64,000 nucleotides of DNA. Origin: Clostridia bacterium (GTDB taxonomy: Bacteria > Bacillota > Clostridia > Christensenellales > Borkfalkiaceae). Of this stretch, positions 1 through 64,000 are shown in pieces. Below the pieces are notes generated by a model. That model was given only the letters and a program-made list of their open reading frames with translations. It was not told the origin of the DNA and made no database searches. The stretch is taken from contig JAQYLE010000037.1 of the NCBI GenBank assembly GCA_028720205.1, positions 1 through 64,000 of the forward strand, read 5' to 3'. A program made the translations under genes and the position numbers. Positions within the stretch are counted from its first letter, which is position 1. Every line of letters starts with the position of its first letter.

Positions 1-21
1 ACGCGTTTAATAATAACCGGG

Positions 22-111
22 CCGATATTTCGTAAAAAAAACAGTTGGCGCGGGGCGATTCGTAAAGTTATATTTTCCTAATCGCCCCGATTTTGCCCTT
101 AAAAATATCGG
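22..111. repeat. Nested inverted repeats upstream of the polysaccharide operon
   Basis: Outer arms CCGATATTT (22-30) and AAATATCGG (103-111) enclose inner arms CGGGGCGATT (51-60) and AATCGCCCCG (80-89). Both pairs are perfect. The inner pair is followed by a short T-rich stretch, so it could be a terminator for a gene lying before the window, or part of a structured RNA. It lies upstream of the promoter at 192-220. No coding function is proposed. Confidence 0.5.
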
Positions 112-191
112 AACGCTTGCAAACAAGGAGACAAGCAATTCTTTGAAAAATCTTAAAATAGGCGTAAAAAGGAGCAACGGCGTGATTTTGC

Positions 192-220
192 TTGCTTATT
201 TTACCGATTGGTGTTATAAT
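192..220 (+). promoter_or_regulatory. Sigma-A type promoter of the polysaccharide operon
   Basis: TTGCTT at 192-197, a 17-bp spacer and TATAAT at 215-220. TGT precedes the -10 box, which makes it an extended -10. It points at the first gene (start 350). The leader of about 120 nt carries a 13-bp tandem repeat. The long co-oriented gene run to 11963 has no obvious internal terminator, so this is the likely main promoter. Confidence 0.65.
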
Positions 221-262
221 GAAGAAAAATTTGAAAAATCTTTTTGTGGAATCGGCGCTTTT

Positions 263-288
263 TTAAGTTGACCGTTTAAGTTGACCGT
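263..288. repeat. 13-bp tandem direct repeat in the leader
   Basis: TTAAGTTGACCGT occurs twice back to back (263-275 and 276-288), in the untranslated leader between the promoter and the first gene. Function is unknown; slippage and regulatory protein binding are both possible. Confidence 0.6.
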
Positions 289-349
289 AAAGTTTTTCGT
301 TTTCAGAAGAACGACGCGTTCGGGCAGACCGCAAAAAAGAGAGATACCG

Positions 350-1552
350 ATGGAAGTAAGTTTTTCCCCTCCGGATATATCCGAGCTTGAAATACAGGAA
401 GTTATAGAAACCTTGCGTTCCGGTTGGATTACCACGGGACCGCGGACGAAACTCCTGGAACGCGAAATTGCCGCCTGGATAGGCGTAAACAGATGCGTTT
501 GTTTAAATTCGCAAACTGCCTGCGCAGAAATGGCGTTGCGGTTATTGGGCATAGGCGCGGGCGACGAAGTGATTACGTCCGCGTATACGTATACGGCTTC
601 GGCTTCCGTCGCGTGTCATGTGGGAGCGAAACTCGTTCTGATCGATACGCAGAAAGACGGGTTGGAAATGGATTACAACGCGTTGGAAAACGCGATCAAC
701 GAAAAGACGAAAGCGATAATTCCCGTGGATATCGGCGGCGTGCCCTGCGATTACGACCGCATCTTTTCTATCGTGGAACGGAAACGGGGGATATTTAAGC
801 CGGAAAGCGAATTGCAAAAAGCATTGGGAAGGATTGCGGTATGCGCGGATACCGCTCATGCGTTCGGCGCCAAGCGGCGCGGAAAGATGATCGGCGCCGT
901 CGCTGATTTTTCGAGTTTCAGTTTTCATGCCGTTAAAAATTTCACTACGGCGGAAGGCGGCGCGCTTACCTGGCGGGAGATTCCCGGCGTTTCCGACGAA
1001 GATATATACCGCCAACTTCAACTTTTCAGTTTGCACGGACAATCGAAAGATGCGTTATCGAAGATGAAACCCGGGCTTTGGGAATACGATATTGCAGGCA
1101 CCTGGTACAAGTGCAACATGACGGACGTTGCCGCCGCGATCGGCTTAAAACAATTCGAGCGCTATCCGGGAATGTTGAAACGCCGTAAAGAGATTATCGG
1201 GCGGTACAACGAGGCGTTCCAACCCTTCGGGGTGAAAGTGTTGCCGCATTATACAAACGAGTACGAGTCTTCGGGGCATTTGTATATTACGGAAATTCCG
1301 GGCGTCACCTACGAAGAGCGCGGGGAGATAATCGAAAAAATGGCGGAACGCGGAATAGCGTGCAACGTGCATTATAAGCCGCTTCCTATGCACACTGCAT
1401 ATAAAAACCTCGGGTTCGACATTAAGAATTATCCAAACGCTTACAGGCATTTTTCCCGCGAAATCACCTTGCCGTTGCACACTTGTCTGACGGACGAACA
1501 AGTGCAATACGTTATTGATAATTATATCGATGTCTTGCGGGAGTATCTTTGA
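350..1552 (+). CDS. DegT/DnrJ/EryC1/StrS family PLP-dependent sugar aminotransferase
   Basis: Predicted to transfer an amino group onto a nucleotide-linked keto-sugar, making an amino sugar for the surface polysaccharide. About 400 aa, normal for the family. The PLP lysine lies in SFHAVKNFTTAEGG near residue 195, with an Asp in CADTAHAFGA about 25 residues before it. The start at 350 is preferred to an earlier in-frame start because a purine-rich site (AAAAAAGAGAGAT) lies just upstream and the family alignment begins at MEVSFSPPDIS. It is the first gene of the operon, and its stop overlaps the next start (TGATG). The substrate sugar cannot be read from sequence. Confidence 0.9.
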   Translation: MEVSFSPPDISELEIQEVIETLRSGWITTGPRTKLLEREIAAWIGVNRCVCLNSQTACAEMALRLLGIGAGDEVITSAYTYTASASVACHVGAKLVLIDTQKDGLEMDYNALENAINEKTKAIIPVDIGGVPCDYDRIFSIVERKRGIFKPESELQKALGRIAVCADTAHAFGAKRRGKMIGAVADFSSFSFHAVKNFTTAEGGALTWREIPGVSDEDIYRQLQLFSLHGQSKDALSKMKPGLWEYDIAGTWYKCNMTDVAAAIGLKQFERYPGMLKRRKEIIGRYNEAFQPFGVKVLPHYTNEYESSGHLYITEIPGVTYEERGEIIEKMAERGIACNVHYKPLPMHTAYKNLGFDIKNYPNAYRHFSREITLPLHTCLTDEQVQYVIDNYIDVLREYL

Positions 1553-2319
1553 TGTTGATTAAAAAATGGGAAAAACTTCCCGCCGGAATGCAGACGGAAG
1601 AAGTCCGCGAATATTACGATATTCTTAAAAAAAAGCAATTTTCTCTGTTTTTAAAAAGGGGGTTCGATATCGTTATTTCGGCGGTGATGCTTATCGTACT
1701 TTCGCCGCTTTTTCTTATTCTTGCTCTGGCGATAAAAACCGATTCGAAAGGCCCTGTATTTTATAGGCAGGAGCGAGTGACGCAGTACGGAAAGCGATTT
1801 AACATTCACAAATTCCGTTCGATGAAAACCGGCGCCGATCTGAGCGGTACGCAGGTTACCGTGGCGAACGATAGTCGCGTTACGAAAGTGGGACGGTTTA
1901 TCAGGAAATGCAGGTTAGACGAGATCGCTCAACTCATCGACGTGTTTTCGGGAAAGATGACTTTTGTGGGAACGCGCCCGGAAACGCCTAAATTTGTTGC
2001 GGCATATACGCCGGAAATGAAGGCGACGTTACTTTTGCCGGCAGGCATTACCAGTGAGGCGAGTATCTGTTTTAAAGACGAGGAGAAACTTTTGCAACGG
2101 GCGGAAAATGCGGAAGAGGAGTACGTAAAAAATATTTTGCCGGCAAAAATGCGATACAATCTTGAAGCGTTGCGCCGATTCAATCTGTTTCGCGAAGCGG
2201 GCATATTATTTAAAACGGCGTTCGCCGTATTAAGAAAAGATAAGCAGAACGGAAAGAACGGCGAGGCGCGTAAAAACGAGCGTCGGCAGGAGAGCGGCAC
2301 GGACGAGCCGAAAGAGTGA
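1552..2319 (+). CDS. Initiating sugar-phosphate transferase (bacterial sugar transferase family)
   Basis: Polyprenyl-phosphate sugar-1-phosphate transferase that puts the first sugar on undecaprenyl phosphate at the inner membrane. About 255 aa, the short PglC-like form: one hydrophobic segment near residues 35-58 (FDIVISAVMLIVLSPLFLIL) and then the catalytic domain. Family motifs are visible: KGPVFYRQERV, KFRSMK, RLDEIAQLIDV and a basic/PE motif in GTRPE. The start ATG at 1552 overlaps the previous stop. The C-terminal 30 residues are charged and probably disordered. With the downstream transferases, polymerase and flippase it defines a Wzx/Wzy-type pathway. Confidence 0.9.
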   Translation: MLIKKWEKLPAGMQTEEVREYYDILKKKQFSLFLKRGFDIVISAVMLIVLSPLFLILALAIKTDSKGPVFYRQERVTQYGKRFNIHKFRSMKTGADLSGTQVTVANDSRVTKVGRFIRKCRLDEIAQLIDVFSGKMTFVGTRPETPKFVAAYTPEMKATLLLPAGITSEASICFKDEEKLLQRAENAEEEYVKNILPAKMRYNLEALRRFNLFREAGILFKTAFAVLRKDKQNGKNGEARKNERRQESGTDEPKE

Positions 2320-2322
2320 ATT

Positions 2323-3144
2323 ATGAAGTTTTCCGTATTATTGTCGCTTTACGTTAAAGAGCAGGCGAATTATTTTAAAGAATGCATGGAAAGCGTTTTA
2401 AAACAAAGCGTGCCGCCCGACGAAATCGTCGTTGTAAAAGACGGACCGCTCACCGAAGAACTCGAAAAAGTTCTGGAAGAGTATGTAAACGCCAATCCGA
2501 AATTGTATAAAATCGTCGCGCTTGCGGAAAATCACGGGTTAGGTTACGCGCTTGCGGAAGGAGTAAAGCGATGTTCGTATGAATTGATCGCCAGAATGGA
2601 TACCGACGACGTTTGCCGAAACGACCGGTTTGAATTGCAGTTAAAGGAGTTTGAAACCGATCCCGATCTGGATATTTGCGGCGGGCAGATATACGAGTTC
2701 GAAGAAAACGTAAATAACGTTGTGGCAAGCCGTACGGTGCCTTTGGAAGACGAAGAAATTAAAAAATATCAGAAACGACGCGACGCGTTTAACCATATGA
2801 CGGTAATGTATAAAAAATCCGCCGTGTTGAAAGCGGGGAATTATCAGACGTGTCTGCTGATGGAAGACACTCTTTTATGGGCGAACATGATAATGACGGG
2901 CGCGAAATGCAAAAATATCAACGAAAGTTTGGTATATGCACGCATCGGGAAGGATATGTATGAGCGCCGCGGAGGATTTTCCTATTTTAAAAAATACAAG
3001 GCGGGCAGAAAAAGACTGAAAAATATCGGGTTTATCGGGGGGTGGAATTATTTTTCTTCGCTTGCCGTTCAGTTTATCGTGGCGTTGCTGCCGAATAAAT
3101 GGCGCGGATGGCTTTTTAAGCGGGTGTTGCATAAACGGAAATAA
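2323..3144 (+). CDS. Glycosyltransferase family 2
   Basis: GT-A fold transferase: MKFSVLLSLYVKEQ at the N-terminus, a nucleotide-sugar binding region, and a DxD-type motif in ARMDTDDVC near residue 90. 273 aa, typical of single-domain GT2 enzymes that extend O-antigen or capsule repeat units. The C-terminal part (WNYFSSLAVQFIVALLPNKW) may associate with the membrane. It starts 3 bp after the previous stop. Donor and acceptor sugars cannot be assigned. Confidence 0.88.
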   Translation: MKFSVLLSLYVKEQANYFKECMESVLKQSVPPDEIVVVKDGPLTEELEKVLEEYVNANPKLYKIVALAENHGLGYALAEGVKRCSYELIARMDTDDVCRNDRFELQLKEFETDPDLDICGGQIYEFEENVNNVVASRTVPLEDEEIKKYQKRRDAFNHMTVMYKKSAVLKAGNYQTCLLMEDTLLWANMIMTGAKCKNINESLVYARIGKDMYERRGGFSYFKKYKAGRKRLKNIGFIGGWNYFSSLAVQFIVALLPNKWRGWLFKRVLHKRK

Positions 3145-3148
3145 TGAT

Positions 3149-4006
3149 ATGAATGAACGATTTATCGATTTGAAACAACTAAAAAAAATCGAATGTAATC
3201 TTTTGAAACAGGTTGACGGGATTTGCAGAGAAAACGGGTTCCGCTATTCGCTGGGCGGCGGCACGCTGCTTGGCGCGGTCCGGCATAAAGGTTTTATTCC
3301 GTGGGACGACGATATCGATATTATGATGCCGCGCCCCGATTATAACGCGTTTATCGCTTATTGCCGGGAACGCGAAGTGCCTTTCGGCGTAAAATGCTGG
3401 GAAACCGACCGTTCGTACGTTGATTTTTCCGCTAAAATTTACGATAAAAATACGGAGATAAAAGAGGATAACGTTACCGGAACGGAGGCGACGGGCGTGA
3501 GTATAGACGTGTTCCCCGTGGACGGATTGGGTAACACGCGCCGCGAGGCGGTTAAAGCGTTTAAAGCCACGGCTTTCAGAAGAGAACTGCTGGGAGCGGC
3601 GCAGTGGAAAAAGTTTTTTCGTTCGAAAACGCACGCCTGGTATCTTGAACCCGTGCGCTTTGCGATTTTTATAATGAGTCGGTTTATTAACAAAGAAAAA
3701 ACGTTTGCGAAAATTTTAAAAAAATACGAAACTATCGATTTTAACAACGTGCGGTTTGCCGCCGCGGTGGGGGGATCGTATAGGGAAAAGGAAATTTTGC
3801 CGCAAAACGTGTTTACTTCTTTTATCGAGTTGCCTTTCGAAGAATATACTTTTCGGGCAATCGCGGCGTGCGATACGTATCTTACTTCCCTTTACGGCGA
3901 TTACATGAAACTCCCCCCGGAAGAAAAGCGCGTTTCGCACCACATGTTTAAAGCCTGTTATAAAGACAACGCCGCAAGCGAGACGACGGAAAAAGAGGAA
4001 ATTTAA
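3149..4006 (+). CDS. LicD family phosphotransferase-like protein
   Basis: LicD proteins belong to the nucleotidyltransferase superfamily and add phosphocholine or similar phospho-substituents to surface glycans. The diagnostic block is present near residues 30-50: LGGGTLLGAVRHKGFIPWDD followed by DIDIMMPRPDY. About 285 aa, usual length. ATG at 3149 is chosen because the homologous part begins at MNERFIDLKQLKKIE; an upstream in-frame start would overlap the preceding gene by about 80 bp. Alongside the cytidylyltransferase at 6398 it suggests that the repeat unit carries a CDP-activated substituent, though the chemistry is inferred. Confidence 0.88.
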   Translation: MNERFIDLKQLKKIECNLLKQVDGICRENGFRYSLGGGTLLGAVRHKGFIPWDDDIDIMMPRPDYNAFIAYCREREVPFGVKCWETDRSYVDFSAKIYDKNTEIKEDNVTGTEATGVSIDVFPVDGLGNTRREAVKAFKATAFRRELLGAAQWKKFFRSKTHAWYLEPVRFAIFIMSRFINKEKTFAKILKKYETIDFNNVRFAAAVGGSYREKEILPQNVFTSFIELPFEEYTFRAIAACDTYLTSLYGDYMKLPPEEKRVSHHMFKACYKDNAASETTEKEEI

Positions 4007-4023
4007 AAAGGCGAGTGAATGAT

Positions 4024-4947
4024 ATGTTCAGAGTGGCGGTTCTGATGAGTACGTATAACGGCGAAAAATATCTTCGCGAACAGATCGATTCCGTGTTGAA
4101 TCAGGAAGGGGTGGAAACGGAACTGTTCGTGCGCGACGACGGGTCGTCGGACGGCACGCCGGAACAGTTAAGCGCCTATGCCGCGGAAAATAAAAAAGTA
4201 CACGTTTTCTTTGAAAAAAACGTGGGCGTAGGCAACAGTTTTATGAATTTGTTGTATTCCGTTCCCTCCGATTTCGATTATTACGCATTTGCCGATCAGG
4301 ACGATATCTGGTGCAGGGATAAGTTGCAAAAAGCCGTTGAAACGTTGTTACAAAGCGGTAAATTATTGTATGCGTCCAATCAGGAATGCGTGGATCAAGA
4401 CGGCTGTTCTATCGGAATAAGGTATTCGGATAACGCCGATATTCATTTATCGCCGATAAGTATTCTTACCGAAAATATGCTGGCGGGTTGCACTATGGTG
4501 TTTCCGCGCAAGTTTTACGAAATTCTTTCCGATAAAGAGCATCGGCCGGGCGAAGAACTTTTAAAAAACAGAATTCACGACGTATGGGTGGCGATGGCGG
4601 CGGCGTTGTACGACGGATTGATATACGACAAACGTTCTTTCATAAAGTACCGTCAACATGCAAATAATGTAGTAGGCGCCAAAAAGCCCTCTTTGAAAAA
4701 GCGGATTAAGGCGAAATTACAAAAATTTTCAGATAAATCTTTAAGATGCGGCAGAAGTAAATTAGCGCGGGAAGTTGTAAAAAAATTTCCGCTACAAGCC
4801 AAAAACTTCGCGTTGATCGGAATTTGCGCAGACGCAAAAACGTGTAAGGGGAAAAGATTGCTTTTGAAAAACGGAAAAATATTGCGGACGTTTTCCAAAG
4901 AAAGCCGATGGAGTTTTGGCTGCAAAGTGATTTTCGGCTTGTTTTAA
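4024..4947 (+). CDS. Glycosyltransferase family 2 (rhamnosyltransferase-like)
   Basis: N-terminal VAVLMSTYNGEKYLREQIDS is the hallmark of GT2 enzymes that include many rhamnosyl- and related transferases. VRDDGSSDGT and FADQDDIW are the sugar-nucleotide and metal-binding motifs. About 307 aa. ATG at 4024 is preferred to GTG at 4015 because AGGCGAG sits at proper spacing before it. With rmlACD downstream in the operon, dTDP-rhamnose is a reasonable donor, but that is inference. Confidence 0.87.
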   Translation: MFRVAVLMSTYNGEKYLREQIDSVLNQEGVETELFVRDDGSSDGTPEQLSAYAAENKKVHVFFEKNVGVGNSFMNLLYSVPSDFDYYAFADQDDIWCRDKLQKAVETLLQSGKLLYASNQECVDQDGCSIGIRYSDNADIHLSPISILTENMLAGCTMVFPRKFYEILSDKEHRPGEELLKNRIHDVWVAMAAALYDGLIYDKRSFIKYRQHANNVVGAKKPSLKKRIKAKLQKFSDKSLRCGRSKLAREVVKKFPLQAKNFALIGICADAKTCKGKRLLLKNGKILRTFSKESRWSFGCKVIFGLF

Positions 4948-4987
4948 CGCCGAACGATAAAACGAAAAAAAGATAACAGAGGTATTG

Positions 4988-6385
4988 ATGGAAATATTGA
5001 CATTCTGTTTTTTAGCCGGATTTATGGCGATAGCGTATTTATACGGAAAAAGAGATTTGCTTTCTCCGTGGTTTTTGCTGTGCTTTATGATATTCGCAAC
5101 CTATTGCGTGGTATTGTTGAATTTCCGCAACTGGAACGTCGTTATTCATCCTTTGTTCTTTTTGTATCTCGGCACGGCGATCGTATCGTTCGGCGCCGCT
5201 GCGGCATTCGTTTCGAAGTACGCGAAAAAAACCGCGGAAAACGCGGGCGCAGGCAAGCCTTTGCCGTTGGCAAACGAGGATAGGTATCCGCTGAGAACGA
5301 CGATAGAAAACGAAAGACCGCTCGCAAAATATCCGGCGTGGATATTCGCGGCGGCGTCGGCTGTTTGTGCGGGAATATATATTTTTAAAATGTTTTACGA
5401 CGTAAGAGGCGCAGGATCGCTTTCTCACAAACTCAGTCAAATATACGTGAACGTCGTGGACGGATATTCGCCCGGCGTGTTTTTTACGCAGATGCTGGAA
5501 ATCGTGGTGGGGCTGGCATACGTAAGTATGTACAGATTTTTTCTTGTTCTGTTTTGTAAACGGCGCGGGAAAAATATAAAAGAAGCCGTTAAATGTCTGA
5601 TCCCCGTCGCGGCGTTTATGCTTGTGTCTCTGGTGTCTACCGATCGGAACAGATTGTTACGCTTTGTTTTTTACGCGATTTGCCTTTGGATACTGTTTTA
5701 CCGAGATAAACACAAAGAAAAAAGGGTAAATGTGAAGATTGCGGGCGTGGTATTTCTCATGCTGCTTGTCGCCGTAGCGCTTTTCTACGCTTTCGGCAAA
5801 GCCAAACGGTATACTTCAGACTTATTCCGCATGGTAAGCATTTATTCCGGTTCCGGGTTGTATAATTTTAATTTATGGATACAGGAATTCGAAAACACTT
5901 ACTATCTGGGGCAGGCAACTTTTCTCTCGTTAATCAATTCTTTGGGAACGTTATTGAATCCTTTGGGAATACGCCTGGAAGGAATTATGGACAGATTCGA
6001 TCCGGCGATAGAGTTCGTTTCGCCTAACGGATATTGTTATTCTTCCAACATTTATTCCGCGTTAAAGCCGTATGTGGAAGACTTCGGCTATTTCGGCGCG
6101 ATTTTATTTCCCTTTTTAATGGGGGCGATTTTTCAGGCACTGTACGAAATTTTAAAGACCAACGGACGGGGGCTGGCATGGATTTTGTATTGTCAGTTGA
6201 TTTACTCCGTTTTGTTTTTTCCGATTGCGGAACAGTTTTACAGAAGATTACATCTCGGATATTTCTATGAAATATTCTGGGTAGCGGCGATTTATTATTT
6301 AGCAAAAGCGTTTTCCCGAAGAAAATGCAAACAGAAAACGCCGTTAGAATCAAAGCGTTTATGCCCGGATAAACAGGATAAGTAA
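4988..6385 (+). CDS. Wzy-like polysaccharide polymerase (multi-pass membrane protein)
   Basis: About 465 aa with 10-12 hydrophobic segments and poor sequence conservation otherwise, as is normal for oligosaccharide repeat-unit polymerases. A large loop sits between segments (around residues 85-110 and again near 290-350, with GSGLYNFNLWIQEFENTYY). The context of initiating transferase, two GTs and a flippase is the main support for the polymerase role. ATG at 4988 follows AGAGG. An alternative is an O-antigen ligase-like protein, less likely given the neighbourhood. Confidence 0.75.
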   Translation: MEILTFCFLAGFMAIAYLYGKRDLLSPWFLLCFMIFATYCVVLLNFRNWNVVIHPLFFLYLGTAIVSFGAAAAFVSKYAKKTAENAGAGKPLPLANEDRYPLRTTIENERPLAKYPAWIFAAASAVCAGIYIFKMFYDVRGAGSLSHKLSQIYVNVVDGYSPGVFFTQMLEIVVGLAYVSMYRFFLVLFCKRRGKNIKEAVKCLIPVAAFMLVSLVSTDRNRLLRFVFYAICLWILFYRDKHKEKRVNVKIAGVVFLMLLVAVALFYAFGKAKRYTSDLFRMVSIYSGSGLYNFNLWIQEFENTYYLGQATFLSLINSLGTLLNPLGIRLEGIMDRFDPAIEFVSPNGYCYSSNIYSALKPYVEDFGYFGAILFPFLMGAIFQALYEILKTNGRGLAWILYCQLIYSVLFFPIAEQFYRRLHLGYFYEIFWVAAIYYLAKAFSRRKCKQKTPLESKRLCPDKQDK

Positions 6386-6397
6386 AGAGGAAAAAAT

Positions 6398-7144
6398 ATG
6401 GATACGAATGAAACGATAAATATCGGCGTTATCTTCGCGGGGGGCGTCGGCAACCGTATGCACAGCAAAGAAACGCCGAAACAATTTTTAAAAGTGCACG
6501 ATAAGCCTATCATCATTCATACGCTGGAACACTTTGAACATAATCCGGAAATCGAAGCGGTAGCGGTGGCTTGTATCGAAGATTGGATTCCGCATTTAAA
6601 AGAGTTACTGTATAAATACCGCATCGAAAAAGTAAAGAAAATCGTACCCGGCGGAAAGACGGGGCAACTTTCTATTTATAACGGACTTTGCGCGGCAAAA
6701 GAAATAGCGGAAGGGCGCAGGGCGATCGTACTCATTCACGACGGCGTAAGGCCTTTCATCAATTCGAAAGTACTCTCCGATAATATCGACAGCGTTAAAA
6801 AAAGAGGATCGGCGATCACTGCGGGAGTTATGAAAGAAACGGTGGTTATCGGGGACGACGAAGGCAACGTAATTCAGGTTCCTGAGCGCAAGTATGCCCG
6901 TCTTGCAAAAGCGCCGCAGAGTTTCTGGCTCGACGATATTTTAAGCGTTCATAACAAGGCGCTGGAACAGGGAATCGACGATACTATCGATTCGTGCACG
7001 TTGATGCAAAGATTCGGGCATAAATTATATCTGGTAGACGGCCCGTACGAAAACATGAAAATCACCACGCCGGACGATTATTATACGATGCGCGCCATTC
7101 TGGACGCGAAAGAGGATAAACAGATTTACGGCATAGAGGACTGA
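6398..7144 (+). CDS. IspD/TarI family cytidylyltransferase
   Basis: CTP-dependent nucleotidyltransferase. The N-terminal loop IFAGGVGNRMHSKETPKQFL has the small-residue-rich GG...R..PKQF signature, with HDGVRPF near residue 115 and a C-terminal NMKITTPDDY block. The family covers IspD (MEP isoprenoid pathway) and TarI/Bcs1 (CDP-ribitol for teichoic acid or capsule). Its place inside a polysaccharide operon, next to a LicD protein and an SDR epimerase, favours a CDP-alditol or CDP-sugar role over isoprenoid synthesis, though ispE is elsewhere in the window and IspD activity cannot be excluded. AAAGAGG precedes the start. Confidence 0.85.
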   Translation: MDTNETINIGVIFAGGVGNRMHSKETPKQFLKVHDKPIIIHTLEHFEHNPEIEAVAVACIEDWIPHLKELLYKYRIEKVKKIVPGGKTGQLSIYNGLCAAKEIAEGRRAIVLIHDGVRPFINSKVLSDNIDSVKKRGSAITAGVMKETVVIGDDEGNVIQVPERKYARLAKAPQSFWLDDILSVHNKALEQGIDDTIDSCTLMQRFGHKLYLVDGPYENMKITTPDDYYTMRAILDAKEDKQIYGIED

Positions 7145-7199
7145 GGCGAAAAAGAGCGGCGGCGGAAAATGCGGCGCGGAAAAACGACGGGTGCTGACA

Positions 7200-8213
7200 A
7201 TGAATTTCGACGTATTTGAAAATTCGAAAATACTGATTACGGGCGCAAGCGGGCTGATCGGCGGCACGCTTGTGCGTTTGCTTGCGCAGCGCGTGAAAAA
7301 CGTTACAATCGTAGCGCAGGTACGTAATAAAGCGAAAGCGGAAACGCTGTTTAACGAATCGGAACGAAAAAAAATAGAATATCTGGAGGGCGACGTGTGC
7401 GAAATGCCCCTGCCGGATATGGGAGTGGAATACGTTATTCACGCCGCAAGCATGACGGCGAGCGCGGATTTTATAAACCGCCCCGTAGAAGTGATGAAAG
7501 TGGCGGTGGAAGGGACGCGTCGCGTTATGGAATTTTCGCGCGTAAATAAGATTAAATCGGCGGCGTATCTTTCTTCGATGGAAGTGTACGGCGCGCCGCA
7601 GAGCGAAGAAAAAATTTACGAAACCGCGCCGACGAATCTGCAAACCACAACGCCGCGTTCGGCTTATCCCGAGAGCAAGAGACTTTGCGAGTGTATGTGC
7701 GCCGCATATCATGCGGAATACAACGTGCCCGTAAAAATCGTACGTCTTACCCAGACGTTCGGCGAGGGAGTCTCATACGCCGACAAAAGGGTATTTGCCG
7801 AGTTTTCGCGATGCGTTATAGAAGGGAGAGATATCGTTTTAAAAACGAAAGGCGAAACCAAAAGAAATTATTTATATACGGGCGACGCCGCAACGGCGAT
7901 ATTAACCGTATTGACGAGCGGGAAAGACGGCGAGGCGTATAATGCGGCGAACGAAGAAACGTATTGCAGTATTTACGAAATGGCAAGGCTTGTGGCGGAT
8001 ACGTTCGGAAACGGAAAATGTACGGTAAAAATAGAGGAGAGAGACGCCGCCTCTTTGGGCTATGCGCCTACGTTGCGTATGAATTTAAGCGCCCGGAAAC
8101 TCAACGAACTCGGCTGGGAAGCGAAAGTGGGGTTAAAAGAAATGTTTGCCCGAACGATACGATCGATGAAATACGGCAAAGAAACGGTTGAAGAATTATG
8201 TCAGAAAGAATAA
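7200..8213 (+). CDS. NAD-dependent epimerase/dehydratase (extended SDR)
   Basis: Rossmann glycine motif ITGASGLIGG near residue 15, then HAASMTAS and YLSSMEVYG, and the catalytic YxxxK in AYPESKRLCE. About 337 aa, usual for nucleotide-sugar epimerases, dehydratases or decarboxylases. It follows the cytidylyltransferase and may act on the CDP-linked product of that enzyme; this is inference. ATG at 7200 is chosen over an upstream GTG at 7191 by similarity to family starts. It overlaps the flippase gene by 16 bp. Confidence 0.87.
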   Translation: MNFDVFENSKILITGASGLIGGTLVRLLAQRVKNVTIVAQVRNKAKAETLFNESERKKIEYLEGDVCEMPLPDMGVEYVIHAASMTASADFINRPVEVMKVAVEGTRRVMEFSRVNKIKSAAYLSSMEVYGAPQSEEKIYETAPTNLQTTTPRSAYPESKRLCECMCAAYHAEYNVPVKIVRLTQTFGEGVSYADKRVFAEFSRCVIEGRDIVLKTKGETKRNYLYTGDAATAILTVLTSGKDGEAYNAANEETYCSIYEMARLVADTFGNGKCTVKIEERDAASLGYAPTLRMNLSARKLNELGWEAKVGLKEMFARTIRSMKYGKETVEELCQKE

Positions 8214-9625
8214 CGGCAAAAAAATTTACCGCTAACGTCGTTATTTCGCTCACGGTGCAGGCGGTTTCTTTGGCGGTGGGGTTTCTTCTCAATCTTATCG
8301 TTCCGAAGTTTATCGGCGAAGACCAGTACGCCTATTGGCAGATGTACCTGTTATACGTGGGATACGTGGGAGTATTGCATTTCGGGCTTCTCGACGGAAT
8401 CGTTCTGCGTTATTCGCAATACGATTACGAAGAACTCGATAAAGAAACCGTACGATCGCAGTTTAAAATATTGTTTGTTTTTACCACGATTCTCGCCGTT
8501 GCCGCTATTTTCGCGGCTTTTGCGTTTACCCGTGCGGAATCGCGATATATCGTTGCGTTCGTCGGCTTGGGGATTGTATCCAAAAATATTCATACGTATA
8601 ATTCGTATAGTTTCCAGATTACCAACCGAATCAATAAATACGCCGCGATCGTTATCGCACAAAAACTTTCTTACGGCATAGCCGTTACGGTTTTACTGGC
8701 ATGCAAAGTAAACGATTTCCGCTTTTATTGTCTTGCCGATCTTTCAGGCGACGCGGTTGCCGCGGCAATTTCGCTGGCGTTCAATCGCGGCATGTATTTC
8801 GGAAGAAGTTTGCGGGGCAAGGAATCTTTTGCCGAATTAAAGCGTAATGTTTCCGCCGGGATTATACTGATGCTCGCCAATTTTTCGGCGCTTCTTATCG
8901 TTGGCGGCGCAAAAATGATCGTGCAATGGCGTTGGGATAAATTCGTATTCGGCAAAGTGTCGTTTTCGTTCAGTCTGGCGAACGTTTTTACTACTTTTAT
9001 TTCCGCAATCAGCGTCGTTTTGTTCCCATCGTTAAAGCGCCTGGAAGCGAATACTTTACCGAAGTTATACAAGAACATCCGCTCGGCGGTTTCGTTGGTT
9101 TTGTTCGGCGTGATGTGCGCTTATTTTCCCGGATGTGCGATTTTGAATAAATGGCTGCCGAAATATTCGGAAAGTCTTATCTATCTGGGGTATTTATTGC
9201 CGTTTATTATATTTTCTTCTAAGGTCAGCCTTTTAACGAACAACTATTTAAAGGTATACCGTAAAGAAAAGGCTATGATGGCGGTGAATCTCTGTTGCGT
9301 CGCGGGGGGATTCGTTCTCTTCTTTGTTGCGGCGTTTGTTTTTGACAATCTTATTTTGTTGTTGCTGAGCATTGTGGCGGTGATTATGGTAAATTCAATG
9401 GCGTCGGAAGCGGTTGTGGGCAAGGTAATCGGCGTTCGCGTTGCCGCGGATTTTGTTGCGGAAACGGTTATGGTGATAATCTTTATCGTTTCCGCCGCAA
9501 GTTTTTCTTTATGGCAGGGGTTCGTGATTTATTTGTTGGCTTTTATCGCGTATTGCATTTTTAATTATAAAACATGGGAAACTTTTTTCAGGAAAATTTT
9601 TAAAAAAAAGGAAAAACAGAAATGA
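8198..9625 (+). CDS. Wzx-like polysaccharide flippase (MATE/MOP superfamily)
   Basis: 475 aa with about 12-14 predicted membrane helices. The N-terminal part ([20 protein letters not shown] followed by [17 protein letters not shown]) is typical of the polysaccharide transport family. It would move undecaprenyl-linked repeat units to the outer leaflet for the polymerase. The start overlaps the end of the epimerase gene, and its stop overlaps the rmlA start (ATGA), pointing to translational coupling. The C-terminus is Lys-rich and cytoplasmic. Confidence 0.88.
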
Positions 9626-10509
9626 AAGGTATAATTTTGGCGGGCGGCGCGGGAACAAGACTGTATCCGTTGACGATGGTTACCAGTAAACAGTTGCTTC
9701 CCGTGTACGATAAACCGATGATATATTATCCGCTTTCCACGTTGATGCTGGCGGGAATCAGAGATATTTTGTTGATTTCCACGCCGACGGATCTGCCGAA
9801 TTTTAAAAAATTGCTGGGAGACGGGAGCGAATACGGCATTGAAATTACATATATTCCGCAACCTTCGCCCGACGGACTGGCGCAGGCGTTTTTGCTCGGA
9901 GAGGAATTTATAGGAAACGACGCCTGCGCGATGATTCTGGGCGACAATATTTTTTACGGCAACGGGTTTAAAAAACTTTTGCTTGCGGCGCGCGAAAATG
10001 CGGTAAATCATTGCCGCGCAACGGTGTTCGGCTATTATGTGAACGATCCGGAAAGGTTCGGCGTGGTTGAATTCGACGGGAAAGGACAGGCGGTTTCGAT
10101 TGAAGAAAAACCGGAAAAACCGAAAAGCAATTATGCGGTGACCGGGTTGTATTTTTATCCCGCGGGGGTGAGTAAAAAGGCTGCATTCGTGCGCCCTTCG
10201 TCGCGCGGCGAACTTGAAATAACCTCGTTGAACGAAATGTATCTTAAACAAAACATGCTGGACGTTCAACTTCTGGGGCGCGGCTTTGCCTGGTTGGATA
10301 CGGGTACGGTGGATAGTCTTGCGGAGGCGACGGGGTTTGTGCAAACGATACAAAACAGGCAGGGAATACAAATTTCCGCTCCGGAAGAAATCGCTTACAA
10401 TAACGCCTGGATCAGCAAAGAAAAATTATTGGAAGCGGCGCAACGGTACGGAAAATCGCCTTACGGCGCCCATCTTTTAAAGGTCGCCGAAGGTAAAATC
10501 AGATATTAG
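9622..10509 (+). CDS. rfbA: Glucose-1-phosphate thymidylyltransferase
   Basis: RmlA makes dTDP-glucose, the first step to dTDP-L-rhamnose. The signature [18 protein letters not shown] is at the N-terminus, with [24 protein letters not shown] and [19 protein letters not shown] further on. 295 aa, exactly the family length. It shares an ATGA overlap with the flippase gene and precedes rmlD and rmlC. Confidence 0.97.
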
Positions 10510-10540
10510 TTTCGGATACTATATCCGAGAGGAGAAAAAA

Positions 10541-11416
10541 ATGCGTATATTGGTGACGGGGGCGAAAGGACAACTCGGCTTCGACGTGGTAAACGAAACA
10601 AAGCGGCGCGGACATATCGTGAGGGGCGTAGACGTGGAAGAAATGGACGTCACTGATCGCGAGGCGGTACGGCGCGTAATCGGCGGTTTTTCTCCCGACG
10701 CGGTAATTCATTGCGCCGCCTGGACGGCGGTGGACGCGGCGGAGGAACAAAAAAACGCCGGATTAGTCGAAGATATCAATACGAACGGCACGGCGTATAT
10801 CGCCGAAGCGTGCAAGGCCGTCGGCGCAAAAATCATGTATATTTCCACCGATTACGTGTTTGACGGAACAGGAGAAGCGCCCTGGCAGCCCGATTGCAAG
10901 GCGTATCGCCCGCTTTCCGTTTACGGAAAAACCAAACTCGGCGGAGAACTTGCGGTGAAAAATACGCTCGACAATTTTTTTATCGTGCGCATCGCCTGGG
11001 TGTTCGGCGCGCACGGGAACAATTTTGTAAAAACAATGCTGAAACTCGGCGAAACGCACAGCAGTCTGCGCGTGGTGAACGATCAGATAGGAACGCCCAC
11101 GTATACGTTCGATCTTGCACGGTTGCTTGCGGATATGATTGAAACGGAAAAATACGGGTATTACCACGCGACGAACGAAGGCGGATATATTTCCTGGGCG
11201 GATTTTGCAAGGGAGATATTTTTACAGGCAAAGAAAAACGTAACGGTTGTTCCCGTAACCACGGCGGAATACGGACTCAGTAAAGCGCTGCGACCGTTGA
11301 ACAGTAGGCTGGATAAAAACAAACTGATTGAAAACGGGTTTTTGCCTTTGCCCGATTGGAAAGACGCGTTGAAAAGATATCTTAAACAAACGGAGAGGGA
11401 AAATGGGGCAGATTAA
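10541..11416 (+). CDS. rfbD: dTDP-4-dehydrorhamnose reductase
   Basis: RmlD performs the last step of dTDP-L-rhamnose synthesis. It is an SDR protein with ILVTGAKGQLGFDV at the N-terminus, YISTDYVFDGTGE and the catalytic YGKTKLGGE (YxxxK), plus the conserved RIAWVFGAHGNNFVKTM. 291 aa, normal. AGAGGAG lies before the ATG. Its 3' end overlaps rmlC by 14 bp. No rmlB (dTDP-glucose 4,6-dehydratase) is seen in this window, so the set is completed elsewhere or uses another dehydratase. Confidence 0.96.
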   Translation: MRILVTGAKGQLGFDVVNETKRRGHIVRGVDVEEMDVTDREAVRRVIGGFSPDAVIHCAAWTAVDAAEEQKNAGLVEDINTNGTAYIAEACKAVGAKIMYISTDYVFDGTGEAPWQPDCKAYRPLSVYGKTKLGGELAVKNTLDNFFIVRIAWVFGAHGNNFVKTMLKLGETHSSLRVVNDQIGTPTYTFDLARLLADMIETEKYGYYHATNEGGYISWADFAREIFLQAKKNVTVVPVTTAEYGLSKALRPLNSRLDKNKLIENGFLPLPDWKDALKRYLKQTERENGAD

Positions 11417-11963
11417 AGTAACGAGATTGGAAATCGAAGGACTGTGCGTTATCGAGCCGGCGGTGCACGGCGACGAACGCGGCTATTTTATGGAAACGTA
11501 TAATAGCAGAGATATGCAAGAGGCGGGGCTGAATATGCGGTTTGTACAGGATAATCAGTCCATGTCGAAAAAAGGCGTGTTGCGCGGGTTGCATTTTCAG
11601 AAGCGGTATCCGCAAGGGAAACTCGTCCGCGTAATTTCGGGCGCGGTTTTCGACGTCGCCGTAGATCTTCGTAAGGGCTCGGAAACGTTCGGCAAATGGC
11701 ACGGGGTAGAATTAACAGCGGAAAACAAAAAGCAGTTTTATATTCCCGAAGGCTTTGCGCACGGATTTCTGGTGCGGAGCGAAACGGCGGAATTCTGTTA
11801 TAAAGTCACCGATTTTTACCGCCCGGACGACGAAGGAGGCATTATGTGGAACGATCCGGATATCGCCATCGATTGGGGGGACGTTTCCGATATACTTCTC
11901 AGCGAAAAAGACAGAAAGCATCCTTTTTTGCGGGAGTGCGGTTTTTCGTTCTGTTTAAAATAA
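11403..11963 (+). CDS. rfbC: dTDP-4-dehydrorhamnose 3,5-epimerase
   Basis: RmlC cupin epimerase of dTDP-rhamnose synthesis. Conserved blocks include HGDERGYFMETYN, VLRGLHFQKRYPQGKLVRV (with the catalytic His of GLHFQ) and YIPEGFAHGFLV. 186 aa, usual length. Last gene of the polysaccharide operon; a strong hairpin terminator follows 26 bp downstream. Confidence 0.97.
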   Translation: MGQIKVTRLEIEGLCVIEPAVHGDERGYFMETYNSRDMQEAGLNMRFVQDNQSMSKKGVLRGLHFQKRYPQGKLVRVISGAVFDVAVDLRKGSETFGKWHGVELTAENKKQFYIPEGFAHGFLVRSETAEFCYKVTDFYRPDDEGGIMWNDPDIAIDWGDVSDILLSEKDRKHPFLRECGFSFCLK

Positions 11964-11989
11964 ACGCCTGATTTAAGGTTTGAATTGCA

Positions 11990-12028
11990 AAAGAAGCGCC
12001 GTACGAATTTTTCGTAAGGCGCTTCTTT
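11990..12028. terminator. Bidirectional terminator between rfbC and trxA
   Basis: Arms AAAGAAGCGCC (11990-12000) and GGCGCTTCTTT (12018-12028) are perfect, with an inner TACGAA/TTCGTA extension. It is A-rich on one flank and T-rich on the other, so it can stop transcription from both the plus-strand polysaccharide operon and the convergent minus-strand operon. Confidence 0.85.
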
Positions 12029-12058
12029 GGCCGATTATAACTTTTTTCGTTTATAATT

Positions 12059-12370
12059 TTATAAATTTTTCGCGATAAAGTCTTCCAGAACGCTTTCCGG
12101 CACAAAGCCGAGATTGCTTGCCGCCACGTTACCGTTTTTAAATGCAATGACGTTGGGTATGGACGAAATGCCGTATTTCATCGCCGCGTCTGTTTCTTCG
12201 TCTACGTTCACTTTCACGAATTCCGCCTGATCGGCGTACTTTTCCGCAAGATTTTCGAATACGGGCGCAAGCATACGGCAGGGCCCGCACCACGTCGCCC
12301 AGAAATCCGCGAATACCGTTTTTTCGCCTTTCAATAATTCTTCCAGTTCTTTTTCGGTTACCTGTTTCAT
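12059..12370 (-). CDS. trxA: Thioredoxin
   Basis: Small cytoplasmic dithiol-disulfide oxidoreductase, 103 aa. Active site WATWCGPCRM near residue 30, cis-Pro in SSIPNVIAF, and the usual C-terminal half. AGGTAGTAACG precedes the start. It is the last gene of the long minus-strand operon, 47 bp after hisS. Together with hslUV and clpB in the window it points to protein quality control and redox functions, but the linkage to hisS is probably simply operonic. Confidence 0.96.
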   Translation of the reverse strand: MKQVTEKELEELLKGEKTVFADFWATWCGPCRMLAPVFENLAEKYADQAEFVKVNVDEETDAAMKYGISSIPNVIAFKNGNVAASNLGFVPESVLEDFIAKNL

Positions 12371-12417
12371 ACCGTTACTACCTCCGTAAAAATACGTTTT
12401 CTTAAAATTATATTGCT

Positions 12418-13668
12418 TTATTTTCCCGCAAAATATTCCGCCACTTTTTCAAAAGGCACTTCTTCCGTTTCGCCCGTCGCCATGTTTTTCACCGAAACGG
12501 CGCCTTTTTCAAGTTCGCTTCCGCCGATTACCGCCACGAATTTCGCCCCCGTTTTATCCGCATATTTAAACTGCGCCTTTACCGAGCGCTGCATATGGTC
12601 GCATTCCGAGGCGATTCCGTTGCGCCGAAGCAACGCGGTAAGTTCAAACGCCTTTTCGCGGCAGATATCGTCCATACCCGCAAAATACGCCGTAACCGCT
12701 TCGTTTCGCGGAATTTCCACGCCCGATTGTTCCATTACGATCAGCAATCGCTCGATGCCGGCGGCAAATCCCACGGCAGGCACGTCGCCTCCGCCTAAGG
12801 TGCGGATGAGTCCGTCGTATCTGCCTCCGGCGCACACCGTGCCCTGCGCGCCTATGCCGTCCGCTATAAATTCGAACACCGTGCGCGTGTAATAATCGAG
12901 CCCGCGAACGATACGCGGATTTATGGTATACGGCACGCCCGCCGCCGTAAGGCGCGCGCACACGTCGGTGAAATGCGCTTTGCAATCTTCGCACAGATAC
13001 TCTAAAATAGAGGGCGCGCCCGCGTTGATTTCGCGGCAACGTTCTTCCTTGCAGTCTAAAAGGCGCAGGGGATTCTTTTCGTAGCGCGTGCGGCAATCTT
13101 CGCACAAATCGTTAAGACGGGGCGCAAAATATTCTTTGAGCGCTTTGTTGTACGCCGCGCGGCAGGCGGGGCAGCCGATGGAATTGATCTGCAGTTTTGT
13201 TTTCAGCCCCAGTTTCTTTAAAAAAGTATCGGCAAGCAGAATGGTTTCCGCGTCGGTATCCGCGCCTTTCGCGCCGAATATTTCCACGCCGAACTGGTGA
13301 AATTCTCTGAGTCGCCCCGCCTGCGGTCGCTCGTAACGGAAAGCGGGAATGATGTAGTACATTTTAACGGGCAGAACGCCGCTTGCCATGCCGTTTTCGA
13401 TAAACGAACGCGCCGCGCCCGCCGTGCCTTCCGGCTTCAACGTAACCGATCTGCCGCCTTTATCTAAAAAGGTGTACATTTCTTTCGTCACCACGTCGGA
13501 GGTGTCGCCCACGCCGCGGTTGAAAAGTTCCGTGTGTTCGAACACGGGCGTGCGGATTTCTTTCAGGCAGAATAACCGCGAGATTTCTCGCGCGGTATCT
13601 TCCACGAAACGCCATTTATACGAATCTTCGGGTAAAACGTCTTTCGTCCCTTTGGGAATGTTGATCAT
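12418..13668 (-). CDS. hisS: Histidyl-tRNA synthetase
   Basis: Class II aminoacyl-tRNA synthetase, 416 aa. N-terminal INIPKGTKDVLPEDSYKW, motif 2 in AFRYERPQAGRLREFHQFG, the histidine-specific blocks GLDYYTRTVFEF and AGGRYDGL, and a C-terminal anticodon-binding domain. No T-box was seen upstream; only 40 bp separate it from hslU, so it appears to be co-transcribed. A four-cysteine insertion (CPACRAAYNKAL ... CEDCRTRYEKN) is common in Gram-positive HisRS. Confidence 0.97.
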   Translation of the reverse strand: MINIPKGTKDVLPEDSYKWRFVEDTAREISRLFCLKEIRTPVFEHTELFNRGVGDTSDVVTKEMYTFLDKGGRSVTLKPEGTAGAARSFIENGMASGVLPVKMYYIIPAFRYERPQAGRLREFHQFGVEIFGAKGADTDAETILLADTFLKKLGLKTKLQINSIGCPACRAAYNKALKEYFAPRLNDLCEDCRTRYEKNPLRLLDCKEERCREINAGAPSILEYLCEDCKAHFTDVCARLTAAGVPYTINPRIVRGLDYYTRTVFEFIADGIGAQGTVCAGGRYDGLIRTLGGGDVPAVGFAAGIERLLIVMEQSGVEIPRNEAVTAYFAGMDDICREKAFELTALLRRNGIASECDHMQRSVKAQFKYADKTGAKFVAVIGGSELEKGAVSVKNMATGETEEVPFEKVAEYFAGK

Positions 13669-13707
13669 ATTCGGCTTCCTTTTGTCACGTATTAAAATTC
13701 CGATTGG

Positions 13708-15018
13708 TTACAGCACGTATTTTTTCAGATCGCGGTTGCCCGTCAGTTTAGATAAATGCTCGTCCACGTACGCGCCGGTAATTTTTACGGGCACCGGTTC
13801 TACGGTATCGATTCCGCCTGCGTTGAACGATACGTCTTCTAACAGATATTCCATAACGGTATGCAGCCGCCTCGCGCCGATATCTTCGCTGGTGGTATTC
13901 AGTTCCACCGAAATTTCCGCGATGCGTTCGATGGCGTCCGGTTCGAAAGTAAGGTCGATTTTATCCACGGAAAGCAACTTGGCGTACTGAAAGGTAAGGG
14001 AGTTCTGCGTTTCCGTCAATATGCGGATAAAATCGTCTTTGGTAAGAGATTTAAGTTCCACCGATACGGGGAATCGGCCTTGCAGTTCGGGAATCAGATC
14101 TTCGATAGAGGAAACGTGGAACGCGCCCGCGGCGATAAACAGAATGAAGTCCGTTTTTACGGGGCCGTATTTGGTTACCACGGTAGAGCCTTCCACGATG
14201 GGCAGAATGTCGCGTTGCACGCCCTCGCGCGAAACGTCGGCGCCGCGCTCGCCCTTGCCCGCGATTTTATCGATTTCGTCGATGAACACGATGCCGTCGT
14301 TTTCCGCGCGGTATAACGCCTCGGCTTTAACGGCGTCTTCGTCCACCAGTTTATCCGCTTCTTCGGTAAGCGCGATTTCCATGGCTTCGCCCACCGTCAG
14401 GCGGCGTTTTTTCTTCTTTCCGCGAAACATATCCCCGAAAATCGTACCGATGGAAACGGAAGCGCCGCCCGGCACCAGTTCCATGGGTTGAGGAACGTCT
14501 TCCACGTCCATTTCGATAACGAACGAATTGAGTTTCCCCGCGCGCAAATCGCTTAACATGCGCCCTTCGAACACCTCTTTTGCCGTATCGCCGCGCTCGG
14601 CTTGCTTTGCTTCCAGCACGATTTTTAAAACGCGCCGTTCCGCCGCGGCAACGGCCCGGGCTTTTACCTCTTCTTCCTTTTCCGCCTTTACCAACCGATA
14701 CGAACATTCCGCCAGATCGCGGATCATGCCTTCCACGTCTTTGCCCACGTATCCCACTTCCGTGTACTTGGTGGCTTCCACTTTAATAAAGGGCGCGTGC
14801 ACCAGTTTGGCTAATCTTCGCGCGATCTCCGTTTTGCCCACGCCCGTAGGACCTTTCATAATGATGTTTTTCGGCGTGATTTCCTCGCGGACTTCTTTGG
14901 GCAGCATACTGCGCCGATAGCGGTTGCGAAGCGCGATCGCTACCGCTTTTTTCGCTTCGTCCTGCCCGATAATGTATTTATCCAGTTGTTCTACGATTTG
15001 TCTGGGGGAGAGATCCAT
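13708..15018 (-). CDS. hslU: ATP-dependent protease ATPase subunit HslU (ClpY)
   Basis: AAA+ unfoldase ring that feeds substrates to HslV. N-terminal MDLSPRQIVEQLDKYIIGQ, Walker [16 protein letters not shown] near residue 57, Walker B GIVFIDEIDKIAGKG near residue 250, the sensor region RRLHTVME, and a C-terminus ending KKYVL. The C-terminal tail normally docks into HslV. 436 aa including the intermediate I domain. Its Shine-Dalgarno (AAGGAGGA) lies inside the 3' end of hslV, and the two reading frames abut, so translation is probably coupled. Confidence 0.97.
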   Translation of the reverse strand: MDLSPRQIVEQLDKYIIGQDEAKKAVAIALRNRYRRSMLPKEVREEITPKNIIMKGPTGVGKTEIARRLAKLVHAPFIKVEATKYTEVGYVGKDVEGMIRDLAECSYRLVKAEKEEEVKARAVAAAERRVLKIVLEAKQAERGDTAKEVFEGRMLSDLRAGKLNSFVIEMDVEDVPQPMELVPGGASVSIGTIFGDMFRGKKKKRRLTVGEAMEIALTEEADKLVDEDAVKAEALYRAENDGIVFIDEIDKIAGKGERGADVSREGVQRDILPIVEGSTVVTKYGPVKTDFILFIAAGAFHVSSIEDLIPELQGRFPVSVELKSLTKDDFIRILTETQNSLTFQYAKLLSVDKIDLTFEPDAIERIAEISVELNTTSEDIGARRLHTVMEYLLEDVSFNAGGIDTVEPVPVKITGAYVDEHLSKLTGNRDLKKYVL

Positions 15019-15642
15019 TTATTTATCCTCCTTCTTTGCGCCTTTTTTCGTGCGCGTTTCCGCTGCCGCCTTTTCTTTTTTTCGGGGCGCGGCGGGGAGC
15101 AAAGGCGTTCCCACCGATTCGCAACGAATATTGTCGTTTGTGAAAACGCATATTTCCGAGGCGATTTTAAGCGCTTTTTTCGCGATATCTTCGGCGGAAA
15201 AATCCGTTTCGCAGTACAGCGCGCGCGCCGCCGCTAAGGCATAGTTGCCGCCTGAACCGATCGCGCACACGTTGCCGTCCGGTTCGATGACTTCGCCCGT
15301 GCCGGAGATGATTAAAAAGTTGTTTTCATCGGCGGTGATCATCATCGCGTCTAACTTTCTGCCCACTTTGTCGCTTCGCCACAGTTCCGCAAGTTCTACC
15401 GCGGAACGCATTAAATTCCCGGCAAATTTATTCAGCATGCCTTCGAACCGTTCGGTAAGCGAAAACGCGTCCGTCACCGAACCGGCAAACCCTAATATAA
15501 CTTTTCCGCCGTAGATGCGCCGCACCTTTATCGCGGAATTTTTAAATATCACCGATTCGCCCATCGTTACCTGACCGTCGCCCGCAATCGCCGTTACGCC
15601 GTTCCGTTTCACCGCGCAAATCGTTGTGCCCCGAAATTCCAT
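15019..15642 (-). CDS. hslV: ATP-dependent protease proteolytic subunit HslV (ClpQ)
   Basis: Peptidase of the HslUV complex with an N-terminal nucleophile. The start reads MEFRGTTICAVKRNG, so a propeptide of about five residues must be removed to expose the catalytic Thr of TTI. GDGQVTMGE and GFAGSVTDAF follow the family pattern. The core ends near EICVFTNDNIR. After it is an unusual Lys/Ala-rich tail of about 30 residues (KKEKAAAETRTKKGAKKEDK at the end) absent from typical 175-180 aa HslV. AAGGAGAT lies before the ATG. trmFO lies directly upstream with no xerC/codV between. Confidence 0.95.
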   Translation of the reverse strand: MEFRGTTICAVKRNGVTAIAGDGQVTMGESVIFKNSAIKVRRIYGGKVILGFAGSVTDAFSLTERFEGMLNKFAGNLMRSAVELAELWRSDKVGRKLDAMMITADENNFLIISGTGEVIEPDGNVCAIGSGGNYALAAARALYCETDFSAEDIAKKALKIASEICVFTNDNIRCESVGTPLLPAAPRKKEKAAAETRTKKGAKKEDK

Positions 15643-15731
15643 AATGTGTTTATCTCCTTGTGTTGATAAGAATATTGCAGTTTATAAGTTGTAAAAACGT
15701 TATAACGCGCCGCTTTTCATTACGCTTGTAC

Positions 15732-17072
15732 TTACGCTTTGTCCGCCCATTTTTTCATGGCGGCAAGCGCGCGAGAGGCAAGCGCGCGGTAACGTTCTCT
15801 TTTATCTTTTATCCGCGTATCGAGCGGGGGAAGAATGCCGAAATTAGCGTTCATCGGCTGAAAATCGGCATTCGGCGTTACCAGATATGCCGAAAGCGCG
15901 CCGATCATCGTTTCTGTCGGCGCAACGCCGCGGACATTACCCGTAATTTCGTCGAATAAATACGCCGCCGCAAACAGCCCGGAAGCCGCGCTTTCCACGT
16001 ATCCTTCCACCCCTGTGATCTGCCCGATAAAACGAACGTTCCGATTATATTTAAACGTAAAATCGCTATTCAAAACGGCGGGGGAGAGAATAAACGAATT
16101 TCTGTGCATTACTCCGTAGCGCAGATATTCGGCGTTTTTCAGCGCGGGAATCATGGAAAACACCCGTTTTTGTTCGGGGAATTTCAGATTCGTCTGAAAT
16201 CCCACCAGATTGTATGCCGAGCCTTCCTTATTTTCTTTGCGCAGTTGCGCCACCGCAAAAGGGCGTTTGCCGTCCTCGGATAACCCCACGGGCTTTAACG
16301 TGCCGTATCTGAGCGTGTCCTTTCCGCGCGACGCCATAACCTCTATCGGCATGCAGCCTTCGAAAATCTCGCCCTTCTCAAACTCGTGCAACGTCGCTTT
16401 TTCTGCGGAAACAAGCGCCGAAACGAAATCGTAATATTCCTCTTTCGTTAACGGGCAGTTTACGTAATCGCCCGTGCCTTTATCGTACCTGTCCTGTGTA
16501 AAGGCGTGGGAATAATCGACGGAATCCGCGGCGATCACGGGCGCGGAAGCGTCGTAAAAATGCAGATTTTTTCCCGTCTTTTTTTCGATATCGGCGGCAA
16601 GTTCGTCCGCCGTCAACGGACCTGTGGCAATAAACGCGTAATCGCTTCCCGATACGTCTGGAATGGCGCGCGCTTCTCCTGTTTCTACCGTAATATTTTT
16701 CTCTGCGCGGATTTTATCGGTAACGTACGCGGCGAATTTTTCTCTGTCCACCGCTAGCGCCCCGCCCGCGGGCACGGCGCTGTTTTCCGCCGCCTGCATC
16801 GTAAGAGAGCCGAAAAGCCGCATTTCTTCTTTCAACAGTCCGCACGCGTTGGCGTATACGTCGTTGCTCTTTAACGAATTGGAACACACCAACTCGCAAA
16901 ACAGCGGACTTTTGTGCGCGGGAGTGTATTTTTCCGGTTTCATCTCCGTCAGCGTCACCTTTACGCCCCGCTTTGCGAGATAATATGCCGCTTCGCAACC
17001 CGCAAGTCCCGCGCCGATCACGTTTACGCGCGCGTTTTTTATTTTTTCCGTTGTTCGATCGTTATTCGTCAT
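15732..17072 (-). CDS. trmFO: tRNA (uracil-54-C5) methyltransferase, folate-dependent (TrmFO)
   Basis: Flavoprotein that makes T54 in tRNA using methylenetetrahydrofolate and FADH2. N-terminal FAD motif VNVIGAGLAGCEAAYYLA; the conserved CELVCSNSLKS block and EIFEGCMPIEVMASRG carry the catalytic cysteines. The C-terminal part has YVESAASGLFAAAY. 446 aa, normal. It overlaps the end of topA by 11 bp, a topA-trmFO order common in Bacillota. Confidence 0.97.
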   Translation of the reverse strand: MTNNDRTTEKIKNARVNVIGAGLAGCEAAYYLAKRGVKVTLTEMKPEKYTPAHKSPLFCELVCSNSLKSNDVYANACGLLKEEMRLFGSLTMQAAENSAVPAGGALAVDREKFAAYVTDKIRAEKNITVETGEARAIPDVSGSDYAFIATGPLTADELAADIEKKTGKNLHFYDASAPVIAADSVDYSHAFTQDRYDKGTGDYVNCPLTKEEYYDFVSALVSAEKATLHEFEKGEIFEGCMPIEVMASRGKDTLRYGTLKPVGLSEDGKRPFAVAQLRKENKEGSAYNLVGFQTNLKFPEQKRVFSMIPALKNAEYLRYGVMHRNSFILSPAVLNSDFTFKYNRNVRFIGQITGVEGYVESAASGLFAAAYLFDEITGNVRGVAPTETMIGALSAYLVTPNADFQPMNANFGILPPLDTRIKDKRERYRALASRALAAMKKWADKA

Positions 17073-19413
17073 CGCCGTATACAGGTTCGTCCATCAAAGG
17101 CGGCGCGTCGAAATCTTCCGATTGCAGAGGCGTGAAATTCCGTTTGGCAAAAGCCCTGTTCTCGTCTCCCCGCGCCGCGTTCTGCGCGTTGTTATCGGTT
17201 GCCTTGCCTTCTTTATAATTGCATTCTTTATTGGAACAGCGGATATATCCGCGCGCCGTGCGCACGATCGCGCCGCCGCATTTAGGGCATTTTTTGCCCG
17301 TGGGAATATCCCACGAAAGAAATCTGCAATCGGGATAAGCGGAGCAGCCGTAGAAAATTTTTCCTTTTTTCGTCTTTTTCTGCGACATGGGCGAACCGCA
17401 TTCGGGGCAGACGCCGTAGAATTTTTCCTCGCCGTTTTCCTCGGGGTAGGGGCGGGTGGTCTTACAGTCCGGATAGTTGGGGCAGGCGAGAAATTTTCCG
17501 AATTTTCCCGTTTTTACCACCATATTTTCGCCGCATTTGGGGCAGGGAACGGCGGAAATTTCCTGTTCGCTTTCGCTTACGATGTTGCGGCATTCGGGAT
17601 AGCCGGAACAGGCGAGGTATTTGCCGTATTTTCCGTTGCGGCGGATCATGGGTCTGCCGCATTTTTCGCATTTTATTTCCGTCAGTTCGTCGCCGTAGGT
17701 AGAGGCGTTTTTTAAATTTTTTTCGAATTCGGGGTAGAAATCGGCGATGACGTTCTGCCATTTCTGACCGCCTTCTTCTATTTTATCCAACTTGGTTTCC
17801 ATGCCGGCGGTAAAGCCGACGTCCATCACGTCGGGGAAGCATTTTACCAACATATCGCACACGGCGTACGATACGGGCACGGGCTTCATGTATTTGCCCT
17901 CTTTCTTCACGTATTTCTGGTTGAGTTTGGCGATAATGGTAGCGTAAGTGGAAGGGCGACCGATGCCTTTTTCCTCCATGGCTTTCACCAGCGATGCGTC
18001 CGTATAGCGCAGGGGCGGTTTGGTGAATTTCTGCTCGGTGGTAATCTTTTCGCAGTCTACCGTTTCTCCCTGTTTCAGATCGGGCAGCAGTTCGGAAGAT
18101 TCCGCAGAATCGTCGTCCTCTTTTTTCGCTTCCGTTTCGCGGTAGACGGCGGTGTATCCGGGGAAGAGCATGATTTTTCCGCTTGCCTTGAAGGTATACG
18201 AAGAATTTTCTATCTCCATCTGCGTGCTGTTGTATTTCGCCTCCGCCATCTGCGAAGCCAGAAACCGTTCGTAAATGAGTTTGTACAGCGAATAGTGTTT
18301 TTTATCGAGCAAAGTTTTCGCCTTTTCGGGCGTCATCGAAACGTCGATGGGGCGTACCGCTTCGTGCGCGTCCTGCGCGTCTTTTTTCGTGGAATAATAA
18401 TTGGGCTTTTCGGGCGCGTAATCCTCGCCGTATACAGAGCGGATATACGCAAGCGCGCTTTGCTGCGCGTCGGAAGAAATACGCACGGAGTCCGTACGCA
18501 TATAGGTGATAAACGCGACGTGGTCGCCGTTTTCCGTACCGATACCTTCGTACAAATGCTGCGCAAGGCTCATCGTTTCGGGCGCGGTAAAGCCGAGTTT
18601 GTTCGAGGCTTCCTGTTGCATGGAACTGGTGGTGAACGGCGCGGGCGCGTGGCTTTTCACCACCGATTTTTTCATCGACGTCACCGTGAATTTTCCTGCG
18701 TTCAGCGCGGCGAGAACGCCGTCCGTTTCCTCTTTGGAAGACGGCTTGTATTTTTTACCGTTTTTCTTTTCCAGCGCGGCTTTGAAAGGCGCGTATTTTT
18801 TTAAAGTATCGCTGAGAAGCGCGGTGATATTCCAGTATTCTTTGGGGACGAACGCCTCTATCTCCCGTTCGCGTTCCACAATCAGGCGGAGCGCCACCGA
18901 CTGCACCCGCCCGCCGGAAAGCGTTTTGTCGCCGCTTTCGCTTTCTATTTTGTGATTGAGCAACGTGGAAAGTTTGTACCCCACCAGCCTGTCAAGCACG
19001 CGGCGCGCCTGCTGCGCGTCCACAAGGTTGTAGTTGATGGCGCGCGGCCGGGTAAGCGCCTTTTCCACCGCCTTTTGCGAAACTTCGTTGAATTCGATGC
19101 GGTTTTTTTCCTTCTCGTTTAAGCCGAGCACCGTCTGCAAGTGCCACGAAATAGCCTCGCCTTCGCGGTCGGGGTCGGTGGCGAGAAATACGTGGTCGGC
19201 TTTTTTCGTCTCTTCCTGCAAGCGTCTGATTAACTCTTCCTTCCCCTCGGCGTTCACGTAGCGCGGCTCGAAGTTGTTTTTAACGTCCACGCCCAGGGAA
19301 TGTACGGGCAGGTCGCGGATATGCCCCGCGGATGCGTCTACCTTGTATTTGCCTTTGAGGTATTTCGATATCGTCTTTGCTTTTGAAGGAGATTCTACGA
19401 TGATAAGATCCAT
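17062..19413 (-). CDS. topA: DNA topoisomerase I (type IA)
   Basis: Relaxes negative supercoils. Toprim domain at the N-terminus (LIIVESPSKAKTISKYL ... FLATDPDREGEAISWHL), the active-site Tyr in FITYMRTDSVRIS, and four C-terminal zinc ribbons starting near residue 585 (CEKCGRPM, CPKCGENM, CPECGSPM, CPKCGGAI). 783 aa. Like most topA genes it follows dprA; the intergenic gap is about 130 bp and holds nothing obvious. The last 45 residues are acidic/low complexity. Confidence 0.97.
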   Translation of the reverse strand: MDLIIVESPSKAKTISKYLKGKYKVDASAGHIRDLPVHSLGVDVKNNFEPRYVNAEGKEELIRRLQEETKKADHVFLATDPDREGEAISWHLQTVLGLNEKEKNRIEFNEVSQKAVEKALTRPRAINYNLVDAQQARRVLDRLVGYKLSTLLNHKIESESGDKTLSGGRVQSVALRLIVEREREIEAFVPKEYWNITALLSDTLKKYAPFKAALEKKNGKKYKPSSKEETDGVLAALNAGKFTVTSMKKSVVKSHAPAPFTTSSMQQEASNKLGFTAPETMSLAQHLYEGIGTENGDHVAFITYMRTDSVRISSDAQQSALAYIRSVYGEDYAPEKPNYYSTKKDAQDAHEAVRPIDVSMTPEKAKTLLDKKHYSLYKLIYERFLASQMAEAKYNSTQMEIENSSYTFKASGKIMLFPGYTAVYRETEAKKEDDDSAESSELLPDLKQGETVDCEKITTEQKFTKPPLRYTDASLVKAMEEKGIGRPSTYATIIAKLNQKYVKKEGKYMKPVPVSYAVCDMLVKCFPDVMDVGFTAGMETKLDKIEEGGQKWQNVIADFYPEFEKNLKNASTYGDELTEIKCEKCGRPMIRRNGKYGKYLACSGYPECRNIVSESEQEISAVPCPKCGENMVVKTGKFGKFLACPNYPDCKTTRPYPEENGEEKFYGVCPECGSPMSQKKTKKGKIFYGCSAYPDCRFLSWDIPTGKKCPKCGGAIVRTARGYIRCSNKECNYKEGKATDNNAQNAARGDENRAFAKRNFTPLQSEDFDAPPLMDEPVYGDDE

Positions 19414-19545
19414 TTTGTTTTTTTGCCTTTTTTTTAGAGTAGTAATTTTTTTTCTGATTTTTTTATCTTATTCCGTAATATTTTTGCGAACAATCAACCG
19501 TTGAACAGAGGAAGAAAAACCGCAAAGAATAAAACGCAAAAGGAA

Positions 19546-20631
19546 TTAAACGAGGCAAACGAAGTTTCCGCCCGTGCGCGTTAAAACGCCTTTCACTTCC
19601 AGCGCGGCGATCACGCCCGAAAGTTTCCATACGGGCAAGCCCGTTACGCGGCAGAGGGCGTTTACGTTGGCTTTTCCCGTATCTTTCAACGCCTCGTACA
19701 CCGTTTTTTCGTCGCCCGATAAAACCGTTTTCGTCTTTTCCGCACCGTTTGCGCGTATCTTGTCTCCGCGCGATACGCTTAGTTTTTCAAAGACGTCGTC
19801 GGCGCACTCCGTCAGGTACGCGCCGTCCTTGATTAAACGGTTGCATCCGCGCCCCGCCGCGGCTTCGGGGGAATACGGAAAGGCGAACAGCGGCTTTTTT
19901 CCCTGCCTGACGTATCGCGCCGTAATCAACGCGCCGCTTTTTTCTCCCGCGCTGACGATCAGCGCGCCTTTGCCCAGGGCGGCAAGAAGTAAATTACGCC
20001 TTTCGTACGAAAACGTTCGGACAGGGGTAAAATACGGATGTTCGGAGACGTACAGGTTTTTCGAAAAATCGCACCGCGCGTTTTCGAGGGCGCACAATCC
20101 GCCCGCCAGAACGGAAATACCTCCGCCGTTTTGCTCCGCGCCGGAAAGCGCGGCTTCGTCCGCGCCGTCCGCATTGCCCGTTACCACCGTAAAACAATCG
20201 GAAAGGTCCGCGGCGATCGTCCGCGTGCGCTTCATTGTGTCGCTGTTCGTTCTGCGCGAACCGACAATAACGAATTTATCGCGGTTTTTCAGCGCGGCGT
20301 TGCCTTTTTCGTATTGCACGAGAGGCGGCTGAGGCAAGTCTTTCCACGCTTCGAAAAATCCTTCGGATACGCGAGGATAGGCGGTAACGCCATGTTCTTG
20401 CGTTGCGGCGGTTGCGTTTTTATAAAAACGGTCGTCCTTTAAAGAGTCAACCATATCTTTATATACGCCCGAATCATTGTGTTTAACCGTTTTTTCCAAA
20501 ATTTCCGCGCAATTTTTTACAAGATTCACGGCGCTCCCCGCTATTTTCAGCAGCGCGTTTTTTTCCGCGAGCGGCAGGGAAAAGGCGTCCAGCCACAGGA
20601 AAGCGCGTTCTTCGGCGGAATACGATTGCAT
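19546..20631 (-). CDS. dprA: DNA processing protein DprA (divergent)
   Basis: DprA loads RecA on incoming single-stranded DNA in natural transformation. Rossmann-like core from about residue 115: FVIVGSRRTNSDTMKRTRTI, SVLAGGLCALENA, FSYERRNLLLAAL, VSAGEKSGALITARYVRQGK and GRGCNRLIKDGA. The usual SGxARGIDxxAH block is replaced by VTGNADGADEAALSG, so the phosphate-binding arginine region is altered. A C-terminal winged-helix (about residues 300-361) is present. 361 aa. Neighbours comM and topA support the assignment; competence function is not certain. Confidence 0.9.
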   Translation of the reverse strand: MQSYSAEERAFLWLDAFSLPLAEKNALLKIAGSAVNLVKNCAEILEKTVKHNDSGVYKDMVDSLKDDRFYKNATAATQEHGVTAYPRVSEGFFEAWKDLPQPPLVQYEKGNAALKNRDKFVIVGSRRTNSDTMKRTRTIAADLSDCFTVVTGNADGADEAALSGAEQNGGGISVLAGGLCALENARCDFSKNLYVSEHPYFTPVRTFSYERRNLLLAALGKGALIVSAGEKSGALITARYVRQGKKPLFAFPYSPEAAAGRGCNRLIKDGAYLTECADDVFEKLSVSRGDKIRANGAEKTKTVLSGDEKTVYEALKDTGKANVNALCRVTGLPVWKLSGVIAALEVKGVLTRTGGNFVCLV

Positions 20632-20649
20632 GCTTTTTCTCCTCTGTTT

Positions 20650-22200
20650 TTACTCCTCTTCCGCGCCGTAAGTGCGGTACGAAACCGCTTCCAGAATATG
20701 TTCGGGCAGGATTTCTTCTTCCAACGCCAGATCGGCGATGGTGCGCGCTACTTTTAAAATACGCGAACGCGCACGGGCGGATAAACGTAGCGACGTAAAC
20801 GCTTCGCGCAGGATATCGTCGCATTCGCGGGATAAGCGGCAATATTTTTTAATATCGTTCTCGTTCATCTCGCTGTTTGTGGTAACGTGTTCGCCCGCGT
20901 AACGCTCGCGCTGAATAGAGCGGGCGCGGTCGGTGCGCTCTTTCACTTCCGCGCTGGTTTCGCCGCTGCCGCCGCCCGATAAATCGTCGTACGTCACGCC
21001 GTCCACTTCCACCTGAATATCGATACGATCGAGCAGAGGACCCGAAATTCTGGCGCGGTAGCGTTTGATTTCGGAAGGCGTGCAGGTGCATTGGCGCGAA
21101 GAAGAGCCGTAGTTGCCGCAGGGGCAGGGATTCATACTGGCGCACAGCATAAACGAAGCGGGATAAGTCACCGTGCCGCCCGCGCGGGAAACGGTGATTA
21201 CGCCGTCTTCCAGCGGCTGACGCAGCGCTTCCAGCGTGGAACGTTTGTATTCGGGTAATTCGTCTAAAAACAGCACGCCGCCGTGCGCAAGCGAAATTTC
21301 GCCGGGATGCACGGTTTTGTTGCCGCCGCCGCAGAGCGAAACGGTGGTTGCCGTATGGTGCGGCGTGCGGAACGGCCGTTCCGTTACTATGCCGCTTTCG
21401 CCCAGCGTTCCCGCCACCGAGTGGATTTTGGTGATTTCCAACGCCTCGTCGAACGAAAGATCGGGAAGTACCGTGGGAATCGATCGGGCGAGCATGGTTT
21501 TTCCGCTGCCGGGAGGCCCCACGAACAGAATGTTATGCCCGCCAGCCACCGCCACTTCCAGGGCGCGCTTGGCAACGTCCTGCCCTTTTACGAACGATAA
21601 ATCGTGCGGCGAAACGCCGCGCTCCGTTTCGCCGTTGAAGGGGGAATCTCCGCCCGATCGGAACGGCTCGCTTTGCACGGGGGAAAGGAGAGACAGCGCG
21701 GAAAGATGGTCTACCACGGCGCGTAAATTTTTCGCCGCGTACACGGTAACGCCGCCCACGTATCCCGCTTCCTTTTCGTTGCCTTCGGGCACGATAAACG
21801 TTTTGTAACCCTTTTCCCGCGCGGAAATCACGGCGGGCAGAACGCCGCGCACGGGGCGCAGATCGCCGTTGAGGGCAAGTTCGCCTAAAAAGATAATGCC
21901 GTCGGTATCCGCCTGCAAAACGCCTTCGCCTTTCAGAAGAGAAACGGCGGTGGCAAGATCGAGAGCGGAACCTTCTTTTTTTACGTATGCAGGGGCGTAG
22001 TTTACGGTGATTTTGTGATTCGGAAATAAAAGTCCGCTGTTTTTCACCGCGCTTTTCACGCGTTCGCGCGATTCTTTCACGGCGGCGTCGGGCAAACCCA
22101 CCATATCGAAAGAAGGTATTCCTTTGGAAATATCCGCTTCCACCGTAACGGGCACGCCTTCTAAACCGAACAACGCGTAACTTTCCACCCTTGCTATCAT
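20650..22200 (-). CDS. comM: YifB/ComM family Mg chelatase-like AAA+ ATPase
   Basis: ComM-type helicase thought to help branch migration during recombination of transformed DNA. N-terminal LonC-like domain (MIARVESYALFGLEG ... VGLPDAAVKESRERVKSA), then the AAA+ module with Walker A FVGPPGSGKTMLARSIP near residue 225 and Walker B GGVLFLDELPEYKR, then the C-terminal Mg-chelatase domain with ISGPLLDRIDIQVEV. 516 aa, usual length. First gene of the minus-strand operon, paired with dprA. Confidence 0.95.
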   Translation of the reverse strand: MIARVESYALFGLEGVPVTVEADISKGIPSFDMVGLPDAAVKESRERVKSAVKNSGLLFPNHKITVNYAPAYVKKEGSALDLATAVSLLKGEGVLQADTDGIIFLGELALNGDLRPVRGVLPAVISAREKGYKTFIVPEGNEKEAGYVGGVTVYAAKNLRAVVDHLSALSLLSPVQSEPFRSGGDSPFNGETERGVSPHDLSFVKGQDVAKRALEVAVAGGHNILFVGPPGSGKTMLARSIPTVLPDLSFDEALEITKIHSVAGTLGESGIVTERPFRTPHHTATTVSLCGGGNKTVHPGEISLAHGGVLFLDELPEYKRSTLEALRQPLEDGVITVSRAGGTVTYPASFMLCASMNPCPCGNYGSSSRQCTCTPSEIKRYRARISGPLLDRIDIQVEVDGVTYDDLSGGGSGETSAEVKERTDRARSIQRERYAGEHVTTNSEMNENDIKKYCRLSRECDDILREAFTSLRLSARARSRILKVARTIADLALEEEILPEHILEAVSYRTYGAEEE

Positions 22201-22669
22201 AGCGTAATCTCTCCTTGCCGCGCGGTTGAACCGAGGCTTCTCGCGAAACGACGGGCGCGGCGCGTATATGCGCGTTATAGTAGTATTGCCCCGTGAAGTA
22301 TTGCCGTAAAAACGAAAAAATCAAAACCGTCAGGCAACCGCTCTATTTTCTATTTTACAGGAAAATCGCAAAAATGTAAACGAAAAAGAGCGCGAAAGAA
22401 CAAAAAATATTTTTCTTTTGTCGCGCGTGTACAATAAATACGAAAAAACTGCGTAAGGGACGCATGCCCTTAGGTTATACGGAATATTTTACGAAAAGTT
22501 GCGGCGAAACGTTTAAATAAGGATAACGGGGGGTACAAATAACATTGAAAAGAAAGAACAAAATAAAAAAAGCGAAAAGCGCGGGCGGATAACGAAAAAC
22601 CGCACGGAAAATAGGCGGGCGACGCGCGGCGCGTTATCGCTTTGAATTTCGAACGGGGAGGGCAGAATT
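22201..22669. other. Divergent intergenic region comM/clpB
   Basis: 470 bp, AT-rich in the middle. It must contain promoters for both directions, but none is convincing: the best plus-strand fit is TTGCGG (22499-22504), 17 bp, GATAAC. An inverted repeat TAAGGG (22454-22459)/CCCTTA (22467-22472) may be an operator. No CIRCE element and no CtsR-type heptad repeat was found, although clpB is often controlled by one of these. Confidence 0.4.
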
Positions 22670-25276
22670 ATGGATATGAAAAAATTTACCGAAAAATCTT
22701 CGGAGGCGTTGATAGGCGCGCAGCGTATGGCAACCGAATACGGCAACGCGGAAATTTCGCAGTTGCATTTATTGTTTACGCTTTGCGCCGATAAAGACGG
22801 GCTGATCGCCACGTTGCTGACAAGGCTGAACGTAAACGTGCCCGCGTTAACGGAAAAGACGCGCGGCGAAATCGCGCGGCTTCCCAAAGTCTCGGGCGGA
22901 GAAAAATACGTTTCGCGCGCGTTGAACGATTTGTTGGAAAGCGCGCAGAGCACGGCGGAACAGATGGGCGATTCGTACGTATCGGTGGAGCATTTGTTTC
23001 TTGCGTTTTTCGATAAAGGCGAAAGCGCGGTGAAAAAACTCTTCCGCGAGGCGGGCATAGAAAAAGACGCGTTCCTGCGCGAACTCGCTTCCGTGCGCGG
23101 AAACAGCCGGGTGGACAGCGAAAATCCCGAGGATACCTACGACGTTTTAAACAAATACGGCAGCGATCTGGTGGAACGGGCGCGGCAACACAAACTCGAC
23201 CCTGTGATCGGGCGGGACGAAGAAATCCGTTCGGTGATCAGAATTTTGTCGCGTAAAACCAAGAACAACCCCGTGCTGATCGGCGAAGCGGGCGTGGGCA
23301 AAACGGCGATTGCCGAAGGGCTTGCCATACGTATCATGAAGGGCGACGTGCCCGATTCGCTGAAAGAGAGAAAGGTGTTTTCGCTGGATTTAGGCGCGCT
23401 GATCGCAGGCGCGAAATTCCGCGGCGAGTTCGAGGAGCGCTTAAAAGCCGTGCTTGCCGAAGTGAAAAAGAGCGACGGCAAAATCATACTTTTTATCGAC
23501 GAATTGCACACCATCGTGGGCGCGGGGAAAACGGACGGCGCGATGGACGCGGGCAATCTGTTAAAGCCTATGCTGGCGCGCGGCGAATTGCACTGCATAG
23601 GCGCTACCACGTTGGACGAATACCGCAAATACATCGAAAAAGACCCCGCGCTGGAACGCAGATTTCAACCCGTTTTAGTGGGAGAACCCACGGTAGAAGA
23701 CACTATTTCCATTCTTCGCGGTTTAAAAGAAAGGTACGAAGTGTTTCACGGCGTGAAAATTCAGGACAACGCGCTGATTGCCGCCGCCACTCTTTCCGAC
23801 AGATATATAACGGACAGATTCCTGCCCGATAAAGCCATTGACCTTGTGGACGAAGCGTGCGCCACGATACGCACGCAGATGGAATCCAGCCCCGAAGAGA
23901 TGGACGCGCTTTCCAGAAAAACGATGCAACTGGAAATAGAAAAGAACGCGCTTTCGAAAGAAACCGACGCCGCTTCGAAAGAACATTTAAAAGAAATAGA
24001 AAACGAACTTGCGGAAATGAAGGAAAAATACGCCGCGCTTTCCACGCGCTGGGAAGCGGAAAAGCGGGATATTTCTTTGGTGCAGTCGCTCCGCGAAGAA
24101 TTGGAAAAGGCTTCGGCGGAGTTGGAAAAAGCGCAGCGCGAATACGATTTGCAAAAGGCTTCCGAATTGCAGTACGGCACGATTCCGCAACTGAAAAAAC
24201 GACTGGAAGACAGCGAGAAAAAGGCGGCGGCGGACGGCGCGGCGGACGGCGGCGGTTCGCTTCTGCACGATAAGGTAACGGAAGAGGAAATTGCCGAAAT
24301 CGTGGCGAAGCGCACGGGCATTCCCGTAGCGAAACTCGTTCAGGGCGAGCGCGAAAAACTGCTTCGCCTTGCCGATACCCTGCACCTTCGCGTGGTGGGG
24401 CAGGACGAAGCGGTGGACGCGGTGGCAAACGCCATTCTGCGTTCGCGCGCGGGAATTGCCGACCCTAACCGCCCCATAGGCTCGTTCTTGTTCTTAGGCC
24501 CTACGGGCGTGGGCAAAACGCAACTTGCCAAAACGTTGGCGCAGTGCCTGTTCGACGACGAAAAGAACATGGTGCGAATCGATATGAGCGAATATATGGA
24601 AAAATATTCCGTTTCCCGTCTGATCGGCGCGCCTCCCGGATACGTGGGGTACGACGAAGGCGGACAACTCACCGAGGCGGTGCGGCGGCACCCGTATTGC
24701 GTAGTATTGTTCGACGAGGTGGAAAAGGCGCATCCGGACGTGTTCAACGTGTTGTTGCAGGTGTTGGACGACGGGCGTATCACCGACGGGCAGGGGCGCA
24801 CGGTCAACTTTAAAAACACCGTGATTATTTTAACGTCAAACCTCGGCTCGCCCGCTATTTTAGAGGGAATCGACGAAAACGGCAATCTTTCCGCCGCGGC
24901 GAAAAGCGAAGTGGAAGGGTTGTTGAAAACTTCGTTTCGCCCCGAATTTTTAAACCGTCTGGACGAAACGGTGATTTTCAAACCTCTGCAAAAGGGCGAA
25001 ATCGAAAAAATCGTGCGGCTGTTCGTATCGTCGCTGAAAGAGCGGTTGTCGGAAAAGCGACTTACGTTAACCGTAACCGACAGGGCGTGCGCGTATCTTG
25101 CGGAGAACGGGTACGACCCCGTGCTGGGCGCGCGGCCGTTAAAGCGGTATATTCAGCAAACGGTGGAAACGCCCCTTGCCAAAGAACTTCTGGCGGGCAG
25201 ATTCCTGCCGGGCGACGAGGTGAAAATCGACGCGGACGATAACGGCGTGAAAATAGTAAATCCGCGCGAGGCATAA
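22670..25276 (+). CDS. clpB: ATP-dependent disaggregase ClpB
   Basis: Hsp100 chaperone that pulls polypeptides out of aggregates with DnaK. N-terminal Clp repeats (about residues 1-145), first AAA+ with [15 protein letters not shown] near residue 205, a coiled-coil middle domain of about 120 residues (roughly 400-530) that marks ClpB rather than ClpC/ClpA, second AAA+ with [16 protein letters not shown] near residue 610, and a C-terminal D2-small domain. 868 aa. GGGGAGG sits 8 bp before the ATG. A terminator follows at 25327. Confidence 0.96.
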
Positions 25277-25326
25277 GACGTAAAAAGACGTAAAACGCCG
25301 CGATAAACGAGCGACGCGAAACGATA

Positions 25327-25364
25327 AAAACGTTCTTTTCCGCAATAGGGGAAGAACGTTTTTT
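25327..25364 (+). terminator. Intrinsic terminator of clpB
   Basis: AAAACGTTCTTTTCC pairs with GGGAAGAACGTTTT around a short loop and is followed by a T-run. It lies 50 bp after the clpB stop. Confidence 0.85.
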
Positions 25365-25377
25365 ATGTCTAAGAAAT

Positions 25378-25396
25378 CCACTCGCCGAGCGAGTGG
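25378..25396. repeat. Perfect short hairpin, possible mobile-element edge
   Basis: CCACTCGC-CGA-GCGAGTGG, an 8-bp perfect stem with a 3-nt loop and no T-run. It lies where base composition changes from GC-rich core to the AT-richer island, so it may mark the island boundary; this is inference. Confidence 0.5.
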
Positions 25397-25429
25397 ATAA
25401 AGAGCTTAAACTATGGACAAATAAAAAGT

Positions 25430-25608
25430 CCTGTAATATAATAAGAGCGACTGACAATCGCACAAAATTATAATACAGGAGGTGTCCCATGGAAGAGGAC
25501 ATAACAAGTTTAACACAAGGTAAATATCCTTGGGAATAAATTAAAAATTAGAAACAAACAGCAAGTTCGTAAACAGAGGAGTTGTCGCAATTGTTTTTGC
25601 GGCAGCTC
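25430..25608 (+). other. Orphan mini-ORF flanked by hairpins (mobile-element remnant?)
   Basis: An imperfect inverted repeat (CCTGTAATATAA 25430-25441 against TTATAATACAGG 25468-25479) overlaps a strong Shine-Dalgarno AGGAGG (25477-25482). It is followed by ATG at 25489 and a 16-codon ORF, MEEDITSLTQGKYPWE, with stop at 25537-25539. A stable hairpin with two G-U pairs (25579-25608) and a T-rich tail follows. This looks like the start of a gene cut short, or a leader-peptide cassette. Not recognised; no function is proposed. Confidence 0.35.
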
Positions 25609-25646
25609 GTTGTTTTTGTGTTTATTACCATGTGAATTCAGCAATT

Positions 25647-26021
25647 TTATTTGGTGTGTAGTTTTCTGTATTCGCTTGGTGTCTTGCCCGTGTACTTTTT
25701 GAATACGTTTGCAAAGTGACTTTGCGAGGAAAAGCCGAGATAGACGGCGATAGCGGTTGCGTGCTTATCGGTGTAACGTAAAAGTCGTTTGGCTTCTTCC
25801 ACTTTTTCTTTCAGGATAAAATCGGTCAGCGTTGTGCCCGATTCCTTTTTGAATTTAGTCGCTAAATAAGTCCTGCTTAAAAACATCGATTTTGCAAGAG
25901 CTTCTACGTCGATAGGTTCGGATAAATGGTGCTGGACGTAATTGCTCACGTCGATAACAAGTTTTGAGGGGGATTTCCCCTTTTTTAATTTTTCGACCTG
26001 TTCCGTATAATCAAGAATCAT
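25647..26021 (-). pseudogene. 5'-truncated AraC-family regulator
   Basis: Only about 124 aa remain. The region from LVIDVSNYVQHHLSEPIDVE to GFSSQSHFANVFKKYTGKTP is a complete double helix-turn-helix AraC domain, ending naturally at SEYRKLHTK. The N-terminal sensor half (normally 150-300 aa) is missing. Upstream on the same strand an in-frame stop appears two codons before the ATG, exactly where the sequence changes into a GH78 gene on the other strand. It may still be translated as an isolated DNA-binding domain, but the structure is that of a deletion remnant. Confidence 0.75.
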
Positions 26022-26184
26022 GTGGTATCAAAGCGTTTACGGACTCGTTGAAAGCGGTTGGGAGAGAAAGGAGGGGAAGACGGTTTATACCGTAACCGTA
26101 CCGAGTAATTGCACTGCTGAAATTAAATTGCCGAACGGCAAAAACCAAACGGTAGCAAGCGGTATGCATAAAATTTTAGAATAG
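26020..26184 (+). pseudogene. 3' remnant of an alpha-L-rhamnosidase (GH78)
   Basis: 54 codons ending in TAG encode YQSVYGLVESGWERKEGKTV, PSNCTAEIKLPNG and VASGMHKIL. This matches my knowledge of the C-terminal beta-sandwich domain of bacterial GH78 rhamnosidases. The catalytic domain (roughly 700-900 aa) is gone. The fragment begins within a base of the truncated AraC start on the opposite strand and is followed 9 bp later by a GH43 reading frame, so the original order was rhamnosidase then GH43. Confidence 0.7.
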
Positions 26185-26895
26185 AGGTTGTTTGTGGAAA
26201 CGAATTGTTATCATAACCGAAGAAATCCGGTATTGCCCGTATCGATTCATATACCCGATCCTGAAGCAAGGGTAATGCCTGACGGGAAACTGTATATTTA
26301 CGGCAGTCTTGACGTAAATTCTTTTATGTATTGCAACGATCGTTATATAACCGCAAGCACGTATGATATGGAAAACCGGGAAGTTTCCGACGAGATTTTT
26401 AATGCGAAGCAAGTTTCTTGGTATGGAAATAATAGTGAGCCGCAAGTAATTCCTAAAGATTCGCCAACGCTTGCTCAACTTATGAAACTTGAAATGAAAA
26501 TTGCCGTAAAACATCCGAAACGGTGCATTGAGAATATTCGCAAAAACAAACAATTGAAAAAAGAAGGAAGTCCGTTATTGTTTGCTCCCGACTCTATTTA
26601 TAAAGACGGTAAATATTATCTTTATTTTTGTGCGTCAGATAACAGTGAGAGAGTAGCTGTTGCCGATAATCCTACGGGACAGTTTGTTAACCCATATATA
26701 AACAACTGTATGAGTAAAGCCAATATGGTTTATACCGACAATAACTTAGCGACAGTTGAAGGACAGACTTTATCTGTCGGCGGCATACTTGGTGCAAACG
26801 ATACGTTGTATGGTATAATGGGATATGCGTATTTCTCAATTCCCGACGCCCCGCCCTACTTTTTCACTTTTGCCTCTTACCTTTTCACTATAATC

Positions 26896-26916
26896 AAAAG
26901 CCACCCTTGCGGTGGC
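26896..26916 (-). terminator. Second terminator after the small lipoprotein gene
   Basis: On the minus strand GCCACC-GCAAG-GGTGGC is followed by TTTT. It lies 60-80 bp beyond the 26980 stop and backs up the hairpin at 26924-26954. Confidence 0.6.
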
Positions 26917-26923
26917 AACATCA

Positions 26924-26954
26924 GAAAAAAAGACGCAAGCTATTCGCCTGCGCC
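26924..26954 (-). terminator. Terminator of the lipoprotein pair
   Basis: Minus strand GGCGCAGG-CGAATAG-CTTGCGTC (two G-U pairs) followed by a run of at least seven T. It is the first terminator after the lipoprotein gene ending at 26980. Confidence 0.75.
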
Positions 26955-26979
26955 CTTTTTCTTGGTCGTTAAAAGCCAC

Positions 26980-27588
26980 CTATACGGGATGCTTGATATT
27001 TGAACTACGAACATCTTTTCTTTCGATCTGCCTTGATTTAGCCTTTTCGATCTGTTTATCCGTCGTTTTCATTGTAAATCTGGTGAATTCCAAAAGATTT
27101 GTGGTTTTGGTTCCCGTGTTTATGAGGTCGCTGACGTCATATTTTCTGTAAGTCAGTTCGTTAATTATCGGAACGAATATGAACGTTGTTTCCTCCGTTT
27201 CGGTAAACGTCAGAACGGGTGCGTCGTCAACAAGTTCGTATTGCGGCAGTAAAAATCCCGAGACGCATACGCTTTTCACAACGTCGGGTTCGTCTTCTTT
27301 GTATGCGACCATGTAAGTTACAGAATACGATGATTCCTCTCCGTCCTCGGGTTTTATAATGACTTTTCCCGTATTGTCGTTATACATCACCAGAATATAA
27401 TAATCATACTTACCCGCAAAATTATAGGTTTCGTCTACGGATGACCCCACTACGTATTTATAAAACATTCTTTCCAGTCCGTAGATACCGGTCACGTCTT
27501 TCGAGGATTCTCCCGAACAACCCGTCATTGCAGGCGAAAGAGTTATTATTATCAAAATAATAATTAAAAAAGAAACGAATTTTTTCAT
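26980..27588 (-). CDS. Hypothetical lipoprotein, 202 aa
   Basis: A signal peptide (KKFVSFLIIILIIITLSPA) ends in a lipobox-like AMTGC near residue 23, so the mature protein should be anchored to the outer face of the membrane. The rest is beta-rich and contains repeated Tyr/Asp/Thr stretches; no catalytic motif was recognised. It follows the giant Cys/His-repeat lipoprotein by 30 bp on the same strand and shares its base composition, so the two are probably one transcript and may act together. The C-terminus is Lys/Arg-rich (KTTDKQIEKAKSRQIERKDV). Confidence 0.75.
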   Translation of the reverse strand: MKKFVSFLIIILIIITLSPAMTGCSGESSKDVTGIYGLERMFYKYVVGSSVDETYNFAGKYDYYILVMYNDNTGKVIIKPEDGEESSYSVTYMVAYKEDEPDVVKSVCVSGFLLPQYELVDDAPVLTFTETEETTFIFVPIINELTYRKYDVSDLINTGTKTTNLLEFTRFTMKTTDKQIEKAKSRQIERKDVRSSNIKHPV

Positions 27589-27618
27589 AATTATTTTTTA
27601 AGATTTATCCGGCTTTTG

Positions 27619-30600
27619 TTATCCTATCGGGGTGAGGTTGCCTTTATCATCGACGGAGAAGATCATTTCGGGTCTGCCGTCAACGATAATGCTTACGACG
27701 TTATCGGTCTGTTTCCACTCGGCATAAGTTAAAAACTCTTTTGTTTCCTCGCTTGTGTCGGGGTCGGTTGTTACGTTGAAGAGATAGATCTTACCGTTGT
27801 CATTGAACTGGTAGACGAACTTCCAGGAGGAATGGTCCTCGACGTAGGTGTAAACCGTTTCGCCTTCGATATAGACGGTAAGCTCGTTTGTACCGGGAAC
27901 AACCGAGAGAATCATTCCCTGTAATTCAACGGTGCCGTCGCCGAGTACGCACTCGCTTGTCGAGTTGTAGTCGTAATCTTCATCGTAGGGCTCGTATATA
28001 TCCGCATAGGATACGCCGTTTTTGGTGTAAATTTCAACCTTATAGCCCTGGAAGAAGTAAACCGTCGGCTCAACTCCGAGCATGGAGCCTCTGAAGCGGA
28101 CGAATGCTTTTTCATCCTCGTTTATGAAGTAGAGGTCGTCGTCAATATTGTAAATACCGTTTGCCTCATCGAAAATTTCGAAGGTATAGGTGCTTCCTCT
28201 ATATACGATATAGCCCATATCGTAAACTTGCGCCGCGAAGATTTCGCCCCAACACTCCATCGTGTATTCCTCGCTCTCGTAGAGTGAGAGGTCGGGTATG
28301 AGCATAAGCTCAAGCGTGTAGGTTGCGTCTTTGTAGGTAAGCGGTATCTTTACCTCGCCTGGCTTTGTAAAGTCGTATTCGGACACGTCGCCGACGGTAA
28401 CGTCATTAAAGTCTACCCTCTCGCTGTAAATCGGCAAATATGCGGAGAAATGTACGTACTCATAATAGTAGAAGTACATTTTTTCAATCTGCGACATAAC
28501 GTATTCGTAACTGCCGCAAATTGCCGTGTCGTCGCCGCCGCTGAACGACTGCAAAACGTCGCTGTCCGAGTAAATAATCAAGGATATTCTGTCGGAGGTA
28601 AGCTTGCCTCCGTATTCTACCCTGACGTCATACCAGCCGTTTTCCGACGAACTCATATCGAACTTTTCCGAGCCGAGATAGAACATATCCGACGTTAAGG
28701 GGACGTAGTAGTAGCCGCCGTCGTATGCTGAAACCTTTAAGAAATATCCGTCCAGAACCTTGTCTTTTGCGAGTATCTCACGTACGTTGCCGCTTTCTTT
28801 GGTGCAGACGGAGAAAACGGAAACGTCCTTTTCGGCTATCTTGAACTCGAAAGAGGTTATAGCGCCCTTGTAGGTTACGGTTATGGTGCCGGACTTGCCG
28901 TCCTCGCCCATGCTTGCGGTCCACATATCCGGGCCCAGCTGAACGTACTCCTCGGTGCCGTCATTCAGCTTTGCACATATATATAAATAGGTGGCGTCTA
29001 ATATCACGTTGCCTTCCGCGTCAACCTCGCACAGTATCGGCGTATCAAACGTAACGTATATATAAATTGCCGATAAGTTTTCGGGGTCGTAGACGTTTAT
29101 GCAAAGGTACGTGTCAAAGCCCTTTATCCTTGCGGTGACTTCATATGAGCCAACCGTCGTGTTATCAAATGGGTTTCCGCTGTTATAACAGTCGGGGTTG
29201 ATTATCGCATAGGGCGTTAAGGTAAGGTATTCCTCCGTTCCGTCGTTATACTGAACCTTGACCTTAAACGTGCCCTCGCCGAGTGCCATATATACGTTGC
29301 CGTCAACGCCCGATATGCTCCTCGGGTCAACGACCTCGACGGTAAAGGTTTCCGTGGCAAAGCCGTCCTTTGATTTGAGAGTAAAGGTATACTTGCCGAC
29401 GGTATCCTTGTCAAACGCGCCGTCGGTCATATCAAACGCGGAAAGCGCATCGGTATATCTTGTGGTATCGTCGGTATATTCTATTCTTATCTCGGGATAC
29501 TCGCCGAGGTTTACCTTGTCGTCGTAAGTCGATATCTTTCTTACGACCTTCCTGTTTACGTAGGTAAAGGAGAGGGCGTATTCCTCCTCGTCGTATGTGA
29601 ACGAGATGGTGTAGACCTTGTCGCCGTCTGCAAAGTCGTAGTCGGGGTTAAAGCCGCCGTCGTCCGTTACCGTCATGTATGAGAGGGATGTATAGCCCGA
29701 GGTGTATCCGCTGTTGGACACGAATTTGAATCTTATATCGCCAAGATCCGTAAGATAGCCCTTTTGATATACGGTATATTCGGGCACCGCTTCCTCGCTG
29801 TGAAGGTCAAAGGTTATCTCTACGTCCTTCGTGAAGTTGCGCATGGAGAGCGTAACGGTTTTCGTAACGGGGAATACGCCCGCCTTTTTAAGCTCCTGTA
29901 CCATATCGTAAAATGCGTCGGTATCTATATACGATATGATGCTATCCTCCGAGGTCGAGTCGTTCTCGTAAAGCACGGACATATAGAACATGTACAGATC
30001 GTATCGGTCTACAAGAAAGCTTCTTATGGGGGTAATGTCGGCAATCTTGTCAAACGCAGATCTCTCGGTCTTGTAGGCACAAGCCTTGCATTTCTGGTAC
30101 TCGTACCACTGACCGTTTTCCTTGACGTACTCTGTCGTCAGGTCGTGGTCCACATATTCTTCTACATAGGAGCATACCGTGCAGACAAAATAGTGCTCCG
30201 AGAAGTTGTATTCGGGCTCGGCAGACCATTTGTGCGCGGCGGGAATGGTTAAATCGTCTATTTCGTTGTAGTCAATATCGAAATATTTGCCCGCGCACGA
30301 TGCGTCGGAGCAGGTATAATAGCCCTTCATTCCGTTGGTTGTACAGGTTTCGGGTACTTTTGCGGTCCACGCACCGAAGGTATGATCCGAGGGAAGTTCC
30401 AAAACGGTTATCTCGTTATGATCTGCGTCAAAATACTTGCCGCAGACAGAGCATTGATAGTGGTCTTTCTTGCCACTTTCCTGTATAAGATTGCCGTAGA
30501 TGTGACCGGTTGTTTCAATTTTAAGTTCGTCGTCGGTCTTTTCCACGCCGTCAATAAAGTTTTTGTCGCAAACGGTACAATGCTCGTGTGCTAAAACTCC

Positions 30601-31551
30601 GTCGGTTGTACAGGTCTTTGCAACCTCGGCAACGTCTTCAAGCTCGTGACCTGCGGATATTTTAAGCTCGCTATCGGTCTTTTCTACACCGTCAATAAAG
30701 CACTTACCGCAAACGGTGCAACGCTCGTGCTCTATCACTCCGTCGGTCGTGCAGGTCTTCTCGGCTCCCGAAACGGTTACAAGACTGTGGCTTGCGGGTA
30801 TTTTAAGCTCGCCCGCGGTCTTTTCAACACCTTTTACGATATTTGAGCCGCAACCGTCACAATGCAGATGCGCGATAGCTCCGTCGGTCGTGCAGGTAGC
30901 GTCAAGTGCTTCAACCGTATAATAGTTGTGTCCGAGCGCGTCCGTTTTAAGCTCGTCGTCCGTTTCTTCCACACCTGCAATGAAGTTCTTACCGCAAACG
31001 CTGCAACGGTCGTGTGCAAGAACGCCGCCCGAGGTGCAGGTAGCGTCAACCTCGGCAATAAACTCAAGCGTATGATTTACGGGAGCTGTTTTAAGCTCGT
31101 TGTCGGTCTTTTCAACACCGCCTATGAAGTTTTTGCCGCAGACGGTACAATGGTCGTGCGCCGCCACTCCGTTAGTCGTGCAGGACACAACCTCGGCAAC
31201 AAACTCAAGCTTGTGGCTTGCGGGTATTTTTGCCTCAATTTCCGTGCCGCTTTGTGCAAAATCTTTTCCGCATCTTGCACAATGATAGTGCTCGGTGTAG
31301 CCGTCCTCGGTACAAGTCGGCTCTTTTGACGGGATAAGGGCTCCCAAATCGTGACCGAGAGCCGAAACCGTTTCCGTCTGAACGTCGTTGCATTTTGAGC
31401 AGGTGCGCGTTTTCTCACCCGCCTCGGTACAGGTAGCCTCTCTGGTTGTTTGCCACTCGGAATATGTATGCTTACAGCTACAAGAAGCGAGCAAAAGCAC
31501 GCACGTAAGCAATACAAAAGCGAGCGACGTGATAGCAAATTTTTTTTTCAA
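27619..31551 (-). CDS. Giant surface lipoprotein with tandem Cys/His repeats and Ig-like domains
   Basis: 1310 aa. Start TTG at 31551 with AGGAGG eight bases upstream. Signal peptide and lipobox (LLLASCSC). Residues about 27-490 hold roughly ten imperfect repeats of about 45 residues with the pattern H..., CTxxG, HxxCxxCGKxF and a linker such as VEKTDDELK. Repeats of the form ATCTEAGEKTRTCSKC are widespread in Clostridia surface proteins, with no settled function. From about residue 680 come two or three bacterial Ig-like domains (EIRIEYTDDTTRYTD ... TVGKYTFTL) and then acidic beta-rich sequence. No enzymatic motif was seen. Metal binding by the cysteines is a guess. Lower GC than the core genes. 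Confidence 0.85.
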   Translation of the reverse strand: MKKKFAITSLAFVLLTCVLLLASCSCKHTYSEWQTTREATCTEAGEKTRTCSKCNDVQTETVSALGHDLGALIPSKEPTCTEDGYTEHYHCARCGKDFAQSGTEIEAKIPASHKLEFVAEVVSCTTNGVAAHDHCTVCGKNFIGGVEKTDNELKTAPVNHTLEFIAEVDATCTSGGVLAHDRCSVCGKNFIAGVEETDDELKTDALGHNYYTVEALDATCTTDGAIAHLHCDGCGSNIVKGVEKTAGELKIPASHSLVTVSGAEKTCTTDGVIEHERCTVCGKCFIDGVEKTDSELKISAGHELEDVAEVAKTCTTDGVLAHEHCTVCDKNFIDGVEKTDDELKIETTGHIYGNLIQESGKKDHYQCSVCGKYFDADHNEITVLELPSDHTFGAWTAKVPETCTTNGMKGYYTCSDASCAGKYFDIDYNEIDDLTIPAAHKWSAEPEYNFSEHYFVCTVCSYVEEYVDHDLTTEYVKENGQWYEYQKCKACAYKTERSAFDKIADITPIRSFLVDRYDLYMFYMSVLYENDSTSEDSIISYIDTDAFYDMVQELKKAGVFPVTKTVTLSMRNFTKDVEITFDLHSEEAVPEYTVYQKGYLTDLGDIRFKFVSNSGYTSGYTSLSYMTVTDDGGFNPDYDFADGDKVYTISFTYDEEEYALSFTYVNRKVVRKISTYDDKVNLGEYPEIRIEYTDDTTRYTDALSAFDMTDGAFDKDTVGKYTFTLKSKDGFATETFTVEVVDPRSISGVDGNVYMALGEGTFKVKVQYNDGTEEYLTLTPYAIINPDCYNSGNPFDNTTVGSYEVTARIKGFDTYLCINVYDPENLSAIYIYVTFDTPILCEVDAEGNVILDATYLYICAKLNDGTEEYVQLGPDMWTASMGEDGKSGTITVTYKGAITSFEFKIAEKDVSVFSVCTKESGNVREILAKDKVLDGYFLKVSAYDGGYYYVPLTSDMFYLGSEKFDMSSSENGWYDVRVEYGGKLTSDRISLIIYSDSDVLQSFSGGDDTAICGSYEYVMSQIEKMYFYYYEYVHFSAYLPIYSERVDFNDVTVGDVSEYDFTKPGEVKIPLTYKDATYTLELMLIPDLSLYESEEYTMECWGEIFAAQVYDMGYIVYRGSTYTFEIFDEANGIYNIDDDLYFINEDEKAFVRFRGSMLGVEPTVYFFQGYKVEIYTKNGVSYADIYEPYDEDYDYNSTSECVLGDGTVELQGMILSVVPGTNELTVYIEGETVYTYVEDHSSWKFVYQFNDNGKIYLFNVTTDPDTSEETKEFLTYAEWKQTDNVVSIIVDGRPEMIFSVDDKGNLTPIG

Positions 31552-31642
31552 AATGTTTCCTCCTGTTTTCTGCTTTATTTTTAATTCTCTCTTAAAAGTA
31601 CGCCGTATTTTGTCTTTCGCAAATTTCGTCTTTATAAAGAAA

Positions 31643-31689
31643 AATATATACGAATATATTTATATAAATATATACGAATATATTTATAT
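31643..31689. repeat. Two tandem AT-rich near-palindromes upstream of the giant lipoprotein
   Basis: AATATATACGAATATATTTA followed by TAT is repeated exactly with a period of 24 bp (31643-31665 and 31667-31689). Each copy is close to a palindrome centred on ACGAAT. It lies in the 200-bp gap between the TetR gene and the giant lipoprotein start, about 90-140 bp upstream of that start, a sensible place for a two-site operator. Confidence 0.6.
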
Positions 31690-31748
31690 TTTTTATTGTA
31701 TAAAACATGCTTATTAGGCAGTATTACGATTTTGCCGTTTGTTTCAGT

Positions 31749-32333
31749 TTATGCTTGAGATTTAAATTTTTCGTACAAGAGAGCGATGCTTTGCTTTAAG
31801 AACCTGAGTTGTTCCTGCAAATAGAATTCGTCCTCGTATAAAGCGTAATGCACGCAAGCGCGCACAAAGACGAAAATCATCGGGCGGAGGACGTCTGAGG
31901 GAATCTTCAAAATATTTACAAGGCTGTCGGCATATTCGGAATAGCGTTGATTGACGCCCTCGAAAAATTTCTTTCCGTATTCCCGGTATTTGGGGTTGGT
32001 GTAAATCTGATACATCAGTCTGTATTTTTTGCCGTGCCGTTCTGCCGTCCAATAAGGTACTTCGCTGATGAACCGTTCCAGATCGTCCGCTCCCTTCGGC
32101 GCAAGAGACATAAACTCGTTTTCGACTTTACTCATACAATGCTCGGTGGCTTGGATAATAAGGTCGTCAAGATCGTTGAAATACCCGTACAGGTTAGCAG
32201 GCGAAACGCCGCAGAATTTGGAAAGCCCTTTTATCCCTACGTTGTTCAAGCCGTATTCCGCATAGCATTCGAAACAGCGCTCCATCAGTTCGATCTTCTT
32301 TTTTCCGTGCAATTCTTCGTTGACCGTTCTCAT
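31749..32333 (-). CDS. TetR-family transcriptional regulator
   Basis: About 194 aa. N-terminal helix-turn-helix (ERCFECYAEYGLNNVGIKGL then SKFCGVSPANLYGYFNDLDD) followed by an all-helical ligand/dimerisation domain. ATG at 32333 follows AGAGGG; an upstream TTG at 32339 is the alternative. It has its own promoter with a palindrome over the start site (32354-32398), suggesting autorepression. It lies directly upstream of the two lipoprotein genes on the same strand and may control them; ligand unknown. Confidence 0.88.
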   Translation of the reverse strand: MRTVNEELHGKKKIELMERCFECYAEYGLNNVGIKGLSKFCGVSPANLYGYFNDLDDLIIQATEHCMSKVENEFMSLAPKGADDLERFISEVPYWTAERHGKKYRLMYQIYTNPKYREYGKKFFEGVNQRYSEYADSLVNILKIPSDVLRPMIFVFVRACVHYALYEDEFYLQEQLRFLKQSIALLYEKFKSQA

Positions 32334-32353
32334 TAGCAACCCTCTTTTAAAAA

Positions 32354-32398
32354 CCGAATGTTCGTTTATATTATATCACATACTTTTTTGTTTTGCAA
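32354..32398 (-). promoter_or_regulatory. tetR promoter with palindromic operator candidate
   Basis: Minus strand: TTGCAA (32398-32393), 17-bp spacer, TATAAT (32375-32370), then AACGAACATTCGGTT just downstream of the -10 (32367-32353 region). The CGAA-CA-TTCG core is palindromic and covers the expected start site, which fits repression by TetR itself. A similar core occurs at uvrB (36699-36712), but there the spacing fits LexA. Confidence 0.6.
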
Positions 32399-32574
32399 CA
32401 ATAAATTAACATAAAAACAAATAAACTTGTAAGATTTTTTTAGGCTATACAACGTGTTTTACCTTTTCGGTATAACGCCCGTAATATAAAAAAACGCCGT
32501 CGGATAGTTTACAAACGCCGTTTTCGTTTTCTTCCGTGATTTTCCGTTAAGTTTTCTACGCGCCGCAAAACGTT

Positions 32575-32770
32575 AAAAAAGTTCACGGGAGTATTTCCCG
32601 TGAACTAATCATCGTTTGAAAGCGCAATTCTATAAAGATGTACTTTTAATCCCTATGGGAACTGCGCTCTCGCCCAATCCTTTTACGAACTCGCTATTTG
32701 CTTATATTGAATTTAATTCTTCTGAATTCCCCACGAGTATTTAACTAAAGTTAGACGCTTTAGGAGGTGG
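32575..32770 (-). ncRNA. Candidate structured noncoding RNA
   Basis: The minus strand ends in a perfect 10-bp hairpin (GTTCACGGGA/TCCCGTGAAC, 32581-32605) followed by six T, a textbook intrinsic terminator with no gene before it. Upstream is a second stem, GCGCAGTTC/GAATTGCGC (32659-32667 with 32622-32630), a TCCCATAGGGA hairpin option and an AATTC-AGAA-GAATT hairpin. No ORF of note lies in the 200 bases, and no clear minus-strand promoter was found, so the 5' end is approximate. It could be 6S-like, of the raiA-motif class, or new; alternatively part of the plus-strand leader of the ATPase gene. Confidence 0.4.
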
Positions 32771-32883
32771 ATATTTATTCGCGCGGTTTTTCTCTCGCTT
32801 TTTTTCATAAAGAGAACGGCTTTTGCATACGATAAACAGAATACTTCAAAAAGAATACGTCAAAACGACAAACGGAGGGGATT

Positions 32884-35730
32884 ATGCCTGCGAACGCATA
32901 CGAAAAACCGTTTACCGCCGGGAAAGATTTGTACGGCCTCAGCGAAAAGGAAGTGCTTTCTTCCCGCGAACGACACGGCGAAAACACATTGAAAAAACGT
33001 AAAAGAAAAGGATTTTTCCACCAATATCTCTCTTCTTTTTCCGATCCGATTATCCGTATTTTATTAATCGCGCTGGCGATCAATCTGCTGTTTTTAATCA
33101 AAAGCCGCAACGTTACCGAAACGGTTGGAATCGCCGTTGCCGTTTTTGTTTCCACGTTTGTTTCCACCGTATCGGAATACGGCAGCGAGTCGGCGTTCGA
33201 AGCGTTGATGGCGCAGAGCGAAAACGCGGTGTGTCGCGTGCGGCGCGAAGGGAAAACGCTGACGGTGAACGTTTCCGAACTGGTGGTGGGCGATATTCTT
33301 CTTTTAGAAGCGGGCGAACGCGTCCCCGCCGACGGGACGGTGCTTTTCGGGAAACTTACCGTTTCGCAATCGCCGCTGACGGGCGAGAGCGCGGAAACGG
33401 AAAAAACGCCCGAAGTCTTACGCGGCGCGGAAGGTTTTTCGCGCCGCGAAAAGGTGTTTGAGGGCAGCGTGATTACCGCGGGCGAGGCGGTGATCCGCGT
33501 CGGCGCGGTGGGCGAACGCACGTTTTACGGACAAATGGCGTCGGCGCTGAAAGAGGATAAAAGCGACAGTCCGTTAAAGCGTAAATTAACGAGGCTGGCA
33601 AATACGCTTTCGCGCCTGGGGTACGCGGCGGCGGCGCTGGTGGCGATAGCCGATCTGTTCAACGCGTTCTTTTTAGACAACAATATGAATCCGGCGCTGA
33701 TCAAAGCCGATTTTGCAAGTCCGCTGACGGCGTTTTCCTATCTGATGCACGCGTTGACGCTTGCCATTGCGGTAGTGGTTGTGGCTGTGCCCGAGGGCTT
33801 GCCGATGATGATCGCGGTGGTACTCTCTTCCAACCGCGTGAAAATGGCGAAGGACAACGTTTTGGTAAAGCGCGCGGCGGGGATCGAAGCGGCGGGCGGC
33901 ATGCAGATTTTATTCACCGACAAAACGGGTACGCTTACCAAAGGAACGGCAGCGGTTACGCAGGTGATTACGGGCGGGGGAGAGGCGCTGTCTCCCGAAA
34001 AACTGCCGCGGCTTCTGGGAAAAAAACTCGCCGCGTGCGCTTGTTTGAACGGCGGAAACGCCGAAGACGGCGGAAACGCCGCCGACCGCGCGCTTCGTGC
34101 GGCTTTGAAAGAATACGGCGGCGCGGCGGAACAAGGCGCCGCCGCGCAAGGCGCGGAACCTAAGGAACTTTACCGCGAAAAATTCGACGCAAAAAACAAA
34201 TACGCGCTCGTTTCGGTTGCGTATGCAGACGGCAGGCGCGTCACCTATTTTCAGGGCGCGCCCGAAATGATTCTGCCGCGCTGTTCCTCGTATTTCGACG
34301 GAGAAAGAAACGTCCCCTTTACCCTGCGCGAAACGGAAAAGCGACTGCACGAACAAACGCGGCTCGGCAAACGCGTGATCGCACTGGCTTGCCTGGAAGA
34401 AAAGCGCGAAGACGGCGATGATAAGAACGCAACGTCGGCGGGAACGGGAAGCGGTTTGCCCGAAAACGCCTCGCTGCTTGGTCTGGCGGTGCTTTCCGAC
34501 GAACTGAGAAAAGAGGCACGCGGCGCTGTGGAAGATCTGCGTAAGGCGGGCGTGCAGGTGGTGATGATAACGGGCGATCATGCGGAAACGGCAACGGCGA
34601 TAGCAAAGGAAGCGGGGTTGTTTCTGCCCGTGGCGGGCAGGGAAAGTCAATCGTCTTTGCCGCCGCTGATCGTAACGGGAAGCGAACTTGCCGCAATGAC
34701 CGACGAAGAGGTGATGAACGCTTTTCCCCGACTGAAAATCGTGGCGCGGGCGCTTCCCACGGATAAAAGCCGATTGGTAACGCTGGCTAAGCGGCGCGGC
34801 TACGTTACCGGCATGACGGGCGACGGCATCAACGACGCGGCGGCGCTGAAAAAAGCGGACGTGGGTTTTGCGCTCGGCTCCGGTACGGAAGTGGCCAAAG
34901 AAGCGGGCGACGTGGTGATTACCGACGACAATCTGTCCTCGGTGGTAAAGGCGGCGGCGTACGGGCGCCGGGTGTTTAAAAGCATCCGGCAGTTCGTGGT
35001 GTTTCAATTAACGATGAATCTGTGCGCGGTGGGCGTTTCGATGATCGCGCCGTTTATCGGCTACGATACGCCGATTACGGTGATGCAGATGTTGTGGATT
35101 AATATGATTATGGATACGCTGGCCTCGCTTGCTTTTGCGGGAATAAAGGTTGATCCGCGCGATATGACCAGGCCGCCGAAACCGCTTTCCGAACCGGTGC
35201 TGACAAAAACGCTCGCCCGCCGCGTGGCGGCTACCGGAGCGTATTGCGTGCTGCTGTGTATGGCCTTTTTAAAAATTCCCGGTATTTCCGCGTTTTTCAG
35301 CACGGGGGTTGCCGAAAACAAGGGAACGGCGCGTTTTTACACGGCGTTTTTCTCGCTGTTCGTATTTTCCGGGTTGTTCGGCGCGTTTCACGCAAGAACG
35401 GATTCGCCCGACCCGTTTTCCCGTTTGAAAGGCAGCGGATCGTTCGTGCTGTTTATCGCCGCCACGTCCGCCTGTCAGATAGCGCTGTTATACTTCGGAG
35501 GAACGCTGTTCCGCACTACGGCGCTTACGTTTACGCAGTTGGCGGCGAGTCTGTTGCTTGCCGCTACGGTACTGCCCGTGGGTTCGGCAATAAAATTTGC
35601 GGAACGACTGCTTGCCGCGAAAAAAGCCGGGCGACGGGCGGAAAAAGCGGCGAAAGCGGCGAAAAACGCCGCCGTAAACACAAATATAAGGGGAAAAACA
35701 AGAAAAATTCGGAATGAAAAAGCCGCTTAG
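32884..35730 (+). CDS. Calcium-transporting P-type ATPase (P2 type)
   Basis: 948 aa. Motifs in order: actuator TGESAETEK near residue 165, M4 AVPEGLPMMIAV (PEGL, calcium-type), phosphorylation site FTDKTGTLTKG near residue 343, ATP-binding domain, hinge MTGDGINDAAALKKADVGFA near residue 645, and M6 LWINMIMDTLASLAF. Ten membrane helices are expected. This combination matches plasma-membrane/SERCA-like exporters, so it probably expels Ca2+, although Mn2+ cannot be excluded. ACGGAGGGG precedes the ATG. The C-terminal tail of about 45 residues is Lys/Ala-rich and cytoplasmic. Confidence 0.93.
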   Translation: MPANAYEKPFTAGKDLYGLSEKEVLSSRERHGENTLKKRKRKGFFHQYLSSFSDPIIRILLIALAINLLFLIKSRNVTETVGIAVAVFVSTFVSTVSEYGSESAFEALMAQSENAVCRVRREGKTLTVNVSELVVGDILLLEAGERVPADGTVLFGKLTVSQSPLTGESAETEKTPEVLRGAEGFSRREKVFEGSVITAGEAVIRVGAVGERTFYGQMASALKEDKSDSPLKRKLTRLANTLSRLGYAAAALVAIADLFNAFFLDNNMNPALIKADFASPLTAFSYLMHALTLAIAVVVVAVPEGLPMMIAVVLSSNRVKMAKDNVLVKRAAGIEAAGGMQILFTDKTGTLTKGTAAVTQVITGGGEALSPEKLPRLLGKKLAACACLNGGNAEDGGNAADRALRAALKEYGGAAEQGAAAQGAEPKELYREKFDAKNKYALVSVAYADGRRVTYFQGAPEMILPRCSSYFDGERNVPFTLRETEKRLHEQTRLGKRVIALACLEEKREDGDDKNATSAGTGSGLPENASLLGLAVLSDELRKEARGAVEDLRKAGVQVVMITGDHAETATAIAKEAGLFLPVAGRESQSSLPPLIVTGSELAAMTDEEVMNAFPRLKIVARALPTDKSRLVTLAKRRGYVTGMTGDGINDAAALKKADVGFALGSGTEVAKEAGDVVITDDNLSSVVKAAAYGRRVFKSIRQFVVFQLTMNLCAVGVSMIAPFIGYDTPITVMQMLWINMIMDTLASLAFAGIKVDPRDMTRPPKPLSEPVLTKTLARRVAATGAYCVLLCMAFLKIPGISAFFSTGVAENKGTARFYTAFFSLFVFSGLFGAFHARTDSPDPFSRLKGSGSFVLFIAATSACQIALLYFGGTLFRTTALTFTQLAASLLLAATVLPVGSAIKFAERLLAAKKAGRRAEKAAKAAKNAAVNTNIRGKTRKIRNEKAA

Positions 35731-35795
35731 AGCGCATAATATAGTCAGAAGCGGCGCGAACGCAGATGGCGGAAAGCGCGGGCAAGGGAGCGAAG

Positions 35796-36170
35796 ATGAC
35801 GGAAGCGAAAAAAGCGGCGATGCTGTTGTATCTGAACGACGAATGTAAAGAGGACGGCTACGAAATTTTTTCCGACGACGATTTTTTAACGCTGTATCCG
35901 CCCGCGCTGGGCGTAAAAAAAGAGGAAATCGAACGCGCGGTGCGCGCGTTGAACGAAGAAGGGTTTATCGACGTGCGTTACGCCGAGGGCGGTACGTACT
36001 GTATTTCCGTGCTGGATAAGGGCAGAAATTACGAAACGCAGGCGCTGTGCGTAAAACCCGCCGCGTGGCGGCGGGTGTCGCCCGCGTTCTGGTATGCGTT
36101 TTTCGGCGGAGCGTGCGGCGGCCTTGTCGCCGCCGCGCTTTCGGGAATATTCCGGCTGATTTTCGGTTGA
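35796..36170 (+). CDS. Small protein: predicted winged helix plus C-terminal membrane anchor
   Basis: About 124 aa if started at ATG 35796 (GGGAGCGAAG before it); an upstream ATG at 35766 is possible. Residues 1-85 look like a small helical/winged-helix domain (EEIERAVRALNEEGFIDVRY), and the C-terminus is one hydrophobic, Gly/Ala-rich segment (FWYAFFGGACGGLVAAALSG). Not assigned to a known family. The next gene has the same layout, which suggests a pair or duplication. It lies 65 bp after the ATPase gene and may be in its transcript. Confidence 0.7.
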   Translation: MTEAKKAAMLLYLNDECKEDGYEIFSDDDFLTLYPPALGVKKEEIERAVRALNEEGFIDVRYAEGGTYCISVLDKGRNYETQALCVKPAAWRRVSPAFWYAFFGGACGGLVAAALSGIFRLIFG

Positions 36171-36210
36171 TATTCGGCTGATTTTCCGCCGTGCCGTTTT
36201 AATAACGCCT

Positions 36211-36570
36211 ATGCTGAATAAACGGGAAGAAAAAATTATGGACGCGATTTATTCGCTTTGTAAAGGCGACGGAAAAAGTCTGATTTCCGCCGCCGATTTC
36301 GCGCGTTTGTTTCCGCAAAAGGACAGGCTTTCGGAGGCGGCGATTGAAAAAATTTTAGAAGATTTAAAAGAGGACGATTACGCCGAAACGCTGTTTTCGC
36401 ACCGCAAGGGCGAAAAGATGTATCTGTTTACTCTGCGCGCGCGCGGTTTTTGCTTTCCGCGCGAGAAGGAAAATAAAAAGCGCGACAGAGCGTTGCTCGT
36501 TTTCAAATCGGTGGCTTCCGCTATTCTGGCGTTTCTGGTGGGCTTTATTCTGCGCCGCATTTTCAATTGA
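36211..36570 (+). CDS. Small protein with the same layout as its upstream neighbour
   Basis: 119 aa. Helical N-terminal domain (REEKIMDAIYSLCKGDGKSL ... AAIEKILEDLKEDDYAETLF) and a C-terminal membrane helix (VFKSVASAILAFLVGFILRR). It resembles the preceding protein in fold and position: possible two-helix unit, DD(Y/F) block, aromatic-rich beta part, then one helix. The resemblance is seen by eye only. No function is assigned. Confidence 0.7.
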   Translation: MLNKREEKIMDAIYSLCKGDGKSLISAADFARLFPQKDRLSEAAIEKILEDLKEDDYAETLFSHRKGEKMYLFTLRARGFCFPREKENKKRDRALLVFKSVASAILAFLVGFILRRIFN

Positions 36571-36656
36571 GGCGGTTCAATCGCATTGTTGCGGAAAATG
36601 CGGCGAAAAATGCGGAAGAAAAGGAGAAAAACCGCGGAAAAAGGCGCTTTGAAACG

Positions 36657-36712
36657 TTGCCTTTTTTTTTAAAGCGTGGTATAATAGTACGGTGGTTACA
36701 AACGAATGTTCG
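36657..36712 (+). promoter_or_regulatory. uvrBA promoter with LexA box
   Basis: TTGCCT (36657-36662), 17-bp spacer, TATAAT (36680-36685), then CAAACGAATGTTCG at 36699-36712. Read on the other strand it is CGAACATTCGTTTG, which differs at only one position from the Gram-positive LexA/DinR consensus CGAACRNRYGTTYG. It covers the transcription start region, as expected for repression by LexA and induction by DNA damage. Confidence 0.8.
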
Positions 36713-36777
36713 TTTTTATCTGCATGCCGGTTAATATTCTATCTGCATGGCAGTGAATAAAGGAGGGCGCACGGGAG

Positions 36778-38811
36778 ATGGAAACAAATCGGGCGGCGGC
36801 AAACGCGGCGGAAAGAATGCGCGCGGAAGAACAAACGGCGGCAAAGGCGTTTATTCTGCACGCGCCGTACGCGCCCACAGGCGACCAGCCGCAGGCCATT
36901 GAAAAACTTACGGAGGGTGTGAACGACGGCGTGCGCACGCAGGTACTCATCGGCGTGACGGGCAGCGGCAAAACGTTCACCATGGCGAACGTGATAAAAA
37001 ACGTCAACCGTCCCACGCTGGTAATTGCGCATAACAAAACGCTCGCCGCGCAACTTTGCAACGAATTCCGTGAATTTTTTCCCGAAAACCGCGTGGAATA
37101 TTTCGTTTCGTACTACGATTATTATCAGCCGGAAAGTTACGTTCCTTCCACCGATACGTATATCGAAAAAGATTTATCGATGAACGACGAAATCGATAAA
37201 CTGCGCAACAGCGCCACGTGCGCTTTAATGGAGAGAAACGACGTTATCGTAGTGGCTTCCGTTTCGTGCATTTACGGCTTGGGCGCGCCCGAAGAATATT
37301 TCCGCCTTTCGATTTCTCTTCGCCCCGGCATGGAATTTCCGCGCGACGAACTGACGCGCAGACTCATCGAATTGCAATACGCGCGTTCGGACGCCGATTT
37401 CCGCCGTTCCACCTTCCGCGTGCGCGGCGATACGCTGGAAATTTTTCCCGCTTCAGCTTCGGAAGTGGCGATCCGCGTGGAGTATTTCGGCGACGAGATC
37501 GATAAAATTTACGAAGTGGAGGCGCTGACGGGGAATCGGGTAAACGAACTTTCTCACGCGGCTATTTTTCCCGCTTCGCAATACGCCGTGGGCACGGAAA
37601 AACTGCGCGCGGCGCTTTGCATGATCGAAGAGGATCTGAAAGGCGAAGTGAAGGCGTTTGAAGAAAGCGGCAAATTGTTGGAAGCGCAGCGGCTGAAACA
37701 GCGCACCGAACACGACGTAGAGATGATGCGCGAGATAGGCTATTGCAGCGGCATAGAAAATTACAGCCGCTATTTCGACGGCAGAAACCCGGGCGAGCCT
37801 TCGTTTACGCTGCTCGATTACTTTCCCAAAGGCGAATTTTTAGTGTTCATCGACGAAAGCCATATGACGATTCCTCAAATCCGCGCGATGTACCACGGCG
37901 ATTATTCACGCAAAAAAAATCTGGTGGATTACGGCTTCCGCATGCGTTCGGCATACGATAACAGGCCGCTTACCTTCGAAGAATTCGACGCGCGCGTGCC
38001 GCAACTCATCTGCGTTTCGGCAACGCCCGCTCCGTACGAACTGCAACAGGCGGGGCAGGTGGCGGAACAACTCATCCGCCCCACGGGACTGCTCGACCCC
38101 GAAATATCCGTGCGGCAGACGCGCGGGCAGATCGACGATCTGCTTTCGGAAATCAATAAGGTAAAAGAAACGGGCGGCCGCGTTTTAATCACCACGCTTA
38201 CAAAGCGTATGGCGGAAGAACTCACCGATTATTTAAAGGAGCACGGCATAAAAGTGCGGTATATGCACAGCGACATCGACACGCTGGAACGGGTGGATAT
38301 CGTAAACGGCTTGCGCGCGGGCGAGTTCGACGTGCTCTGCGGAATAAACCTGTTGCGCGAAGGGCTGGATATGCCCGAAGTGAAACTGGTGGCGATCCTC
38401 GACGCGGATAAAGAGGGTTTTTTGCGCAGCGATACGGCGCTGATACAAACGATAGGAAGAGCCGCGCGCAACGCCGAAGGGCGCGTGATTATGTACGCCG
38501 ATACGGTAACGGACAGCATGCGCCGCGCCATCGACGAAACTTCCCGCCGCCGCGCCGTGCAGAAGGCGTATAACGAAGCGCACGGCATTACGCCCAGAAC
38601 CATCGTGAAAGAAATAAAATCCACTCTCGTCATCAGTAAAAAGGCGAAGAACGCGGACGAAATCAAGGCGAAAGATATTCCCGACGAGATTGAAAAATTA
38701 AAAGCGCTGATGCGCGTTGCCGGCGCCAATCTCGATTTCGAACGGGCGATAGAGATCCGCGATAAAATTTCGGAATTAAGGGCGCGGTTGGCAAAATTGA
38801 CGAAAAAATAA
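36778..38811 (+). CDS. uvrB: Excinuclease ABC subunit B
   Basis: UvrB helicase-like damage verifier of nucleotide excision repair. Walker [16 protein letters not shown] near residue 58; the beta-hairpin region [20 protein letters not shown]; the helicase block [15 protein letters not shown] and [20 protein letters not shown]; and a C-terminal UVR domain ([15 protein letters not shown]) that contacts UvrC. 677 aa. Preceded by AGGAGG and an SOS promoter, followed by uvrA 28 bp downstream. uvrC is not in the window. Confidence 0.97.
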
Positions 38812-38839
38812 ACGACGTAAAGCAAAAGAAGGGGTAACC

Positions 38840-41668
38840 ATGCAGGAAAATATCGTAGTAAAAGGCGCAAAAGAAAATAATTTAAAAAATATAACCGTAA
38901 CGATTCCCCGCAACAAACTCACGGTGTTTACGGGGCTTTCGGGCAGCGGTAAATCCACGCTGGCGTTCGAAACGATTTTCGCGGAGGGACAGAGGCGGTA
39001 CGTGGAAAGCCTTTCTTCCTATGCGCGGCAGTTTTTAGGGCAGATGGAAAAACCGGACGTGGAGAGCATAGAGGGCTTGTCGCCCGCCGTTTCCATCGAT
39101 CAGAAAACCACTTCGAGAAACCCGCGCTCCACGGTGGGCACGGTGACGGAAATTTACGATTATTTCCGTTTGTTATTTGCGCGCGTGGGGGTGGTGCATT
39201 GCCCGAAGTGCGGCCGTGAAATCCGCCGCCAGACGGTGGACGAAATCGCCGACAGGGTACTTGCCATGCCCGCGGGCAGTAAAATTTTAATCAACGCGCC
39301 CGTGGTGCGCGGCAGAAAGGGAGAATACGTAAAGGAACTGCAAAACTATAAAAAAAGCGGCTACGCCCGCGTGAAAATAGACGGCAACGTCTACGATTTA
39401 CAGGAAGAAATTCACCTGGAAAAAAATATAAGGCATAATATTTCCGTCGTCGTCGATCGGCTGGTGGTGAAAGAGGGCGTGGAAAAGCGGCTTGCCGATT
39501 CGCTTGAAACCGCGTTGAAACTTGCCGACGGTCTGGTGATTATCGATTGTAACGGCAACGAGGAATTGTTTTCCACGTCGTACGCCTGCCCCGATTGCGG
39601 CGTATCCATCGAAGAGGTGGAACCGCGGCTTTTTTCGTTCAACACGCCTTACGGAGCCTGTCCCGAATGTCTGGGGCTGGGCTTTAAACAACTCGTCGAC
39701 CCCGATCTGATCTGCCCCGATAAAACGAAAACGCTGCGCGAGGGGGCGATTCACGTGGCGGGGTGGTGCCTGGAAAGCAGCGCGCAGACGCAGATGTATG
39801 TAAATTCGCTTGCGAAACGTTACGGATTTTCGCTGGACGTTCCCGTCAAAGATCTGCCCAAAGAGGCGTACGATCTGCTGATGTACGGCAACGGCGGCGA
39901 ACAGTTCGATATGTCGTACGAAACGCGTACCTTTTCGGGTAGTTACAAAACGTCGTGGGAAGGGTTCGTAAACAATCTGCAACGCCGCTACCGTCAGACC
40001 TCGTCGGACGGGGTAAAATACGATATAGAGCGGTATATGCGCACCATGCCGTGCGAGGCGTGCGGCGGAAAGAGGTTGAAAAAGGAAGCGCTCGCCGTTA
40101 CGGTGGGCGGAAAAAACATTTACGAACTGACTTCGCTTTCCGTAGAAAAACTGCTTGATTTTTTAGACGGCTTGCAGTTTTCCGCAAGCGAAACGCTGAT
40201 TGCGGAAGGAATTTTAAAGGAAATAAAAAGCCGCCTCGGTTTTTTGAAAAACGTAGGCCTGCAATACCTTACTCTTTCCCGTTCGGCGGTGGGGCTTTCG
40301 GGCGGCGAGGCGCAGCGTATACGGCTCGCCACGCAGATAGGCAGCGCGCTGACGGGCGTTTTGTATATTTTAGACGAGCCGAGCATAGGGCTTCACCAGC
40401 GCGACAACGAAAAACTGCTTTCCTCGTTGCAGGGGCTTCGCGATCTCGGCAATACGCTGATTGTGGTGGAACACGACGAAGATACGATACGCGCGGCGGA
40501 TTATCTGGTTGATATAGGACCTTACGCGGGCGTGCACGGCGGAGAAGTGGTGGCGTGCGGCACACAGCAGGATATTATGAACGAGCCGCGTTCGATCACG
40601 GGCGATTATCTGGCGGGCAGGCGCAGGATCTCCGTACCTGAAACGCGCGCTCTGCCGGATAACAGGTGGCTGAAAGTCAACGATTGCAGGCAGAACAATT
40701 TAAAGGGGATTTCCGTTGCTTTTCCCGTGGGGTTGTTCACGGCGGTGACGGGGGTTTCCGGCAGCGGCAAATCGTCGCTCATCAACGAAATATTGTATCC
40801 CGCGATGGCGGACGAACTCAACGGCGCGCGCCTGCCCAAGGGCAAATCGGGCGCGATAGAGGGCATGGAATATTTCGATAAAGTGATAGCGATCGATCAA
40901 TCGCCCATCGGCAGAACGCCGCGCAGCAACCCCGCCACGTACACGGGGGTGTTCAATACCATTCGCGAACTGTACGCCGCCACGCAGGACGCGAAAGAGC
41001 GCGGGTATAAGGCGGGCAGATTTTCCTTTAACATGGCGGGCGGCAGGTGCGAGCACTGCTTCGGCGACGGCATTATCAAGATAGAAATGCACTTTCTGCC
41101 CGATATTTTCGTGCCGTGCGAGGTGTGCGGCGGCAAACGCTACAACCGCGAAACGCTGGAAGTGAAATACAAGGGCAAATCGATCGCCGACGTGCTGGAT
41201 ATGACGATAGACGAGGCGTGCGAATTTTTCCGCCCCCTGCCCTCCATTTACAACAAGATAAAAACGCTGGAAGAAGTGGGACTGGGCTATATGAAACTGG
41301 GGCAGAGCGCCACCACCCTTTCGGGCGGAGAAGCGCAACGCGTAAAACTCGCCGCCGAACTTTCCAAACGTTCCACGGGCAGAACGGCGTATATTTTAGA
41401 CGAGCCCACCACGGGGTTGCATTCGTACGACGTGGACAAACTGTTAAAAATTCTTATCCGCCTGCGCAACGCGGGCAATACCGTTATCGTAATCGAGCAT
41501 AATTTAGACGTGATCAAATGCGCCGATTATATCGTGGATTTAGGTCCCGAAGGCGGCGACGGCGGCGGCACGGTGGTGGCGTGCGGCACGCCCGAAGAAG
41601 TGGCGGCGTGCGAAAAGAGTTACACGGGCGCGTTTTTGAAAAAAATACTGCCGCGCGTAAAAGCGTAA
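38840..41668 (+). CDS. uvrA: Excinuclease ABC subunit A
   Basis: DNA-damage sensor ATPase, 942 aa. Two ABC modules: first Walker [21 protein letters not shown] near residue 32 with signature [12 protein letters not shown] near residue 489; second Walker [15 protein letters not shown] near residue 640 with [15 protein letters not shown]. Zinc motifs CPKCGREI and CPDCG, and [10 protein letters not shown] near residue 735. GAAGGGG precedes the ATG. Co-transcribed with uvrB under LexA control. Confidence 0.98.
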
Positions 41669-41690
41669 ACCGTAACCGAACAAGACGAAA

Positions 41691-41817
41691 GGGGCTGTCG
41701 CGTTAAACATTTTTTATGCAATATGATATAAAAACGGCTTAAAACACTATAGTTCAAAGCCGTTTTTTTGCATAATTATTTATTTTTTAGCGTTTATGCG
41801 CTTAACGCGACAACCCC
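41691..41817. mobile_element. 127-bp MITE-like element after uvrA
   Basis: Terminal inverted repeats GGGGCTGTCGCGTTAA (41691-41706) and TTAACGCGACAACCCC (41802-41817) match at 15 of 16 positions. Inside is AAACGGCTT...AAGCCGTTT, a stem that also makes a plausible terminator for uvrA. The ends resemble those of insertion sequences such as IS1182-like elements, but no transposase is present and no target duplication could be made out. Confidence 0.65.
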
Positions 41818-41862
41818 GGTTTTTTCGTGCGTTTTACGCCGGTATACATGCGCTTTTCGCCG

Positions 41863-42486
41863 TTATTCCTGCGTTTTCAGTTCGTCGGGGATTTTTTTAT
41901 CGCGGTAGTAATACGTTTTGTCTTTTTCGCCTATTTCGCGCAAAATACGGCAGGGGTTGCCCGCGGCGACTACGCCCGCCGGCAGATCTTTCGTTACCAC
42001 GCTGCCCGCGCCTACTACCGTGTTATCGCCTATGCTTACGCCGGGAAGAACGATTACGCCCGCGCCCAGCCAGCAGTTTCTGCCTATTTTTACGGGCAGA
42101 TTGAACTGATAGCCTTTTTCGCGCAGAGGCGGATAAACGGGGTGTCCTGCGGAGGCAAGCGTAACGTTGGGCCCAATCATTGTATTGTCGCCCACGTAAA
42201 TATGCGTATCGTCCACCGCGGTAAGGTTGAAATTCGCGTATACAAAGTTGCCGAAGTGGCAGTGTTTTCCGCCGAAGTTGGCGTGAAAGGGCGGCTCTAT
42301 GTAGCATCCTTCGCCTATTTCCGCAAACATTTCTTTCAGCAGTTTTTCGCGCTTTTCTTTTTCTTCGGGGCGCGTGGCGTTAAAATCGTACAGTTTGCTT
42401 AAACACGCCGTCTGCTCCTTTAAAATTTCAGGGTCGTTCGGGGCGTAAATTTCGCCCGTGTGCAGTTTTTCTTTCATCGTACTCAT
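41863..42486 (-). CDS. Sugar O-acetyltransferase (maltose/galactoside acetyltransferase type)
   Basis: Acetyl-CoA-dependent left-handed beta-helix enzyme, about 207 aa with N-terminal MSTMKEKLHTGEIYAPNDPE as in Maa/LacA/NodL. Hexapeptide repeats run from about residue 75; HIYVGDNTMIGPNVTLASAG contains the region before the catalytic His (AGHPVYPPLR), and the C-terminal coil ends in GVVAAGNPCRILREIG. ATG at 42486 is chosen by family alignment over a much longer in-frame extension. Confidence 0.92.
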   Translation of the reverse strand: MSTMKEKLHTGEIYAPNDPEILKEQTACLSKLYDFNATRPEEKEKREKLLKEMFAEIGEGCYIEPPFHANFGGKHCHFGNFVYANFNLTAVDDTHIYVGDNTMIGPNVTLASAGHPVYPPLREKGYQFNLPVKIGRNCWLGAGVIVLPGVSIGDNTVVGAGSVVTKDLPAGVVAAGNPCRILREIGEKDKTYYYRDKKIPDELKTQE

Positions 42487-42572
42487 GGTTATGCTCCCCG
42501 CGCGGCGTAAATCTTTTTTTTGCGTTTTTTTGCGTTTTTTCCGCAATCTTTTCGCTGCGCTTTTACGCAGAT

Positions 42573-42581
42573 AGTATAGCA
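42573..42581 (-). promoter_or_regulatory. Extended -10 promoter of the acetyltransferase gene
   Basis: Minus strand TGC-TATACT, an extended -10 about 90 bp upstream of the acetyltransferase start at 42486. The -35 region is poor. It is the only recognisable element in this AT-rich gap. Confidence 0.4.
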
Positions 42582-42657
42582 CAAAATTGAAAAAACTGCG
42601 CGGAAAAAACAGCGGAAAACGCAATTTTTTTTCGCGTTTGAAAAATTATTATGCCTG

Positions 42658-42900
42658 TCAGAGTATTTTTTTTATTTTTACCGCGCCGCAAAGCAGATCG
42701 GAATACGAGTACGCCGTTTTCCCCAGAAAGTTTTTTTCGTCCGGCTGTACGGTGAAAAGAGCGGGGTATACCCCCGAAAGCACGCCCGAAAACGTGAGGG
42801 ATTTGTTTCTGCCTAAATTTACGTTGACGCTTACTTTCGAAAGCGCGCACGTCTTTACGAATTCTTTTACTGCGGTTAAATTACGGGTATTTTTCAACAT
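42658..42900 (-). CDS. veg: Veg family protein (DUF1021)
   Basis: 80 aa. Conserved Veg pattern: NVNLGRNKSLTFSGVLSGVY, PALFTV and TAYSYSDLLCGAVKI, as in Bacillus Veg, which stimulates biofilm matrix expression. In Bacillus the gene sits a short distance before ispE; here the SPOCS gene, cysE and ispE follow in the same general area, but veg is on the opposite strand. The Shine-Dalgarno is weak. Confidence 0.85.
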   Translation of the reverse strand: MLKNTRNLTAVKEFVKTCALSKVSVNVNLGRNKSLTFSGVLSGVYPALFTVQPDEKNFLGKTAYSYSDLLCGAVKIKKIL

Positions 42901-43063
42901 ACTTTTATTGTTTCTGATTTTTCTTTTCTTTATTCCCGGAAAGAAGAAACGGTGAAAGCATATTTTACGCTTTTACGGCGATGTTTTTCCTTTATGTCAT
43001 ATTTCGTAGGCGCGGCGAATAGAATAGTCAAGGACGAAAAGCCGATACAGGAGGCGATAAAAA

Positions 43064-43816
43064 ATGATCAAACCCGAATATGCAACTTACCGTTATACGA
43101 AAAAGACCGGCTCCGCCGCGGCGCAATCGAAAGTGGAATGCCGCGTTTCCGGCAGCGAAATCAGCGAGATTTTAGCGGTGCGCGCCGAAGCGTATCCCGC
43201 GCTCTGTACGTGCGGAGATAAGCAGGTGGATTACGGCGGCAAGGCGCTTTTTACCATTGTGTACGTCGACGGCGAAAAGCGTATCTGCCGCGCGGAACGC
43301 GGCGTGGAATTTTCTCACCGCATTGCGTGCGACGAAGCGGAGGAGGAATGTTTCGCCTCGATTGTATGTAAGGTAGACGACGTATCGCATCGCAGAGAAG
43401 GTTCGAATATAGTGGTTGCGGCGGTGGTGCGGGCAAACGCCGAAATCTACCGCGACGAAGAGTTTTCGTATCTGACGGGCGGGGAAAATTTAGCGGTGAA
43501 AAAGGAAGGAGGCACGTTTACCCGTATTTCTATAACGAACGTAGACGGCGAAGAAAACGACGAGTTCGAAACGGACTATTTTACCGACGTGCTGGTGCAC
43601 GGCGAAACGATTTACGTTAAAAACGTGTCGTGCGAAAACGGCACGGCGAAAGCGGAAGGAGAAATCGCGCTGAACGTGTGCGTTTTAAAGGGCGACGACG
43701 CGCCCGCTTCGTACGAACGGCTGATTCCGTTTTCGGTAGAAACTCCCGCGCCGTATTTCTGCGACGAGAACTGGCAAAGAGAAAACTCCTCCGGCGCGGA
43801 AAGAAACGAAACGTAA
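43064..43816 (+). CDS. SPOCS (DUF3794) protein, N-terminal part of an interrupted gene
   Basis: 250 aa beginning after AGGAGG. It has the beta-rich repeats typical of the SPOCS domain found in spore cortex/coat proteins (VECRVSGSEISEILAVRAEA, DKQVDYGGKALFTIVYVDG). The ORF ends in TAA at 43814-43816, but the same frame stays open for 63 bases after it and runs into the next ORF. The stop sits in a Gly/Ser/Asn-rich linker. The product may be a separate protein or the N-terminal half of a nonsense-mutated one. It lies about 160 bp from veg, divergent. Confidence 0.75.
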   Translation: MIKPEYATYRYTKKTGSAAAQSKVECRVSGSEISEILAVRAEAYPALCTCGDKQVDYGGKALFTIVYVDGEKRICRAERGVEFSHRIACDEAEEECFASIVCKVDDVSHRREGSNIVVAAVVRANAEIYRDEEFSYLTGGENLAVKKEGGTFTRISITNVDGEENDEFETDYFTDVLVHGETIYVKNVSCENGTAKAEGEIALNVCVLKGDDAPASYERLIPFSVETPAPYFCDENWQRENSSGAERNET

Positions 43817-43879
43817 GATAACGGCGGCGGAAAAGACGGAACGAACGGGGTAGAGGCGAAAATAAGCGCTCGCGCTACG

Positions 43880-44653
43880 TTGAAATCGGCTAATTTATCG
43901 GTGGAGACGTCGGAAGAAAAAAACAAGAGCACGGTGCGCGCGCAGTTAGCCTTTTCCGTGCAGATTACGCAGTTCACGCCGGAAAAGATAGATTTCTGCA
44001 CGGACGCGTTCTCCACAAAACAGCAGGTGCTGCTGCGTACGGAACAGAAAACGTACAGGCGTTTGAAAGGAATAAAAACGTATGTTAAAAAAGCGGAGGG
44101 TATCGCCGCGCTGAACGCGCCGATCGATTATACCACGTCGTTTCTGGCGGCGGCGTTGCCGAAAGCGGAAATCGAGGTAAAACCTGCGGGCGAAAACGCG
44201 ATAGAAATAGAAGGCGCGGCTTCGGCGCGGGTGATTTTAACGGATAAAGACGGCGTGCGTTCGGCGGATATGACGTTGCCCTTCCTGTTTAACGAAACGT
44301 GCGACGCCTCGTTGCTTTCGGGCGAAACGGAGTTTGAAGCGGAAGCGATTGCCTGCGGCATTTCGTTAAAGCAGAAAAAAGAGGGCGAAGCGGAAGCGGA
44401 AGCCACCATAAAAATCACCGTGTCTTTTTACGAAACCGTGTCCGTATCGTACGTCGCTTCGGCGGAAGAGGGAGAAGAATACGGCGAGGAAACCGGCGCG
44501 ATGTCGATATTTCTGCCGCGTTGCGGCGACGGACTCTGGGAAACGGCGAAAGCGCTGCGCAAAACGCCCGAAGAATTGCAACGCAGCAATCCCGATCTTA
44601 CGTTTCCTTTAAAAGAGAAAGAACGTATTTTAATTTATAACCGAAAACAGTAA
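43880..44653 (+). CDS. SPOCS (DUF3794)-LysM protein, C-terminal part of an interrupted gene
   Basis: 257 aa in the same frame as the upstream ORF. A second SPOCS domain (TVRAQLAFSVQITQF ... VSVSYVASAEEGEEYG) is followed by a C-terminal LysM repeat (IFLPRCGDGLWETAKALRKT then PEELQRSNPDL) for peptidoglycan binding. The only start is TTG at 43880 with no ribosome site, so independent translation is doubtful. Together the two parts make about 530 codons, the expected size of a DUF3794-LysM protein. Terminator at 44725. Confidence 0.65.
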   Translation: MKSANLSVETSEEKNKSTVRAQLAFSVQITQFTPEKIDFCTDAFSTKQQVLLRTEQKTYRRLKGIKTYVKKAEGIAALNAPIDYTTSFLAAALPKAEIEVKPAGENAIEIEGAASARVILTDKDGVRSADMTLPFLFNETCDASLLSGETEFEAEAIACGISLKQKKEGEAEAEATIKITVSFYETVSVSYVASAEEGEEYGEETGAMSIFLPRCGDGLWETAKALRKTPEELQRSNPDLTFPLKEKERILIYNRKQ

Positions 44654-44724
44654 AATAAGGCGTGACGAACGGCAGACGCGTGCAAGCGTTAATCGTACGG
44701 CAACGGATTCGGCGTATTCAAAAA

Positions 44725-44760
44725 CGCGGGGTTTCTCGACGGGGAAACCCCGCGAATTTT
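44725..44760 (+). terminator. Terminator after the SPOCS-LysM gene
   Basis: CGCGGGGTTTC and GGAAACCCCGCG form a perfect GC-rich stem (44725-44754) followed by AATTTTC. It ends transcription before the cysE promoter. Confidence 0.8.
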
Positions 44761-44807
44761 CTGCGCATATAATGTATACGACGAAGATACAACGGGAAAA
44801 CCTTAAA

Positions 44808-44876
44808 AAGGCGTTTTACACGGTAAACAAACTTCAAATTAAACGAAAAACGCGGTAAAACTCCGCAAAACGCCTT
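44808..44876. repeat. Inverted repeat upstream of the cysE promoter
   Basis: AAGGCGTTTT (44808-44817) and AAAACGCCTT (44867-44876) are perfect 10-bp arms. Inside is a small GCGG...CCGC hairpin. It lies just before the -35 box at 44884, so it may be an operator or a long-range looped structure. Nothing coding was seen in 44654-44996. Confidence 0.45.
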
Positions 44877-44883
44877 AAACCTG

Positions 44884-44970
44884 TTGACGAAAAACGCCGT
44901 TTATGCTACAATTAACAAGAATTATAAAAGAATGTTAAGGCGGAAGAACCGTGAACGGTTCCGCCGCCTT
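44884..44970 (+). promoter_or_regulatory. cysE promoter and leader hairpin
   Basis: TTGACG (44884-44889), 17-bp spacer, TACAAT (44907-44912). The leader holds a strong hairpin, AAGGCGG (44937-44943) with CCGCCTT (44964-44970) and AACCGT/ACGGTT inside it. It has no T-run, so it may act as an RNA stability element, or as one half of an attenuator. The ATG at 44997 follows GGAGCAGG. Confidence 0.6.
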
Positions 44971-44996
44971 CGCGGATAGAGGAGCAGGTAAATTTT

Positions 44997-45902
44997 ATGC
45001 GGGAAAACGCAAAGGAAATCGCAAAGAAAAACGCGGAAAACAGCGCGGAGAATCATACGGACGAAAGTCGGGAAAAAGGGGAGAGATTCGGCGAAACGCT
45101 GTTTCGCGCGGCGAATGCGGCGGCGGAAGAACTCGGCTCGCACGAAAAGGTGAAAGACCTTTCCGGTCTTTGTCTGTTTGAAGAGACGATAAAAGAACTG
45201 ATCGACGACGTACGCGCCGCGTTGTTTCCCGAAGTGTTTTGCTGTAACGACAGTGCGGCGGCGCTGTTTTCCGCGGCTCAGAAACTGCGTTGTACGTTGT
45301 ATTCCGCTCTGGGCGGCGACGAGGGAAAAACGGAGGAGATTTCTTTGAAATTTCTGGACGAACTGCCCGAAATGCGGCGCGTTTTATATACAGATTGCGT
45401 CGCGGGCTATCGGGGCGACCCGGCCGCCACAAGCGAAAAGGAAGTGGCGCTTTGCTATCCGTATTTTTACGCGATGTGCGTGCAACGGATCGCTCATTTT
45501 CTCTATACGGAAAAAGTGCCCGTCCTGCCGCGGATGATGAGCGAAATAGCCCATGCCGGAACGGGCATCGATATTCACCCCGGGGCGCAGATCGGCGAGT
45601 ATTTCTTTATCGATCACGGCACGGGCGTGGTAATCGGCGAAACCGCCGTGATCGGTAAAAACGTAAAACTCTATCAGGGCGTTACGCTGGGCGCGAAAAG
45701 TTTTAAAGTGAACGACGACGGCTCGTTGGTAAAGGGCATCAAGCGCCACCCGGAAGTACGCGACGACGTAGTGATTTACGCGGGCGCAACGATCCTGGGC
45801 GGCAACACGGTGATCGGAAAAGGCGCGGTGATAGGCGGTAACGCATGGGTGACGCATTCGGTAAAAGACGGCGAGGCTATACCTTCCAATTACGTTGGAT
45901 AA
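44997..45902 (+). CDS. cysE: Serine O-acetyltransferase
   Basis: Makes O-acetylserine for cysteine synthesis. 301 aa: a helical N-terminal domain of about 180 residues (including LYTDCVAGYRGDPAA) and a C-terminal left-handed beta-helix with DIHPGAQIGEYFFIDHGTGV, VVIGETAVIGKNVKLYQGV and TLGAKSF. HAGTGIDIHPGA holds the conserved Asp/His of the active site. Length and N-terminus match the longer SatA/EpsC group rather than the short form. Its own promoter with a structured leader precedes it; no O-acetylserine sulfhydrylase is in the window. Confidence 0.95.
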   Translation: MRENAKEIAKKNAENSAENHTDESREKGERFGETLFRAANAAAEELGSHEKVKDLSGLCLFEETIKELIDDVRAALFPEVFCCNDSAAALFSAAQKLRCTLYSALGGDEGKTEEISLKFLDELPEMRRVLYTDCVAGYRGDPAATSEKEVALCYPYFYAMCVQRIAHFLYTEKVPVLPRMMSEIAHAGTGIDIHPGAQIGEYFFIDHGTGVVIGETAVIGKNVKLYQGVTLGAKSFKVNDDGSLVKGIKRHPEVRDDVVIYAGATILGGNTVIGKGAVIGGNAWVTHSVKDGEAIPSNYVG

Positions 45903-45953
45903 TCGTTTGCGGAAGAGGTGCGCGCGGTTTTTGAAAAACAGGGAAAACGGCTT

Positions 45954-46955
45954 ATGTATTCATGCAAAGAAAAGGCGTATGCCAAAGTCAATTTAACGCT
46001 GGATATTCTGGGCGTAAAAGACGGATATCATCAACTCGATTCGTTGGCGGTAGCGCTGGACTTGTACGATTTAATCGCGGTAAAAAAACGGAACGACGGA
46101 AAGATCCGCCTGTATTCTTACGGCGAGGGCAGCGAATACATTCCGGAGGAGGAAAACAACGCCTACAAAGCCGCCGTTGCGTTTCAGAGCGGATTTTCGT
46201 GCGGCGGCGCGGAAATAAGCGTTTATAAAAACATTCCCGTCGGGGCGGGGCTGGGCGGGTCGTCCGCGGACGCGGCGGGCGTGCTCCGCGCCATGAAAAA
46301 ACTGTTCCGCATTGCGCCCGCGCCCGAAAACGAACGGAAAATTCTTGCAATCGCCGATGAAACGGGCAGCGACGTCCGCGCGATGTATACGGGCGGCGCG
46401 TGCCGTATGCGAGGCAGGGGAGAATGCGTAACGAGTATCTTTTCCGACTACGGAAAGGAGCGAGGCAAGGATGATTTTTGCAAAACGGACGGCGGACAAG
46501 CCCAAGCGGGCAGATTCGGGGCGGGCGAAACCGGAGAAAACGTAAAACGCACGTATTTTTTGCTGATTTGTCCGCGGACGGGGGTATCTACGAGAGATTG
46601 TTTCCGCGTATACGACGAGCGGAAAGAAACTTACGCCCCCGCCACAGACGAGGCCGTGCGGCGGTACGTATGCGGCGATATCGAAGGCTTGGGCAAGGCG
46701 ATTAAAAACGATTTGCAAAGCGCCGCGTGCGCGCTGAATTCCGACGTGAAAACGGCTCTGGAAGAGGCGGCGGCGTTTTCTCCGCCCGGCTACGGCATGA
46801 CGGGCTCCGGCAGCGCGGCGTTCGCGATGTTCGACTCCCGGGAAATGCTGGATTGGGCGAAAAGCCGTTATCATGGCGCGTTCCGCGCGATTGCCGCCGA
46901 AAGCGTCGTTCCGAAAAAGAAAACTTTATTTTCCGCTTTTACTTTGCATAAATAA
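45954..46955 (+). CDS. ispE: 4-diphosphocytidyl-2-C-methyl-D-erythritol kinase
   Basis: GHMP kinase of the MEP isoprenoid pathway. AYAKVNLTLDILGVKDGYHQ at the N-terminus, the ATP-binding PVGAGLGGSSADAAGVLRAM near residue 92, and a C-terminal GYGMTGSGSAAFAMF. About 333 aa, some 40 longer than usual because of a charged insertion near residue 165 (ERGKDDFCKTDGGQAQAGRF) between the two lobes. ATG at 45954 is preferred over GTG at 45918 by the AGGGA before it. In Bacillus, ispE is close to veg, as here. Confidence 0.93.
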   Translation: MYSCKEKAYAKVNLTLDILGVKDGYHQLDSLAVALDLYDLIAVKKRNDGKIRLYSYGEGSEYIPEEENNAYKAAVAFQSGFSCGGAEISVYKNIPVGAGLGGSSADAAGVLRAMKKLFRIAPAPENERKILAIADETGSDVRAMYTGGACRMRGRGECVTSIFSDYGKERGKDDFCKTDGGQAQAGRFGAGETGENVKRTYFLLICPRTGVSTRDCFRVYDERKETYAPATDEAVRRYVCGDIEGLGKAIKNDLQSAACALNSDVKTALEEAAAFSPPGYGMTGSGSAAFAMFDSREMLDWAKSRYHGAFRAIAAESVVPKKKTLFSAFTLHK

Positions 46956-46958
46956 ATG

Positions 46959-47005
46959 ATAACTTGAAAAAGCGTAAGAAATTATAACTTGAAAAAACGT
47001 AAAAA
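46959..47005. repeat. Tandem repeat just after the ispE stop
   Basis: ATAACTTGAAAAAGCGTAAG and its near copy ATAACTTGAAAAAACGTAAA, with a 25-bp period (46959-46980 and 46984-47005). It starts 4 bp after the ispE stop codon. One of several short duplications at gene ends in this window. Confidence 0.6.
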
Positions 47006-47063
47006 AACGCGCAAAAAACCGCGGCGCGACATAGGCGCGGCGCGGGGACGGGAGGATAAAAAA

Positions 47064-48065
47064 ATGGAAGAAAGAATTATCGACGACGAATACGGACGGG
47101 GCATACGTTTAAAAAAGACGAAAGACGGTTACGTAGACGCGACGGACGAACTTGCCGAAGATAAGAAACGGCAAAGCGCGGAAGCGGAAGGCGATCTGAC
47201 GGAGGGCCTTGAAGAAGAACTCGAAGCGGAAGAAGAGAACGAAACCGACCGCGAGGGCGACGAGGCGGAAGCGGCGGACGAAGTGTTGTTTGAATTTCCC
47301 GAAGAGGACGACGAGGAACTTGCCGCGCTTTCCGCCGAGGAAGCCGCCGCTCTTTTAAAAAAGCGGGAAGAGGAGCGGAAACGGCGGGAGGAAAAAGCGA
47401 GAACGCTGTGCGAAGAAGGCGAAGCGCTTTTACAGAGCGCAAACGACGAGACGATTTATGAAAAAGCCGCCGCGGCGTTCGACGAAGCGCTGTGCGTTCT
47501 TCCCGACTGCGAACGGGCGGCGTTGGGGTTCTGGCGCGCGAAAACTTACGGCGGAAGGAATCTGCAACCCATGCTTGACGAATGGGCGGCGGCAGGATAC
47601 GACGAATTCGAGGCGACGTTCGGGGCGGAATGCGCCAACGCATTGAAAGAAGAATGGAAAGAGCGTTTCAGAGAGGAAAAGAAAAAGCGCGACGAAGCGA
47701 TTGCGCCTTTGAAAAAAGACTTTGAAGAAAAAACGGAAAAGCGTCGCGCGATTTTAAAAGAAAGGACGTACGAAGCGCGTAAAAAATTTATTCCGCTGAT
47801 GTCGGTGGAAATCGCGTTGCTGGTGTTTGCCGCGGTGTTCGCGCTGAACATCTTTTCCCGCGCGGACGCGACGTTCGTCTGGTTGACGGCGGTATGCGGC
47901 GCGGCGTTCGTTCTGGTTCTTCCCTTCTTCTGCATCGCCGCTTCCCGCTTTTTCCATGCTTCGTCGCTTGCGCACGCCAACGAGGTGAAAAGTTCCACTA
48001 AGGAAGGGCGCGCTCTGGTACAAGCGGAAGACGAAAGCGAATTTTTATCGCGAATGATCGGATAG
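47064..48065 (+). CDS. Hypothetical acidic coiled-coil membrane protein
   Basis: About 333 aa, start ATG 47064 after GGGAGG. A very acidic N-terminal region (residues about 20-95, rich in Glu/Asp) is followed by a long charged helical stretch (ALLKKREEERKRREEKARTL and a later Lys/Glu coiled-coil), then two hydrophobic segments near residues 250-310 (SVEIALLVFAAVFALNIF and VWLTAVCGAAFVLVLPFF). Topology is probably cytoplasmic N-terminus with a hairpin anchor. No family recognised. The ispE gene lies upstream and an ABC pair downstream; no link is obvious. Confidence 0.75.
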   Translation: MEERIIDDEYGRGIRLKKTKDGYVDATDELAEDKKRQSAEAEGDLTEGLEEELEAEEENETDREGDEAEAADEVLFEFPEEDDEELAALSAEEAAALLKKREEERKRREEKARTLCEEGEALLQSANDETIYEKAAAAFDEALCVLPDCERAALGFWRAKTYGGRNLQPMLDEWAAAGYDEFEATFGAECANALKEEWKERFREEKKKRDEAIAPLKKDFEEKTEKRRAILKERTYEARKKFIPLMSVEIALLVFAAVFALNIFSRADATFVWLTAVCGAAFVLVLPFFCIAASRFFHASSLAHANEVKSSTKEGRALVQAEDESEFLSRMIG

Positions 48066-48156
48066 AAAAATCCGGAGTCGCGCCGGGCGGGCCTCGCGCG
48101 GCTTTCGCGTTTATTTGCGTATATTTTTGCGGCGGATCCGCCTTATGCTTTGTTCT

Positions 48157-49968
48157 ATGAAAAAACTGTTTCCCTATTTTAAATTTTATAAAAAAGAATG
48201 CGTTTTAGCGCCGCTGTTCAAATTGCTGGAAGCCGCGTTCGAATTGCTCGTGCCCGTAGTTGTGGCGCGAATCGTCGACGTCGGTTTAGGCGCGCCGCTT
48301 GAAGGCGGCGGGTATAACGCGGATAACGGCTATATCGTGCGCATGTCGTTTCTGCTTATTGCTCTGGGCTTGGTAGGCCTCGTCTGTGCGGTGGCGGCGC
48401 AGTATTTTGCGGCGAAAGCGGCGACGGGCGTGTCGTACAAAATCAAAAACGCGCTTTTTTCAAAATTGCAGTCGCTTTCTTATGCCGATTACGATCGGCT
48501 GGGCACGTCCGCCATGCTCAACCGTATGACGGGCGACGTGCAGCAGTTTCAGACGGGCGTGAATATGTTTTTGCGCCTGTTTTTACGCTCTCCGCTCATC
48601 GTATTCGGCGCGATGATCGCGGCGTTTTGCATCGATCCGCCTTCCGCCTGGGTATTTGCCGCCGTGATCCCCGCCCTGTTTTTAGCGGTGGCGGCGATTA
48701 TGGGAATCACAACTCCGCTCTATAAAAAGGCGCAGGAAAAATCCGACCGCGTAGTGCTTGCCGCGCGGGAAAACTTAACGGGCGTGCGCGTGGTGCGCGC
48801 GTTTTGCAAAGAAGAAGAAGAAAAAGAAAATTTCCGCGAGAGGAACGCCGCTCTTACGAGGGGCAGAGAAAAAGCGGGCGCAATCGGCGCGCTGATGAAT
48901 CCCGTTACCTTCGCGCTTGTGAATATCGCGGTGATTTTCCTTTTAAAAATCGGCGCGATACGGGTGAACGGCGGCGCGCTTACGCAGGGGAGCGTAATCG
49001 CGTTGTACAATCTGATGTCGCAGATACTCGTGGAACTTGTAAAGTTTGCCAATCTTGTGGTGACGGTGACGAAAGCGGCGGCGTGCGGTTCTCGCATCGA
49101 GGGCGTGCTGAATATGAATAGTTCGCTTTGCCGCATGAGCGAAAACGACGCGGACGCCCGCACGAAAAAGCGGGGATATATCGTGTTCGACAACGTTTCT
49201 TTAACTTACGGTAACGGCGCGGAAAGCGCTTTGAAGAACATTTCGTTTACCGTGGAAAAAGGCGAAACGGTGGGGATTATCGGCGGTACGGGCAGCGGGA
49301 AATCGTCGCTTGTATCGCTGCTTCCGCATTTTTACGACGTAACTTGCGGCGGAGTGTATCTGGAAGGCAAAAACGTGGCGGCGTATTCCACGCGGGAACT
49401 GCGTAAAAAAATAGCGATCGTACCGCAGAAAGTCGCATTGTTCAAAGGTACGGTGCGTAGCAATCTCGCCTGGGGAAATCCCGGTGCAAAGGACGACGAC
49501 GCGGCGCTGTGGGAAGCCCTGGATTGCGCGCAGGCCAGCGACGTAGTGAAACAGAAAGGCGGTCTGGACGCGGCGGTGGAACAGGGCGGCGGCAATTTTT
49601 CCGGCGGACAAAAACAACGCCTTTCCGTGGCGCGCGCGCTGATGAAAGACGCCGAAATCCTTATTCTGGACGATAGTTCTTCCGCGCTCGATTATGCCAC
49701 GGAACGGGCGATGACAGACGCGATCGCGCTTCGCCGCAAACGGAAAAATCAAACGGCGTTTATCGTTTCGCAACGCGCGTCTTCTCTGATCAACGCCGAT
49801 AAAATCATCGTACTTGACGAAGGCGAGGTAATCGGCGCGGGCACGCACGAGGAACTGTTAAAAACGTGCTCCGTCTACCGTGAAATTTACGAATTTCAGT
49901 ACGGTAAAAACGGCGACGGCGCAACCTCCGGGCGTATAAGCGGGGAAAAGGAGGCGGAAGATGAATAA
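48157..49968 (+). CDS. ABC exporter half-transporter, degenerate-site subunit
   Basis: Type IV ABC exporter: six membrane helices (about residues 1-300) and an NBD with Walker A GGTGSGKSSLVSLL near residue 380, signature FSGGQKQRLS and Walker B ILILDDSSSALD. The residue after the Walker B Asp is Asp, not the catalytic Glu, as in BmrC-like subunits of heterodimers. ATG at 48157 gives the usual MKKLFPYFKFYKKE start. It overlaps the next ABC gene by 8 bp. Substrate unknown: drug/lipid/peptide efflux are all possible. Confidence 0.93.
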   Translation: MKKLFPYFKFYKKECVLAPLFKLLEAAFELLVPVVVARIVDVGLGAPLEGGGYNADNGYIVRMSFLLIALGLVGLVCAVAAQYFAAKAATGVSYKIKNALFSKLQSLSYADYDRLGTSAMLNRMTGDVQQFQTGVNMFLRLFLRSPLIVFGAMIAAFCIDPPSAWVFAAVIPALFLAVAAIMGITTPLYKKAQEKSDRVVLAARENLTGVRVVRAFCKEEEEKENFRERNAALTRGREKAGAIGALMNPVTFALVNIAVIFLLKIGAIRVNGGALTQGSVIALYNLMSQILVELVKFANLVVTVTKAAACGSRIEGVLNMNSSLCRMSENDADARTKKRGYIVFDNVSLTYGNGAESALKNISFTVEKGETVGIIGGTGSGKSSLVSLLPHFYDVTCGGVYLEGKNVAAYSTRELRKKIAIVPQKVALFKGTVRSNLAWGNPGAKDDDAALWEALDCAQASDVVKQKGGLDAAVEQGGGNFSGGQKQRLSVARALMKDAEILILDDSSSALDYATERAMTDAIALRRKRKNQTAFIVSQRASSLINADKIIVLDEGEVIGAGTHEELLKTCSVYREIYEFQYGKNGDGATSGRISGEKEAEDE

Positions 49969-51715
49969 AAAAACGTTGAGAAGAATTCTTTCGCTGGTGA
50001 AGAAATATCCCTTATCGCTGATTGCCGTGGTGATATTCGCGGCGACGGAAGTGGCGGCGACGTTGTACGTGCCCGTGCTGGTAGGCGACGGCGTAGATCT
50101 GATAACGGGCGCCGGACAGGTGGATTTTTCCGCCCTTTCCGCCGTGTTTTTAAAAACAGGCGTTTCGGTGGCGGCGGGGTTTGTAAGCAAATGGCTGGTG
50201 GGCGTGTTCAACAACCGCCTCGCCTTTTACGTGGTGCGCGATATCAGAAACGCCGCGTTCGATAAAATTACGGCGTTGCCGCTGAAATATCTCGATTCTC
50301 ACCCGCACGGGGATACGCTTTCGCGCATCGTATCGGACGCGGACGAGGTTTCCGACGGGCTGGTGATGGGTTTTACGCAACTGTTTACGGGCGTTATCAC
50401 CATAGGCGGCACAATCGCCCTGATGATGATTACCAACTGGAAAATCGCGCTGATAGTGGCGTTCGTTACGCCGCTTTCCGTTTTTACTTCGCGCTTTATC
50501 GCCAAGCGTTCGTATACGTTTTTTAAAAAGCAGACGATTGCAAGAAGCGAGCAGGTTTCGTTTACGGAAGAGGCGGTGAGCAATTTAAAAACCGCGCAGG
50601 CGTTTTTGCACGAGGAGGAGAACGCGCGCGATTTTAACGCGTATAACGCCGCGTATAAGGACGCGGCGATGTCCGCCACTTTTTATTCGTCGCTTACCAA
50701 CCCGTTGACGCGGTTCGTAAACAACGCGGTATACGCGCTTGTGGTGCTGTTCGGCGCGTTGCAGATCGCTTCGGGCGGCGGCCTTACCGTGGGCGGACTC
50801 ACCAAATTTTTATCGTACGCCAACCAGTACACAAAGCCGTTTAACGAAATATCGGGCGTAATCACCGAACTTTCGGGCGCTTTTGTGTGCGCGGGGCGTA
50901 TCTTCGAACTTCTGGACGAGCCGGAAGAGGTTTCCGATAAAGGCAACGCAAAACTGAGCGTAACGGAAGGGAACGTAGAACTTACCGACGTAAGTTTTTC
51001 CTATACGAAAGGGCAGCGCCTGATCGAACATCTTACGCTCGGCGCAAAAGGGGGGAAACGCGTTGCCATCGTAGGCAGAACGGGCAGCGGAAAAACCACG
51101 CTCATCAACCTTCTGATGCGTTTTTACGACGCGGACGCGGGCAAAATAACGGTAGACGGGCAGGATATTAAAGAGGTTACCCGCGAATCGCTGAGAAGCC
51201 GTTACGGAATGGTGTTGCAGGAAACCTTTTTAAAGACGGGCACAGTGCGCGAGAATTTGAAAATCGGCAGGGAAAGCGCCTCCGACGAGGAGATGTTCGC
51301 CGCGGCGAAAGCCTGTCACGCGCACGGGTTTATCTGTCGTCTGCCGCAGGGTTACGATACGTTCATTACGGAAGAGGTCAACCTGTCGGCGGGGCAGAAA
51401 CAGTTGCTTTGCATCGCGAGGATTATGCTGTGTATGCCCGATATGCTGATTCTGGACGAGGCGACTTCTTCCGTGGATACCCGTACGGAACAGAAGATTT
51501 CCGACGCGTTCGATAAACTGATGAAAGGCAGAACGTGCTTTATCGTGGCGCATCGTCTTTCCACCATAAAAAACGCCGATATCATTCTGGTGATGGAACA
51601 GGGCAACGTGGTGGAACAGGGCAATCACCAAGCCCTTTTAAAAAAGCGCGGCGCGTATTACAAACTTTACAGCAGTCAGTTTGCGGGCGGCGCGGAGGCA
51701 AGCGAAGAGAATTAA
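49961..51715 (+). CDS. ABC exporter half-transporter, canonical subunit
   Basis: 584 aa. Six transmembrane helices, then NBD with GRTGSGKTTLINLLMRF near residue 367, signature LSAGQKQLLCI, and Walker B MLILDEATSSVDTRTEQ with the catalytic Glu present, plus switch His in VAHRLST. Pairs with the upstream subunit, giving one functional and one degenerate ATP site. A 17-bp tandem duplication straddles its stop codon (51700-51733). Confidence 0.94.
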   Translation: MNKKTLRRILSLVKKYPLSLIAVVIFAATEVAATLYVPVLVGDGVDLITGAGQVDFSALSAVFLKTGVSVAAGFVSKWLVGVFNNRLAFYVVRDIRNAAFDKITALPLKYLDSHPHGDTLSRIVSDADEVSDGLVMGFTQLFTGVITIGGTIALMMITNWKIALIVAFVTPLSVFTSRFIAKRSYTFFKKQTIARSEQVSFTEEAVSNLKTAQAFLHEEENARDFNAYNAAYKDAAMSATFYSSLTNPLTRFVNNAVYALVVLFGALQIASGGGLTVGGLTKFLSYANQYTKPFNEISGVITELSGAFVCAGRIFELLDEPEEVSDKGNAKLSVTEGNVELTDVSFSYTKGQRLIEHLTLGAKGGKRVAIVGRTGSGKTTLINLLMRFYDADAGKITVDGQDIKEVTRESLRSRYGMVLQETFLKTGTVRENLKIGRESASDEEMFAAAKACHAHGFICRLPQGYDTFITEEVNLSAGQKQLLCIARIMLCMPDMLILDEATSSVDTRTEQKISDAFDKLMKGRTCFIVAHRLSTIKNADIILVMEQGNVVEQGNHQALLKKRGAYYKLYSSQFAGGAEASEEN

Positions 51716-51733
51716 CAAGCGAAGAGAATTAAC
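51700..51733. repeat. 17-bp tandem duplication over a stop codon
   Basis: AAGCGAAGAGAATTAAC occurs twice without gap (51700-51716, 51717-51733). The first copy contains the TAA stop (51713-51715) of the ABC gene; the second copy is just behind it. Confidence 0.75.
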
Positions 51734-51804
51734 AAGCGGCGCGGCGAAACGGGGCATAGAAGGCTTGTTCCAAGCATATAATAATGCGGTGGAGAGGGCG
51801 AATA

Positions 51805-52134
51805 ATGCAACTTTTCGGTGAAATCGGTCGGAACATTCTCGGCGACGTACTGCCTTGCGGGCGCTGTCTGTTTTATGCGGGCGGAGGCGGATATTTTCAG
51901 GGCGTAAAGTCGTTCGACGATTTTTCGCAGAAAGGTATTACTCTGCGCTTTTCGGGCGGCGATTTAGTGGTGAGCGGAGAAAAACTTTCCGTGGGAAAAT
52001 ACCGCGCCGGAGATCTGGAACTGAGCGGCAGAATTTTATCTCTTTCCTTTTACCGAAAAGGCGTGCGCGCCGCCGTAAGCGGACAAAGCGCCGCGGCCGT
52101 TGACGGAAAAAAGAACGAGGAGCGCGGCAGATGA
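51805..52134 (+). CDS. yqfC: Sporulation protein YqfC (YabP/YqfC family)
   Basis: About 109 aa. Beta-rich small protein with the family pattern GGGGYFQGVKSFDDFSQKGI and LRFSGGDLVVSGEKLSVGKY. ATG at 51805 follows GGAGAGGG. It overlaps yqfD by four bases. In Bacillus yqfC-yqfD-phoH-yqfF is a conserved block, with YqfC/YqfD linked to sporulation, as here. Confidence 0.8.
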   Translation: MQLFGEIGRNILGDVLPCGRCLFYAGGGGYFQGVKSFDDFSQKGITLRFSGGDLVVSGEKLSVGKYRAGDLELSGRILSLSFYRKGVRAAVSGQSAAAVDGKKNEERGR

Positions 52135-53075
52135 GCGGCGCGGGCGTATGGCGGAGAGAAAAACTCCGGATTCGGGGCAGAGAGCCCGAAAAAGCGTTGC
52201 AACGGTTGAAAAACGCGGGAATAGTTCTGTTCGATGTAAAAAAAACGCAAAAAGACGCCCTCACTTTTTGCGTAAATGGAAAACAGGCGCAAAAAGTTTT
52301 TGCAATTTATCCTAAAACGTGGTATAATAAAGCGGAACGGGGCGGTTACGAGGTTACTTCGCTGGGCGAAAAAGGTTTGTACGTCCGGCTGAAACGGCTG
52401 GAAAAACGTCCGGGGCTGATTGCGGGCGCGGCGGCGTTTTTACTGATTACCGCTTTCTGCGATAATTTCGTTTTTGACGTAAGGTACTCCGGCGACGCCG
52501 CGTTGTGCGATCTTGCCGAAAATATCGTAATCGCGCACGGAATAAAACCTTTTTCGAAATTCAGCGAAACGAATGCGGAAGAAGTCGCGGCGGAAATACT
52601 TTCGTTGCAAGGCGTAAGTTACGCCAACGTTAATAAACGGGGCACGGTGGTGTACGTGGAAGCGCGGCGTTCGTCGTTTGCCGGAACAGGCGGCGTGACG
52701 GAAGGCGACATGCTCGCTTCGCACGAAGGCACGCTGATAGAGATTACGGCGCTGCGCGGCGAAAAAGCATGCGACGCGGGGGAAAAAGTAAAAAAAGGCG
52801 ATTTGCTCGTTTCGTCTACGCTGAAAACGGGCGAGGGCGAAAGCGAACGCCGCCTGTCGGTAACCGTGGTTGCCCGCGCGGAAATTTTATGCGTGTATCA
52901 ATGTTCCGTTACGGCGGAAAGCGAAGCCGTTGCCGCCGCTGTCGCCGGATTTTACCTTGGCGAACGGGAGAAAGAAAATTATTATACGGTACAGAGCGTG
53001 AGTACGCAGTCGACGGGCAGGGACGAATACGCCGTGACAATCGAGTATGTCGCAACGGAAACGATAAATTATTAG
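52131..53075 (+). CDS. yqfD: Sporulation protein YqfD
   Basis: 314 aa; typical YqfD is near 390. An N-terminal domain (residues about 1-85), one hydrophobic segment near residue 90 (LIAGAAAFLLITAFCDNFVF), then beta-rich sequence with SLQGVSYANVNKRGTVVYVE and GTLIEITALRGEKACDAGEK. The second transmembrane segment seen in many homologues is missing. It overlaps yqfC by the ATGA motif. Confidence 0.85.
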   Translation: MSGAGVWRREKLRIRGREPEKALQRLKNAGIVLFDVKKTQKDALTFCVNGKQAQKVFAIYPKTWYNKAERGGYEVTSLGEKGLYVRLKRLEKRPGLIAGAAAFLLITAFCDNFVFDVRYSGDAALCDLAENIVIAHGIKPFSKFSETNAEEVAAEILSLQGVSYANVNKRGTVVYVEARRSSFAGTGGVTEGDMLASHEGTLIEITALRGEKACDAGEKVKKGDLLVSSTLKTGEGESERRLSVTVVARAEILCVYQCSVTAESEAVAAAVAGFYLGEREKENYYTVQSVSTQSTGRDEYAVTIEYVATETINY

Positions 53076-53203
53076 CCGCCGTGCGGTATCGGCCGTGCGG
53101 ACGTAACGCCCACTTGGTATAAGGATTTGAAACGCCGGCGGCGGAAAACGGCAGGAAGAAACGGGAAAGGAAAAAGCGGTTAAAAAGAACGACGGAAAGG
53201 TGC

Positions 53204-54256
53204 ATGAAAGAAGAAAAGAAAGTTACGAAAAATTTTAACGTTCCGTCTGCGGACAAGTTATACGAGATTCTCGGCGCGTACGACGAAAATTTAAACGTTT
53301 TGTCGAGGGAACTTGCCGTGGAAATTTACGTAGACGGTCTTACGTTACGCATTACGGGCGGGGAGAAGGAGACGGCGCTTTGCGAAAAAGCGCTTGCCGC
53401 CGCGCTTTCCGCCGCCAAAAAAGGGGAAAGAATAGACGAGCGACAGATAATATATTGCGCGGAAATCGCCAGGTCGGGCGAATCGGAAGCCGCCAAAACG
53501 CTGTACGACGGCGTAATCGCCACAACCGCCGCGGGCAAAAAGATAAAATGTAAAACGCTGGGGCAGAAACTGTACGCCGAAGCGATAGATAAGGCTTACG
53601 TGACGTTCGGAATCGGCCCTGCGGGTACGGGGAAAACATATCTGGCGGTGGCGAAAGCCGTTGCTGCGTTCAAGGCGAAAAAGGTGGAGCGTATTATTCT
53701 TACGCGCCCCGCCGTGGAAGCGGGAGAAAATCTGGGCTTTCTGCCCGGCGATTTACAGGAAAAGGTAGACCCTTATCTGCGCCCGTTATACGACGCGTTG
53801 CAGGAGATGTTCGGCGCGGAAGCGTATGCGAAACTGATGGAGCGCGGCGTGATAGAAGTGGCGCCGCTCGCCTATATGCGCGGCAGAACGCTTTCTTCCG
53901 CGTTTATCATTTTAGACGAGGCGCAGAATACCACGCGCGAGCAGATGAAGATGTTCCTCACCCGTATGGGCGAAGGCAGCCGCGTAGTGGTGACGGGCGA
54001 CGTAACGCAGGTGGATCTGCCGCGCGGAAAATCCAGCGGTCTTACCCACGCGGCGGAAATTTTAAAAGACGTGGAAGGGGTAAACATCTGCGTTCTTTCC
54101 GAAAAGGACGTAGTGCGCCACCCGTTGGTAATGCGCATTGTTCGCGCATACGAGCGCGACGAGCGTCGGGAAGAAGAGCGCGAAAAGGCGATGCAAGAAA
54201 GCGGGCGTGCCTTACGCGCGGTAAAAACAAAGGAGAGTACGGAAGATGAATGCTGA
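53204..54256 (+). CDS. phoH: PhoH-like ATPase
   Basis: 350 aa. Helicase-related ATPase: Walker A FGIGPAGTGKTYLAVAKA near residue 140, then TRPAVEAGENLGFLPGD, Walker B LSSAFIILDEAQNTT and RVVVTGDVTQVDLP. This is the YlaK/YbeZ-type PhoH that sits next to ybeY in many genomes and is tied to RNA maturation. Its 3' end overlaps the HD-domain gene by 11 bp. 128 bp of mostly coding-like but unassigned sequence separates it from yqfD. Confidence 0.95.
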   Translation: MKEEKKVTKNFNVPSADKLYEILGAYDENLNVLSRELAVEIYVDGLTLRITGGEKETALCEKALAAALSAAKKGERIDERQIIYCAEIARSGESEAAKTLYDGVIATTAAGKKIKCKTLGQKLYAEAIDKAYVTFGIGPAGTGKTYLAVAKAVAAFKAKKVERIILTRPAVEAGENLGFLPGDLQEKVDPYLRPLYDALQEMFGAEAYAKLMERGVIEVAPLAYMRGRTLSSAFIILDEAQNTTREQMKMFLTRMGEGSRVVVTGDVTQVDLPRGKSSGLTHAAEILKDVEGVNICVLSEKDVVRHPLVMRIVRAYERDERREEEREKAMQESGRALRAVKTKESTEDEC

Positions 54257-55739
54257 CGTATCGAAAATGCGCCGTTGGACGAAGAAAGAGGTATGGAGCA
54301 GCGCTTTGTTGTTTTTGCTCAACCTTCTTATTCTTCTTTTAATCGTGGCGGCGCTTCTGGTAGGCGGTAACCTCGGCAATTTAAAACAGACGCTGGAAGC
54401 GAATAAAGCAAACTATATCTATATTGCTTTTTGTCTTGTGCTTCTGGCGGTGATAACGTATTTTTATTTCTTTTTCGAAGATCGCAACGTGCTTTCGGAA
54501 GGAAAGAACATTATATTGTTATTCATGATTTTAGACGTCAGCCTGGTGGTGTGCGTGTTGATGGGCAAATGGCTGAATATATACGCGCGTCCGGTGGCGC
54601 TTTGCGCGTTGTTAACTTTTCTGCTTCTGGGCAGGCGAAGCGCAATGTTTATGAACATAATTTCCGCGCTGACGCTTTTTATCGTGGATAATTTTTCTTC
54701 TTCCGCGCCGTCGCCGCAAAGCATTTATTCGGCGCTTATGATCGCGTTTACCGCGGGTATGGTGGCTATTTTTGCGGCTAACAGATTAAGAACCAGGCTC
54801 CGCGTGGTGCTGGTGGGAATTCTGATCGCCCTGCCTATGGATTTTATGATTTTTCTTCTGGAAATTTCTTCTCTGGCGATGCAGGGGACTTCCGTTTCTC
54901 AGGCGGGCGCGGCGCGAAACATATGGATGAATCTGGGGTACGGCTTTGCGGGCGGCATTTCCTCGGCGATTTTGTTTTTATTGTTGTTGCCGGTGTTCGA
55001 ATGTTTGTTTTCCGTGTTGACGGTGTTCCGTCTGCGCGAACTCACTTCGCTCGATTCGCCGCTGTTGAAAAAACTCAAAGACGAAGCGCCCGGTACTTAC
55101 AACCATTCGGCGGTGGTTTCGCAACTCGCGGAAGAGTGCGCGGCGGCATTGGGCGAAGACGCGGAACTGGCGCGCGCGGCGGCGCTGTATCACGACGTGG
55201 GAAAATTGCATCATCCCGAATATTTTTCCGAAAATCAGGGGGAGTATAATCTGCACGACGAACTTACGCCCGAACTTTCCGCGGATATTATCCGTTCGCA
55301 CACTACCGACGGGCACGATTTGATTCTTGCCAATCATCTGCCTCAATTTTTTGCCGACGTGGCGATTCAGCATCACGGCACGCTGGCGATAGGCTACTTT
55401 TACGGCAAGGCGCAGAAGATGTACGGCGGCGAAGTGAACAAAGAAGATTTTTCGTACACCGGTCCGAAACCGCAGAGCAAAATCGCCGCGATCATCATGA
55501 TTGCGGACGCGGCGGAGGCGGTAACGCGATCGATGGCAAGCAAAAAGCCGGAAGACGTGGAAGTCCGCGTGCGCGGCATTATCGAAGAACGGATGAATCA
55601 GGAACAGTTTGCCGAGTGCAACATTACCATGGAAGATTTAACGATTATAAGAATCACCCTGGTAAACGCTCTGACGGGCGTTTACCACAAACGCGTGGAA
55701 TATCCTTCCATTCGTTACGGAAAAAAAGAGGAAGATTAA
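54246..55739 (+). CDS. PgpH/YqfF-type membrane HD phosphodiesterase lacking the extracellular domain
   Basis: 497 aa: about seven membrane helices (residues 15-270) and a cytoplasmic HD domain. The metal ligands are visible in YNHSAVVSQL, YHDVGKLHHPEYF, IRSHTTDGHD and IQHHGTLAI, and a conserved ADAAEAVTRS block follows. Known PgpH proteins of about 700 aa degrade c-di-AMP and carry an N-terminal extracellular 7TMR-HDED domain, which is absent here. Usual place between phoH and ybeY, so the assignment is firm in context; activity is inferred. Confidence 0.9.
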   Translation: MNADVSKMRRWTKKEVWSSALLFLLNLLILLLIVAALLVGGNLGNLKQTLEANKANYIYIAFCLVLLAVITYFYFFFEDRNVLSEGKNIILLFMILDVSLVVCVLMGKWLNIYARPVALCALLTFLLLGRRSAMFMNIISALTLFIVDNFSSSAPSPQSIYSALMIAFTAGMVAIFAANRLRTRLRVVLVGILIALPMDFMIFLLEISSLAMQGTSVSQAGAARNIWMNLGYGFAGGISSAILFLLLLPVFECLFSVLTVFRLRELTSLDSPLLKKLKDEAPGTYNHSAVVSQLAEECAAALGEDAELARAAALYHDVGKLHHPEYFSENQGEYNLHDELTPELSADIIRSHTTDGHDLILANHLPQFFADVAIQHHGTLAIGYFYGKAQKMYGGEVNKEDFSYTGPKPQSKIAAIIMIADAAEAVTRSMASKKPEDVEVRVRGIIEERMNQEQFAECNITMEDLTIIRITLVNALTGVYHKRVEYPSIRYGKKEED

Positions 55740-55744
55740 ACGGC

Positions 55745-56242
55745 GTGAAAAAAGCGGAAGATAAAAAATTTATTCTGGACGCGTCGGGCGGATTGGACGA
55801 GCCATCGGTAAAAGAGATCGAAAGCGCGATGCAGGCGTTCGTGGCTACCGACGTGCCGTTAAAAATCGAATGCGTGTTTGTCGGCGAAGAGGAAATCCGC
55901 GCGCTCAACAGAGAAAAGCGCGGCGTGGATAAGGTGACGGACGTTTTATCCTTTCCCGAACTCGACGGCATAAAAGGTAAAAAAATTTTAAAAAAAGATT
56001 TTCCGTACGATCTCGACGAAGAAGGCGCGCTTCTGATCGGTTCTATCGCCGTATGCACGAAAAGGGCGGAAGAACAAGCGGAGGAATATAACCATTCCTA
56101 TCGCCGCGAATTATATTATCTTATCGTGCACGGCATACTGCATTGTCTCGGGTACGATCATATGGAAGAGGCGGACAGGGCGGAAATGCGGAAAAAGGAA
56201 GAGGAAGTTCTGGGCGCGATGGGCGTTACGCGAAACGATTGA
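55745..56242 (+). CDS. ybeY: Endoribonuclease YbeY
   Basis: Single-strand-specific RNase for 16S rRNA 3'-end maturation and ribosome quality control. About 165 aa. Zinc-binding HGILHCLGYDH near residue 130, preceded by VDKVTDVLSFPELDG. Start GTG at 55745 matches the family length; a much longer ORF upstream is rejected because it overlaps the HD gene. phoH and era flank it, as usual. Confidence 0.94.
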   Translation: MKKAEDKKFILDASGGLDEPSVKEIESAMQAFVATDVPLKIECVFVGEEEIRALNREKRGVDKVTDVLSFPELDGIKGKKILKKDFPYDLDEEGALLIGSIAVCTKRAEEQAEEYNHSYRRELYYLIVHGILHCLGYDHMEEADRAEMRKKEEEVLGAMGVTRND

Positions 56243-56272
56243 ACGCGAGAAACGATTGAACGCGAGAAACGA
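56239..56272. repeat. 17-bp tandem duplication over the ybeY stop
   Basis: TTGAACGCGAGAAACGA occurs twice (56239-56255, 56256-56272). The ybeY TGA (56240-56242) lies in the first copy. A partial third copy (ACGCGAAACGA) precedes it. Confidence 0.75.
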
Positions 56273-56318
56273 TGTAAAAAAGCGACGAAAAACGAAAACA
56301 GGGAGTACGGCAGGCAGT

Positions 56319-57218
56319 ATGAAAAGCGGATATGTGGCGGTGGTAGGCAAAGCCAACGCGGGTAAGAGCACGTTGATAAACGTAATGGTGGGCGAGAAAG
56401 TTTCGATTGTTTCTCCCCGCCCGCAAACCACGCGCGACAGAATTTTGGGGGTATTGACGGAAAAAGAGTATCAGATTGTGTTTGTGGATACGCCGGGCAT
56501 TTACAAATCGAAAAACGCTCTGACGGAGATTATGGCGAAAACCGCGGAAGAAAGCGCGAAAGACGTGGACGTATTGCTGTACGTTATCGACGGCCATATG
56601 CCGATTACCGACGACGATTTTAAACTGATCGACAAATACCGCGCGGCGGCCGCGGGCGCGCCGTTCATCGTTGCGTATACCAAAACGGATATTATGCCCA
56701 AAGAAAAAATTCCCGCCGATCTTTCCCTGTTTGCCGAAAAAGCGGAGGGGGTGGACGTGTTTCCCGTTTCCGCGCGGAAAGGGAAAAATATCCGCGCGCT
56801 GAAAGAATTTATAGCGCGACTTTTGCCCGAAGGAGAAAAAATATTCGAGCAGGATATCGTATCCGATCGCAGCGAAAAATTTATGCTGGGCGAGATTATG
56901 CGCGAGAAAATTTTGCTGAAATTCGAGCAGGAGATTCCGCACGGCGTCGCCGTGGCGATCAATTATTTTACGAAAAACGATAGGGGCGTGTACGAAGTGA
57001 ATCTGGACGTTATCTGCGAAAAGCCCGCTCATAAAGCGATTCTCATCGGCAAACAGGGCAGGGCGATAAAAGAGGTGTCTTCTTTCGCGCGGCAGGAGAT
57101 GGAAAAATTTCTGCAGGGCAAGGTGTTTCTCACCACCTACGTAAAAGTAAAAGAAGATTGGCGCGAGCGCCCCGCGTTGCTGAAAGAATTCGGCTACGAA
57201 AAACCGCGCGGAATATAA
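56319..57218 (+). CDS. era: GTPase Era
   Basis: Ribosome assembly GTPase. G1 GKANAGKSTLINVMVG, G2 region RPQTTRDRILG, G3 DTPG, G4 TKTD (usual NKxD replaced by TKxD), and a C-terminal KH domain from about residue 200 (KAILIGKQGRAIKEVSSFAR). About 299 aa, normal. ATG at 56319 is chosen; a TTG-started ORF at 56256 lies inside a tandem repeat. dgkA and cdd, which sit between ybeY and era in Bacillus, are absent. Confidence 0.96.
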   Translation: MKSGYVAVVGKANAGKSTLINVMVGEKVSIVSPRPQTTRDRILGVLTEKEYQIVFVDTPGIYKSKNALTEIMAKTAEESAKDVDVLLYVIDGHMPITDDDFKLIDKYRAAAAGAPFIVAYTKTDIMPKEKIPADLSLFAEKAEGVDVFPVSARKGKNIRALKEFIARLLPEGEKIFEQDIVSDRSEKFMLGEIMREKILLKFEQEIPHGVAVAINYFTKNDRGVYEVNLDVICEKPAHKAILIGKQGRAIKEVSSFARQEMEKFLQGKVFLTTYVKVKEDWRERPALLKEFGYEKPRGI

Positions 57219-57318
57219 CGGGCGGGTATAAACGGAATAAAACCTCGCGTTTTCCGCAAACTAATCGTGCGTAACGCCTTCCGCCCGACGCGGCGGGCGG
57301 CGCGCGGGAGGGAAAAGC

Positions 57319-57441
57319 ATGCGGAAGGAAAAGGACGATACGAAAGCGGCGAAACTTGCCTGGGATCTGTTTGCAAAAACGGGAAGCGTAAGTTATTATA
57401 TGTTGTATCACGAACTTTCGGATAAGAATTTACGAAAGTAA
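57319..57441 (+). CDS. yqzL: YqzL family small protein
   Basis: 40 aa, between era and recO exactly as in Bacillus. Core KLAWDLFAKTGSVSYYMLYH followed by EL matches the family pattern W.LF..TG....Y..Y.EL. GGGAGGG lies eight bases before the ATG. Function unknown even in Bacillus. Between era and this gene is 100 bp without other features. Confidence 0.75.
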   Translation: MRKEKDDTKAAKLAWDLFAKTGSVSYYMLYHELSDKNLRK

Positions 57442-57496
57442 AACGCGGCGGACGGGCGCGTAAACGCAACGACGGGGAAAGTAAGGGAAAGCGGCT

Positions 57497-58306
57497 ATGG
57501 AACGAAAGACTGACGCGATAGTGCTCCGGGCGACGGAGTATAAAGACGCGGATAAAATTTTAACCCTTCTCACTCCCTTCGAAGGCAAGATGACGGCGGG
57601 AATAAAAGGCGTGAAAAAGGCGGGGGCAAAACTTGCTTTCGCCGCGCAACCGTTCGCGTTCTGCGAGTACGTATTAGCGGAAAAAAACGGCAGAAACACC
57701 GTGGTTTCCGCATATTTACACGACGGATTTTTCGCTCTTCGCACCGATATCGTGCGGTTTTACGCCGCCTGTTCCGTTACGGAATGTTGCGAAGCGCTCT
57801 GTGCGGAGGGAGAGGAAAGTCAGGGCTTGTTCGTAGCGGCGGCGGAAGCGTTACGCTCGCTTGCCTACGCGAAAGAGCGCGGGGAAACGTGCGGCGAGTC
57901 GTTGTGTTGTTTTCTGCTTACCGCGCTTTTCGAATCGGGATATATGATCGATTTGAACGGTTGCGGCGCGTGCGGCGAAGAAATTTTCGGTGCGCGGTGT
58001 TATTTCGATTTTTCCGCCGGGCGGTTTTTGTGCGGAAATTGCGGAGGAAAAATCGCGGAAAAGGAAATCGCGCGGGCAAGCGCGTGCACGTATCGTTTTT
58101 TACGCCGATGCGCGGGCGACGTAAGCGAAACGGGCGGAGAAGAGGAAACGGCGAAAAACGCAAAAGAGGCGGAAATTCGCGCGTTGCGGCTTTTAAAAGC
58201 ATATCTCGTTAAAAAGACGGAACGGGAATATCCCTGTTTTACCGAATTTTTCCGCCTGTACGAGGCGTCGGCGCGGGAAGAAAATGCCGTAACGGCGAAA
58301 AATTGA
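57497..58306 (+). CDS. recO: DNA repair protein RecO
   Basis: Helps RecR load RecA at gaps. N-terminal OB fold (TDAIVLRATEYKDADKILTL), helical middle, and a zinc-binding pair CGACGEEIF and FLCGNCGG near residues 155-180. 269 aa. The start is preceded by AAGGGAAAG. The stop overlaps an upstream in-frame start of the next gene by four bases. Confidence 0.93.
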   Translation: MERKTDAIVLRATEYKDADKILTLLTPFEGKMTAGIKGVKKAGAKLAFAAQPFAFCEYVLAEKNGRNTVVSAYLHDGFFALRTDIVRFYAACSVTECCEALCAEGEESQGLFVAAAEALRSLAYAKERGETCGESLCCFLLTALFESGYMIDLNGCGACGEEIFGARCYFDFSAGRFLCGNCGGKIAEKEIARASACTYRFLRRCAGDVSETGGEEETAKNAKEAEIRALRLLKAYLVKKTEREYPCFTEFFRLYEASAREENAVTAKN

Positions 58307-58383
58307 ACAAACGAATAAAAAAGCGCGCGGCGGCGCGCGGAAAAGATTCCGCCGAAAATATACGTAATAAAAGGAAACGGTGT

Positions 58384-60297
58384 ATGGAACAGGAAACAAT
58401 ACGGCAAAAACAAGAAAAAAAGCAGACGGTAAAAGCGGGCGTTACGCGCGCCGCAAAGGCGAAAAGGCAAAAGGAAATATTGCGTTCGTTGCTTAAAAAC
58501 AGGGCGTATAAATGGAACGAACTTTTAGACGAAGCGGTGAAAGCGTACGTTGAAAAATTCGGCGACGAGCCGATAGATATTCCCGACCTGAAAGGAAAAT
58601 TCGGTTCCAATTTCTCGCTGCTGGAAGAAGCGGGCGAAGCGGCGTTCGATAAGGCTACCAATCTTTGTTCGCTGGTCGAACCGTCGCAAAGCGCGTTGCA
58701 AAGCGCGTCGCAGAATGCGGCGCCGCAGGAAGAGGATACGACGACGCAAGCAAAAACCGCCCCGAAAAAAACGAAGAAAAACACGGCGGATTCCGCCGCG
58801 ACGCGGCAGACGAAAGCAACAAAACGCGTCGCGGAAAACAAAGAGACGGACAGAATCAGCGAAAGGATCAGCGCGGAGGAAGAAAAGCGATCGGCGATAG
58901 AAACCGCTTTGAAAAAAGCCGTGGAAAAAGCGGCGGCAAAAAAATCGGAAAAACCGCAGATACCGGAAGAAACGCAACAAACTGAAAAATCGCAGAAAAC
59001 GGAAGAAGCGGAGCGAGAAACAGCGGAAAGCGCCGCGAAAAAAGAAGGCGCTTTTAAAACGAGCGAGAAAAAAGACGAGAAAAAAGATGAGAAAAAAACG
59101 CCCGCGAAGCGCGGCAGAAAATCCGTAAAAAAAGCCGATTCCGTTTCGGCGCAGGAGAGCCCCGCGCCCGTTCAGAACGCCACGGAAAAAGTCGGAACAG
59201 TTCAGAAAGAAAAAGAAGCGGAGCGACAGGAGAAAACGGAACAACCGGAAAAAAAGGTTGCGAAAAACGAATTGTTATTAACGGAATTCGCGTTTTTGGG
59301 CAACTCTTCCAAACGCGCGGAAACAAAGACGGCGGAAAATATAAGCGCCGCGCCCGTTGCGGCCGTCGCGCCTTCCGCGCTCGTCGTTCCCGTTACGGCG
59401 GCCGCAGCCGCTGCAAATGCCGCAGCCGCGGCGACGGAACAAAAGACTGACGCCGTGGAAAAGACGGTTAGCGGAGCAGCGGAAAACGTAGGGGACAGAG
59501 GCAAATATAACGCCGTCGAAAAGAAAGACGAGGCGGATATGGGCGCGGCGAAAGAGGAAAATGCCGCGGAAAACAGCACTGCGCGTATCCAAAGCGCTTC
59601 TATCGATAAAAATCAGGCGAAAAACGTGCGGAATACGCAAAGCAGGAGCGCGCTGAACGCACAGTCCGCACCGAGCGCGCGGAGCAGATTGACGCGAACG
59701 AGCGGAACTAACGCGGCGGGCGGGCGCGTAAACGAGCGATACGCCGTTCAGACCGCCGACGAAAAACTGAAAGAGGAGTTTTTGCGTCGGCTGCGTTCGA
59801 TGAGCGGCGAATATTTCGAATACTATGCGGTGTATCTGTTGGAGCGGTATTCTTTAAAAAACGGCAGAAGATTGGAAAGTCTGCGCATAACGGGCGGCAA
59901 AAACGACGGCGGAATAGACGGCGAGATCGAACTGACCGATCGTTTCGGCTTCCGTGAAACCATCTACATACAGGCGAAGAATTGGGATCCGACAAAAGGA
60001 GTGGCCGAAAAATGGATGATCGGGGAAACGCTGATTCAGCAGTTTGTAGGCGCGGCAACCTGCCGCCAATCGAAGGACGGCAAACGCAACAGCCGCGGTA
60101 TTTTTATGACGACTTCTTCTTTCACCAAAGAGGCGAAGGAAATTTTAGCCGTTTTGGGCGAAAAGTTTATCGGCTACGACGGCGACGACGTATACGAAAC
60201 GGCAAAGGAATGTTCGTTCGGATTGATTCGGGTAAACGGCGTTTGGCAACTCGACGAAAAACTGCTTTCCGGCGATAAGGCGTTTTTTAATATGTAA
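58384..60297 (+). CDS. Mrr-like restriction endonuclease-fold protein with long charged linker
   Basis: 637 aa. Residues about 25-105 form a small helical domain (KEILRSLLKNRAYKWNELLD ... IPDLKGKFGSNFSLLEEA). Residues about 110-455 are extremely rich in Lys, Glu and Ala and probably disordered. The C-terminal 180 residues are a PD-(D/E)XK domain of the Mrr type: GKNDGGIDGEIEL, YIQAKNWDP, IQQFVGAATC and SRGIFMTTSSFTKEA. ATG at 58384 after AAAAGGAAA. Mrr proteins cut modified DNA or act in DNA quality control. Placed right after recO and with its stop in a tandem repeat. Substrate unknown. Confidence 0.85.
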   Translation: MEQETIRQKQEKKQTVKAGVTRAAKAKRQKEILRSLLKNRAYKWNELLDEAVKAYVEKFGDEPIDIPDLKGKFGSNFSLLEEAGEAAFDKATNLCSLVEPSQSALQSASQNAAPQEEDTTTQAKTAPKKTKKNTADSAATRQTKATKRVAENKETDRISERISAEEEKRSAIETALKKAVEKAAAKKSEKPQIPEETQQTEKSQKTEEAERETAESAAKKEGAFKTSEKKDEKKDEKKTPAKRGRKSVKKADSVSAQESPAPVQNATEKVGTVQKEKEAERQEKTEQPEKKVAKNELLLTEFAFLGNSSKRAETKTAENISAAPVAAVAPSALVVPVTAAAAAANAAAAATEQKTDAVEKTVSGAAENVGDRGKYNAVEKKDEADMGAAKEENAAENSTARIQSASIDKNQAKNVRNTQSRSALNAQSAPSARSRLTRTSGTNAAGGRVNERYAVQTADEKLKEEFLRRLRSMSGEYFEYYAVYLLERYSLKNGRRLESLRITGGKNDGGIDGEIELTDRFGFRETIYIQAKNWDPTKGVAEKWMIGETLIQQFVGAATCRQSKDGKRNSRGIFMTTSSFTKEAKEILAVLGEKFIGYDGDDVYETAKECSFGLIRVNGVWQLDEKLLSGDKAFFNM

Positions 60298-60364
60298 AAT
60301 TATGTAAAATAAGAGAAAAAGCATATGGCAACACGAAAGCCGTATATGGCAACACGAAAGCCGT
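60291..60364. repeat. Tandem duplications after the Mrr-like gene
   Basis: TATGTAAAAT is exactly doubled (60291-60300, 60301-60310) across the TAA stop. Then ATATGGCAACACGAAAGCCGT is doubled (60323-60343, 60344-60364), with a further AAAGCCGTA fragment near 60383. A 13-codon frame (MATRKPYMATRKP) lies in it but has no ribosome site. The region up to 60510 has no gene. Confidence 0.7.
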
Positions 60365-60509
60365 AGTATAAACATCAAAGCCGTAATATAAGCGGTTCGG
60401 TTTCGCGGCGCGGATTGCGCAACATGCGGGAAGGAAGCCGCGCTTTTTGAATAAAACGAAAGAATCAAACAAAAAAGCGAAAAAAAATGAAAAAAGCAAG
60501 GCGAAAGGC

Positions 60510-60538
60510 TTGATATTTTTTTCGTTTTATATTAAAAT
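60510..60538 (+). promoter_or_regulatory. ppdK promoter
   Basis: TTGATA (60510-60515), 17-bp spacer, TAAAAT (60533-60538). The T-rich spacer follows a weak hairpin (around 60494-60512) that may end upstream transcription. The leader to the ATG at 60745 is about 200 nt and contains a GCAAATA/TATTTGC hairpin at 60596-60613, whose flanks TATTGCAA and TTTGCAATA also repeat. This may be a regulatory site. Confidence 0.55.
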
Positions 60539-60744
60539 AATATTCGGCTGAAAAATAACGGCGGTTTTTTCGCGCGGTTTTTTATTGCAACATTAGCAAA
60601 TACCGCTATTTGCAATACCGTCGTGCCGTTTGCGCATATGCGTACACGTCCGGCGACATATTTCCGGCGGGCGTAACTTTGTTTTCAACAGCGTTTTAAA
60701 AGTTTTACTATCAATAAAAAATTCATTTGGAGGAAGAAACACTT

Positions 60745-63396
60745 ATGGCTAAAAAGTATTGTTATCTGTTTACCGAAGGCAACGCGAAAATGCGCGAGCT
60801 TCTCGGCGGCAAGGGCGCAAACCTTGCGGAAATGACCAATATCGGTCTGCCCGTGCCCCAAGGCTTTACCATTTCCACGGAGGCATGCACGCAATATTAC
60901 GAGGACGGTAAGCAGATTAATCCCGAAATTCAGGCCGAGATTCTGGAATACATCGACAAAATGGAAAAAATCTGCGGCAAGAAATTCGGCGACAAAGAAA
61001 ATCCCCTTCTGGTTTCCGTGCGTTCGGGCGCAAGAGCCTCTATGCCCGGTATGATGGATACCATTTTAAACCTCGGCTTAAACGAAGAAGTGGTGAACGT
61101 CATCGCGGCGAAATCGGGAAATCCCCGTTGGGCGTGGGACTGCTACCGCAGATTTATTCAGATGTTCTCCGACGTGGTTATGGAGGTAGGCAAGAAATAT
61201 TTTGAAAAACTCATCGACGAGATGAAAGAGAAAAAGGGCGTTACGCAGGACGTGGAACTTGACGCCGACGATTTAAAGGAACTTGCCAACCAATTCAAAG
61301 CCGAATACAAAAAACAACTCGGCAAAGATTTCCCTTCCGACCCGAAAGAACAACTCTTCGAAGCGATCAAAGCCGTGTTCCGTTCGTGGGACAATCCCCG
61401 CGCAAACGTATACCGTATGGACCACGATATTCCGTACAGTTGGGGTACCGCGGTCAACGTGCAGATGATGGCGTTCGGCAACATGGGCGATAACTGCGGC
61501 ACGGGCGTTGCCTTCACGCGTAACCCCGCCACCGGCGAAAAAGGACTGATGGGCGAATTTTTAACCAACGCGCAGGGCGAGGACGTGGTTGCCGGCGTAC
61601 GTACGCCTATGCCTATCGCTAAAATGGCGGAAGTGTTCCCCAACGTGTACAAGCAGTTCCAGGAAGTTTGCAAAATTCTCGAAAACCATTACAAAGATAT
61701 GCAGGATATGGAATTCACCGTGGAAAACGAGAAGTTGTATATGCTGCAAACCCGTAACGGCAAGCGCACCGCCGCCGCCGCAATTAAAATCGCATGCGAT
61801 TTAATCGACGAGGGCATGATCACCGAACAGGAGGCGCTGATGCAGATCGACGCGAAATCGCTGGATATGCTTCTGCACCCCACGTTCGACGCGAAAGATC
61901 TGAAAGCCGCCGATAAGACGGACGTGATCGGCAAAGGTATCGCCGCTTCTCCCGGCGCGGCTGCGGGCAGCATCGTATTCACTGCCGAGGACGCCGTGAA
62001 AGAGGGTAAGAACAAGAAGAAAGTTATTCTGGTACGCCTTGAAACTTCACCAGAAGATATCGAAGGCATGAAGTACGCGCAGGGCATTTTAACGGTGCGC
62101 GGCGGTCAGACCTCCCACGCGGCGGTAGTCGCCCGCGGTATGGGTACGTGCTGCGTTTCCGGTTGCGGCGACATCAAGATGCACGAAGATGAAAAGTATT
62201 TCGAACTTGCCGGCAAGGTATACCGCGAAGGCGACGAAATTTCGCTGGACGGCTCTACCGGCAACATTTACGGCAGACTGATCAAAACCGTTCCCGCCGA
62301 CCCGAACAGCGGATACTTCGGGCGCATTATGGAACTTGCCGATAAATACAAGGCTATGGGCGTTCGCACCAACGCGGATACGCCTAAGGACGCGAAACAG
62401 GCGGCGGCGTTCGGCGCGCAGGGCATCGGGCTTTGCCGTACCGAGCATATGTTCTTCGATCCGGACAGAATCGGCGCGTTCCGCGAAATGATCTGCTCCG
62501 ATACGGTGGAAGAAAGAGAGGCGGCGCTTGCGAAGATCGAGCCGATGCAACAGGCGGATTTCGAAGGCTTGTTCGAGGCGCTGGGCGGCTATCCCGTAAC
62601 CATTCGTTTCCTCGATCCCCCGCTGCACGAGTTTGTGCCTACCGAAGAGGCGGATATCGAAGCGCTCGCCAAGGCGAAGAACAAGAGCGTGAAACAGATT
62701 AAAGAAATCATCGATTCGCTGCACGAATTCAACCCGATGATGGGGCACCGCGGCTGCCGCTTGTGCGTGACTTATCCCGAAATCGCCGTTATGCAGACGA
62801 AAGCCGTGATTAAAGCCGCGCTTGCCGTAAAGGAAAGACACGCGGATTGGAACATCGTTCCCGAAATAATGATTCCGCTTACCGGCGAAGTAAAAGAAAT
62901 GAAGTTCGTGAAAGACGTTGTCGTAAAAACGGCGGACGAACTGATCGCTGCGGCGAAGTCCGATTTGAAATACGAAGTGGGTACGATGATTGAAATTCCC
63001 CGCGCGGCGCTTACGGCTGACGAGATTGCCAAAGAGGCGGAATTCTTCTGCTTCGGTACCAACGATTTAACGCAGATGACGTTCGGCTTCTCCCGCGACG
63101 ACGCCGGCAAGTTCTTGCCCGCGTACTATCAGAACAAGATTTACGAATCCGATCCGTTTGCGCGCCTCGATACCGTGGGCGTGGGCAAACTGATGAAGAT
63201 GGCGGTGGAACTCGGCAGACAGACGCGTCCCGGAATGTCGTGCGGAATCTGCGGCGAACACGGCGGCGATCCTTCTTCGGTGGAGTTCTGCCACGAAATC
63301 GGACTCACGTATGTTTCCTGCTCGCCGTACCGCGTGCCCATCGCGCGCCTTGCCGCCGCACAGGCGAATATCCGTAATCCGAGGGCGACGAAATAA
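60745..63396 (+). CDS. ppdK: Pyruvate, phosphate dikinase
   Basis: Interconverts pyruvate, ATP and Pi with PEP, AMP and PPi; cytoplasmic. 883 aa. N-terminal nucleotide-binding domain (LLGGKGANLAEMTNIGLPVP, SVRSGARASMPGMMDTILNL), the phospho-carrier His in GGQTSHAAVVARG near residue 450, and a C-terminal PEP-binding barrel with the catalytic Cys in MSCGICGEHGG. Start ATG 60745 after GGAGGA. No ppdK regulatory protein (RP) is seen nearby. A terminator follows. Confidence 0.97.
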   Translation: MAKKYCYLFTEGNAKMRELLGGKGANLAEMTNIGLPVPQGFTISTEACTQYYEDGKQINPEIQAEILEYIDKMEKICGKKFGDKENPLLVSVRSGARASMPGMMDTILNLGLNEEVVNVIAAKSGNPRWAWDCYRRFIQMFSDVVMEVGKKYFEKLIDEMKEKKGVTQDVELDADDLKELANQFKAEYKKQLGKDFPSDPKEQLFEAIKAVFRSWDNPRANVYRMDHDIPYSWGTAVNVQMMAFGNMGDNCGTGVAFTRNPATGEKGLMGEFLTNAQGEDVVAGVRTPMPIAKMAEVFPNVYKQFQEVCKILENHYKDMQDMEFTVENEKLYMLQTRNGKRTAAAAIKIACDLIDEGMITEQEALMQIDAKSLDMLLHPTFDAKDLKAADKTDVIGKGIAASPGAAAGSIVFTAEDAVKEGKNKKKVILVRLETSPEDIEGMKYAQGILTVRGGQTSHAAVVARGMGTCCVSGCGDIKMHEDEKYFELAGKVYREGDEISLDGSTGNIYGRLIKTVPADPNSGYFGRIMELADKYKAMGVRTNADTPKDAKQAAAFGAQGIGLCRTEHMFFDPDRIGAFREMICSDTVEEREAALAKIEPMQQADFEGLFEALGGYPVTIRFLDPPLHEFVPTEEADIEALAKAKNKSVKQIKEIIDSLHEFNPMMGHRGCRLCVTYPEIAVMQTKAVIKAALAVKERHADWNIVPEIMIPLTGEVKEMKFVKDVVVKTADELIAAAKSDLKYEVGTMIEIPRAALTADEIAKEAEFFCFGTNDLTQMTFGFSRDDAGKFLPAYYQNKIYESDPFARLDTVGVGKLMKMAVELGRQTRPGMSCGICGEHGGDPSSVEFCHEIGLTYVSCSPYRVPIARLAAAQANIRNPRATK

Positions 63397-63446
63397 GCCA
63401 AAAACAGGGTTAAAAAGGTATAATTTACAATAAAACAGACAAAAAG

Positions 63447-63479
63447 CAGCCATTCTTGTGAAAGAGTGGCTGTTTTTTT
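63447..63479 (+). terminator. ppdK terminator
   Basis: CAGCCATTCTT (63447-63457) pairs with AAGAGTGGCTG (63462-63472; one G-U) and is followed by seven T. It lies about 50 bp after the ppdK stop. Confidence 0.85.
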
Positions 63480-63527
63480 ACTCCCGATAAGTCGTAGAAA
63501 AGGTAAAAATACCCCAAAAAACGCAGG

Positions 63528-64000
63528 TGGCCAATAAAATTGAACAGTGCGTTGTATATACTGATATGGGTGTTAGAGGGCGACAAAAAGAGGTAATTTT
63601 ATGGTAAAATATAGTCTTATTATGGAATATTTGAAAAAAGGCAATAATTATTCGCAAATTGCAACGCTGTGTGGTTGCTCAAGAACAACTGTTTGGGAAG
63701 TCGTGAAACGAATAGATTATTTCAAAATTCAATTAGCGGATATTGACGGCATTGATGAAGCGGGACTACGGACTATACTATTTCCCGAACGGGTGAGGAA
63801 AGACGAAAAATATTTAGTCATTGATTTCAAATGGGAAGAATTTCAAATGCGAAAACATCAATCTTCACTTCGGTTATGTTGGAGAAGATATTGCAAACGC
63901 GCGGCAAAGCAAGGTCTTAAAGCGTATAGTTGGGCAAGTTTCGGACTTCTATATACTCAATATAAAAAACCTTGTGCCGACGATGACGATCCGCACGACG
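63528..64000 (+). mobile_element. Left end of an IS21-family insertion sequence (partial)
   Basis: TGGCCAATAAAATTGAACAG at 63528-63547 looks like an IS21-type terminal sequence, lying 73 bp before the istA-like start. The element runs off the window, so the istB gene and the right end are not seen. The exact left end is uncertain. Confidence 0.55.
63601..64000 (+). CDS. istA: IS21-family transposase IstA, N-terminal part
   Basis: Open reading frame from ATG at 63601 that runs past the window end. It begins with a helix-turn-helix (MEYLKKGNNYSQIATLCGCS) of the type that binds IS ends. Later sequence LRLCWRRYCKRAAKQGLKAY and SFGLLYTQY matches the segment between the HTH and the DDE catalytic core of IstA. 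Partial; the catalytic residues lie outside the window. Confidence 0.8.
   Translation, partial: MVKYSLIMEYLKKGNNYSQIATLCGCSRTTVWEVVKRIDYFKIQLADIDGIDEAGLRTILFPERVRKDEKYLVIDFKWEEFQMRKHQSSLRLCWRRYCKRAAKQGLKAYSWASFGLLYTQYKKPCADDDDPHD

Follow-up and report, generated by a model that had tools for sequence, protein, structure and literature searches.

A winged-helix Mrr-type nuclease with a disordered linker is kept at one site beside recO in a genus of Christensenellales

An Mrr-type nuclease gene was found to be a genus-level core gene in one genus of Christensenellales, where it occupies a single fixed site. It was present in 55/57 genomes of the genus, including 12/12 of the high-quality ones. 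We propose that an Mrr nuclease was domesticated here: instead of acting as a mobile restriction system, it would survey or repair DNA as a tethered nuclease recruited by a partner. We judge this reading to have about an even chance of being right. No description of this protein was found in the open-access literature.

Gene and domain organization

The open reading frame at 58384-60297 on the plus strand of the window (the whole 64,000-nucleotide stretch of DNA analysed) starts with ATG and encodes 637 amino acids, in the order winged helix, disordered linker and Mrr-type nuclease. A preliminary description had placed an Mrr-like nuclease gene with a linker of about 350 residues after recO at these positions, and the reading frame, Pfam, PADLOC and AlphaFold2 (AF2) all agree with it, the linker being 359 residues long. 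The features are as follows.

58384..60297, plus strand: whole gene, 637 aa (open reading frame and translation)
58369..58376 (approximate), plus strand: ribosome-binding-like AAAGGAAA 5' of the ATG (read from the sequence)
57497..58306, plus strand: recO, fixed upstream neighbor (Pfam RecO_N/RecO_C; synteny)
60727..63396, plus strand: ppdK (pyruvate phosphate dikinase), usual downstream neighbor (Pfam; synteny)
58444..58674, plus strand: predicted winged-helix domain, residues 21-97 (AF2; Foldseek; profile match)
58675..59751, plus strand: disordered K/E/A-rich linker, residues 98-456, 359 aa (pLDDT mostly <55; composition)
59107..59121, plus strand: AT-hook-like KRGRK, residues 242-246 (sequence; relatives' linkers)
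59266..59304, plus strand: conserved hydrophobic linker motif NELLLTEFAFLGN, residues 295-307 (a motif of this or the DMSFLFG type in 40/40)
59752..60294, plus strand: PD-(D/E)XK Mrr-type nuclease domain, residues 457-637 (Pfam Mrr_cat; Foldseek; identity)
59812..59826, plus strand: YFEYY with candidate catalytic E479 (invariant in 28 sequences)
59908..59922, plus strand: GGIDG, residues 509-513, with catalytic D512 (invariant in 28 sequences)
59968..59979, plus strand: IQAK, residues 529-532, with Q530 and K532 of the (D/E/Q)xK motif (invariant in 28 sequences)
60262..60294, plus strand: genus-specific C-terminal tail LLSGxKAFFxM (KAFF-type ending in 39/39 complete copies)

The nuclease domain was recognized by several methods. 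Pfam Mrr_cat (PF04471) matched residues 470-588 (E 9e-15; 55.2 bits against a cut-off of 21), and PADLOC mREase_IV matched the protein with an E-value of 5e-18. AF2 modelled residues ~457-637 as a confident domain, with blocks mostly at pLDDT 74-95, and the best Foldseek match of this domain in the PDB was MspJI (E 6e-7), with a weaker match to AspBHI and a further one to AF1548. Together, AF2 and Foldseek predict a PD-(D/E)XK fold for the C-terminal domain, the fold on which the preliminary description depended and to which the Pfam match also points. Searching PDB sequences with profiles of the nuclease and of the winged helix yielded no usable match. The active site (E479/D512/Q530/K532) is intact and all four residues are invariant among 28 homologues; the GGIDG...QAK core was thus correctly read in the earlier work. 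Glutamate at the E479 position is invariant in ordinary Mrr relatives as well. Across the genus, the nuclease domain is 63-84% identical. A second, weak Mrr_cat match was seen on contig C17 of the same genome (L066 6082-7524, minus strand), in an AAA ATPase-like protein of 480 aa with a C-terminal nuclease-like domain. Its gene adjoins integrase-like and mobilisation-like reading frames, as judged by eye from the translations, and is unrelated to the recO-side nuclease.

Structure prediction of both ends of the protein, which had been suggested as a check, gave a confident winged helix at the N-terminus as well as the confident nuclease. In the AF2 model the N-terminal domain consists of helices 22-39, 44-59 and 66-82 and strands 86-89 and 94-97 (block pLDDT 91-97), and its top Foldseek matches were winged helices (cullin WHB, LmrR, DP) with weak E-values. 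The domain had been called small and helical; small it is, but with its beta hairpin it is predicted to be more than helical. By AF2 and Foldseek, then, a predicted winged helix is fused to the nuclease, and the same fold reads m6A in some enzymes. By hhalign (probability 89, E 2e-6), the domain is homologous to the first of the two N-terminal domains in the order's ordinary wH-wH-Mrr proteins, and no match to Pfam Mrr_N was obtained among the 25 N-terminal domains searched. The winged-helix profile recovered only the window's own copy from the order sample. Since the window's genome was the sole representative of its genus there, this is a negative result for the other genera and carries no information on spread within the genus. 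The wing at residues 90-97 (window 58651-58674) reads KATNLCSL in the window and its closest relative, as opposed to DGGMYAL in most of the genus, which agrees with the early-branching position of this pair described below.

Distribution and inheritance

Mrr matches outside the genus were sporadic, occurring in 20/247 other genomes of the order, 13/390 of the class sample and 26/398 of the phylum sample (about 3-8%). The scattered distribution typical of type IV enzymes was not seen within the genus, where the gene sits at one locus. Mrr frames in the order, class and phylum samples were mostly 270-370 aa, with a longest of 454 aa; ordinary Mrr enzymes there are ~300-370 aa, so the layout is indeed unlike the usual enzyme of about 300 aa, as had been claimed. 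In the family sample, close matches were confined to the one genus, bar one likely contaminant, and the Mrr proteins of other genera were all ordinary ones, about 270-340 aa long and low in identity. The exception, a copy in a genome of another genus (G034), was rejected as contamination: it lies on a small contig together with a genus-like recO that is additional to G034's own, and the genome is 6% contaminated. One close relative carries a name, Christensenella sp. UBA7597 (NCBI lineage Christensenellales).

In at least 33 genomes of the genus, a single contig carries recO and, directly 3' of it, the nuclease, as a rule followed by ppdK. No case contradicts this arrangement; in the remaining loci read, the contig ends or breaks there. 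The recO-mrr synteny that the preliminary description proposed comparing therefore holds among relatives, and its placement of the gene outside a defence island stands. Eleven sister genera have ppdK immediately after recO, and none of the sister-genus loci read had a nuclease between the two. Upstream in the window lie PhoH, a 7TMR-HD protein, YbeY, Era and RecO. The neighborhood had been described as a housekeeping repair/ribosome operon; its fixed, housekeeping character and vertical inheritance are borne out, but downstream ppdK is metabolic. Adjacency to recO is no proof of a functional link to the nuclease. Elsewhere in the window (27622-31551, minus strand), a 1310-aa protein has only a weak bacterial Ig-like (Big_3) match and is probably a surface protein.

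One genome of the genus, G137, has an empty site, with recO followed after about 200 bp by ppdK. A four-gene tree, made in one pass and rooted on a single distant relative, places G137 inside the genus with modest support (79); the earliest branch is that of the window and its close relative. Gene loss is the simpler reading of this nested position, and G137 most likely lost the nuclease gene, which is therefore dispensable there. In genome G177 no recO was found, so the recO-ppdK site was not judged there. The genomes of the genus are mostly fragmented, and several are well below 90% complete.

Inheritance looks largely vertical from the sequence comparisons. Pairwise distances of the nuclease correlate with those of RecO (r = 0.89) and less with those of Era (r 0.53). 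The mean difference is 0.255 in the nuclease compared to 0.352 in RecO, which makes the nuclease the more conserved of the two. Close pairs gave a dN/dS of about 0.04-0.09 in the nuclease, 0.05-0.26 in the winged helix and about 0.17-0.37 in the linker; dS is near saturation in several pairs, making these values rough. They indicate that the nuclease is under strong purifying selection. No relative of the nuclease was found in viral contigs or phage records, and a phage or mobile origin of the present gene was rejected on this basis, the plasmid matches being distant ordinary Mrr proteins (30-40% identity among the rows listed).

A close counterpart in the order is found in the wH-wH-Mrr proteins of other Christensenellales (L061, L175 and L177 among them). 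These have a homologous winged helix and nuclease, the latter 32-36% identical to the domain here, but they are sporadic, about 340-350 aa long, have two N-terminal domains and mostly lack a linker. The likely history, as the sequences suggest, is that a protein of this kind was gained at the base of the genus and that its tether grew afterward. One of these proteins, L178 (454 aa), comes from a different family within the order and bears its own N-terminal extension of roughly 100 residues, K/E-rich and disordered-looking; the disordered additions of Mrr proteins may thus have more than one origin.

Linker, motif and tail

Nearly the whole stretch between the two domains has a pLDDT below 55 in the AF2 model, which was built from 26 orthologues, a shallow alignment. 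The linker of the window is 45% K+E+A and contains no tryptophan and five aromatic residues. Its length differed between relatives, as had been suspected, with extremes of 74 and 547 aa, and some species have a portion of the disorder N-terminal to the winged helix. Linker sequence and length change fast, with 33-68% identity in close pairs. The AT-hook-like KRGRK occurs in about half of the linkers, with PKKRGRKPK present one to three times in relatives. A proline-rich block (QPLPPAPLQPIAPVAPITPEVAPEPIPE; IAP motif) is conserved in the linkers of only about half of the genus (L039, L043, L181 and others).

Between the winged helix and the nuclease, each copy carries a short hydrophobic motif or two, even where the linker is only 74 aa. 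The first form is [FMVYH]D[ML][ST]x[LFI][LFM] (for instance MDMSFLFG, FDMTLLFG or YDLSALF) and the second is [TP][ED]F[AVS]FLG; in narrower terms, [FMV]D[ML][ST]x[LF][LF]G and/or [TP][ED]FxFLG. The window carries the second form, LLLTEFAFLGN (residues 297-307). The motif was found in 27/27 linkers and in none of 500 composition-preserving shuffles, a test that excludes compositional chance and is no independent discovery test, as the patterns were written after viewing the same sequences. When genomes were added, the count became 40/40, with one residue class widened by H and I to take in two new sequences. The DNA pattern of the DMSFLFG type had exactly one match per genome in six genomes of the genus, all at the nuclease gene. 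Neither the motif nor the KAFF-type tail was found in the ordinary Mrr relatives compared. The preliminary description of a low-complexity K/E/A linker therefore captured its disorder and composition but missed the conserved hydrophobic motif, and its reading of a purely diffusing or tethered nuclease overlooked the same element. The linker is not featureless, and the motif likely docks a putative partner. By eye it resembles sliding-clamp peptides, which usually begin with Gln, but it does not have this first residue, so we keep the resemblance as a lead only.

Proposed function and alternative explanations

The domestication that we propose would have started when the ancestor of the genus gained a stand-alone winged-helix/Mrr nuclease between recO and ppdK, and the gene would since have been retained as a core gene. 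The winged helix and the basic, AT-hook-like tether would hold the enzyme on DNA. The tether motif, and perhaps the KAFF tail too, would dock the nuclease onto a putative partner or onto the enzyme itself, and docking may limit cutting to certain chromosomal or incoming DNA structures or modifications. In support are the near-complete presence at one locus, the empty sister sites, the vertical inheritance, the dN/dS values, the motif in every copy, the absence of phage relatives and the co-occurring C5 methyltransferases described below. Against it are the empty site in G137, a nearest family that is type IV restriction by both sequence and fold and, weakly, the undocked motif in AF2. Since fixation and purifying selection also fit a restriction enzyme, and G137 lacks the gene, the chromosomal DNA-quality role suggested earlier remains only a candidate.

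In a narrower version, the motif and/or the KAFF tail would recruit the domesticated nuclease to a replication or recombination machine, such as the sliding clamp, RecO/RecR, SSB or one like them. A former restriction enzyme would then have become a new DNA repair nuclease particular to this lineage; we consider this unlikely. EndoMS/NucS is a PD-(D/E)XK repair nuclease that uses a C-terminal sliding-clamp peptide; it has a weak fold match to the domain here (Foldseek E 2e-3) and belongs to a different subfamily. Bacterial NucS typically stands in place of MutS-MutL. A role of this type, replacing mismatch repair, was rejected because MutL was found in the window's own genome and most of the genus genomes searched, a test based on MutL alone.

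A serious rival, which we hold to be possible if short of probable, is an ordinary type IV restriction enzyme stably kept in the genus, whose winged helix senses a modified base and whose long linker allows cutting at a distance. The PADLOC match supports this, and the closest solved folds, MspJI and AspBHI, belong to modification-dependent (m5C-dependent type IIM/IV) enzymes. The reader of these two is an SRA-like domain (PMC3874153), in contrast to the winged helix and disordered linker here. Winged-helix fusion nucleases are known that belong to type IV and depend on m6A; their linker determines how far away the cut falls and can also inhibit the nuclease (PMC11037411). Among them, DpnI and HhiV4I share the fusion and are mostly stand-alone without an adjacent methyltransferase, but domain order, nuclease subtype and linker differ from those here. 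Escherichia coli Mrr, a type IV enzyme with an Mrr_N winged helix and Mrr_cat, is shorter and has no long disordered linker. As here, it has an N-terminal winged helix and a C-terminal Mrr nuclease (PMC3874153) with a D...QxK-class motif, and at high pressure the host's own chromosome can be among its targets (PMC3874153), but the gene here is fixed at one locus across the genus. Retention and purifying selection would also suit a stable innate restriction enzyme. The near-universal presence at a single locus, compared to the sporadic spread in the order, class and phylum, argues against this rival, and a conserved motif and tail would be needless for simple distance cutting, for which the linker length is also not conserved.

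Methyltransferases bear on both readings. The nuclease gene was said to lack a methyltransferase partner; none adjoins it, which also suits a type IV enzyme, but the same genome has a C5 DNA methyltransferase on another contig. Such enzymes co-occur with the nuclease in 18/57 genomes of the genus, the window's own included. In these genomes an enzyme responding broadly to m5C would damage the cell that makes it, which counts against the type IV reading and makes broad m5C-dependent cutting unlikely, judging by gene content; narrow specificity or m6A dependence may still apply.

Another explanation, compatible with either domestication or type IV restriction and in our estimate somewhat unlikely, is that the motif is an intramolecular latch that binds the nuclease or a dimer interface and silences the enzyme until it is on DNA, with no need of an outside partner. 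The constant position of the motif between the two domains, even in the shortest linker, fits a latch, and linker autoinhibition was reported in other modification-dependent enzymes (PMC11037411). AF2, however, leaves the motif disordered and undocked on the nuclease (block pLDDT 38-42), which is weak evidence given the 26-sequence alignment. Finally, that the linker is a neutral low-complexity expansion in a merely divergent Mrr protein is very unlikely: its fast change in sequence and length would fit, but all 40 linkers share a motif that shuffles lack, and the MutL linkers of six genus genomes have no K/E/A repeats, so a simple lineage-wide drift to such linkers was rejected.

Significance

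Domestication of defence nucleases into core functions has often been proposed; to our knowledge, few documented cases combine a fixed locus, a relative with an empty site and near-complete retention in a genus. The Mrr domain, usual in scattered anti-phage enzymes, here belongs to a near-universal, vertically inherited gene of one gut-bacterial genus. The conserved tether motif makes the question of function directly testable through what the motif binds. Were its target a replication or repair protein, the enzyme would represent a new design for a repair nuclease; a latch, in turn, would reveal the means by which cells that methylate their own DNA keep a resident Mrr enzyme safe.
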